DNA from: a virus
Reading direction: 5' to 3' (one strand)
Length of the DNA stretch: 36,219 nt
IMG/VR virus record: IMGVR_UViG_3300008110_000274
Coordinates: 1-36,219 of that record
In this document: in pieces, positions 1 to 36,219 of the stretch
Layout of the letters: every line of letters begins with the position of its first letter
Position numbering within the stretch: position 1 is the first letter of the stretch
Notes under the pieces: generated by a model
Database searches by the model: none
Seen by the model: only the letters and a program-made list of their open reading frames with translations
Told to the model about the DNA's origin: nothing
Made by a program: the position numbers and the translations under genes

Positions 1-1152
1 TAAATCTAGTACACCACCAACAAGAGAAGAAAATAGTCCTTTAATTGCACCACCGATAGCACCAACTAAACCACCCTCTTCCCATCCTTTCATAGCACCT
101 TTGATTGTATCCCATACAGCCATAATTACCATAAGTGGAAATGCGATCTTTGACACAACTGCCGACACTGCACCAAATAGTTTACCGAACACTGATAGTT
201 TAGAACCCATCTCTGCAAAGAATCTTCCGATACCACCGAACCATTCAAACACTGCAGTAATACCACTGCGTATCATTCCAACAAACTTTGCGATTGGACC
301 ACTGGTTTCAGTCATTACTTTGAAACCTTCAATGATCGGTGTGATAAAGTTTGTGACTGCTGTTCTAATCGATGTGATTATTTTACCAATTGCAGAACCT
401 TCACCAAGAATACCTTTAAAGTAATCTATTGCACCCTTAAACACATTAGCGATATTACCAGCAAGATTACTGAATACATTACGCACTGAACCTACTGCAT
501 TTTTGAAAATATTTTTCATACTTTCAACAAGCAGTGTAAAAGTTACCTCGATGTTAAAAAGTATTTTTCGTAGAGAAGGAAACCATCTTGAAAGAAACAC
601 AACTGTTTTTTCAATAGCTAATCCGATACCTGTAACGAAGAATTTAACAGTCTTGACCCAAGCAGAAACCAACCCAGCAACAGTGCCAGCTGCGATTGCG
701 ATTGCAGAAAGAAGACCACCTAATCCAAACCCACCTTGTTCTTCTGTTTTTTGTGCTTTTATTTCTTTTGGTCTAGTATTTTCTTCAATTCGTTCGAGAA
801 GTTCCATCTGTTTGCTCAGAAGTCTGCTATACTCTAGCTCTGCTTCTTTACTAGCTGGTTTAACTTCTTTTGGAACTACATCTATCACACCACCATTCTT
901 TTCAGGTTTAACTTCTTTTGGAACTACATCTATCACACCACCATTCTTTTCAGGTAGTTGTTTTATAGTTGGTGAATCGATAACCTTTGCCTGACCATAC
1001 ATTGCTCCTGTTAAAGTATTAACACTTGAGGTTAACTCTTTAAGTGCCATAATAAGAGCAACGACGATTGGAGGTGCTTGTGTTGATCCACCGCCATCCG
1101 ATGACATCGGTACGATCGCATTTGATCTCTGTTGCTCTAATATTGCTTGCAT
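1..1152 (-). CDS. Tape-measure-like tail protein, partial (C-terminus beyond left edge)
   Basis: Reading the minus strand from the ATG at 1152 gives an open frame of 384 codons that reaches base 1 without a stop, so the protein is cut by the window edge. Residues 1-60 are a low-complexity start. Residues 67-98 are two identical 16-residue repeats (PEKNGGVIDVVPKEVK). About 100-130 is charged and probably coiled coil (LEYSRLLSKQMELLERIEEN). After that come long amphipathic and hydrophobic helices (FGLGGLLSAIAIAAGTVAGL, then IAFPLMVIMAVWDTIKGAMK) ending in a Gly-rich GWEEGGLVGAIGGAIKGL stretch. This composition, and the position after gp26 and a 60-aa gene, fit a tail-length tape measure (T4 gp29 role), but I cannot align it to gp29 by eye. 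Its start overlaps the upstream stop by one base (TAATG). It could instead be another hydrophobic virion protein. Confidence 0.7.
   Translation of the reverse strand, partial: MQAILEQQRSNAIVPMSSDGGGSTQAPPIVVALIMALKELTSSVNTLTGAMYGQAKVIDSPTIKQLPEKNGGVIDVVPKEVKPEKNGGVIDVVPKEVKPASKEAELEYSRLLSKQMELLERIEENTRPKEIKAQKTEEQGGFGLGGLLSAIAIAAGTVAGLVSAWVKTVKFFVTGIGLAIEKTVVFLSRWFPSLRKILFNIEVTFTLLVESMKNIFKNAVGSVRNVFSNLAGNIANVFKGAIDYFKGILGEGSAIGKIITSIRTAVTNFITPIIEGFKVMTETSGPIAKFVGMIRSGITAVFEWFGGIGRFFAEMGSKLSVFGKLFGAVSAVVSKIAFPLMVIMAVWDTIKGAMKGWEEGGLVGAIGGAIKGLFSSLVGGVLDL
857..955. repeat. 48-bp tandem direct repeat, two perfect copies
   Basis: Bases 857-904 are repeated exactly at 905-952, and the match continues for three more bases. 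The unit is 48 bp, so it keeps frame and encodes a duplicated 16-residue segment in the N-terminal part of the tape-measure-like protein. The absence of any mismatch suggests a recent duplication or active slippage. Confidence 0.95.
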
Positions 1153-1334
1153 TATCGTTTACTCTCTATTCTCTTTTTTTCTTCTTCTAGATACTGTATC
1201 AGCATGAAAACATAAATCTCACGCTCGAACGGAATCATTTCTTCTACTTCTGTTAGCGAATATTTATGATATTGCATCAGGGCAAAATTCATTTTGTAAT
1301 AATTTGACAAATTATCATGACAAAGGTTTATCAA
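1152..1334 (-). CDS. Small 60-aa protein between gp26 and the tape measure (possible gp51-like hub assembly factor)
   Basis: This is a short, mostly helical, acidic-to-charged protein with the core EVEEMIPFEREIYVFMLIQY followed by LEEEKKRIESKR. It overlaps gp26 by four bases upstream (ATGA) and the tape-measure-like gene by one base downstream (TAATG), so it is embedded in a coupled translation unit and is very likely real. In marine T4-like phages a small hub-assembly protein (called gp51) is often placed near gp26, and in other tailed phages the gene before the tape measure encodes a tail assembly chaperone. Both roles are inferences from position. No catalytic motif is visible. Confidence 0.6.
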   Translation of the reverse strand: MINLCHDNLSNYYKMNFALMQYHKYSLTEVEEMIPFEREIYVFMLIQYLEEEKKRIESKR

Positions 1335-2053
1335 AAAAAACTGTCCATGCCCTCCAACCTAACTTTATGCTTTTTGCTACAAACTGGACAGCCGTAGTCG
1401 ATATCATAAGTTAGTTTTGGCATAGTTTCAAAGAATTTTTGGATTTTCTGAAACTGATCGGTTGTTAAATTGTTGATAAACTCAAGTAATTCAGTTTTTG
1501 TCTGATCTTTAGCATGATAAACCTCATTGCCATCATAAATGTAGTCGATAGACTGAGAAATAATGTTAAAAACTGATTCTGTATCTGATTCTTTAAGGTT
1601 TTGAAACTTTTTAAGGATATCTACAGAAGGATATTTCATAACTACACCAACATCACCCCATAGATTGATGTTTTTCTCGTGTCCTTCTTTAGATTGCACT
1701 TTAATATCAGTCAAATTCACTGATACTTTAACTTTTGCCTCTTTATTTCTTTCTCCGTGATCCTCATCACATGAGAGAATTAGTTCTACAGTTTCGCCAA
1801 CAGATTTTGATCTTAGTTGAGTGAAAATGTACTCCAAATCAAACATCGCAAGACTGCTGACATCAATTGTGTCTGTTATGCATGATGTTATAACAGTTTT
1901 TAATGTCTCAACCATCACCTTTTCATCTTCGCTTTGCTGAGCAAGCATTAATGCTTTCTGATCTTTAACCAGAAATGGGCGATAGTTGACAGTTTTATTT
2001 AACGATGGAACAACCAGACTGTAGACTGGTGTACTATTTGATGGTAATGCCAT
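1331..2053 (-). CDS. 26: Baseplate hub protein, T4 gp26 family
   Basis: 240 aa, close to the 208 aa of T4 gp26. The N-terminus (PSLNKTVNYRPFLVKDQKAL, then a helix with ESEDEK-like charges and TVITSC) is the pattern I associate with the T4_baseplate family (gp26), which helps assemble the central hub. The C-terminus contains a CxxC pair (C222, C225) in GCPVCSKKHK and ends in a double phenylalanine, which looks like half of a metal-binding knuckle. The gene starts two bases after the gp16 stop and overlaps the next small gene by four bases. The product would act in the virion baseplate and not in metabolism. Confidence 0.75.
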   Translation of the reverse strand: MALPSNSTPVYSLVVPSLNKTVNYRPFLVKDQKALMLAQQSEDEKVMVETLKTVITSCITDTIDVSSLAMFDLEYIFTQLRSKSVGETVELILSCDEDHGERNKEAKVKVSVNLTDIKVQSKEGHEKNINLWGDVGVVMKYPSVDILKKFQNLKESDTESVFNIISQSIDYIYDGNEVYHAKDQTKTELLEFINNLTTDQFQKIQKFFETMPKLTYDIDYGCPVCSKKHKVRLEGMDSFF

Positions 2054-2055
2054 TA

Positions 2056-2469
2056 CTATTCTCCTTTAGTCATATTCTTGATAAGTTTATTCAACTCAGT
2101 TGTGCTACCAACAAAGATAGCATTGTTTGTTACCTGTTTTGTCTTTTCAGACTTAGTTGGTTCATCTAGTTTCTGTTTTTGTTGATGTAAATCTAGTAGC
2201 TGCTGATTGATATCGGCTAACTGCTTCATTAAATTACCAACAACTTCAAATGCACGAGGATGTTCTGATTGTTGAGCAACCTCTATTGCTTTGTTAAGTG
2301 CTTCTTGTCCCTGTGTTAAAATAGATCTAAGATTATTACGAGAAACCTCATAGTCGTCTTCAATCTTTTCATTGGCTGGTTTTATAACTTCGCCATCTTG
2401 TGTTATCAATTCAGTTTTGCCTATTGGTGTTACGCCAAATTCAGCAGATAATGCCTCATCAATCTTCAT
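2056..2469 (-). CDS. 16: Terminase small subunit, T4 gp16 family
   Basis: 137 aa, somewhat shorter than T4 gp16 (164 aa). gp16 regulates the gp17 packaging motor and recognises or bridges concatemeric DNA. The pattern seen is DDYEVSRNNLRSILTQGQEA, then AIEVAQQSEHPRAFEVVGNL and a heptad-like QQLLDLHQQKQKL, which is the central coiled-coil region typical of the family (PRA-E motif at about residues 72-76). It lies between a membrane protein and gp26 on the minus strand. No gp17 large subunit is in the window, so the usual 16-17 pair of T4 is not kept here. Confidence 0.85.
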   Translation of the reverse strand: MKIDEALSAEFGVTPIGKTELITQDGEVIKPANEKIEDDYEVSRNNLRSILTQGQEALNKAIEVAQQSEHPRAFEVVGNLMKQLADINQQLLDLHQQKQKLDEPTKSEKTKQVTNNAIFVGSTTELNKLIKNMTKGE

Positions 2470-2470
2470 A

Positions 2471-2797
2471 TTATTCTTTCGCCTTATTTACATACTTATC
2501 AAAAATAGCGTTGGCTACCCAAACACCCATATAGCCCATAAAGTACCATTCTGGAAATGTAGTTGGATTGCTAACGATCAGATAGATAAAACCCCATGTG
2601 GAAATGACCCATGCTCCGAAGCGAGTGAATTTCTTTTCATCTAACTTTCCATCTTTACTCACTAAGTCTTTTATATCAAACGAGTCTTCTGGATTGCGAT
2701 GCATTGCAATCATTGTTAAAAGAATGATAAAAAGAAGCACCCCAAGCAGTAATGCTAGGGTTGTTTTAATGGTAAGTAATGCTAGTATCTCAGTCAT
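2471..2797 (-). CDS. Small membrane protein of unknown role (holin candidate)
   Basis: 108 aa. Residues 5-30 form a strong hydrophobic helix (TLALLLGVLLFIILLTMIAM). A polar middle part follows (EDSFDIKDLVSKDGKLDEKK), then a second hydrophobic segment at about 63-80 (WVISTWGFIYLIV) and a weaker one at about 86-100. The start overlaps the upstream stop by one base (TAATG at 2797), which supports its expression with the structural genes. Two or three membrane segments in a short phage protein make a holin possible, but no endolysin or spanin gene is adjacent. A role in the inner membrane during infection is an inference only. Confidence 0.6.
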   Translation of the reverse strand: MTEILALLTIKTTLALLLGVLLFIILLTMIAMHRNPEDSFDIKDLVSKDGKLDEKKFTRFGAWVISTWGFIYLIVSNPTTFPEWYFMGYMGVWVANAIFDKYVNKAKE

Positions 2798-3486
2798 TAG
2801 AATCTTACAAGTCCAGGTAATTGACTAATACCGTATGTCATTCCATTACCAGTCATAGTATTGCTAGCAAACCCTGCTGCTGCAGTATTTAAATTTCTTT
2901 GGAAGTTATCGTAATTGTCAGTATACTCATTATACCAAACATCAGGAATTTGTTCTTCCGTATCAAGAACATCAATCGCAGTAGAAGTCCAGTATTTGTA
3001 TTGCATAGTTACATTTAATTTCATTAGCTCTTTACTGGAGTTATCTAACTGGATAGCAGAAATAGTTTTTGGATAGCACTCATAAAGAGATATTTCATAA
3101 CGTGTTCTATCGAGCACATCTTGAACTTCGATAAGCATATCACAAACATATTTGTTATAATAGTTAAATGCTCTCGTTTCTGGATTTTGAATAACATTTA
3201 CCCAGTTGTCAAATAATGTCTTTACTTGTAAGCTGGCATCTACGTAAAATGTTAGATTGATCGCTTCATATAATCTCTCATATGGGATCTCACGAAACTC
3301 TCCATAAGATCTATTTTGAACTGTTGAATAGTTAACACCTGGAATTTGAACTGAATCGCAGAATAGTAAAACATTGTCTAAAGTTGCAGGAGATACTCCA
3401 GCTGGTGGATTAAATAAAACTGCAAATCGATTGGATCTAGCCAACGACTCAGTTTTAACTTGTGCTATAAATCTTTCGATCGACAT
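2797..3486 (-). CDS. Tail-tube-fold protein, probably gp54-type baseplate tube initiator
   Basis: 229 aa. The layout matches the T4 gp19/gp54 tube family: an N-terminal segment with LARSNRFAVLFNPP, a strand near CDSVQIPGVN, the GEFREIPYERLYEAINLTFY region, a middle with LFDNWVNVIQNPETR, and a C-terminal half with YECYPKTISAIQLDNSS leading into LNVTMQYKYWTS. Such proteins stack as hexameric rings that form or nucleate the tail tube. Its place among hub and completion genes, opposite gp48, favours the gp54 initiator over the main tube protein gp19. The main tube protein cannot be excluded, because gp18 and the usual gp19 neighbours are not in the window. One-base overlaps join it to both neighbours. 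Confidence 0.7.
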   Translation of the reverse strand: MSIERFIAQVKTESLARSNRFAVLFNPPAGVSPATLDNVLLFCDSVQIPGVNYSTVQNRSYGEFREIPYERLYEAINLTFYVDASLQVKTLFDNWVNVIQNPETRAFNYYNKYVCDMLIEVQDVLDRTRYEISLYECYPKTISAIQLDNSSKELMKLNVTMQYKYWTSTAIDVLDTEEQIPDVWYNEYTDNYDNFQRNLNTAAAGFASNTMTGNGMTYGISQLPGLVRF

Positions 3487-4088
3487 TATTGTTTCCTAAT
3501 AATTCTTTTTGAATCTGCCCACACTTCTTGTTTTGATGCTCCAACAAATCGTTCGACTGGCAGTAGCATAGCTGTCGCCCAGTCGTTTGCATTAACTCTT
3601 CTAAACTGACTTCTAACATGAGGCATAAGATATTGTTTTATACAAGGTTTAGCTGCATTGTATCTAGACACTCCATCAATAACTGCCCACGAATACTTTA
3701 GTCGAGTTGTCTCATCTAATCTATTGTTGTTCTTAAAAACCAACAACGAGTCAAGCAATCCTATACGAAGATTATATGGTAAATAATGCATATTTAAACC
3801 GATAAAACCATCTTGTGTTTTTCTGTATGGAAAAACAAGAGGGAATCTGTCGTAGTAAGGCAATGTTTCTTTTAACTTTGGATCATATATGTACATGTAC
3901 AAATGTCCAGGCATAATCGTGGTCGTTAATTGATCCGTATTACCTGATATTACTTTCTGAGGTGTGAGATTTTCCCTCGCAAGCATTTGCACCTGACGAT
4001 CGAACCAAGAACGAGATTTCTTAATCGCTGTGTTAAGATCGTACTTGTTTCTTTCGAAAACGTCTTTAATAGTTGGTTGTTTAGCCAT
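3486..4088 (-). CDS. Conserved T4-like virion or packaging protein beside gp4 (gp2 position)
   Basis: 200 aa, basic, no membrane segment. It has a helical N-terminus (SRSWFDRQVQMLARENLTPQ), then a compact domain with PGHLYMYIYDPKLKETLPYY, DRFPLVFPY and GFIGLNMHYLPYNLRIGLLD, and a C-terminus with PVERFVGASKQEVWADSKRI. I have an impression of this pattern from marine T4-like phages but cannot assign it firmly. In T4, gene 2 (DNA end protector) lies directly beside gene 4 and gene 53, as this gene does, so gp2 is a positional guess. It could also be a neck or baseplate protein. It ends at the TAATG that starts the gp54-like gene. Confidence 0.65.
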   Translation of the reverse strand: MAKQPTIKDVFERNKYDLNTAIKKSRSWFDRQVQMLARENLTPQKVISGNTDQLTTTIMPGHLYMYIYDPKLKETLPYYDRFPLVFPYRKTQDGFIGLNMHYLPYNLRIGLLDSLLVFKNNNRLDETTRLKYSWAVIDGVSRYNAAKPCIKQYLMPHVRSQFRRVNANDWATAMLLPVERFVGASKQEVWADSKRIIRKQ

Positions 4089-4093
4089 ATTAA

Positions 4094-4525
4094 TTATTTA
4101 GGGGACAAGCCTAGCTCTTTTTCCGTGATAATTTTAAATTCCCAGTTACGATCTTTACAGTAGTTTTTTGCAGCTTCCCACTTAGCTTGATTCTTGATAA
4201 ATAAGAGAGATTCTGTTAGATACCTTTGAGTTTGTCTTCCAGGATACACTGGTGGTAGAGTTTGTTTTGCAGGTTTAACCTCAACAAGAAACGTCTTCCC
4301 TTCCTTTATCGTAATTTTAAAGTCTACGAAATACCGATGGATTTTACCGTCGGTTGGGCATCTGTAAGGTATAATTGTTTCTTCTGAACTCCACCTTACT
4401 ATGGATGGGTTTTTATCACACCAGTTGGCGAACATAGTTTCCCATGAAGACCTCATGATAATGTTTGTGGGGTCTCCGCTATACTTTTCTGGGAAGATTG
4501 GTTTAAATAACCTTTTATGGTACAT
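4094..4525 (-). CDS. 4: Head completion protein gp4 with nuclease-like fold
   Basis: 143 aa, the normal size for T4 gp4 (gp50), which is needed to finish DNA-filled heads before tail joining. The sequence shows a TnsA-like PD-(D/E)XK arrangement: E29 in SSWETMFANW, D68 in RYFVDFKI, and E82-x-K84 in FLVEVKP, with a conserved RSSWE and W-rich helix before it. The active-site-like residues appear intact. It is the first gene of the minus-strand run and starts 43 bp from the divergent gp48 gene. A CCTAAATA box lies on its strand about 28 bases upstream of the start. Confidence 0.85.
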   Translation of the reverse strand: MYHKRLFKPIFPEKYSGDPTNIIMRSSWETMFANWCDKNPSIVRWSSEETIIPYRCPTDGKIHRYFVDFKITIKEGKTFLVEVKPAKQTLPPVYPGRQTQRYLTESLLFIKNQAKWEAAKNYCKDRNWEFKIITEKELGLSPK

Positions 4526-4527
4526 CG

Positions 4528-4535
4528 CCTAAATA
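4528..4535 (+). promoter_or_regulatory. Candidate late promoter box for gp48 operon (CCTAAATA)
   Basis: CCTAAATA on the plus strand lies 33 bases upstream of the gp48 ATG in the only divergent gap of the window. It resembles the T4-type late box TATAAATA, with two mismatches in the first positions. A mirror copy sits on the other strand. The position is right for a sigma-gp55-type promoter, but this is inferred from sequence and place only. Confidence 0.4.
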
Positions 4536-4553
4536 ATATGTTAGATTTCCTAA

Positions 4554-4561
4554 TATTTAGG
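4554..4561 (-). promoter_or_regulatory. Candidate late promoter box for gp4 operon (CCTAAATA, minus strand)
   Basis: The complement of 4554-4561 is CCTAAATA, 28 bases upstream of the gp4 start. It is the same octamer as at 4528-4535 in inverted orientation. It also forms part of a short palindrome, CCTAATATTTAGG (4549-4561), which might alternatively be a protein-binding site. Confidence 0.4.
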
Positions 4562-4568
4562 GGTAGGC

Positions 4569-5663
4569 ATGCCAAGTATAGATAGACAGATAGAAAAAGC
4601 TGATCAAGCATCCAAGCTGGATCGCAGTTTTAAATCAGACAAGTATAAAATAGAACAACATATGTATCCCTTCGATTTGATGGGTGAGGGATCAAATTAC
4701 ACCGCAAATCAATATGGTGGAAATTATGTAATCTTCTATATCAACGTCGCTGTAGATTCAAAACTTTTAGACAAGTCTAGGGGCAAAGCAGAAGAAATCA
4801 CAGACGATGTTTCTTTCACAAGAGATCGTGGTCCACTCTTAGCAGAAAATCTATCTAAAACAGGATTAGTTACTGGCGCAGTCGCAGGAACTGCTATTAA
4901 AGGTTTAATCGCAGGTGGCTTTGCTGGTGGTAAAGCATTAACTGGTGCTGCAGTTGCAGCTGCTCCAGGTGCTATCGCTTTTACTGCTGCAGCTAATATT
5001 GCAGCATCAACAACTCGTGCACAAAAGCGACTAAAAACTGCGATTGCTTTGCATGTACCAAATCAGTTAAACATTCGTTATGGTCTTCAGTGGGGTGAGG
5101 AAGAAACAGCCACTGCCATGATGGCACCAATTCTTGGTGAAGCTGCACTAAAAGCACTTGATCAAAAGAATATAGACAACCTTGCTGCGCCAGCAAAAGC
5201 AGCTGTTGCGAATCTAGGTTTAACATCTGGACCAAATGCTGGTGCAGTTTCAGCTGCAACTGGTCTTGCAGCTAACCCACGTAAAGAACAAGTTTTTAAG
5301 GGTGTTGATTTTAGAACATTCCAGTTTGATTATCAATTCTTCCCACGTGATCCTAAAGAAGCAGAAAATGTATTGAACATTATCAAAGCATTTAAACTTC
5401 ATATGCATCCAGAGTTTAAAGACGCTAATAAATTCTTATACATCTATCCATCTGAATTTGATATTTCTTACTATACAAATGGTAAAGAAAACACAAATTT
5501 ACATCGCCATACTTCTTGCGTGTTAACAGAATTGAACGTAAACTATACACCAAATGCTGCATTTACTACTTTTGAGAATGGTATGCCTACTCAAATAAAC
5601 GTAACAATGAGTTTCCGTGAACTTTCACTCATGGATAAAGATAAGATTGTGGAAGGACTATAA
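4569..5663 (+). CDS. 48: Baseplate tail-tube cap protein gp48
   Basis: 364 aa, the same length as T4 gp48. The C-terminal half carries the family pattern: FRTFQFDYQFFPRDPKEAEN, IIKAFKLHMHPEF, LYIYPSEFDISYYTNG, a SCVLTELNVNYTPNAAF strand, and PTQINVTMSFRELSLMDK at the end. The product caps the hub and starts the tail tube with gp54. Residues about 95-150 form an unusual Ala/Gly-rich hydrophobic stretch (TGAVAGTAIKGLIAGGFAGG onward). It probably packs as helices inside the baseplate, though it could be mistaken for membrane segments. The start has a purine-rich leader (TAGGGGTAGGC). The gp53 start follows after an extra TAA. Confidence 0.85.
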   Translation: MPSIDRQIEKADQASKLDRSFKSDKYKIEQHMYPFDLMGEGSNYTANQYGGNYVIFYINVAVDSKLLDKSRGKAEEITDDVSFTRDRGPLLAENLSKTGLVTGAVAGTAIKGLIAGGFAGGKALTGAAVAAAPGAIAFTAAANIAASTTRAQKRLKTAIALHVPNQLNIRYGLQWGEEETATAMMAPILGEAALKALDQKNIDNLAAPAKAAVANLGLTSGPNAGAVSAATGLAANPRKEQVFKGVDFRTFQFDYQFFPRDPKEAENVLNIIKAFKLHMHPEFKDANKFLYIYPSEFDISYYTNGKENTNLHRHTSCVLTELNVNYTPNAAFTTFENGMPTQINVTMSFRELSLMDKDKIVEGL

Positions 5664-5666
5664 TAA

Positions 5667-6161
5667 ATGTATTTCGAAGACTTTCCAAGATTTGTTTATG
5701 ACTTTGAAATTGGTGGCGAGAGAAAGGTTATTCTAATAACCGACATAACACGAAATGTTCGTTTTCGTGCAGAGTTGCTATCAAACATCTCTTTGTGGGA
5801 TGAGTATGATATTGTAGACGATGAAACTCCAGAGATTATAGCTGAGAAGTTATATGGCAACTCTAATTATCATTGGATAATTATGCTATTAAATGAACGA
5901 TTTGATTACATAGCAGATTTCCCACTATCATATCCTAAACTTTTAAAATATGTAGAAGACAAATATGGTTCAGCCAATATAAATTCTACACATCACTATG
6001 AAGACGCAAAAGGATTTGTTGTCAACTACGATAAACCAGGAGCAACTTCTGTTAGTAATCTACAGTATGAAGATAGATTAAATGAAAGTAAACGCAGAAT
6101 TAAAGTCATAACACCAGAAATGGTAGATAGAGTTATTCAACAGTTTGGTGAATTGTTATAA
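5667..6161 (+). CDS. 53: Baseplate wedge protein gp53
   Basis: 164 aa, slightly shorter than T4 gp53 (196 aa). The diagnostic part is residues 54-76, TPEIIAEKLYGNSNYHWIIM followed by LLN, the LysM-like segment by which gp53 joins adjacent wedges around the hub. The N-terminus (FPRFVYDF) and the segment NISLWDEYDIVDDETPE also fit. It starts three bases after gp48, and its stop overlaps the gp27 start by one base (TAATG at 6161). Confidence 0.85.
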   Translation: MYFEDFPRFVYDFEIGGERKVILITDITRNVRFRAELLSNISLWDEYDIVDDETPEIIAEKLYGNSNYHWIIMLLNERFDYIADFPLSYPKLLKYVEDKYGSANINSTHHYEDAKGFVVNYDKPGATSVSNLQYEDRLNESKRRIKVITPEMVDRVIQQFGELL

Positions 6162-7438
6162 TGCAAACCTCTCAAGTTTTAAGAGTTGCTGGTGACGTAA
6201 ATATTGAAAAGGTACAGGTGGTAACACCGAATGGACTTTTTCAGGATATCACCAACCAAGTAATAGCGATACAAGTTTTTGAAGACTTGTTTTCGCCATT
6301 TATTACTGGCACGTTAGTTGTAAAAGATACATTAGATTTAATCAATTTGTTTCCATTTGTTGGTGAAGAGTTTGTTGAGATGAAAATTTCAACACCATCT
6401 TTAAAAGTTCCAATTGAAGGTAAGTTTTATATTTTTAAGATGACCAATCGTGAGATGGTTGGTGATCGTACAGTAGTTTATGAACTACACTTTATCACTC
6501 AAGAAGCATTGATAGATCTAAACAAGCGACTAAGTAAAACCTTTTCTGGTAAGTGTTCTGATATTGCAAATACTTTGATGACGGATAAGACTGTTGGTCT
6601 ACAACTGTCAAGAAAATTAAATGTAGAAGAATCTAAAAACAATACAAAGTTTGTATCCAATTTTTGGACTCCAGTTAGATGTTTAAACTACATTGCGAAT
6701 ACTGCAGTAAATAAAAATGGTTCACCATCGTATGTATTTTTTGAGAACAGAGCAGGGTTTAACTTTGTATCACTAGAAACTCTGTATACCAATAATGACG
6801 TGATGGAAGAATTTGTTTTTGATAACTATCAGCGTGACGATCTCGCTGGTGGTGGCTCAGCGAGAAATGTTCCAGAAGATTTTCGTCGTGTGAAAGAAAT
6901 ACATATTCCAACAGCGTTTGACTATATGGATCGTATTCGTTCTGGATTGTATGGATCTAAACAGTACAGTTATGATTTAACAACAAAACGATTTGGTAGT
7001 AAAAACTTTGATATGTTACAAAGTTTCCAAACAGACAAACACTTGAACCCATATGCAATGGCTGCAAAGACTGTTATCTATCGATACGCTTCTGTGATAA
7101 CTACCATGCCAAAATATCATGGTAACTTTAGTGGTGCGGGCGATGTAACAAACTCTAATTTTATTCAGAAACGTGTTTCATTAATGAAACAGGCAGATGC
7201 AAGTAAAATACAAATTCTAGTTGCAGGAAGAACAGATTATACAGTGGGGCAAAAGATAATCTTAAATCTAAACAGAATGGAACCATTCCAAAGTAATGAC
7301 ACAGACACTCTTGATAAAATTTTCTCAGGTGCTTATATCGTTGGCGCAATAAATCATTATATTGATAGAGAAAAACATGAGTGTACTATGGAAGTATTTA
7401 AAGAATCGTTATTAAAAGATCTTGATGGGAAGAAATAA
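6161..7438 (+). CDS. 27: Baseplate hub protein gp27-like
   Basis: 425 aa against 391 aa in T4. gp27 forms the trimeric ring that holds the gp5 spike and resembles other phage hub proteins. Seen here: an N-terminal barrel start (VNIEKVQVVTPNGLFQDITN, then FEDLFSPFITGTLVVKDTLD), a second barrel region (VEMKISTPSLKVPIEGKFYI), and the helical and barrel part with FVSNFWTPVRCLNYIANTAV and SYVFFENRAGFNF. The C-terminus has the domain ending ILVAGRTDYTVGQKIILNLN and INHYIDREKHECTMEVFKES, common to hub proteins of this fold. Its stop codon directly abuts the gp5 ATG, consistent with stoichiometric gp27-gp5 production. Confidence 0.85.
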   Translation: MQTSQVLRVAGDVNIEKVQVVTPNGLFQDITNQVIAIQVFEDLFSPFITGTLVVKDTLDLINLFPFVGEEFVEMKISTPSLKVPIEGKFYIFKMTNREMVGDRTVVYELHFITQEALIDLNKRLSKTFSGKCSDIANTLMTDKTVGLQLSRKLNVEESKNNTKFVSNFWTPVRCLNYIANTAVNKNGSPSYVFFENRAGFNFVSLETLYTNNDVMEEFVFDNYQRDDLAGGGSARNVPEDFRRVKEIHIPTAFDYMDRIRSGLYGSKQYSYDLTTKRFGSKNFDMLQSFQTDKHLNPYAMAAKTVIYRYASVITTMPKYHGNFSGAGDVTNSNFIQKRVSLMKQADASKIQILVAGRTDYTVGQKIILNLNRMEPFQSNDTDTLDKIFSGAYIVGAINHYIDREKHECTMEVFKESLLKDLDGKK

Positions 7439-10234
7439 ATGAATTTATACACTGGTGTAGTTGAAAATCGAGATGACCCATTAAGAGTTGGTCGTTGTCA
7501 GGTTCGTATTCTTGGTGTGCACACTGAGGATAAAAATGTATTACCAACAAATGATTTACCATGGGCATATCCAATGCAACCTGTTACCTCTGCTTCAGTT
7601 AGTGGTATTGGTTGGTCGCCAACTGGTCCAGTTACTGGAACATGGGTTGTTATTATGTTTCGTGACGAAGATCAACAGCAGCCAATTATGCTTGGTACTA
7701 TTGGTGGTATCCCACAGACAAAAGCAGCAGAATTAGCCAAAGAAGAATCAACAGATAACATTCTTGCAACTAATGGTGGTATTTTAACAGACAACTCTGG
7801 CAATCCAGTTACTGATGGAACGGGTAATCCTATTCAAGTCGGCACTGCAGAAGCATCAAGTAAGCCAGTGCCATCCGCACCACCAGCAGCTGCATCACCA
7901 AAACCAGATATAGCTGCACAACCAGTACCAAACAAACCATCAGATGATGTTTTAAAACAAGCGATTCCAACTAAACCACCTCCACAGTCTACATCAAATC
8001 CAACAAAAGCAGAACAAAATATCAAACACTTAATTGAAGCGTGTGATAAAGTTGGATTAAAATCAAAATATGCAAAGTGTGCTATTCTAGGTATTTGTGG
8101 TGGTGAGTCTGGATGGTTACCTGTTGAAGAAGGGTTCTATTATACTAGCGCAGAAACTTTAGCAAAAATTTTTAGATTGACCTTCCCTACAGTAGAATCT
8201 GCACAACCTTATGTTAAATGGCAAGGTACACGAGAAGATTTCTTTAGAAAAATATATTCTCCTCAAGGAAATGGATCATTAGTCGGACACAAAGGTGCAG
8301 ACGATGGAGCGAAGTATTTCGGTCGTGGATTTAATCAGATTACTGGTAAAGCACTGTATACGAAACTGCAAGAATTTTTAAAGAAGAGAGGAATCATAGT
8401 TGACTTTTTGAATAATCCTAAGTCGCTAATTGATGATCCAGCAGTTGCTGCTCTTGCCACTGTTGCGTTTTATGCGTTGTTTGTTAAACACGATCAGAAC
8501 GATCCAGGATATTTTGTGAGTGCATTAAAACGAACTGGTGCTGATGCTAATGGTACTGGATATAAAAAGAAACAGAAATACTATGAGTATTTCCTTGGTG
8601 GTGTTGTAACAGTTGAACCTACCAATAAACCAGCAGCTGATGAACAGAAAACTTACACTAAAGAAGAAGTTAAAGATTTACCACCAGCAAAACAAGCAGC
8701 ATTATTAGAAGATCGTTCATCCTCAACAACAGTTGGTTTCCAAGATCCAGCAGGTAAATATCCACTACGCAATTTAATGGATGAGCCAGACACTAATCGT
8801 CTAGCACGTGGTATAATTAAAGAAACTGCTATTGAGTTTAAAGATTCAACAAGATCAAAGCAGTTACCGATTGCAAATAGTAGCGAAACATGGGAACAAC
8901 CAATTGCTCCATTTGGTGGTAAATATCCATTCTCAAAAGTTTATGAATCCGAGTCTGGTCATCTGTTTATTCTGGATGATACACCAACTCATGAGAATAT
9001 CAGTCTGTATCATCGTCAAGGATCTTTCTTAGATATTGACGCAAATGGAACACAAGTTAATAAAATTGTTGGTGATGGGTATACAATTATAGACAAAAAT
9101 GGATCGATATTTATCGGTGGTCGTTGTATACTAACAGTTGGAAATGGTGTGAGCATTCTGGTTCAAGGTAATGCTGACATAGAAGTTGAAGGACAATCTG
9201 TAATTAATCTTAAGAATCAAGCAGACATATCTGTAGCTAACGATTTAAATCTATCAGTTGGTGGTGATATGAAAACTAAAGTTGCTGGTAACTATACATT
9301 GGAAGCAGCTAACTTAGGATTTAAAACTGCTGGAAACATGAATGCAATAGCAGATGGTAATACGTTGATAACAGGTTCTGGATCTATGCAACTTCAGAGT
9401 GATGGTAATATGCGTCTTGATTACTCTCGTGGCGATTTTGGTAATGGAGCAGAAAAGGCAACAGTCGAGGCAACTGGATTATCCTTTATTGAATCTGGTG
9501 ACGCTAGACCAAATCAGTTTGGATATCTATCGACTCCTGTTCGTCCATCCCCACCTGTTGATTTAAAGTATGCACTTGAAGAAGAGAATGAAGCAGTTAT
9601 TAATGATTATGTATCAAATCCAGAAAAATATTATAATCCAAAAGCTGAAGAAAATGGAGTTAAACCAAATCTTCCACCGACACCAAAAGATTCTGGGCAA
9701 GGTAAGAGTTTAAAGTCTGATGCCCCTGCTGGTGATATACCGACGTTCTTACAGAAACAATTAGAATTAACTAAACAAAACTTCTACTGGAGAGAAACAG
9801 GTATGGGTGGTAATCCATCCAATTCAAATATTGTTCGCATCTGGATTGATCTTGGATATCCAAATCAAGCATACTGGAGATCAGATCAAACTCCATGGTG
9901 TATGGGTTTCGTTGCTTGGACACTAAAGCAATGTGGTTATCGTTACTATCAAACTGCATCATCTTGGGCAATTAGAGACTCAGCGTCTAAATTTGGTGCA
10001 ACAAAAGTTAGCCCAGCTGAAGCACAAGGTGGAGATATTGTTCTTTGGGATTTCGGACACGTTAACTTTGTTTATACTGCAACCAATGGTAAACTAACTT
10101 TTGTTGGTGGTAATCAGGGTGGTAAATCTAGAGACAATAATCCAAACTCTGGTGATGTAACAATTAGTTGGCCAAGTGGATGGACGCAAGCAAAGGGTGG
10201 TATCGTTGGAATCTGGCGACCAAGTAAGACATAA
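7439..10234 (+). CDS. 5: Baseplate spike gp5 with GH19-like and CHAP lytic domains
   Basis: 931 aa, compared with 575 in T4. Residues 1-105 are the gp5 OB-fold (YTGVVENRDDPLRVGRCQVR, MFRDEDQQQPIMLGTIGG). Residues about 140-195 are a Pro/Ala-rich linker. About 200-390 is a lysozyme-like glycoside hydrolase of GH19/chitinase type, with catalytic-type E223 in CGGESGW and the substrate-groove motif YFGRGFNQITG near 295. Residues about 450-530 resemble the gp5 region before the helix. Residues about 540-665 are the triple beta-helix needle (repeats such as SVGGDMKTKVAGNYTLEA). About 760-931 is a CHAP-type amidase or endopeptidase of the TIGR02594 pattern, with C821 in PWCMGF, H874 in GHVNF and the following VGGNQGG. 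The protein would puncture the outer membrane and digest peptidoglycan. Two hydrolases on one spike is the unusual part. Confidence 0.88.
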   Translation: MNLYTGVVENRDDPLRVGRCQVRILGVHTEDKNVLPTNDLPWAYPMQPVTSASVSGIGWSPTGPVTGTWVVIMFRDEDQQQPIMLGTIGGIPQTKAAELAKEESTDNILATNGGILTDNSGNPVTDGTGNPIQVGTAEASSKPVPSAPPAAASPKPDIAAQPVPNKPSDDVLKQAIPTKPPPQSTSNPTKAEQNIKHLIEACDKVGLKSKYAKCAILGICGGESGWLPVEEGFYYTSAETLAKIFRLTFPTVESAQPYVKWQGTREDFFRKIYSPQGNGSLVGHKGADDGAKYFGRGFNQITGKALYTKLQEFLKKRGIIVDFLNNPKSLIDDPAVAALATVAFYALFVKHDQNDPGYFVSALKRTGADANGTGYKKKQKYYEYFLGGVVTVEPTNKPAADEQKTYTKEEVKDLPPAKQAALLEDRSSSTTVGFQDPAGKYPLRNLMDEPDTNRLARGIIKETAIEFKDSTRSKQLPIANSSETWEQPIAPFGGKYPFSKVYESESGHLFILDDTPTHENISLYHRQGSFLDIDANGTQVNKIVGDGYTIIDKNGSIFIGGRCILTVGNGVSILVQGNADIEVEGQSVINLKNQADISVANDLNLSVGGDMKTKVAGNYTLEAANLGFKTAGNMNAIADGNTLITGSGSMQLQSDGNMRLDYSRGDFGNGAEKATVEATGLSFIESGDARPNQFGYLSTPVRPSPPVDLKYALEEENEAVINDYVSNPEKYYNPKAEENGVKPNLPPTPKDSGQGKSLKSDAPAGDIPTFLQKQLELTKQNFYWRETGMGGNPSNSNIVRIWIDLGYPNQAYWRSDQTPWCMGFVAWTLKQCGYRYYQTASSWAIRDSASKFGATKVSPAEAQGGDIVLWDFGHVNFVYTATNGKLTFVGGNQGGKSRDNNPNSGDVTISWPSGWTQAKGGIVGIWRPSKT

Positions 10235-10236
10235 TC

Positions 10237-10785
10237 ATGCCTTGGACTCCTATTGAAACATTACTGGGAACTCATGCAGAGTTAGAAACCTTTACTCATA
10301 ATATTGAGTATTATGAAGAAGGTGCTGCAGGAGATCCGTTGGCGATTCCACCTGTTCCTGCAGGAGAGAATACATACTATATTGTTAGAATTATACCTCA
10401 GCAAGTGAATCCGAATAGTGTTACTTTTACTACTGGAGATCCTGGAATTATATCTGGGTTTTATAGAGGGATCTTTAATGACTCTTTAACTACCAGATCT
10501 GAGGGTGGAACTATTACTACGATAAGCACATTAGGTGCACCAGAAGGTCCAGTTTTTGATAAAGTAAATAGAGTTGGATTATCAGAAGTTATATCATTTA
10601 AAGCAGATACTACTAGAAGTAGAACATTTACGTATCTAGCAGAAGCGATAACCATCGTTGGATCTACAGTTACTGTAGTCGCTTCTAACACTTATACAAT
10701 ATTAGCACAAGATTTAAACTGGACTCCAGGACAACTAAACCTAAAGGGACTGATAGCAGATGCCAGCGGTAATACGACTCAATGA
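10237..10785 (+). CDS. Unknown 182-aa baseplate-associated protein
   Basis: Not recognised. It is a beta-rich protein with few charged residues. The N-terminus is MPWTPIETLLGTHAELETFT, then a Pro-rich turn (PLAIPPVPAGENTYYIVRII) and a Thr/Val/Ile-rich middle and end (TTRSRTFTYLAEAITIVGST). No signal peptide, membrane segment or catalytic motif is visible. It starts two bases after gp5 without an obvious ribosome site and overlaps the PAAR gene by 26 bases, so it is almost certainly co-translated with the spike genes. A role in connecting or decorating the spike is only an inference from place. Confidence 0.75.
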   Translation: MPWTPIETLLGTHAELETFTHNIEYYEEGAAGDPLAIPPVPAGENTYYIVRIIPQQVNPNSVTFTTGDPGIISGFYRGIFNDSLTTRSEGGTITTISTLGAPEGPVFDKVNRVGLSEVISFKADTTRSRTFTYLAEAITIVGSTVTVVASNTYTILAQDLNWTPGQLNLKGLIADASGNTTQ

Positions 10786-11062
10786 TATGTCTACAGGGCA
10801 TGGGTGTTTTGCTCCGACTCCTCTAGTACTAACTCCTGTTACTAAAACATTTTTTAATGGTATTTTGGCTGGAGTAATAGATGAACACTGTCAGCATGCC
10901 CCACATACATGCGGAGTAGTAACCCACGCTGATGTAGAGCGAGCACCATCAGTGGGTTCTACAAAATCGTTTATCGAAGGAAAAGCTGCAGCCAGAATAG
11001 GCGATGATATAGCCTGTGGGGACACTTGTGCAGAAGGATCTGCAAATTCTTTCATAGAATAA
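10760..11062 (+). CDS. PAAR-motif spike tip protein (T4 gp5.4-like)
   Basis: 100 aa, the usual size of a PAAR protein, which sharpens the tip of the gp5 needle with a zinc-bound cone. The start PAVIRLNDMSTGHGCFAPTP is typical. Candidate metal ligands are H14, C16, H43, H46, H49, C51, H56, C86 and C90. Family PAAR motifs usually use three His and one Cys; which ones serve here is not clear by eye. The end ARIGDDIACGDTCAEGSANS is also typical. The chosen ATG lies inside the preceding gene (26-base overlap). A second ATG nine codons later would remove the conserved N-terminus, so the first is preferred. Confidence 0.85.
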   Translation: MPAVIRLNDMSTGHGCFAPTPLVLTPVTKTFFNGILAGVIDEHCQHAPHTCGVVTHADVERAPSVGSTKSFIEGKAAARIGDDIACGDTCAEGSANSFIE

Positions 11063-11075
11063 CCTAAATAAGAAT

Positions 11076-11468
11076 ATGGCAAGAAATACAAGAATTTTCT
11101 CAGATTTAGACCTTAATTTCACTGCTCACCCAGTGACGAAGGATATCGTTCGTAAATATGACGATAATGCGATTAAGCAGTCACTGAAAAACCTAATTTT
11201 AACAGCTAACTACGAGAGACCATTCCATAGTGAGATCGGTTCTCAGGTTAGATCTTTATTATTCGAACCAGCATCTCCAATGTTAGCTGTTTCAATGAGA
11301 AAAGCGATATTTGATCTAGTTAACAATTTTGAACCTAGAGTAGAACTAATAGACGTTGTGGTTGATTTTAATCCAGACGGAAATACTCTTAGTGTGACGA
11401 TCGAATTCAAAATTGCAAATACCGAAAGACCTTTAACTCTAGATCTAATTTTAGAGAGAACACGATAA
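11076..11468 (+). CDS. 25: Baseplate wedge protein gp25 (lysozyme-like fold)
   Basis: 130 aa, equal in size to T4 gp25 (132 aa). It has the opening RIFSDLDLNFTAHPVTKDIV, the central YERPFHSEIGSQVRSLLFEP, and the conserved EPR triad (E86-P87-R88 in NNFEPRVEL). The family resembles a lysozyme in structure but has no enzymatic role in the mature particle. It nucleates the sheath with gp53 and gp6. It starts 13 bases after the PAAR stop, behind AACCTAAATAAGAAT, and its stop abuts the gp6 ATG. Confidence 0.92.
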   Translation: MARNTRIFSDLDLNFTAHPVTKDIVRKYDDNAIKQSLKNLILTANYERPFHSEIGSQVRSLLFEPASPMLAVSMRKAIFDLVNNFEPRVELIDVVVDFNPDGNTLSVTIEFKIANTERPLTLDLILERTR

Positions 11469-13307
11469 ATGGCAGAAAATAAAAAAATTAATATTGCTGA
11501 GTTAGACTTCGATCAAATCAAAGTCAATCTTAAAGAGTTTCTAAAAGGACAAACAGAGTTTCAAGATTACGATTTTGAAGGTTCGGGTTTAAGTGTCCTC
11601 TTAGACATTTTAGCATACAACACTCACTACAATGCCCTCTACGATAATCTAGCAGTAAATGAACTATTTTTAGATTCTGCGATTAAAAGAAATAGCGTAG
11701 TTTCCCTAGCTAAGATGCTAGGTTATACACCACGTTCAGCTTCATGCGCTGAAGCGACAGTCAATATTACTATCACTTCTTCTGCAGCTGGACCACAGGT
11801 AGTTGTTATCCCCGCATTTAGTGAATTTGTTTCTACTATTGATGGTGAGAATTATTCTTTTTATAATCAAGAGCCGATCACATCTTCAGCTGGACCAGCT
11901 ACATTATACACAGTATCAAATGTCACACTTAGACAAGGTGAGCCATTATCATTTAGATATACTGTTGCAACAGGCACACGTTATATTATACCAAATGCCA
12001 ATGTTGATTTAAATACAGTAAAGGTTCGTGTCCAAGAAAACGCACAGAGTTCTCAGTTTAATACATTTACCAGATCAACTTCTTTGGTTGACGCAAATGC
12101 AGACACAAGAGTATTTTGGGTTAAAGAAATTGATGATGGTTTATATGAATTAACTTTTGGTAATGGTGTTATTGGTCAGGGACTACAAAATGGTAATATA
12201 GTTAATATTGACTATATGGTTTCGTCACTGGACGCACCAAATGGTGCTAGAATTTTTAGTTATAGTGGATCTCCTCCATATAGCAGTGCTCTTGTTTCTA
12301 TCTCAACAGTTTCTCCTGCAGGTAATGGGGATGCGCCAGAAACTGTTAACAGTATTAAGTTTAATGCACCAAGAAGTTATGCTGCGCAAAATCGTGCAGT
12401 AACTACTGAAGATTATAAGACCATTATTTACAACGAATTCCCAGAAGCAGCATCTGTATCAGTATGGGGTGGAGAGGATAATAATCCTCCAGTTTATGGT
12501 AAAACATTTATTTGCGTCAAACCAAAATCAGCTACTAAGCTAACGAACACTCAGAAGTCACAAATTGTTAATACGATTTTGTCTAGTAAGAATGTCGTTT
12601 CTGTAATTCCAGAAATGTTGGATCCAGATTATATTAATATTGCACTTGGTGTTACTGTTTATTACGATCCAAGAGCCACAACTAGAACTGCAACTGAGAT
12701 ACAAAATCTTGTAAGAAATACAATCACAACTTACAATGAAGAAGACTTACAAAAGTTTGAGGGTATCTATCGCCACTCAAAATTAAGTCGTTTAATCGAT
12801 AACACTGAGAGAAGTGTTTTAAGTAATAATACTACTGTGTTTATTAGAAGACAGATAGATCCAAGATATAATGTTAGTGCACAGTATCTTATTAATATTG
12901 TTAATCCAATCTATACAAACGGTATCCCTCAAGAGTCTATTAGATCTACAGGATTCTATCTCTCTGACATCGATGAAACTGTTTACTATATCGATGATGA
13001 TGGTGTCGGTAATATCCGTTTATTTTACATTGGATCTTCAGCAGATAAAATTGTTGTAAATCCTACAATCGGTACTGTTGATTATGCACAAGGTATTATT
13101 AACATTAAGAATCTTTTAATATCCTCTGTTGCTGGTGTTGATTTTGAACTATCAATTAAACCATCTTCAAATGATGTCGTTTCTGCTTATACACAAATTG
13201 CGCAGATCGCCCCAGAGCATTTAACTGTTACTGCTATTCCAGATCAGACAGCTAATGGTGATCTCCGTGCAGGTAAGAATTACGTATTTACAACTAGTCG
13301 TGCATAA
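11469..13307 (+). CDS. 6: Baseplate wedge protein gp6
   Basis: 612 aa, near the 660 aa of T4 gp6, the Baseplate_J-type dimer that forms the inner ring. Seen: the N-terminal KVNLKEFLKGQTEFQDYDFE-like pattern followed by GSGLSVLLDILAYNTHYNAL, then LAKMLGYTPRSASCAEATVN, which are hallmark segments, and later NRAVTTEDYKTIIYNEFPEA. It runs directly on from gp25, and its stop overlaps the next gene by one base (TAATG at 13307). No truncation or frameshift is seen. Confidence 0.88.
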   Translation: MAENKKINIAELDFDQIKVNLKEFLKGQTEFQDYDFEGSGLSVLLDILAYNTHYNALYDNLAVNELFLDSAIKRNSVVSLAKMLGYTPRSASCAEATVNITITSSAAGPQVVVIPAFSEFVSTIDGENYSFYNQEPITSSAGPATLYTVSNVTLRQGEPLSFRYTVATGTRYIIPNANVDLNTVKVRVQENAQSSQFNTFTRSTSLVDANADTRVFWVKEIDDGLYELTFGNGVIGQGLQNGNIVNIDYMVSSLDAPNGARIFSYSGSPPYSSALVSISTVSPAGNGDAPETVNSIKFNAPRSYAAQNRAVTTEDYKTIIYNEFPEAASVSVWGGEDNNPPVYGKTFICVKPKSATKLTNTQKSQIVNTILSSKNVVSVIPEMLDPDYINIALGVTVYYDPRATTRTATEIQNLVRNTITTYNEEDLQKFEGIYRHSKLSRLIDNTERSVLSNNTTVFIRRQIDPRYNVSAQYLINIVNPIYTNGIPQESIRSTGFYLSDIDETVYYIDDDGVGNIRLFYIGSSADKIVVNPTIGTVDYAQGIINIKNLLISSVAGVDFELSIKPSSNDVVSAYTQIAQIAPEHLTVTAIPDQTANGDLRAGKNYVFTTSRA

Positions 13308-15700
13308 TGATTAATAAGCCAAAATTATCATCGCTGGTTTCAAAGCAACTCCCTGAGTTTATCAGGGAGGATTACCCAACATTTGTTGCTTTCTTAGAAG
13401 CATACTATGAGTGGCTTGGAACACAGGATGCTGATCTTTATACATTAAGAGATATTGATAAAACTTTAGAAAATTTTATTCAATATTTCAGAGCAGAACT
13501 TGCATTTAATTTACCAAATATTGATGTTAATGAGAAGTTTTTATTAACCAATATAAAGGACAAATATCTCGCAAAAGGTTCTGAGGCATCTTTTAAGTTA
13601 CTGTTTAGACTTCTGTTTAATAAAGAAGTTACAGTTGACTATCCTGGAAAGAAAATATTAAGAGCATCTGATGGTCGTTGGAATCAGGATGTTTCTATTT
13701 TTGTTAGAGTTAATGCTGGTAATCCCAACTCGATCGTAGGTAAAATAGTTGATGTTGTAACACCAGTTAAAATTATTCGCATTCTTATTGATCGTCGTCA
13801 AGATGTTGAAGTAGAAATCGATAGATTTGTTCAAATTTCTCCAGACACTTATGAATTTTACATTGATCGTCGTTTCTTCGGTGAAGTCAATGTAGGCGAT
13901 CGTATTCGCTATGAAGGTATTTTTGATGGTACAATCGTATCAACAACTTCAAAAATTGATGTATTGCAACGTGGTAAAAACTTTAAAGTTGGTGAACTCT
14001 ACGAAATACGAAATGGTGATGGTGCTGGCTCTATTCTAAAAGTAAAGAGCGTTGACAGTGTAGGTGGCATTTCAGCAGCTGAATTTGTTAAGTATGGTAT
14101 TGGCTATGAGACAGACTTTACTGCAACTCTTATTTCTAAAACAGGGCAGACAACAACTGGTTTAGGCACTACTGCTGTAAGTGTTTCTACTGTATCAAAT
14201 GCAGTAACTTCCATACAGTTATCAAATGGTGGCTCAGGATATTCAGCCACTCCTACAGTTGCGTTAAGTGGCGGTGGATTTACAACTGCAGCTACTATTG
14301 GAAGTGTGACTGTAGTTGGTGGTGTAATTACAGAAATTAAATTAGCCACGAATGGTAGTGGTTATGTAACTACACCAAATGTTATTATCGTTGACGCTAC
14401 TGGAATTAATGCTTCTGCTACTGCAACAGTCGGTGAAGTTAATAACTATCAAATATTTGAAACTACTTCTGGATTTAGAGAACAAGGTTATGTAAACAAG
14501 GCTGACTATACTCAAGACATACCAACTGTTTGGGAAGCAGATAAACTGTTTACACTTGGAACTCAGTTATACTATCAAGACAGATTATATCAGGTTACAA
14601 CTGCAGGTACAACATCAAATGTTCCACCAACACATAAGATCACATCAACTGTAAATGCTGGATCGTTTGTAAATGGTACTGCTTATGTTATCACTTCCAT
14701 AGGGAATACTGATTTTACTTTAATCGGTGCAGCTGAAAATGCTATTGGAGTTAAATTTACAGCTACTGGTGCTGGCGCAGGAACAGGAACTGCTGGTCTT
14801 CCAGTTTCAGCTAGTAACGGAACTGCAACATTAGAATATGTTCGTGTACATGGTCCAGCATGGGATGGCACTTATGCTGGTGAAGTTATTCGTCAATTCT
14901 ACTATGAGTCGGTAGACGTAGTTGTAGATCCTTTAGATCCAGCAATTATTAAAGTTTCTCTTGGACCACTAACAAAGTATCCAGGATACTACGCAACAAA
15001 TGATGGATTCTTGGATGACGATATTTACATTCAAGATAGTAGATACTATCAAGTATACTCATATTTGATTAAGATTGACGAAAGATTAGAATCATACAAG
15101 TCAGCAGTAAAAACACTGGTGCACCCAGCTGGTTTAGCGTTGTTCGGTGAATATGATATTAGGAACGAGTTCCACTTAGATCTACACCTAACCTCTCTAT
15201 TACAAATTTTGGTTCTTGCTTTCCAAGATGAAGTATTTGTTAATGATAATACTTTAATTGAGTTTGTTGTATCAAAACTACTTGAAACACCATTTACAAC
15301 CTCAGATCAATTAACATATTCACTAAACAAACCACTGGCGCATAGTTTTTCATTATCAGACGATGCGGTTTTAAGAGACTTCTCAAAACTTTTAAGTTCT
15401 TCCACAACAGGGTTTTCTGAAACTCTTACACGAGATGTAGGAAAATCTCTTGCACATTCTGCTATTCCAACAGAAGAAATTACTGCTAAAGATTTTTCAA
15501 AGGCATTATCAACTAGTTTTACACAATCTGATAGCACCGTATTAACAACAGATAAATATATCAGTGAATCTACTTCAGTAGTTGGCAGTGGTGGAAATAT
15601 TTGGCACCAACCATATGATAACCCATTTCCAGAATCTAATGCGTATTTTGCAAACGATGCTGGTAACTACACAATAGGCGAAACAGCCTTTACAGGATAA
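13307..15700 (+). CDS. 7: Baseplate wedge protein, gp7-like by N-terminus and position
   Basis: 797 aa against 1032 in T4 gp7. The N-terminus (VSKQLPEFIREDYPTFVAFL, EAYYEWLG, then KDKYLAKGSEASFKLLFRLL) is the conserved start of the gene that follows gp6 in marine T4-like phages. Identity with gp7 rests mainly on order. Residues about 260-365 hold three Gly-rich GxGY repeats, also found in gp8. About 425-520 is a ligand-binding-like module (YYQDRLYQVTTAGTTSNVPP, ending NGTATLEYVRV) interrupted by a TDFTLIGAAENAIG segment. After a helical linking domain (YDIRNEFHLDLHLT), residues 663-755 form about five 19-residue repeats. It is probably a wedge scaffold with surface-exposed decorations. Confidence 0.7.
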   Translation: MINKPKLSSLVSKQLPEFIREDYPTFVAFLEAYYEWLGTQDADLYTLRDIDKTLENFIQYFRAELAFNLPNIDVNEKFLLTNIKDKYLAKGSEASFKLLFRLLFNKEVTVDYPGKKILRASDGRWNQDVSIFVRVNAGNPNSIVGKIVDVVTPVKIIRILIDRRQDVEVEIDRFVQISPDTYEFYIDRRFFGEVNVGDRIRYEGIFDGTIVSTTSKIDVLQRGKNFKVGELYEIRNGDGAGSILKVKSVDSVGGISAAEFVKYGIGYETDFTATLISKTGQTTTGLGTTAVSVSTVSNAVTSIQLSNGGSGYSATPTVALSGGGFTTAATIGSVTVVGGVITEIKLATNGSGYVTTPNVIIVDATGINASATATVGEVNNYQIFETTSGFREQGYVNKADYTQDIPTVWEADKLFTLGTQLYYQDRLYQVTTAGTTSNVPPTHKITSTVNAGSFVNGTAYVITSIGNTDFTLIGAAENAIGVKFTATGAGAGTGTAGLPVSASNGTATLEYVRVHGPAWDGTYAGEVIRQFYYESVDVVVDPLDPAIIKVSLGPLTKYPGYYATNDGFLDDDIYIQDSRYYQVYSYLIKIDERLESYKSAVKTLVHPAGLALFGEYDIRNEFHLDLHLTSLLQILVLAFQDEVFVNDNTLIEFVVSKLLETPFTTSDQLTYSLNKPLAHSFSLSDDAVLRDFSKLLSSSTTGFSETLTRDVGKSLAHSAIPTEEITAKDFSKALSTSFTQSDSTVLTTDKYISESTSVVGSGGNIWHQPYDNPFPESNAYFANDAGNYTIGETAFTG
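15293..15570 (+). repeat. About five 19-residue repeats at the gp7-like C-terminus
   Basis: Residues about 663-755 of the gp7-like protein read as successive units FTTSDQLTYSLNKPLAHS, FSLSDDAVLRDFSKLLSSS, TTGFSETLTRDVGKSLAHS, AIPTEEITAKDFSKALSTS and FTQSDSTVLTTDKYISES. Each carries a Ser/Thr-acidic start, a hydrophobic middle and a Lys-x-Leu/Ile plus Ser-rich end. The DNA copies have diverged, so the repeat is old and kept for structure. Confidence 0.75.
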
Positions 15701-15705
15701 TCAAC

Positions 15706-15710
15706 AGGAG
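15706..15710 (+). promoter_or_regulatory. Strong ribosome binding site for the 148-aa structural gene
   Basis: AGGAG lies six bases before the ATG at 15717. Most genes in this run are translationally coupled and lack such a clear site, so this gene probably has a higher translation rate than its neighbours. Confidence 0.75.
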
Positions 15711-15716
15711 AATTCT

Positions 15717-16163
15717 ATGAATCTACAAGAAACAATGAAAATTACAGGTAAATTAAATATTGTCGTTCGTGACGAAATCGGCAATGTGAAACAAACATTA
15801 GATGTACCTAACTTAGTCGTTACAACTGGTAAGAACTATATCGCATCTCGTATGGTCGGTACTTCTTCTACAGTTATGAACGGTATGGCGATTGGTACTG
15901 GTACAGGAACTCCAGCAGTGGGTGATAGTGCTCTTGGCACTGAAGGTGGTCGTGTTGCACTATCAACATTTACTGCAAGTTCAAATGCTGTTACTGCGAC
16001 TGCTACTTTCCCAGCAGGTACAGCGACTGGTGCTATCACTGAAGCAGGTATTTTTAACAACTCATCTACTGGCGGTACTATGCTTTGTCGTACTACTTTC
16101 CCAGTTGTTAATAAAGCAGCTGGCGATTCTATCGCTATCACTTGGGTAATCACAGTAAGCTAA
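15717..16163 (+). CDS. 148-aa beta-rich virion protein between gp7 and gp8
   Basis: The protein opens with a short charged part (MKITGKLNIVVRDEIGNVKQ), then TLDVPNLVVTTGKNYIASRM, a Gly/Thr-rich region (GMAIGTGTGTPAVGDSALGT) and an ending FPVVNKAAGDSIAITWVITV. The same style of protein (GxGxxxPxxxDxxLxxE, then EAGIFN and a final ITW strand) is common among phage tail or fibre structural proteins, but no function is established that I can name. A clear AGGAG site, and insertion between two wedge genes, suggest a many-copy baseplate or fibre-attachment protein. This is an inference. Confidence 0.75.
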   Translation: MNLQETMKITGKLNIVVRDEIGNVKQTLDVPNLVVTTGKNYIASRMVGTSSTVMNGMAIGTGTGTPAVGDSALGTEGGRVALSTFTASSNAVTATATFPAGTATGAITEAGIFNNSSTGGTMLCRTTFPVVNKAAGDSIAITWVITVS

Positions 16164-16169
16164 AACTAA

Positions 16170-19100
16170 ATGACTATCGCACCTTCTTCCCTTCTAAAAT
16201 CATACATGCACAATTCGATTGCGGAGGGGATATACCACGAAATTACAAATAGAACTGCTAGGTACTATTATTTCCTTGGAAAAACTTTAGTCTGGAACAA
16301 CGAAGATACTCCTCCATTTCCTATTGATAGTTTCAATTATGAAATGCAAACAAGAACTGAGATGATTACCTTCAAGGAAATCAAACCAACTGATGTTGCG
16401 TTTGTGATTCCAAGACATAGTTGGCAACTGAATACTGTATATGATATGTATGACGATCAATACAGTAAAGAAGTTCAAGGATATAATTTAATCTCTGGTG
16501 GTATTGGATATAGTTCTGCTCCATACGTTTGGGTTGGATCAGCTGGATCAGTCACATGGACTGCTAACACAGTAATATTGCAAGGTGCGTTTATCAGAGT
16601 AACGAATGGTAATGGAGGATTCCGTTACTATGTTGCAGCGACTGGTGGAACAACTGGAACTACAGCCCCAACTCATACTGAGGGTAGTGTTACAAATGGT
16701 TCAGTTTTGTTCACTCATGTAGTTGTTACTGATGGTAATGGTTCAGGTGCTTCTGCGCAAGCAGTTATTCTAGATGGTAAAGTTATAGATGTAATTTTAG
16801 TAGAAAGAGGTATTAATTATACTTCTGCACCATCAGTACATATTGCTGGTGGACAAGGTTCTGGTGGCATCGCAAGAGCGGTAGTTAACATTGCTCCATC
16901 TGGTGTTCAAAAATTAGAAGACGCACGTTTTTATGTTGTGACAGATGAGTTTAACGTATACAAATGTCTAGACAACAATAACAATGCACAGTCTTTATAT
17001 AAACCTATTGGAACAGGAGTTGATCCGATCACTTTCCCAGATGGTTACATGTGGAAATTTTTGTATAATATTCCTATTGCTTTAAGAACTAAATTTTTGA
17101 CAAATGACTATATGCCTGTAGTCACAGCACTAAAGAATCAATTTTATTCAAGTGGTAATCTACAAGCTATTAGAATTGATCAGGCTGGATCAGGATATAC
17201 AACTGGAACAATTACTGTACAGGGTGATGGATATCTTGAACAAGATCCAATTTATATTACTGCTGGAACTATCTCAAATCAGGGAACTGGATACTCATCA
17301 GCTACATTAACAGTAACACCACCATTCTCAAACGTCTCTGCGTGGTTGCCAAGCACTTTAGTTATTCAAGGACAGAAACTTTCTTACAATAGTAATATTT
17401 ACGAGGTTTCTGTTTCTGGTACTACAGGGACTGTTGGACCAATTCATCGCTATGATATTGTAGCAAATGGAACATCTGCACTAAAATATGTTGGTACTAC
17501 TATTACTGGAACAGTTACACTTACTGGTAGTAATGTCACAGCTATTAATCTTTCTGGTATGATTCGTGACATTCAGATTATTAGTAATGGTTCTGGATAT
17601 ACTTCTGCTCCAGTTGTTAATATTACTGGTGGTAGTGGAACAGGTTCTCATGCTGCAGCAGTTTTACAAAATGGTAGTGTCATTCAGGTTATTGTTACAA
17701 ATAATGGAGACGGATTTACTTCTGCTCCAACGATCACTTTCGGAACACCTTGGGCATCACAAGCAGAAGTTTCTTTAAGTGATCAAATTTTTTCAAGTAA
17801 TAGATTATACACCGTAACCTCTGCTACTCCACAATTAAATATTTCTAGAGCATCATATACTGGTAAATCAGTATCCGTCAATGCGAGAGATACTGCACCT
17901 TCAGGTATTACATTTTCAGCTGATGGTACAAAAATGTTTGTGTTGGGTGATACTGGGAATAATGTTGTAGTATATAATCTTTCTACAGCTTGGGATGTTT
18001 CTACTGCAGGGTTTTCTTACGAATCTGGCGCATTACAAACTGAAACTGCTCCTACAGGAATAGCATTCTCTTCTGATGGTTTAAAGATGTATGTTGTTGG
18101 AACAGTAGGAGATTCTGTACAAGAATATACATTAGCTACCCCATGGACAATTTCAACTAGTGCTCTTACTGCAGCAGCATCTTTTTCAATACTATCACAA
18201 GATACTACTTCTGGTGGATTAGCATTTAGTTCAACAGGAAATAAAATGTGGGTGGTTGGTTCAACAGGTGATGCTGTTTATGAATATACACTATCAACTC
18301 CATGGAGTGTTTCTACTGCATCTTTTACTACTTCTTTTAACGTAGCTACTCAAACTACTAGTGCTGGTGATATTTGTTTTAGTGCTGATGGTAAATATAT
18401 GTTAGTAGTAGATTCTAGTACTGATATCATTTATCAATATACTTTGGGTACAGCTAATTCAATAGCAACCGCACTATATACAACTTCATTTTTTGTAGGT
18501 GGCTCAGAAGCAACTCCTACAGGAATATTTTTACATCCTTCTAATCAGTTTTTCTATGTAGTTGGTACCAATGGAGATACTGTTTATCAGTTTCAAAATT
18601 TACTTTTATCTAAACTGGGAACTGTAGCTCCATCTCATATTTCTGGAACAGCTGTTAATGGTGATGTGATTTTAACCTATGTTGGCTCTCCTGCAACTGC
18701 AACATCATCTTTAAAATATGGAGCAGGTTATTCTGCTGTTCCAACAGCAACTATTGTTGGTAATACTGGATCTTCTGGAGCCACTGTTACATTTTCCTCT
18801 GTTAAATCTGAAGCGAAGTTGATTCCAATTTTTGATGCTGGACAATTAGTAGATGTGCAGATCGATGATGGTGGTATCGGATACAGTTATGTTAACTTAA
18901 CAGTTAATGGTAATGGTTCGGGTGCAGAAATTTCTGCCTTACTATCCCCTGGTGATATTAACTCACTACAGGCAAACATTGAATTGTTGACAATTGATGG
19001 TAGAATTATGTCAATACCGATTGTTTCTGGTGGATGGGGTTATGCTGCAGCGACAGTCACAATTGAAGGTGATGGTACTGGTGCAACAGCAACTGCTGTA

Positions 19101-19721
19101 ATTGAAAATGGAACCATTAAGAAAATAAATATGGTTGCTTATGGACAAAACTATCGTTGGGCTAGAGCAGTAATTTCTGGTAATGGTTATGGAGCAAAAG
19201 CACGACCTGTAATCACACCATTTGGTGGACACGGTAAATATGCTATCAATGGTCTATTTGCTAGAACATTGATGTTTTATACTAATATCTCTGGTGATAA
19301 GAATCAAGGTTTTGTTGTAAATAACGATTATCGTCAACTTGGAATTGTTAAAAACCCAAGACAGTATAATAGCACTACAAACGCTGTAGCAATTTCAGGT
19401 TCAGCATGTTTTGTTATTTCTGGTAATATTAGCACCACATTTTTCCCAGCTGACTCTATTATTAGAGAATCAGTAACATCAAGAAGATTTAGAGTAGTTA
19501 CAAACACAGGATCGGCTGCACTCGTTCAATCATTAGATAACTTTGTACCACAGATTGGTACAACTTTTGTTAATGATGGGAACTTCACTTTTGTGGCAAA
19601 CGCAGTTACCCTACCTACGATAGATAAATATTCTGGAGATCTTTTGTTTATAGACAATAGACAAGGTTTTACTCCAACTATCGACCAGTCTGTTACATTG
19701 AGAACTATTCTCCGTTTTTAA
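16170..19721 (+). CDS. 8: Baseplate wedge protein gp8, greatly enlarged with inserted modules
   Basis: 1183 aa, against 334 in T4 gp8. The N-terminus (SIAEGIYHEITNRTARYYYF, then RTEMITFKEIKPTDVAFVIP) and C-terminus (GGHGKYAINGLFARTLMFYT, DYRQLGIVKNPRQYNS) keep the gp8 family pattern, so the decoration lies between two halves of an otherwise normal wedge protein. The middle contains nine GxGY-type Gly-rich repeats (about residues 110, 213, 341, 373, 475, 513, 851, 902, 955) and three modules ending in a Pro-T/S/I-His ... YVG pattern. It also contains a five-repeat propeller-like domain at about 575-811. The insertions probably project from the outer wedge and may bind surface glycans. Translation starts six bases after the preceding stop. 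Confidence 0.8.
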   Translation: MTIAPSSLLKSYMHNSIAEGIYHEITNRTARYYYFLGKTLVWNNEDTPPFPIDSFNYEMQTRTEMITFKEIKPTDVAFVIPRHSWQLNTVYDMYDDQYSKEVQGYNLISGGIGYSSAPYVWVGSAGSVTWTANTVILQGAFIRVTNGNGGFRYYVAATGGTTGTTAPTHTEGSVTNGSVLFTHVVVTDGNGSGASAQAVILDGKVIDVILVERGINYTSAPSVHIAGGQGSGGIARAVVNIAPSGVQKLEDARFYVVTDEFNVYKCLDNNNNAQSLYKPIGTGVDPITFPDGYMWKFLYNIPIALRTKFLTNDYMPVVTALKNQFYSSGNLQAIRIDQAGSGYTTGTITVQGDGYLEQDPIYITAGTISNQGTGYSSATLTVTPPFSNVSAWLPSTLVIQGQKLSYNSNIYEVSVSGTTGTVGPIHRYDIVANGTSALKYVGTTITGTVTLTGSNVTAINLSGMIRDIQIISNGSGYTSAPVVNITGGSGTGSHAAAVLQNGSVIQVIVTNNGDGFTSAPTITFGTPWASQAEVSLSDQIFSSNRLYTVTSATPQLNISRASYTGKSVSVNARDTAPSGITFSADGTKMFVLGDTGNNVVVYNLSTAWDVSTAGFSYESGALQTETAPTGIAFSSDGLKMYVVGTVGDSVQEYTLATPWTISTSALTAAASFSILSQDTTSGGLAFSSTGNKMWVVGSTGDAVYEYTLSTPWSVSTASFTTSFNVATQTTSAGDICFSADGKYMLVVDSSTDIIYQYTLGTANSIATALYTTSFFVGGSEATPTGIFLHPSNQFFYVVGTNGDTVYQFQNLLLSKLGTVAPSHISGTAVNGDVILTYVGSPATATSSLKYGAGYSAVPTATIVGNTGSSGATVTFSSVKSEAKLIPIFDAGQLVDVQIDDGGIGYSYVNLTVNGNGSGAEISALLSPGDINSLQANIELLTIDGRIMSIPIVSGGWGYAAATVTIEGDGTGATATAVIENGTIKKINMVAYGQNYRWARAVISGNGYGAKARPVITPFGGHGKYAINGLFARTLMFYTNISGDKNQGFVVNNDYRQLGIVKNPRQYNSTTNAVAISGSACFVISGNISTTFFPADSIIRESVTSRRFRVVTNTGSAALVQSLDNFVPQIGTTFVNDGNFTFVANAVTLPTIDKYSGDLLFIDNRQGFTPTIDQSVTLRTILRF
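17890..18603 (+). repeat. Five propeller-type repeats inside gp8
   Basis: Five units of about 50-52 residues begin APSGITFSADGTKMFVLGDT, APTGIAFSSDGLKMYVVGTV, TSGGLAFSSTGNKMWVVGST, SAGDICFSADGKYMLVVDSS and TPTGIFLHPSNQFFYVVGTN. Each is followed by a Y-x-L/Q-type strand and, in the first three, a TPW- or TAW-like linker. This is the layout of beta-propeller blades of the kind FSxDGxKMYVVG. DNA copies are clearly diverged. Whether the fold closes with five blades cannot be told from sequence. Confidence 0.8.
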
Positions 19722-19730
19722 GAATAAATA
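19722..19730 (+). promoter_or_regulatory. Candidate late promoter before the DUF4815 gene (GAATAAATA)
   Basis: GAATAAATA, followed by AAAG, lies just after the gp8 stop and 33 bases before the ATG at 19764. It differs from the T4-type late box TATAAATA at one position. The same 13 bases GAATAAATAAAAG recur at 31472 in front of the giant fibre gene, with similar spacing. Confidence 0.5.
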
Positions 19731-19763
19731 AAAGCGACAACCATTAGGACAAAGAGTTAAAGA

Positions 19764-22700
19764 ATGATAGACTTCAACACAGAACCATATAATGACGATT
19801 TTGACGAGAATAATAAATTCTATCGAATCTTATTTCGACCAAGTTTCGCTGTGCAAGCTAGAGAACTTACACAGATGCAAACGATTCTTCAGAATCAAGT
19901 TAAGTATCATGGAGACCACATCTTTAAACAAGGTGCAATGGTTATTCCAGGACAGGTTTCTATTGATTCAGAAGTGCACTATGTTAAATTGCAATCAACA
20001 TACGCTGGTGCGGTAGTTGAAACATATGTTAATGAATTAGAAGGATTGACTGTTGTTGGTCAAAGTGGTCTAACTGCGCAAGTTATTAAAGTAGAAAATG
20101 CTTCAGGTGCAGATTTTGCAACTCTTTATGTTCGTTACACTAACTCTGGTGACAATAATACAACAAAGACTTTTGCTGATGATGAGATTATTACTCCACA
20201 GGATGCTTTACTTTCTGCATATACTGTACAGGCAATTTCTTCAGGTGCAATAGGAACTGGTTCAACTGCAACAGTTGAACGTGGTGTATACTATATCAAT
20301 GGTCATTTTGTTTTAGTTGATAATCAAACTATTACACTAGACAAATATTCAAACACTCCAACATATCGTGTTGGATTAACTGTAGAAGAAAAACTAATTA
20401 CTCCAGAAGATTCAGGTTATGAAATGCTTCTGGACAATGCACAGAACAGCTATAACTTTGCTGCTCCAGGTGCGCATCGATACTATATTGACTTAATCTT
20501 ATCTAAAAAAGGTATTAATGCTACTGATGATGTAGACTTCGTTGAGTTACTTCGTGTAGATGAAGGACAAATCAAGCGTCACGTAACTAGAACAGAATAC
20601 TCTCAAATAGAAAAAACTTTGGCTCGTCGTACATTTGATGAGTCTGGTAATTACACTGTTCGTAGTTTCCCTATTGATATTCGTGAACATCGCAATAATA
20701 ATCGTGGTGCGTGGGATGATAACACTGCTTATCTCATCGGAGACGTTGTAACTAGTGGGACTAATTCAGCAGGCAACCCAATCACATATGTTGCAAAAAA
20801 TTCAGCAACATCAATTAACATCGCTCCAGTTCATACATCTGGTTCTGCTTATGATGGTCCAGGATCTACTGGTGTTCAGTGGGAATATAATCAAAACCCA
20901 TATTACAATCGTGGTATCTATACACCAGAAGATGGCGGAGATGAAGCAAAACTTGCTGTTGGTTTAGAACCAGGAAAAGCATATGTGCAGGGTTATGAGA
21001 TTGAAAAAGTTTCAACGGAGTATGTTCCAGTAGATAAATCAAGAACATTCGTACAGGTTGATAATGCAATTATCCCTGCGACTGTTGGTAACTACATTCT
21101 TATCACAAACGTAAATAATCTTCCACCTGTAAATACATTTGGTAGAGTTACACTTTATGATCGTTTGACTGGCTCAGGTGGTCGTGGTTCTTCTGCTGGA
21201 ACTGCAGTTGGTACAGCACGTGTTCGTTTTATCGAATGGCATAATGGTACAATTGGTACGAATGCAGCGATTTACAAACTAGGTTTGTTTGATGTTCAAT
21301 TAAATGCTGGTGCAACTACTCGTAAGATTAAATCATTCTTCTTTGATAATGGAGATGCTAATCTTAATTTTACTGCAGATATCGAACCAGAGTACAATCG
21401 TTTAATCGGTGCGGTTACAGCTGCTGGTGTACAAAATGTCACAGGTGCAGGAACTTCTTTCCAGACTGATCTTGTAGTTGGTGACTATGTTCGTCTAGGT
21501 ACTGACATTCGTAGAGTTACAGCAGTTAATTCACAAACATCTATTACAGTTGATGCTAACGTAACTGTTACTGGTGCAACTATTGATAGAGTAATAACTA
21601 CTGTTCGTGAACCAGAAAATGTTTCTTTATTATATCAATTCCCATACTATGCTATTAAATCTGTAAGAAGTGCACTTGGTACAAACGATACTGCATACAC
21701 AGTTTATGAAAGATTTGCAGGAACTACATCTTCAGGTTCTGGTGGTACTTGCACATTAACCGCTACAACATCAAGTGGAACATTTGCCTCTGCAGCAGAA
21801 ACTGACAACTATATTTTAGTTAATAATGATTCTACTTCAGGTGGTGCTATTGTAGCACCAAATAGCATCACTGTATCTGGATCAACTGTTCAATTTGTTT
21901 TACCAGATACATATGCTTCTACTAACTTTATTATTATCGGTGCTGTTAATAAGACTGGCGCAACACTAACTGAGAAATCCAAAACTTTAACAACTACAAC
22001 AGTCACATTTAGCACACAAGCTGCTGCAACTAAGAGTGAATTACTTTTAGGTAAAGCAGATGGTTATAGATTGATTAGTGTTAAGATGGATACTGGAACA
22101 TTTGCCTCTCCATCTGGATCTTATTCTGTAGATATTTTAGATCGTTACGATTTTGATTCTGGACAAAGATCTACCCATTACGATGTCGCAAGATTAGTTT
22201 TAAGATCCTCTTACGCTGCACCTAGTGCTCCTGTTCAAGTTGTTTATGAGTACTTCCAGCATTCTACTGGAGATTACTTTACTGTAAACTCATACCCAGC
22301 AAATGTAGCATATGGAAGCATTCCAATTTACCAAGGAATTTCTCTAAGAGATTTTATTGACTTTAGACCACGTATTTCTGATGATGGTGTAGATTTTGCC
22401 AGCTCTGGCTCTTCAATCTCTTTAGTTCCAAAACGTGGTATTGATATTCGTGCTGACTTCCAATACTACTTGGCACGTAAGACTAAGATTGCTATCGACT
22501 TTAATGGTCAATTTTTTGCGATTGATGGTGTTCCTTCTCTAATTCCTGGAGAGCCATTAGATCCATCTCTTGGTATGATTCTTTATGATCTATCGTTAGA
22601 ACCATACACATTCGGTACTGCAAGTAATAATGTTGTTATTAACTCTCATGACAATAAGCGTTACACGATGCGTGATATTGGTAAACTTGAAAAACGAATC

Positions 22701-25700
22701 GATAACCTAGAGTACTATACTTCTCTTTCTTTACTGGAACAACAAACAGAATCATTAGACATTGTTGACTCTACAGGTGAGTCAAGATTTAAGAATGGTT
22801 TTATTGTAGATGGTTTTACAGGACATAATACTGGTGATGTTACATCTGCAGATTATCTCTGTTCTATTGATATGGAAAAGGCAGAACTTCGTCCATTCTA
22901 TTCGATGCAGAACGTAAATCTTATTGAGAAAAATTCTAATAATACTCAACGCACTGCAAGTAACTATCAATTATATGGTGATGTCATCACACTTCCAGTG
23001 ATTGAACATGTTCCATTAGTTAAACAAGATTATGCATCTCGTTTAGAAAACATCAATCCGTTTGCTATTTTTACATTCTTAGGTAACGTAACTCTGACTC
23101 CAGCAACAGATGATTGGTTTGAAGTTGATCGTCGTCCAGATATCGTAAACGAAGTTGAAGGTAACTTCAATGTGATGAAGAATATTGCTGAAAGATCTGG
23201 AGTTCTTGGAACAGTGTGGAACGCATGGCAGACTCAGTGGTCTGGTGCTTCTACTACAACTAGAACAGTATTTACTGCTGGTGATAACTGGGCATCTGGT
23301 CAAGGAAATGTTCGTATTGGCATCGGTGAAATGCAAGCACGATTTGGCGGTCCAGGATCTAATCACTGGAATGCTCGACAGGTAACAGTTGATATGACTG
23401 CAACTCAAGTTGGTCAAACTCGTACTGGTACTAGAACATCTATAGTTCAGAAAATTGATCGTCAAGTTGTAGCAGATCGTGTTCTTTCTACCGCAGCTAT
23501 CCCATACATTCGATCAAGAAATATTCTAGTACAAGTTAAAGGATTAAAACCAAACACACGTTTCTATCCATTCTTTGACGACATCGATGTTACTGCACAG
23601 TCAACTCCAGCTTCAAAGATTGTTTACAATCCGACTGGTGCGACCGCAGCTGCTAAACTTACTACTCACAACTCTTTTGATGACTCTACAAATGTCGGTG
23701 GTCTATCAACTGATGTAGCACGTCGTATTGCTGGTGATACACAGGTATGTTTAAATCGTGGTGACGTAGTCACTGGACAAACTTCTGGTGCAACTGCTGT
23801 TATTGTTGGTAAAGAATATAACCCAGATACTGATGTATATTCACTATTTGTTTCAAATATTAGAGGAACATTTACTGCGGGTGAAACTTTTGTTGGTTCG
23901 ATATCTGGAGCGACAGGTGCATATACTTCTATCACCACAAACACTGTAGGTGGTAATCTAGTTACAAACTTCAGCGGTGATTTAAATCTATTGTTTAATA
24001 TTCCAAACACTGAGGCATTACGTTTCCGTACTGGTGCACGTGAGTTTAAACTTGTAGATACAGACCAAGCCCTTGGAGCGTTTACTTCTCGTGGTCGTGG
24101 TATCTATCGTGCGCAGGGTATCCTTGAAACTCGTCAGCAAACTGTTAATGCAGTTCGTAATGCCGAACTTGTTGAAGAACAGATTCGTGACAATCGAGTT
24201 ATTGTTCAGACTTCTGATCGTATTGTTGCAGATACTGGTTGGTGGGATCCACTTGCACAGACATTCCTTGTTGAGCAAAAGGGTGGTGCATTCTTAACTA
24301 AAGTTGATATCTTCTTTGCATCTAAAGATCCAGCTATTCCTGTGAATCTAGAGATTCGTGAGGTTGTAAACGGATATCCAGGAAAATTAGTTTTACCATT
24401 CTCTAAAGTATCAATTAAACCAGAACAAGTAAATCTATCAGCTACTACAGTTATGGTTGATGGTGTTTCTGTACCAAAGTACGATACTCCAACTACATTT
24501 AACTTCCCAAGTCCAGTGTACGTGCAAAACAACACTGAGTATGCGATTATTCTGTCATCAGACTCAAATAACTACAAAGTTTGGATCTCTCAGATTGGAG
24601 ATCAGATTCCAGGATCTTCTCGTACAATTTCTGAACAGCCATATATGGGTGTATTCTTCAAATCACAGAACGCATCTACTTGGACTGCTGATCAAACTCA
24701 AGATTTGAAGTTTACGATTTATCGTGCTAAGTTTGAAACTAATACTGTTGGTAACATCGAGTTTGTGAATGATGTTCTACCATATCAGACTTTAGACTTT
24801 GATCCAGTAGAAACTAGAACTGGTGTGAGTAAGATTCGTGTATATCAACAGAATCATGGTATGCCTGCTAGTTCACGTGTTGTAATTACTGATTCGAATG
24901 CTACTCGTTTAACTGGTGTAGCTGGAACAGGAACAATTACTACTTCTACATCAAACACTACCGTAACTGGTGTAGGAACATCGTTTACTACACAACTGGT
25001 AGTTGGTTCTGCTCTATTTAATAATGCTGGAACTTATGTTGGTAAGATTGCTTCTATTTCAAGTAATACTTCTGCAACTCTTGCAGCTAACGCTATCGTT
25101 GCATTGGCAGGAACTGCGTTTAAATATACAGCACCAATCAATGGTATCCCAACTCCAGAATTCTACACCACTCATATTATCAGTGATGTAGATCTAGATT
25201 CTTACTGCATTACTGTAGCTTCAAATGCTACTGCGACTGGATATGCTGGTGGTACTACTATTCGTGCAACTCGTAATATTCAATACGATGAAGTGCAGCC
25301 ACTTGTTCAAGTTCAGACATTCTCTGAAACTATGACTACATTTGGTATTAAGACTACATCTGGTAAGTCTGTAGACAGCACAACACAGACTCCTTATGCT
25401 CTTGATAGTACGTTTGCCGATATTCTTGCAAACGAAAACAATCCGTTCTTCACTCCAAGAATGGTCGCTTCTGAGGTTAACGAAACAAATAGTCTAAGTG
25501 GTAATAAGTCTGTTACATTTAACGTAACAATGGAATCTTCTAATGATTCTCTATCACCAATCCTAGACACTCAGAGAACTTCTCTGGTAGCTATCAGCAA
25601 TAAGGTAACTAGCCCATCTGAGACTAATACAAACGTAGCAAATCTAGACGATAGTACTTTACTATCGAGTAATACAAATATTGCATTTAATGGTACTACA

Positions 25701-26297
25701 GAAGCTATCACTTCTACAAATGCCACTGCTCGTCAGATTCTACAGACTATTCCTGTGGGTAAGTATGTAACGATTTCTGGTACAACTTCTGGAACAAATG
25801 ACGGAACATTCCTAGTGACTGGTGTTTCTGATGATGGAACTACAACTTCTGTGACTCTATCTACTAACCTAACAACACAGTCAGCTGGTGCTTCTGTAAC
25901 AATCAAACTTCGTGAGATGTTTGTTGCGGAGATTGCTCCAGTTGGAAGCACGACTTACAGCAAGTATCTGACTAAGAAAGTGAACCTAGCAAATGCTTCT
26001 ACTTTTGCTAGAATTCGTTTTGCTGCAAGTATTCCTGCAGACGCTGCAATTGAAGTTTACTATAAAGTAGGTGCAGTTGGTTCTAATGCTGAGTTTAGCA
26101 CTCTGAACTGGACTGCATTAAGTTCTGATGCTCCAATCGTTTATGCACAGCAGGGAAGTGATAGATTTACTGATATGACTTTCTCAACTGGTAATATTAC
26201 AGCATTTGAGTCTATTCAGATTAAACTTGTGATGAAGTCTACAAATACATCGGCTGTACCAAAGATTAAAGATCTTCGTGTAATTGCGTGTGCTTAA
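19764..26297 (+). CDS. Giant DUF4815 baseplate-periphery protein (gp9/gp10 position)
   Basis: 2177 aa, the longest complete gene of the window. The start (FNTEPYNDDFDENNKFYRIL, FRPSFAVQARELTQMQTILQ, QGAMVIPGQV) is the DUF4815 pattern. A ligand-binding-like module lies at about 315-375 (AWDDNTAYLIGDVV to STGVQWEY). Two GxGTSFxTxLVVG modules lie at about 546-610 and 1715-1790. The core has DTGWWDPLAQTFLVEQKGGA, VNLEIREVVNGYPGKL and TWTADQTQDLKFTIYRAKF. The C-terminus ends in a jelly-roll-like domain (FESIQIKLVMKSTN, PKIKDLRVIACA). Following gp8 it occupies the T4 gp9-gp10 slot, so it may link wedges to fibres. T4 gp10 similarity is not visible by eye. No frameshift is seen. Confidence 0.75.
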   Translation: MIDFNTEPYNDDFDENNKFYRILFRPSFAVQARELTQMQTILQNQVKYHGDHIFKQGAMVIPGQVSIDSEVHYVKLQSTYAGAVVETYVNELEGLTVVGQSGLTAQVIKVENASGADFATLYVRYTNSGDNNTTKTFADDEIITPQDALLSAYTVQAISSGAIGTGSTATVERGVYYINGHFVLVDNQTITLDKYSNTPTYRVGLTVEEKLITPEDSGYEMLLDNAQNSYNFAAPGAHRYYIDLILSKKGINATDDVDFVELLRVDEGQIKRHVTRTEYSQIEKTLARRTFDESGNYTVRSFPIDIREHRNNNRGAWDDNTAYLIGDVVTSGTNSAGNPITYVAKNSATSINIAPVHTSGSAYDGPGSTGVQWEYNQNPYYNRGIYTPEDGGDEAKLAVGLEPGKAYVQGYEIEKVSTEYVPVDKSRTFVQVDNAIIPATVGNYILITNVNNLPPVNTFGRVTLYDRLTGSGGRGSSAGTAVGTARVRFIEWHNGTIGTNAAIYKLGLFDVQLNAGATTRKIKSFFFDNGDANLNFTADIEPEYNRLIGAVTAAGVQNVTGAGTSFQTDLVVGDYVRLGTDIRRVTAVNSQTSITVDANVTVTGATIDRVITTVREPENVSLLYQFPYYAIKSVRSALGTNDTAYTVYERFAGTTSSGSGGTCTLTATTSSGTFASAAETDNYILVNNDSTSGGAIVAPNSITVSGSTVQFVLPDTYASTNFIIIGAVNKTGATLTEKSKTLTTTTVTFSTQAAATKSELLLGKADGYRLISVKMDTGTFASPSGSYSVDILDRYDFDSGQRSTHYDVARLVLRSSYAAPSAPVQVVYEYFQHSTGDYFTVNSYPANVAYGSIPIYQGISLRDFIDFRPRISDDGVDFASSGSSISLVPKRGIDIRADFQYYLARKTKIAIDFNGQFFAIDGVPSLIPGEPLDPSLGMILYDLSLEPYTFGTASNNVVINSHDNKRYTMRDIGKLEKRIDNLEYYTSLSLLEQQTESLDIVDSTGESRFKNGFIVDGFTGHNTGDVTSADYLCSIDMEKAELRPFYSMQNVNLIEKNSNNTQRTASNYQLYGDVITLPVIEHVPLVKQDYASRLENINPFAIFTFLGNVTLTPATDDWFEVDRRPDIVNEVEGNFNVMKNIAERSGVLGTVWNAWQTQWSGASTTTRTVFTAGDNWASGQGNVRIGIGEMQARFGGPGSNHWNARQVTVDMTATQVGQTRTGTRTSIVQKIDRQVVADRVLSTAAIPYIRSRNILVQVKGLKPNTRFYPFFDDIDVTAQSTPASKIVYNPTGATAAAKLTTHNSFDDSTNVGGLSTDVARRIAGDTQVCLNRGDVVTGQTSGATAVIVGKEYNPDTDVYSLFVSNIRGTFTAGETFVGSISGATGAYTSITTNTVGGNLVTNFSGDLNLLFNIPNTEALRFRTGAREFKLVDTDQALGAFTSRGRGIYRAQGILETRQQTVNAVRNAELVEEQIRDNRVIVQTSDRIVADTGWWDPLAQTFLVEQKGGAFLTKVDIFFASKDPAIPVNLEIREVVNGYPGKLVLPFSKVSIKPEQVNLSATTVMVDGVSVPKYDTPTTFNFPSPVYVQNNTEYAIILSSDSNNYKVWISQIGDQIPGSSRTISEQPYMGVFFKSQNASTWTADQTQDLKFTIYRAKFETNTVGNIEFVNDVLPYQTLDFDPVETRTGVSKIRVYQQNHGMPASSRVVITDSNATRLTGVAGTGTITTSTSNTTVTGVGTSFTTQLVVGSALFNNAGTYVGKIASISSNTSATLAANAIVALAGTAFKYTAPINGIPTPEFYTTHIISDVDLDSYCITVASNATATGYAGGTTIRATRNIQYDEVQPLVQVQTFSETMTTFGIKTTSGKSVDSTTQTPYALDSTFADILANENNPFFTPRMVASEVNETNSLSGNKSVTFNVTMESSNDSLSPILDTQRTSLVAISNKVTSPSETNTNVANLDDSTLLSSNTNIAFNGTTEAITSTNATARQILQTIPVGKYVTISGTTSGTNDGTFLVTGVSDDGTTTSVTLSTNLTTQSAGASVTIKLREMFVAEIAPVGSTTYSKYLTKKVNLANASTFARIRFAASIPADAAIEVYYKVGAVGSNAEFSTLNWTALSSDAPIVYAQQGSDRFTDMTFSTGNITAFESIQIKLVMKSTNTSAVPKIKDLRVIACA

Positions 26298-26298
26298 T

Positions 26299-26526
26299 AT
26301 GGAAGGTTTTTTAAAGGTTGAGGGGAAAGATGGTCTCGTAAGAGACCTCTCTTCTGGGGCGATTATAAATACTAATGCCTCTGAGTATGAAAATTATCTC
26401 AAAAAACGTAATGCTGCAACACAACTACGAGAAGACTTGGATAAACAGTCGAAAGAAATAAATAACATAAAGAATGAAGTCGGCGAGATTAAAGAGTTGT
26501 TAATCAGGCTTATAAATAAATCTTAG
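26299..26526 (+). CDS. Small coiled-coil protein upstream of the fibre genes
   Basis: The ATG at 26299 gives 75 aa beginning MEGFLKVEGKDGLVRDLSSG. An in-frame TTG at 26284 would add five residues inside the previous gene, but the ATG one base after the DUF4815 stop is the better start. Residues 10-30 keep a GLVRDLSSGAIINTN pattern. Residues about 35-75 form a heptad-rich coiled coil (REDLDKQSKEINNIKNEVGE). It might be an adaptor or trimerisation peptide for the fibres, but I do not recognise a named family. A TATAAATA box for the next gene lies in its last codons. Confidence 0.75.
   Translation: MEGFLKVEGKDGLVRDLSSGAIINTNASEYENYLKKRNAATQLREDLDKQSKEINNIKNEVGEIKELLIRLINKS
26511..26518 (+). promoter_or_regulatory. 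Late promoter, exact T4-type TATAAATA
   Basis: TATAAATA lies 27 bases before the ATG at 26546 and is followed by an AAGGA ribosome site (about 26535). This exact T4 late -10 consensus at the correct distance is the best promoter candidate in the window. It would start transcription of the fibre genes independently of the upstream baseplate genes. Confidence 0.6.
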
Positions 26527-26545
26527 AGGAAAATAAGGAAAAACA

Positions 26546-27502
26546 ATGGCAACACTTGTCCTAAGATCGGTTAAGGGTAGTCCACTCACTAACACTGAGG
26601 TGGATACAAACTTCACTAATCTAAATAACGATAAATTAGAAACTTCTGCCTATACAGCTGCAGATGTTCTATCTAAACTTTTAACTGTTGATGGTGCTGG
26701 TTCTGGTCTAGATGCAGATACGCTAGATGGTTATAATCAAGATACCGCAAATACGAACAATACTATTGTTCGCCGAGATGGCACAGGTAACATTAACGTA
26801 TCTACCATTAACGGAAACCTCACTGGTACTGCTTCTATTGCAACACAAGTCACTTTAGTTGCAACTGACACTACCAACGCTACTCACTACATCAACTTCA
26901 CCGATGCAGCGACTGGTAATGAGAACATTAGAACAGACACTGGGTTAACATACAATCCATCAACAGGTGTACTTTCTACAACTTCTTTCACTGGTGCTGG
27001 TACTGGTCTTACTGGAACTGCTTCCTCTCTTAGTATTGGTGGTAACGCTGCAACAGCAACTTCAGCGACTAACTCTACCAATGCAGCAAACCTAGCACTC
27101 ACTGACGATACTACCACTAACGCTACTCACTACCCACTATTAGGTGATGCGACTTCTGGTAACGATGCGATTAAAGTTTCTAGCACTAAGCTGACATTTA
27201 ATCCATCTACTGGTACTCTATCCGCAACTATTTTTAGCGGATCTGGTGCTTCAATTACATCTCTAAATGCTGGTAATATTTCAGCTGGTACTTTAGCAGT
27301 TGCTCGAGGTGGTACTAATGCTACAGCTACACCAACTGCTGGTGCTGTTGCTTACGGTACAGGTAGTGCATATGCATTTACACTAGCTGGTTCAGCAGGA
27401 CAAATTTTAGTATCGAATGGTAGCAGTGCCCCAACATGGCAAACAAATACTGCTGCTTCAACAGGTAAAGCCATCGCCATGGCAATCGTTTTCGGAGGAT
27501 AA
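26546..27502 (+). CDS. Tail fibre protein of GGT-repeat type
   Basis: 318 aa, almost wholly Ser/Thr/Gly/Asn-rich. The N-terminus (LVLRSVKGSPLTNTEVDTNF, then TNLNNDKLET) is the attachment start frequent in fibre proteins. Two related units contain NATHYxxxxDAxxGN followed by YNPSTGVLSTTSFTGAG or FNPSTGTLSATIFSGSG, so there is an internal duplication. The end ARGGTNATATPTAGAVAYGT and GSAGQILVSNGSSAPTWQTN is the common fibre tip motif. It should be a trimeric, host-facing fibre or short tail fibre. A late promoter and a good AAGGA site precede it. It lacks a visible endosialidase or chaperone domain. Confidence 0.8.
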   Translation: MATLVLRSVKGSPLTNTEVDTNFTNLNNDKLETSAYTAADVLSKLLTVDGAGSGLDADTLDGYNQDTANTNNTIVRRDGTGNINVSTINGNLTGTASIATQVTLVATDTTNATHYINFTDAATGNENIRTDTGLTYNPSTGVLSTTSFTGAGTGLTGTASSLSIGGNAATATSATNSTNAANLALTDDTTTNATHYPLLGDATSGNDAIKVSSTKLTFNPSTGTLSATIFSGSGASITSLNAGNISAGTLAVARGGTNATATPTAGAVAYGTGSAYAFTLAGSAGQILVSNGSSAPTWQTNTAASTGKAIAMAIVFGG

Positions 27503-27506
27503 TTAA

Positions 27507-27911
27507 ATGGCAGCACCAAATATTGTCAACGTCGCCGACATTAAAGGCAACATTGCATTTCAATCGTTAACCAATACGAATGATAATGCTCTTATTAATA
27601 ACGCAGCATCTTCAAACACTGTTTTGAAGGTAAACAACATTTTCGTGTCAAACGTAAATGGTGTTTCTGCAGCAACTATTACACTTTCTTTCCGTTCTGC
27701 AGCTAACGCTGTAACGAATGGTACTTTAGCAACTGCTTCTTCAGGCACTGCTTATCGTGTAGCATATCAGATTTCTGTTCCACCAAATACAACTTTAATG
27801 CTGTTGGATAAATCTGGTTCTATTTACTTACCAGAAAACACATCACTATCAGTTCAAGCTGGTACTGCAGGTTTCTTAGAGGTTGTTGGTTCATTCGAAA
27901 CAATTTCTTAA
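27507..27911 (+). CDS. 134-aa fibre-associated structural protein
   Basis: A small beta-rich protein: residues 5-20 NIVNVADIKGNIAFQS, then VLKVNNIFVSNVNGVSAATI, YQISVPPNTTLMLLDKSGSI, YLPENTSLSVQAGTAGFLEV and a final VVGSFETIS. The layout resembles small jelly-roll proteins seen next to phage fibre genes, but I cannot name a family with certainty. It starts four bases after the fibre stop and is followed, after 28 bases, by the LamG fibre. It may be a fibre-bound head-domain or attachment protein; this is inferred from place. Confidence 0.7.
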   Translation: MAAPNIVNVADIKGNIAFQSLTNTNDNALINNAASSNTVLKVNNIFVSNVNGVSAATITLSFRSAANAVTNGTLATASSGTAYRVAYQISVPPNTTLMLLDKSGSIYLPENTSLSVQAGTAGFLEVVGSFETIS

Positions 27912-27939
27912 TTTTGAATTAGTGGCTGGATAGGACAAA

Positions 27940-30030
27940 ATGTCTAAACAACGTACAGGTAATTTTATTGCTGGTGGAAACCCACAAGTTCCATCATTAA
28001 CAACAAATAATGGCGTCTTTGACTCCAATGAAGTCTACACAGCCGTAAATAATAATGCATGGCAACCATCAGGTAGTGGCACATACGAGTTTGCTAGATC
28101 TTTAAGATTTAGAGCAAGTGCTGTTACAACTTTAACCAAAACATTTTCTAATGGAAATACACAGAGATTCACATATTCGTTTTGGGTTAAAAAAGGATAT
28201 CAGAACACAGACATGGAAATTTTTTCTAGTGCTGGTCCAAATCATCCTGGTGGTGCAGATATTTCTTATTTTGGTTTTGCTGGAGGTAATGAATTACATT
28301 TTTATCACTATCCAAATGGTGGTTCTGGATTTTGGCTTATAAAAAGTCATTTACTACGTGATCACTCTGCTTGGTATCATGTAGTACTATCATGTGATAC
28401 CACACAAGCTGTTGCAGCAAACAGAGCAAGAATGTGGATAAATGGTGTTGAGCAGATAAAAACAGATAATACATATCCTGGTCTAAACAGCACTTCATAT
28501 TACTTTAGTACTAGACAACAAATGTGGGGACAAGAAGACGGAAGAAATAGATACCCATTTGATGGTTATCTAACAGAAGTTCATGCTATCGATGGTCAAG
28601 CATTAGATCAAACATACTTCGGTTATTTTGATAATCTAGGTATTTGGCAACCAAAGCGTTATACAGGTTCGTATGGAACAAATGGATATTATTTTCCATT
28701 CACAGACAATCAAACTACACTTAATCTTGGTAGAAACTTTTCTGGTTCAAATTATTTTACATACTCTGAGCAGTTTGATAATGGTGCATGGTCAAAATAT
28801 CAAAGCAGCGTTACTGCTAATGCAACAACTGCGCCAGATGGAACTACTACTGCAGATAAGTTAGTGGGGACTACTGGAACTACTGGAGATCACCAAGTAT
28901 CACAATCTGGTATAGTGACTGCTGTGAATGGTGGAGTTTATACATTTTCTTGCTATGCCAAAGCAGCAGAAAGATCTGTTTTTAGATTGTATCTATTAAA
29001 ACGTGATGGTGCTACTTACGCATATTCAGATTTTAATTTAACTGATGGCACGCTTGATCATAGTCAAGCTGGACCATTCGCTGGTGCAATCCCTACAATA
29101 ACTTCTGTTGGTAATGGATGGTATCGTTGTGCCATTACAGTTGATATAGGAACTGGTGCTGGTGGTGTTACCGCAATTTGTTCATATGCATCAGCTACTG
29201 GAGAAACTGCTGGATGGGGTCTTTTTATCTGGGGTGCGCAACTTAATCGTGGAACAACTGTAGATCGTTATATTCAAACAGTAGCATCTGCTTCCAATAA
29301 CGACTGGACAACAAACAACTTTTCTCTTACTGCTGGTAATACATACGACTCAATGGTTGATTCACCAACCAACGTATTTACAACAGCGACAGATATCGGT
29401 GGTGTAGTTCCAGGTAACTACTGCACTTGGAATCCTGTTAACTCTGCAAATGTGACTCTTACAAACGGTAATCTTGGTTTAACTAATTATAATGCTGGTG
29501 GTTCAAATCAAACTGCTATTGGAACTATAGGTGTTACATCTGGAAAATGGTATTTTGAATATGTTGTAGACACTTCGTCTATTCCAGGTGGACACGCTTC
29601 ATCAATTGGTGTTGTTGTAAATAGAACTTTAGTACCAGCTAGTGTTACTCCGTTTGGTGGTCAATCTAATAATCTTGTTATTTACGGTAATCTTGGAAGA
29701 GTTTATAAAGCAGGAAGTGTCATTAATGATTTATTTTCTTGGCCAGTTGGAAGTGTATTACAGATTGCACTAGATGTTGATGAGCAAAAAATTTGGTTTG
29801 GTGTCGGTGGAACTTGGTACAATTCTGGTAATCCTGCTACTGGTGTTAATCCATCTAATACTACTACTAGTCTAGGAACTGGATTACATGAAATTATAAC
29901 AGCTGATGGTGCTTCTGTAGAAACAAATACTAACACAGTAAATTTCGGACAACGTCCATTTGCATATGCTCCACCAGCAGGATTTAAATCACTAAACACA
30001 ACTAATCTACAAGCACTTGGCTCTGATTAA
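27940..30030 (+). CDS. LamG/SPRY-like tail fibre, 5-prime part of a split gene
   Basis: 696 aa. The N-terminus is short (QRTGNFIAGGNPQVP). Residues about 48-235 are a LamG (concanavalin-like) domain: ARSLRFRAS, FTYSFWVKKG, AWYHVVLSCDTTQAVAANRA, RMWINGVEQ and GYLTEVHAIDGQALD. About 267-445 is a carbohydrate-binding-like domain (FTYSEQFDNGAWSKY to YIQTVAS). About 490-670 is a SPRY-like domain (GKWYFEYVVD, NFGQRPFAYAPPAGFKSLN). These domains suggest glycan recognition. The frame stops at 30028-30030 just where the giant fibre continues into another domain. The coding sense goes on in another frame from 30027, so this is probably the larger part of a 995-aa gene broken by a one-base deletion. A GGA-containing site (GGATAGGAC) precedes the ATG. 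Confidence 0.8.
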   Translation: MSKQRTGNFIAGGNPQVPSLTTNNGVFDSNEVYTAVNNNAWQPSGSGTYEFARSLRFRASAVTTLTKTFSNGNTQRFTYSFWVKKGYQNTDMEIFSSAGPNHPGGADISYFGFAGGNELHFYHYPNGGSGFWLIKSHLLRDHSAWYHVVLSCDTTQAVAANRARMWINGVEQIKTDNTYPGLNSTSYYFSTRQQMWGQEDGRNRYPFDGYLTEVHAIDGQALDQTYFGYFDNLGIWQPKRYTGSYGTNGYYFPFTDNQTTLNLGRNFSGSNYFTYSEQFDNGAWSKYQSSVTANATTAPDGTTTADKLVGTTGTTGDHQVSQSGIVTAVNGGVYTFSCYAKAAERSVFRLYLLKRDGATYAYSDFNLTDGTLDHSQAGPFAGAIPTITSVGNGWYRCAITVDIGTGAGGVTAICSYASATGETAGWGLFIWGAQLNRGTTVDRYIQTVASASNNDWTTNNFSLTAGNTYDSMVDSPTNVFTTATDIGGVVPGNYCTWNPVNSANVTLTNGNLGLTNYNAGGSNQTAIGTIGVTSGKWYFEYVVDTSSIPGGHASSIGVVVNRTLVPASVTPFGGQSNNLVIYGNLGRVYKAGSVINDLFSWPVGSVLQIALDVDEQKIWFGVGGTWYNSGNPATGVNPSNTTTSLGTGLHEIITADGASVETNTNTVNFGQRPFAYAPPAGFKSLNTTNLQALGSD

Positions 30031-30032
30031 AA
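30025..30032 (+). other. Probable single-base deletion (frameshift) splitting the LamG fibre
   Basis: The bases are GATTAAAA, giving Asp-stop. With one more T (GATTTAAAA) the frame would read Leu-Lys-Phe-Gln-Pro-Asp and join 27940-30030 with the downstream frame as one protein of 995 aa. The downstream frame opens exactly here, after a TGA at 30024, and has no ATG near. No classical slippery heptamer in the needed phase is seen. Confidence 0.75.
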
Positions 30033-30143
30033 TTCCAACCAGATTTAGTTATCTTTAAAAATAGAGATGGGTCAGGAAATCGTAGATGGTCTTGGTTTGA
30101 TTCTGTTCGTGGACCAAATTCACATTTATCATCTCAATCAGCT

Positions 30144-30926
30144 GTGACCGATGGTGAAGTAAATACTCAGACTGATTTACTAACATCGTTCACATCAGAT
30201 GGTTTTACTGTCGGTGCAGATGCTGGTTTATATGGCACAAATAATCTTAATGAACGCTGGGTTCAGTGGGCTTGGAAAAGATCTGTAACTGCTGGATTTG
30301 ATATAGTTACTCATACTGGTAATGGCGGATCTCAAACATTTAATCATGGATTAGGGGCTGCTCCTGCTATGATGATATTTAAATCCAGAAATATAAATGA
30401 GAACTGGTATATATACCATAGAAGTGTTGGTGCTACTGCTGGATTAAGTTTTACCACTAGTGCTGCTTCTACTAGCGTTAACTATTGGGCAAATGTTACT
30501 CCAAGCGCATCAACATACTCAGTTGGTCCAAATTTCACAAATGGTACTACTTATATTGGTTATCTCTGGGCAGAAGTTCCTGGATTTAGTAAATTTGGTT
30601 CGTATACAGGTAATGGATCTACAGATGGTCCATTTGTCTACACAGGATTTAGACCCGCATTTATATTGTATAAATGCACCTCAATAGGTCCAGCTAGTTG
30701 GATTTTACACGACACAAGGATAAACAATAATAATGCAAGTACAGTGCATTTAAGACCAGACGCCAGCGGTGGCGATGACGCTGGTGCAAACGAAACTATT
30801 GATATTTTATCTAATGGATTTAAACATCGAGGTGTGAGCAATTACAACGCAAACTCTTCTGGTCAAACTTACATTTATATGGCACTTGCAGAGTCACCAT
30901 TCGCACTAAATAATAGAGCAAGATAA
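30144..30926 (+). CDS. LamG fibre, 3-prime part, out of frame (pseudogene half or phase-variant end)
   Basis: The nearest start is a GTG at 30144, without a convincing ribosome site, giving 260 aa. The homologous sense extends back to 30027 (KFQPDLVIFKNRDGSGNRRW, WFDSVRG), in line with the giant fibre where PDLIWIKNRS and DTVRG occur in one frame. The rest holds the exterior domain: NLNERWVQWAWKRSVTAGFD, SQTFNHGLGAAPAMMIFKSR, WAEVPGFSKFGSYTGNGST, VYTGFRPAFILYK, and an end YIYMALAESPFALNNRAR typical of these fibres. It is most likely the C-terminus of the preceding gene rather than an independent protein. Confidence 0.65.
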   Translation: MTDGEVNTQTDLLTSFTSDGFTVGADAGLYGTNNLNERWVQWAWKRSVTAGFDIVTHTGNGGSQTFNHGLGAAPAMMIFKSRNINENWYIYHRSVGATAGLSFTTSAASTSVNYWANVTPSASTYSVGPNFTNGTTYIGYLWAEVPGFSKFGSYTGNGSTDGPFVYTGFRPAFILYKCTSIGPASWILHDTRINNNNASTVHLRPDASGGDDAGANETIDILSNGFKHRGVSNYNANSSGQTYIYMALAESPFALNNRAR

Positions 30927-30940
30927 AAGAGAAAACAAAG

Positions 30941-31477
30941 ATGACAACTTACTATCTAAACGGAAGTCCGCTCGAAGAAGGTGCGGACATTACAATTAAT
31001 GGATTTACATATCCTTACTCATGGTTAGAAGGAACTTCTCCTTCTGTTCGTGCTTCATTGGGTATTGAAAAAGCTGGCGATATCAACTACGATGAAAGAT
31101 ATTATAATAGTGTTGGTGTACCAAAACCATTAGAAGATCGTGAAGAATTAGATGATGACGGTAATCCAGCTTATATTAAAGTTTGGGATGAAGAAACTAA
31201 GATGATGATTGATTCAGATGCACGTCTTGTTTCATATGGATTAAAAACCACTTGTCTTAGACAAATTAAAAACAAAACCAACGAACTTCTAAAGCCAACA
31301 GATTTTTATATTATTCGCAATGAAGTTGAAGAATTACAAATTCCAGAATCAGTTTCCACATATCGTTCAGAAGTAATTGCAGAGTCAACTCGTTTACAAA
31401 ATGCAATACCATCAGTCGAATCTGTTGAAGAGTTAATTGAACTTATGAATAGTGTCAATTTTCCTAGAGTCGAATAA
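30941..31477 (+). CDS. Tail-fibre assembly chaperone-like protein
   Basis: 178 aa. It has a short start (YYLNGSPLEEGADITINGFT), then WLEGTSPSVRASLGIEKAGD with a DERYY motif, and a helical C-terminal half: LRQIKNKTNELLKPTDFYII, RNEVEELQIPESVSTYRSEV and a last VESVEELIELMNSVNFPRVE. The LLxxTDxYxxRxxExxxxxP...YR pattern is the one seen in fibre-assembly proteins (DUF4376/Caudo_TAP-like). Standing between two LamG fibre genes, it probably helps fold or attach them, or sits at the fibre base. It starts 14 bases after the previous stop. Confidence 0.7.
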   Translation: MTTYYLNGSPLEEGADITINGFTYPYSWLEGTSPSVRASLGIEKAGDINYDERYYNSVGVPKPLEDREELDDDGNPAYIKVWDEETKMMIDSDARLVSYGLKTTCLRQIKNKTNELLKPTDFYIIRNEVEELQIPESVSTYRSEVIAESTRLQNAIPSVESVEELIELMNSVNFPRVE

Positions 31478-31480
31478 ATA
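31472..31480 (+). promoter_or_regulatory. Candidate late promoter before the giant fibre (GAATAAATA)
   Basis: GAATAAATA followed by AAAG overlaps the end of the chaperone-like gene (stop at 31475-31477) and lies 29 bases before the ATG at 31510. It repeats the 13-base motif seen at 19722. An AAAGGT ribosome site stands about ten bases before the ATG. Confidence 0.5.
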
Positions 31481-31509
31481 AAAGTATAATCTTAATCAAA
31501 GGTACATAA

Positions 31510-34500
31510 ATGGTTCGTCGTTATACTGGTGGTTTTATTTCTGCTAAAGAACAAGCGTCTGATTCAAACACAGCAAATGGTGTATTCACTCTTAGTGAAC
31601 ACCAAGAAAGAACTGCACTTGGTAATTTTCCAACTGGTCGTTGGACTCCATCTCGTTCATTAAGATTTAGAGCACAGGCAAGTGCAAATTTAACTAGAAC
31701 ACCAAGTGTAACTAGTAATCAAACAACATTTACTTGGAGCGGTTGGTACAAACTAACCGAGTTATTAAATGCAAACCCAAGATTTTATGTAGGAAGAACT
31801 GGAGCAAACTTTCCAGCATTTGGTATAGCATTTGGTGGATCTAGTGGTAATTTTTCTACAGATCAGTATACAACTGGTGGTGCGCTACAAATGAGTGTAG
31901 TTAGCACTGGAGTATTTCGTGATCCATCTGCTTGGTATCATGTAGTGGCAGCGTTTGATACAACTAAAGCTATTGCTTCAGAAAGAGTTAAATTATATGT
32001 TAATGGAGTGCAAATCACTTCATTTAGTACAGCATCATATCCTGCACAAAACCTCGCTTTAAACGTAAATACTACAAATACGCAAATTATCGGTGCTGAT
32101 CCCGCAAATAGTTCGTATGCTGGTGGATATCTCTCAGAAATTAATTTTATTGATGGACAACAATTAGATCCATCTCAATTTGGATTTACAGATCCAGAAA
32201 CTGGTACTTGGGTTCCAAAACAATATACTGGTACATATGGTAGTAATGGTTTCTACTTGCCATTCTCAAATAATGGTACTACAACTGCTCTTGGTTTGGA
32301 TATGTCTCCATCTAAGAATATGTTAACATATTCTGAACAGATGGATAATGCTGCATGGTCTAAAACTAACTTAAATGTAACAACGAACACAGCAAACGAT
32401 CCAATTAGTAGTACACTTACTGTAGATAAGTTAATTCCAACAGCTACAAATGGTGAACATACAATAAATCAGGGTACAACTGTAACATCTTCAACATATT
32501 ATACTTACTCTGTTTATGCTAAGGCAGATGGATATAATTACATTCAGACGAATGAGTCTGCAGTCACAAATGCTCAAGCAGTGTTTGATTTGTCGGCAGG
32601 CACTGCAGCTACAGCTACAAGTAATAATCAATCACTATATGATGCTACATCTAGAATTCAAAGTGTAGGGAATGGATGGTATCGCTGCTCAGTAACATAT
32701 AAAACTGGTTCTGCGCAAACAGGCATGACCTTTAATACATACATTTTAAATAATAGCGCAGCATCAAGTTATGCAGGAAATGGCACTTCTGGTGTATTGT
32801 TCTGGGGCGCAATGATTAACGTCGGTACAACTGCAAACACTTACGTACAAACTGTTGCGTCTGCTGTTGTTAATAACTGGACTGCAAATAATTTCTCAGT
32901 AAATCCAGGAACAACATACGACTCAATGGTCGATGTTCCAGGTATTGCAGCAGTAGCATCACAAAACGATGTTGGTGGTGTTACTCGTGGTAATTATGCT
33001 ACACTAAATTCGATATATGCATCCAACGGAAGTTCTTATACAAATGGAAATTTACAAGCCACTACTGATGGTTCTAGTGGTGTTCAAGAATTAAGATCAA
33101 CGATTGAAATACCTACTAGTGGCAAATGGTATTGCGAAATGCACCTGTCAGATTTTTGCACATCTCCTAGCGGAACAGCACGTGCTACGTATGGAGTTCA
33201 TACATCAGCAGCTGGACAAAGTCTAGGTTTAAGTTTTAGAACAGAAAGTTCAGCATCTGGCAGTCTTACTTCAGCTGCTATTGTAAAAGACGGAGTGATC
33301 CAAACATCGGTAACAGTTCCATCAATAAATGATGTATTGGGTTTTGCAATAGATTCTGACGCTGGTTCTATTCAAATCTTTCGACAAGGTTCGTCCATAT
33401 ATTCTGGTTCTTATAGTTTTATATCAGGCAATTTATTCATAGGTGTGTCTGGTGATAGTAGCGGTGAAGGTGGTGCACCACGTTCAACAACAACTATATT
33501 TAACTTCGGTCAGCGAGCATTTACATATACTCCACCTGCTGGATTTAAATCTCTTTGCACAACTAATCTACCTAATCCGATTATCAAACGTCCATCAGAT
33601 CATTTTAATGTTAAAACATGGACTGGTAATGGCAATTCACAAACTATTGGTACAACAAATAAACAAACATCATCATATCAAATTTCTAGATCTTTAAGAT
33701 TTAGAGATTCTGTGTTGCCACATTTGACAAGAACTCCTACTTCCAACGGAAGTCCAGTTAAATCTACGTTTAGTGCTTGGATTAAAACTACAGGGGCGCA
33801 TACTCTTTCAGAATCACAAGTATTGTTTGCTGCAGGAACTGCTGTAGGATTCCAAGCAACTCTTTATATTACTACAAATAGACAATTATCTGTATACGTC
33901 GCTGATAATAGCATTGTAAGAAATAATATTACTACTGTTACAAATATTCCAAATAATACTTGGACTCATATTACTTGGATTTATGATGATTCTTCAGCTT
34001 TACCAAATACTGAAAGAAGTCGTTTATACATAAATGGTGCTCGTGCTCAAATATCCAGTTCTCCAACATATCCTCCAGGAAATGCAGGATATGTATTAAA
34101 TAGTACTTCTTATCCAAACGCTATAGGTAAAAGTGCATTTCAGTCTTCATCATATTATACTGGATATATGGCTGAGGTTAACTATGTAGATGGAAATGCA
34201 TTAGAACCATCTAATTTTGGTCAATATGATGCTAATAATAATTGGGTTCCAACTCGTTATGCTGGAACTTATGGCACTAATGGGTTCTATTTACCATTTA
34301 GTGATAATTCTAGTTTAGATACTCTTGGATTCGATAGAAGTTCATCATCGGCAGAACTAATTACCAATGGGTCTTTCCCTACTAATGTGAGTGGATGGAC
34401 AGTAGGTGCTGCTGTTAGTGGTAGCCCATCAATCACATGGGTGACTGGTGCTGCTAGAATTGCTAACTCTGCTAATAACGGAGTGATGTACTATCAAGCT

Positions 34501-36219
34501 ATCCCTACAACTATAGGAACAACATATTACGCATCTTGTAATGTATATAATATTAGTATTGGTGGATCATCAAGAATAGTTGCTTTGCAAAAATCAGACA
34601 ATACTTCGAACAATTCAAATTTAGTTACATTGGCAACTAGAACACAGGCTGATGGTAATGGTTCATTAAGAGGAACTTTTACAGCGACTGCCACAACAAC
34701 ATATATTTTTATAAATGCAGATATTCTTGGTACTGGTACACAGGGTGCAGACTTTGATAATATCTCTGTCTCTGAAGTCGCTTATAAAAATAACTGGAGT
34801 TTAAATAACTTCTCTACTACAGCTGGCATCACATATGACAGCATGCTAGATTCTCCAACAGATTACGATGATGGATCTGGAAATATTCGTGGTAATTATC
34901 CAATATTTAATACTAATACAGCATTTTCTGGACATAATAGTAGTTTTGCTCTGGCTGGTGGTCCAACTTTTACTAATGCAGGCACTCGTGTTTCTAGAAC
35001 ACAGAATGATAATAGAGCATTCAGTACATTAAGCATGTCTTCTGGAAAATGGTACTGGGAATTTTTGATCGAGGGTCATACAAGAACTTCACTTGGTATT
35101 AATCTTGCAAGTATTCAAACTATATCTCCATCTGCTGGAGATGAATATGGTTCTCCAGGCATGCATGGTTTAGTTTTTGAGGGTTCTGCTCAATATGCAT
35201 TTTCTAATAAGGTTGGTTCTGCTAACTCAATTACTGCAGTTTCTTACGCTGATGGTAACTGGGCAGTTGGTAATACTATTGGTATAGCATTTGATGCTGA
35301 TAATGGAGAACTTTATTTTAGTAGAAATGGTGTATGGGGTAACTCTGGAAACCCAGCAACAAGAACAAATCCTTTACTTAGAAATATACCTCAAGGTGAA
35401 TATGTAGCTTTATGGGCTGGTGGTGGTGATTATCCAAGTAGTGCCACAGTACAAGGTACTATTAACTTTGGTCAGCGTCCATTCACATATACTCCTCCTG
35501 CAGGATATAAATCATTAAACACTAAAACTCTAAAAGAAGTTGGTGCGTTTAATCTGCCAGACACTTTTGGTAATTATGTAAACACTCCAGATTTAATTTG
35601 GATTAAAAACAGATCAAACACTTATAATCATATTCTGCAAGATACAGTTCGTGGAACTGGTCTATATTCTGATATCACAGCAACTGCACAAAGCACTGTA
35701 ACGACTGGCGTTCAAGCATTTTTACCTAATGGATTCCAAATTGGTTCTATTGCTGGTGGAAATTTAGCTAATGATAGCATAGTAGGATGGACATGGAATC
35801 GTGGTCAAATTCCAGGATTTGATATTGTAAACTATGCTGGTGATGGTGTTGCTGGTAGAAAAGTTCCTCATAATTTAGGTGTGCCTCCTAAATTTATTAT
35901 TGCTAAAAATTTAAGTTCATCAGTAAATTGGATGGTTGGTCATAACAGCGTTGGGTGGACTCATAAAATTGAGGGTTTAAATACAACAACAGGTTCTGCA
36001 GCTAGCTCTCTTGTTTGGAATAATACAGCCCCGTCTTCTACAGATATTACACTAGGTTCTGATTTTAATATTAATTCTCTTGGATATTCCTTTATTGCTT
36101 ATATTTGGGCAGAAGTTCCTGGATTTAGTAGATTTGCTAGTTATATTGGAAATGGAGCAGCAGCTGGTCCGTATGTTTATACTGGTTTCCGTCCAAGATG
36201 GGTTATGATCAAGAGAACA
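31510..36219 (+). CDS. Giant modular LamG/SPRY-like tail fibre, partial (3-prime end beyond window)
   Basis: From the ATG at 31510 (MVRRYTGGFISAKEQASDSN) one frame appears open to the last base, giving 1570 codons without a stop. Two modules follow each other. Unit 1 has LamG (RSLRFRAQASANLTR, AWYHVVAAFDTTKAIASER) at about 50-240, a binding-like domain (LTYSEQMDNAAWSKTN) at 275-455 and a SPRY-like domain up to NFGQRAFTYTPPAGFKSL near 685. Unit 2 has LamG from about 727 (RSLRFRDSVLPHLTR), another binding-like domain near 947 (LITNGSFPTNVSGW) and SPRY-like at about 1127-1330 (SGKWYWEFLIEG, NFGQRPFTYTPPAGYKSL). The last part (PDLIWIKNRS, AEVPGFSRFASYIGNG, VYTGFRPRWVMIK) parallels the preceding fibre. 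By that comparison about 80 residues should remain beyond the window. Function: receptor recognition, inferred. Confidence 0.8.
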   Translation, partial: MVRRYTGGFISAKEQASDSNTANGVFTLSEHQERTALGNFPTGRWTPSRSLRFRAQASANLTRTPSVTSNQTTFTWSGWYKLTELLNANPRFYVGRTGANFPAFGIAFGGSSGNFSTDQYTTGGALQMSVVSTGVFRDPSAWYHVVAAFDTTKAIASERVKLYVNGVQITSFSTASYPAQNLALNVNTTNTQIIGADPANSSYAGGYLSEINFIDGQQLDPSQFGFTDPETGTWVPKQYTGTYGSNGFYLPFSNNGTTTALGLDMSPSKNMLTYSEQMDNAAWSKTNLNVTTNTANDPISSTLTVDKLIPTATNGEHTINQGTTVTSSTYYTYSVYAKADGYNYIQTNESAVTNAQAVFDLSAGTAATATSNNQSLYDATSRIQSVGNGWYRCSVTYKTGSAQTGMTFNTYILNNSAASSYAGNGTSGVLFWGAMINVGTTANTYVQTVASAVVNNWTANNFSVNPGTTYDSMVDVPGIAAVASQNDVGGVTRGNYATLNSIYASNGSSYTNGNLQATTDGSSGVQELRSTIEIPTSGKWYCEMHLSDFCTSPSGTARATYGVHTSAAGQSLGLSFRTESSASGSLTSAAIVKDGVIQTSVTVPSINDVLGFAIDSDAGSIQIFRQGSSIYSGSYSFISGNLFIGVSGDSSGEGGAPRSTTTIFNFGQRAFTYTPPAGFKSLCTTNLPNPIIKRPSDHFNVKTWTGNGNSQTIGTTNKQTSSYQISRSLRFRDSVLPHLTRTPTSNGSPVKSTFSAWIKTTGAHTLSESQVLFAAGTAVGFQATLYITTNRQLSVYVADNSIVRNNITTVTNIPNNTWTHITWIYDDSSALPNTERSRLYINGARAQISSSPTYPPGNAGYVLNSTSYPNAIGKSAFQSSSYYTGYMAEVNYVDGNALEPSNFGQYDANNNWVPTRYAGTYGTNGFYLPFSDNSSLDTLGFDRSSSSAELITNGSFPTNVSGWTVGAAVSGSPSITWVTGAARIANSANNGVMYYQAIPTTIGTTYYASCNVYNISIGGSSRIVALQKSDNTSNNSNLVTLATRTQADGNGSLRGTFTATATTTYIFINADILGTGTQGADFDNISVSEVAYKNNWSLNNFSTTAGITYDSMLDSPTDYDDGSGNIRGNYPIFNTNTAFSGHNSSFALAGGPTFTNAGTRVSRTQNDNRAFSTLSMSSGKWYWEFLIEGHTRTSLGINLASIQTISPSAGDEYGSPGMHGLVFEGSAQYAFSNKVGSANSITAVSYADGNWAVGNTIGIAFDADNGELYFSRNGVWGNSGNPATRTNPLLRNIPQGEYVALWAGGGDYPSSATVQGTINFGQRPFTYTPPAGYKSLNTKTLKEVGAFNLPDTFGNYVNTPDLIWIKNRSNTYNHILQDTVRGTGLYSDITATAQSTVTTGVQAFLPNGFQIGSIAGGNLANDSIVGWTWNRGQIPGFDIVNYAGDGVAGRKVPHNLGVPPKFIIAKNLSSSVNWMVGHNSVGWTHKIEGLNTTTGSAASSLVWNNTAPSSTDITLGSDFNINSLGYSFIAYIWAEVPGFSRFASYIGNGAAAGPYVYTGFRPRWVMIKRT

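Follow-up and report, generated by a model that had tools for sequence, protein, structure and literature searches.

A split module in a T4-type gp8 gene

The window examined here is a stretch of viral DNA of 36,219 nucleotides (IMG/VR record IMGVR_UViG_3300008110_000274, positions 1 to 36,219). At 16170-19721 it carries one open frame whose product is, as judged by profile matches, a T4-type gp8 baseplate wedge protein. The surrounding genes are of the T4 baseplate type and include a gp6-type wedge protein (PF21379, phrog_219), small wedge subunits (phrog_261, phrog_232), a gp5 OB domain and a tail-tube cap. The features of the gp8 gene are as follows, with the evidence for each in brackets.

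16170..19721, plus strand: gp8, baseplate wedge subunit, 1183 aa (phrog_438, baseplate wedge, E 9e-93; Pfam Phage-Gp8, PF09215, 28.6 bits with a cutoff of 25)
16560..16742, plus strand: CBM5/12-like module 1, uninterrupted (alignment of module copies)
17331..17513, plus strand: CBM5/12-like module 2, uninterrupted (alignment of module copies; model strands 403-406, 409-415, 430-433 and 436-443)
17745..17834, plus strand: left part of module 3, residues 526-555, with LYTVT (alignment with uninterrupted relatives; strands 539-542 and 545-552)
17835..18611, plus strand: insert, predicted closed five-bladed beta-propeller, residues 556-814 (AlphaFold2, fold matches, clean gap in relatives)
17853..17876, plus strand: N-terminal strand, residues 562-569, predicted to complete blade 5 (model strand 20-27; half-repeat match 556-576)
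17898..18050, plus strand: repeat 1, blade 1, residues 577-627 (repeat spacing, model, repeat HMM)
18051..18209, plus strand: repeat 2, blade 2, residues 628-680 (repeat spacing, model, repeat HMM)
18210..18362, plus strand: repeat 3, blade 3, residues 681-731 (repeat spacing, model, repeat HMM)
18363..18515, plus strand: repeat 4, blade 4, residues 732-782 (repeat spacing, model, repeat HMM)
18516..18596, plus strand: repeat 5, strands a-c of blade 5, residues 783-809 (repeat spacing, model, repeat HMM)
18612..18689, plus strand: right part of module 3 (KLGTVAPSHISGTAVNGDVILTYVG) (alignment; strands 827-830 and 833-839)
17745..18682, plus strand: exchanged tract, the sole strongly differing part of gp8 relative to the contig L002 (blastn blocks 15549-17745 and 18627-22056; junction alignments)

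Three further observations concern the rest of the window. The gp5-type protein (7439-10234) has a Gp5 OB domain at its N-terminus and a CHAP domain near its C-terminus (residues 815-892); T4 gp5 carries a lysozyme domain. A perfect 48-base tandem repeat (857-955, 2.1 copies) lies inside a minus-strand open frame that matches the tape measure protein. Finally, 161 bases (23302-23462) of a 2177-aa gene at 19764-26297 are absent from the near-identical contig L001, where the frame is shifted, and this difference is either real variation or an assembly fault.

The window gp8 contains three copies of a module of about 60 residues, with the pattern W...GQ.YY.NRLYTVT.AGTTGTTAPTHTSG..NGTA.L.YVG, and the interruption is found in the third copy only. 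There, LYTVT occupies residues 546-550 (17805-17819) and the module restarts at K815, LGTVAPSHISG (18612), so that about 259 residues separate the two halves (residues 526-555 and 815-840). The original prediction had placed the insertion inside a ligand-binding-like module and not beside it. This is borne out by one clean gap in the relatives and by the resumption of the module at K815, and the predicted position, after LYTVTSA at about residues 543-553, agrees with the insert found here between LYTVT and GTVAPSH.

Describing the module as ligand-binding-like is also fair. A profile of 31 module copies matched the receptor-binding domain of a cyanophage tailspike (PDB 7eea, E 9e-11), which is that of Pam1 gp17 (PMC9382816), and more weakly the chitin-binding domain of chitinase A1 (E 0.004). 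Pfam CBM_5_12 (PF02839) was matched by 15 of the 31 copies, weakly for single members (best 1.2e-4). Together these profile matches point to a module of the CBM5/12 type.

The insert seems to leave its host module intact. In a model of the full-length protein its two halves have their strands in the same order as module 2, mostly at pLDDT 80-89. This model has a mean pLDDT of 61 with a poorly predicted core, and its insert region, covered by two alignment rows, is unreliable; its quality is insufficient for searching folds, and it was used solely for the strand order of the split module.

Other gp8 proteins also carry additional material at this module. A different insert, of about 80 residues and of the GxGY-repeat type, is found just after GTTAPT in the same module of three relatives (L017:5995-8865, L036:1622-4486 and L037:5828-8656), from which it seems that the module accepts insertions more than once. 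At the same place, L044:3604-6798 and L053:7728-10922 have tandem extra copies of the CBM5/12-like module, while L013:3-2459 has an added copy further downstream in gp8.

The insert is a predicted five-bladed propeller

The repeats of the insert start at residues 577, 628, 681, 732 and 783, with spacings of 51, 53, 51 and 51, and are preceded by half a repeat. A repeat HMM recovered all five (i-E 5e-20, 6e-21, 7e-22, 1.5e-15 and 6e-6) together with the N-terminal half-repeat, and had no match in the window outside the insert. The original prediction of five FSxDGxKMYVVG repeats was therefore right about their number; the motif itself is clear in repeats 1 and 2, and is degenerate in repeats 3 to 5.

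The predicted structure of the insert alone (AlphaFold2, with an alignment of 64 rows) has a pLDDT of 92.9 and a pTM of 0.90. It contains 20 strands in order, arranged as five blades of four strands in a closed ring. The N-terminus supplies strand d of blade 5, blades 1 to 4 follow with four strands each, and the remaining three strands belong to blade 5. Because the first strand closes the ring the two ends of the propeller meet, which explains how it sits in a loop. A structure prediction lacking a propeller had been named beforehand as a result that would count against the idea, and the insert is instead confidently predicted to be a closed five-bladed beta-propeller.

Among the structures listed, YjiK of E. 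coli and the glutaminyl cyclases, which we take to be five-bladed propellers, come closest to the insert model (Z 20-23). The six-bladed NHL and Pizza6 propellers rank below these (Z 18-19). Foldseek alone ranked six- and seven-bladed propellers first, with a TM of about 0.5. Most runs of related propellers in other proteins also comprise six matches, that is a half-repeat plus five, so five blades are the normal size for this propeller family.

Relatives with and without the propeller

In an alignment of 27 gp8 sequences the insert appears as a single clean gap, and the relatives that lack it read LYTVTxAGTT-G(S/T)TAPxHxSGTA. The module is uninterrupted in L003, L004 and most other aligned relatives. 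A good example is L002, in which it is likewise uninterrupted and gp8 is 98.8-99.3% identical in DNA to the window on both sides of the exchanged tract. The genes adjoining gp8 are almost unchanged between the two over the 5.7 kb compared. The tract covers the propeller together with both halves of the split module, which indicates that the window lineage received a replacement cassette and not a bare insertion. In agreement with this, amino acid identity between the window and L002 is 92-100% outside and about 50% in the module flanks.

Three other explanations of the insert were rejected. That the propeller is a core part of all gp8 proteins, the other outcome named in advance as speaking against the original prediction, conflicts with the clean gap in most relatives, one of them about 99% identical around it. 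An assembly fault conflicts with the presence of the insert in independent contigs, including L001, a contig of the same virus that is 99.7% identical over 13 kb. An intein or other mobile element is rejected as no such domain was found in Pfam or PHROGs. A DNA repeat search of the region found no duplication at the two insert junctions; the repeats present are those of the blades and some weak, chance-like pairs. Since gp8 copies without the propeller are the majority, it is not needed for baseplate function.

Exchange of the propeller between gp8 genes

The propeller is found at the same point of gp8 in nine further contigs of other viruses (L060-L061, L211-L214 and L215-L217). Nested propellers are thus restricted to few lineages, namely that of the window and two further gp8 clades. 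In a tree of the gp8 core the window is sister to the propeller-less L002 (support 1.0), inside a propeller-less clade, with L060 grouped with L212 elsewhere, as is L216, the latter with a poorly supported placement (0.11). In a tree of 67 propellers, a sample gathered by similarity to the window propeller, the four gp8-nested propellers form one clade (0.999), in which the window propeller adjoins the L060-type pair (0.994).

The amino acid identities between the window and L060 tell a similar story. They are lowest in the gp8 core (36-61%), higher in the propeller (56-78%) and highest in the module flanks (72-91%); overall, the propellers are 72% identical and the gp8 cores about 50%. The nested propellers form one clade, the gp8 cores that host them are scattered, and the window propeller is nearer to that of L060 than the cores are to each other, which argues that the cassette moves between gp8 genes. 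The simplest reading of these sequence comparisons is one original nesting, followed by transfer between gp8 genes. Exchange between lineages was not part of the original prediction. The window is a clear natural case of a domain inserted into a domain, caught soon after it reached this lineage.

A second example is provided by L060 and L212, whose gp8 cores are 93-95% identical in DNA and whose propellers are only 80.5% identical. Synonymous divergence (dS) is 0.74 in the propeller, compared with 0.17-0.27 in the core. This raised dS points to allele exchange rather than to selection alone. The two propellers differ by 18% in protein with a dN/dS of 0.15, and there is no sign of positive selection.

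These results bear on whether the propeller has any selected role. It might be a neutral passenger, inserted by chance and tolerated because its ends meet, and in keeping with this many gp8 proteins lack it and the same module holds other material in three relatives. However, reading frame and fold are preserved in three separate gp8 clades, the L060 and L212 propellers have kept a low dN/dS despite their divergence, and the cassette was transferred to the window lineage. We therefore regard a neutral passenger as highly improbable.

A proposed role in surface recognition

We propose that the propeller is an exchangeable domain by which the baseplate recognizes surfaces or glycans, in the manner of Gp45 of phage phi11, and we give this reading a probability of roughly 60%. 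The propeller would fold independently in the loop of the CBM5/12-like module of gp8. Its N-terminal strand would complete the last blade, leaving the two ends adjacent and allowing the domain to fit the loop without disturbing the host module. Exposed on the surface of the baseplate, it would bind a glycan on the host surface, or another ligand found there, through the face formed by the variable d-a and b-c loops and through the central channel, next to or together with the CBM-like module. Its passage from the gp8 gene of one phage to that of another would take place through homologous recombination at the edges of the module.

The variability of the loops is consistent with such a role. 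The d-a and b-c loops, which form one face of the propeller, are far more variable than the a-b and c-d loops (mean entropy 2.25 versus 1.02 bits, p 3e-13), with the qualification that many kinds of propeller have variable d-a and b-c loops and that the a-b turn is also structurally constrained. This face is the usual ligand face of propellers. Two observations weigh against the recognition reading: the comparison of L060 with L212 (dN/dS 0.15) gives no sign of positive selection on the propeller, and the majority of gp8 copies lack it.

A catalytic role might be suggested by some of the profile and fold matches. The insert scores 42.8 bits against SGL (PF08450, cutoff 26.3), on its own passes the Pfam cutoffs for Lactonase and Arylesterase, and has glutaminyl cyclases among its nearest folds, so the propeller might catalyse a reaction on surface sugars or on lactones. 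Yet five blades are predicted here, compared with six in SGL and seven in Lactonase; the insert is thus not predicted to be an SGL-type six-bladed propeller, though its score passes the cutoff. Furthermore, the columns conserved at 70% or more are framework residues repeated in each blade, and the family alignment has no evident conserved non-framework column of a catalytic type. The main recurrent polar position of the variable face is a Gln once per blade, which is mostly replaced in the window copy (R573, T624, Q677, Q728 and S779). This combination favours recognition over catalysis, and we consider an enzyme distinctly unlikely.

The propeller could also be a structural accessory without contact to the host, serving to hold a further protein of the virion (a tail fibre or a second wedge subunit, for example) or to stabilize the baseplate. 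Gp8 is a wedge protein amid other tail proteins, propellers frequently serve as scaffolds for protein binding, and the purifying selection seen between L060 and L212 would suit such a function. Against this, few gp8 lineages have the propeller, and L002 does without it while its adjoining genes are almost unchanged. Allele exchange also fits more readily with a partner that is external and variable. A purely structural role therefore seems somewhat unlikely, and recognition of a surface ligand remains our preferred reading.

More tentatively, and at somewhat less than even odds, gp8 in some T4-type phages may be a platform for swappable receptor-binding domains, whose alleles are traded and help to set host range, with a binding module serving as the docking loop for a second binding domain. 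In T4-type phages the tail fibres are generally credited with host recognition. A swappable propeller on a conserved wedge protein would mean that recognition domains can also be carried by the rim of the baseplate itself. The window and L002, with and without the propeller, and L060 and L212, with diverged alleles of it, are pairs that make the recognition reading testable.

Comparison with known systems

The original prediction held that T4 gp8 has nothing like this propeller. This fits with a solved gp8-type wedge subunit of 341 aa (PDB 9f4a), which matches the N-terminal, middle and C-terminal segments of the window gp8 core, in order, and nothing beyond the core. The statement needs some widening, however, as this subunit lacks not just the propeller but also the array of GxGY repeats and CBM-like modules. 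The modules of the Pam1 tailspike (PDB 7eea) and of the chitinase chitin-binding domains are, by profile, the same as those of gp8; these are uninterrupted, whereas one of the three copies in the window gp8 holds a propeller in its loop.

The propeller family extends well beyond gp8. Five-repeat propellers are widespread in prokaryote genome assemblies (L131-L209), many of them marine, and the carriers include Pelagibacteraceae, other Alphaproteobacteria, Bacteroidota and Patescibacteria. Among phages, fibre-like proteins such as that of Lentibacter phage ICBM2 contain the same five-blade unit of about 255 aa, 40-46% identical to that of the window, but these have no gp8 core match and string one to three units along long proteins. 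A BFVD protein that bears the name baseplate wedge subunit has the fold as well. A propeller of the same family lies between GxGY repeats in a protein of Synechococcus phage S-SCSM2R annotated as baseplate wedge protein 53 (L284:1951-4293, XQU49932.1), so gp8 is not the only wedge protein to carry one. In INPHARED we found no phage with a gp8 core and a window-type propeller in one place, and hence no cultured example there, and the part of the literature covered yielded no report of a propeller in gp8.

The closest known parallel is Gp45 of Staphylococcus phage phi11. This receptor-binding protein of the baseplate contains a propeller of five blades that is most similar in fold to a glutamine cyclotransferase, and the receptor sugar GlcNAc could fit into its cavity (PMC4901313). 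The window propeller resembles it in its place at the baseplate, its five blades and the N-terminal strand that closes blade 5, and it falls in the same fold group; this likeness is one of fold. In contrast, Gp45 is a dedicated homotrimer with a helical stem and a tower, while the window propeller is nested in gp8 between the halves of a CBM-like module. Propellers are also found in phiKZ gp131C and PRD1 P2, which are considered to function at the phage end that binds the receptor or close to it (PMC4901313). The former is seven-bladed and the latter has a distorted five-bladed head, and neither is nested in a wedge protein, unlike the one described here. Propellers in phage baseplates are thus already known. 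What is new is that one is nested in a CBM-like gp8 module, that a nearly identical gp8 with an empty site exists, and that there is evidence for the exchange of the cassette.

Follow-up and report, generated by a model that had tools for sequence, protein, structure and literature searches.

A phage tail-fibre gene probably truncated by an out-of-frame deletion where its SPRY-like region meets its DUF7483 tip

The broken fibre gene and its neighbours

We analyzed a stretch of 36,219 bases from virus record IMGVR_UViG_3300008110_000274 (hereafter, the window), which belongs to a bacterial virus of aquatic type. Among its genes are families of the baseplate wedge, the hub, and the tail tube cap, and we take these baseplate and tail genes to be T4-like. 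Coding sequence makes up 98% of the window, and no broken gene was seen besides the fibre gene described below. The protein encoded at 19764-26297 (2177 aa) matches DUF4815 at four places along its length.

The fibre reading frame (27940..30030, plus strand) encodes 696 aa with LamG-like, middle, and SPRY-like regions and ends with Ser-Asp-TAA; a reading of the sequence alone had already given the stop at Asp-TAA. It lies on the same strand as its neighbours, namely a 134-aa gene upstream (27507..27911) that is conserved in relatives and an intact 178-aa gene downstream (30941..31477; MTTYYLNG...), both of which anchor the synteny. Further downstream, a giant fibre paralogue (31510..36219, plus strand; 1570 aa) runs off the window; its domains are Laminin_G_3, SPRY, and a DUF7483 that is in frame behind a naturally short joint. 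Pfam found no domain in the 696-aa part, even at E 10, and the names LamG and SPRY were taken from the relatives L083, L140, and L146 and from DNA repeats in common with the giant fibre.

The stop of the 696-aa frame sits just past the conserved joint FGQRPFAYAPPAGFKSLNTTNLQALGS. The junction (30022..30035, plus strand) holds stops of overlapping frames, TGA at 30024-30026 and TAA at 30028-30030, and only 11 nt (30022-30032) separate the LQALG codons from the F codon of FQPD. The sequence-only reading had also placed the continuing sense in the -1 frame, starting at 30027 and without an ATG close by, and this was borne out: the frame opens right behind the TGA and runs for 299 codons to the stop at 30924-30926 (30027..30926, plus strand). 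There are no stops over this stretch in the -1 frame, compared with 17 and 32 in the other two frames. No ATG occurs in its first 70 codons, and the sole conceivable starts are ATC at 30051 and GTG at 30144.

Positions 30027-30923 match DUF7483 (PF24299) at E 3.2e-80 and 270.2 bits, above the curated cut-off of 27 bits, over profile positions 24-330 of 330, and the remnant retains the C-terminal end AESPFALNNRAR known from relatives. By sequence comparison, the remnant is homologous sense and not a chance open frame. Each half matches its own part of the PHROG family phrog_19943 (438-685 and 921-1225 at best), which supports the earlier claim of one fibre gene now split by a frame change; the 5' part is also assigned to phrog_10080.

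A complete DUF7483 begins at profile position 1, and the first 23 positions are absent from the remnant. The DUF7483 of the giant fibre also lacks its beginning, starting at profile position 26 with the first 25 positions absent, yet it is in frame. The missing start of the remnant is thus evidence of damage and not proof of it, and since the giant fibre has a short in-frame joint, a short joint alone is no defect. In the smaller fibre, the joint and the first 23 DUF7483 positions are absent, the frame is broken, and no canonical start lies near the beginning of the remnant. Comparison of the DUF7483 fold with solved structures was uninformative, giving a best VIA-align Z of 6.2 and weak Foldseek rows of low TM-score. 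Literature searches found no paper on DUF7483 by name, none joining LamG, SPRY, and phage tail fiber, and none joining Pelagibacter phage tail fiber, lectin, and Methylophilales.

The joint between SPRY and DUF7483 in relatives

A search with the downstream neighbour gene returned eight loci, among them the L083 contig once more; with the near-identical L142 and L143 counted once, they represent seven distinct contigs. The spacing from LQAxG to FxPD was 33, 33, 33, 34, 34, 34, or 35 codons in all seven (that of L144 was read by eye from the translation), giving a joint of 99-105 nt versus 11 nt in the window. The window thus lacks 88, 91, or 94 nt; all three values have the form 3n+1, which also accounts for the frame change. 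DUF7483 covers profile positions 1-330 or 2-330 in L083, L140, and L146 versus 24-330 in the window. The fibre is a single open reading frame in six of the seven contigs; that of L142/L143 is interrupted at a point further upstream, where a small gene is inserted and the fibre then restarts on its own.

Such a small gene (M-A/S-HFAKLDENNIV or similar) lies inside the fibre in L139 (~7660-8040), L142 (2886-3254), L144 (7144-7515), and L145 (7162-7566), and also in L143. It follows a domain ending in TSETVTF, and the fibre restarts with its own start just behind it. In L139, L142, L144, and L145, this site is another recurrent point of clean splitting.

The likeness of the junction to that of the giant fibre, also proposed from the sequence alone, holds in part. 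The PD-L...K-N-R motif is common to both, but the giant-fibre joint VG-AFNLPDTFGNYVNT-PD has 14 residues (42 nt, in frame), whereas the smaller fibre has 17 nt between LG and the P of PD, 25 nt short of this shortest intact joint in the window. The giant fibres of the window (35500-35620), L140, L142/L143, and L144 show a short SPRY-DUF7483 joint with the near-fixed wording VG..NLPD..GN.VN.PD, unlike the long joint of the smaller fibre.

The closest relative, L083 (IMGVR_UViG_3300021963_000966), has the same neighbours in the same order, and its fibre matches residues 1-695 with 69% identity in the best segment. It differs in having an intact 1037-aa reading frame, a full joint, and DUF7483 positions 1-330. 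DNA identity between the two is ~70-95% per 100-column block from 27507 to ~29380 and drops to ~38-65% in the SPRY region; 31 consecutive identical bases follow from 29960, just before the junction. Identity is low again inside DUF7483 and recovers near the gene end. Against L083, the stretch 27507-31477 is thus a mosaic, with diverged SPRY and DUF7483 regions flanked by islands of conservation that lie ahead of the junction and at the gene end. Among the best 80 of 96 relatives, no close intact parent of the tip was found, with whole-piece identity of 41-44% at best and at most 50% in partial matches; the length of the deletion is therefore estimated from the relatives. A scan of genome contigs for relatives outside viral contigs gave 13 pattern matches with no relative among them, and the exact 22-base junction occurred in no other viral contig of the collection, which may lack close records of the window, and once in the window's own record, which is the junction itself.

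The DUF7483 domain of L083 was modeled with AlphaFold from 29 sequences (mean pLDDT 87.1). Strands 24-30 and 37-40 fall among the residues that the window lacks (~11-42 of this domain), and the blocks holding them have pLDDT of 95-96. According to this model, the loss comprises the domain joint and the first two predicted beta-strands of DUF7483, so that the beginning of the tip domain, and not merely a spacer, is gone.

DUF7483 starts were then surveyed in 141 loci and the window, counting alignments of E 1e-10 or better that include the FxPD anchor and leaving out copies without that part. This gave 171 DUF7483-like starts in 115 sources, or 150 non-redundant starts, with at least 120 open codons upstream of FxPD in 107, five running off the contig, and 38 closed by a stop. 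An ATG lies at least 31 codons before FxPD in 37 of these 38, many of them immediately after a SPRY-type gene whose end reads NLAEYG-stop or similar; the 38th is the window, with four open codons and no start. No start-less DUF7483 piece was found among the other surveyed starts.

Explanations for the break

These results suggest that the fibre gene has probably suffered an out-of-frame deletion of ~88-94 nt (3n+1) between the SPRY-like region and the DUF7483 tip, with loss of the tip. The fibre made by the phage would then be 696 aa long and stop after the SPRY region, and the DUF7483 remnant would be left untranslated. The deletion appears young, because the 299 remnant codons are still open. 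It may have arisen by illegitimate recombination (an imprecise exchange) or as a short deletion where two modules meet, because its position is the 3' edge of a conserved DNA island and the domain that follows is diverged. Loss of function had been one of the options raised from the sequence alone, and loss of the tip is its best reading. The giant fibre downstream still has a DUF7483. A promoter inside the gene gave no signal (12 promoter-like sites in 27400-31600 versus 15.3, sd 4.2, in shuffles).

The other options raised were one missing T, whether through a sequencing error or through a phase-variable switch in a T/A run. It is true arithmetically that a one-base change gives a continuous frame of 995 aa. 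However, the loss of a single base from a short run, as error or as reversible switch, would leave unaccounted ~30 codons that are present in all seven distinct same-position relatives and hold two predicted strands of the tip domain, and we consider it very unlikely. A plain base-call error is unlikely because so many codons are missing. The switch fares no better: the junction runs are only TT and AAAA, not a long homopolymer or tandem repeat, and slippage in them cannot restore ~30 codons. Since the domain joint itself is missing, no slippage switch is needed.

Metagenome assemblers stumble at mosaic places, and tail-fibre modules are mosaic among these relatives. The real gene may therefore be intact, with the break created when reads of two co-occurring fibre variants were joined or a hypervariable stretch was dropped; the fully open remnant with a C-terminal end as in relatives would fit this. 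A misjoin, however, normally requires that the joined sequences have a word in common whose length is roughly the assembler's k, whereas the longest word common to the junction stretch 29960-30090 and the rest of the window has 14 nt, and matches of 30010-30045 to any locus examined reach no more than 14 nt. The window also shows no second gene that we saw to be broken, which speaks against an assembly artefact; we regard such an artefact as unlikely, though it deserves serious weight. Much less credible is a natural gene fission, in which the two parts have become, or are turning into, separate proteins like those of the isolates HTVC011P, Greip, and HTVC202P. The same seam and order occur in many relatives, but the 37 other stop-bounded DUF7483 frames have the upstream ATG that the window lacks, and the DUF7483 genes of the three isolates keep profile position 1 whereas the first positions are gone in the window. 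A start at GTG 30144 would cost 39 further residues, and no ribosome-binding site was seen before it by eye. Recoding is the most improbable of all and borders on negligible: ribosomes would shift by -1, or hop from GAT 30025 to GAT 30042, to give a minor full-length form. By eye, the stop stands directly behind a possible take-off codon and the frame of the landing codon fits, but there is no X-XXY-YYZ slippery heptamer ahead of the stop (codons GGC TCT GAT TAA), the hop would lose the first part of the FxPD motif, and no such arrangement was present in any surveyed relative.

The best reading is thus a gene broken or shortened in an ordinary way by a deletion, at the point where these pieces are exchanged or kept apart in related viruses, and not a one-letter switch.

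The seam in known phage fibres

The same two fibre parts are found fused (all seven distinct same-position relatives), separate with their own starts (three isolates), or disconnected (the window), which defines a seam. It is possible, as a tentative wider interpretation, that tail fibres of aquatic phages have an evolutionary breakpoint between the SPRY region and DUF7483, where fusion, splitting, and loss of the tip recur. In the window, such a loss would just have happened through an error at the junction, with a copy retained in the giant fibre and, perhaps, a change in which receptor is bound. The seam is useful for annotating such fibres, and DUF7483 can hide under other names. Greip EXVC021P gp2 (L148 2977-4044), annotated as 'SprT-like protease', matches the whole DUF7483 profile at E 5e-136, and its name looks wrong.

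In phage receptor-binding proteins, exchange of tail-fibre modules with other parts near-identical is described in PMC10684548. The mosaic pattern between the window and L083 is the same as that of the domain shuffling described there; the seam in the window, unlike in that description, is out of frame.

DUF7483 serves as a tail-fibre end domain in these phages, and in the window its remnant lacks the first 23 positions and is in a frame unlinked to a start. The Pelagibacter phages HTVC011P, Greip EXVC021P, and HTVC202P have an upstream fibre gene that stops at the same seam as in the window. Pfam detects SPRY in this upstream gene in HTVC011P and Greip but not in HTVC202P; in the window, the assignment is by relatives only. 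The two genes overlap as TAATG in HTVC011P and Greip and are separated by a 9-nt gap in HTVC202P, and in all three phages the DUF7483 gene has its own ATG and matches the profile from position 1. Gene structure in these isolated phages indicates that a fibre ending after SPRY is a natural product, there with DUF7483 as a separate gene, and the truncated 696-aa protein of the window may well work for this reason. The window thus resembles the split pairs in that its upstream gene ends after the SPRY-like region, and differs from them in that its DUF7483 has no start codon of its own.
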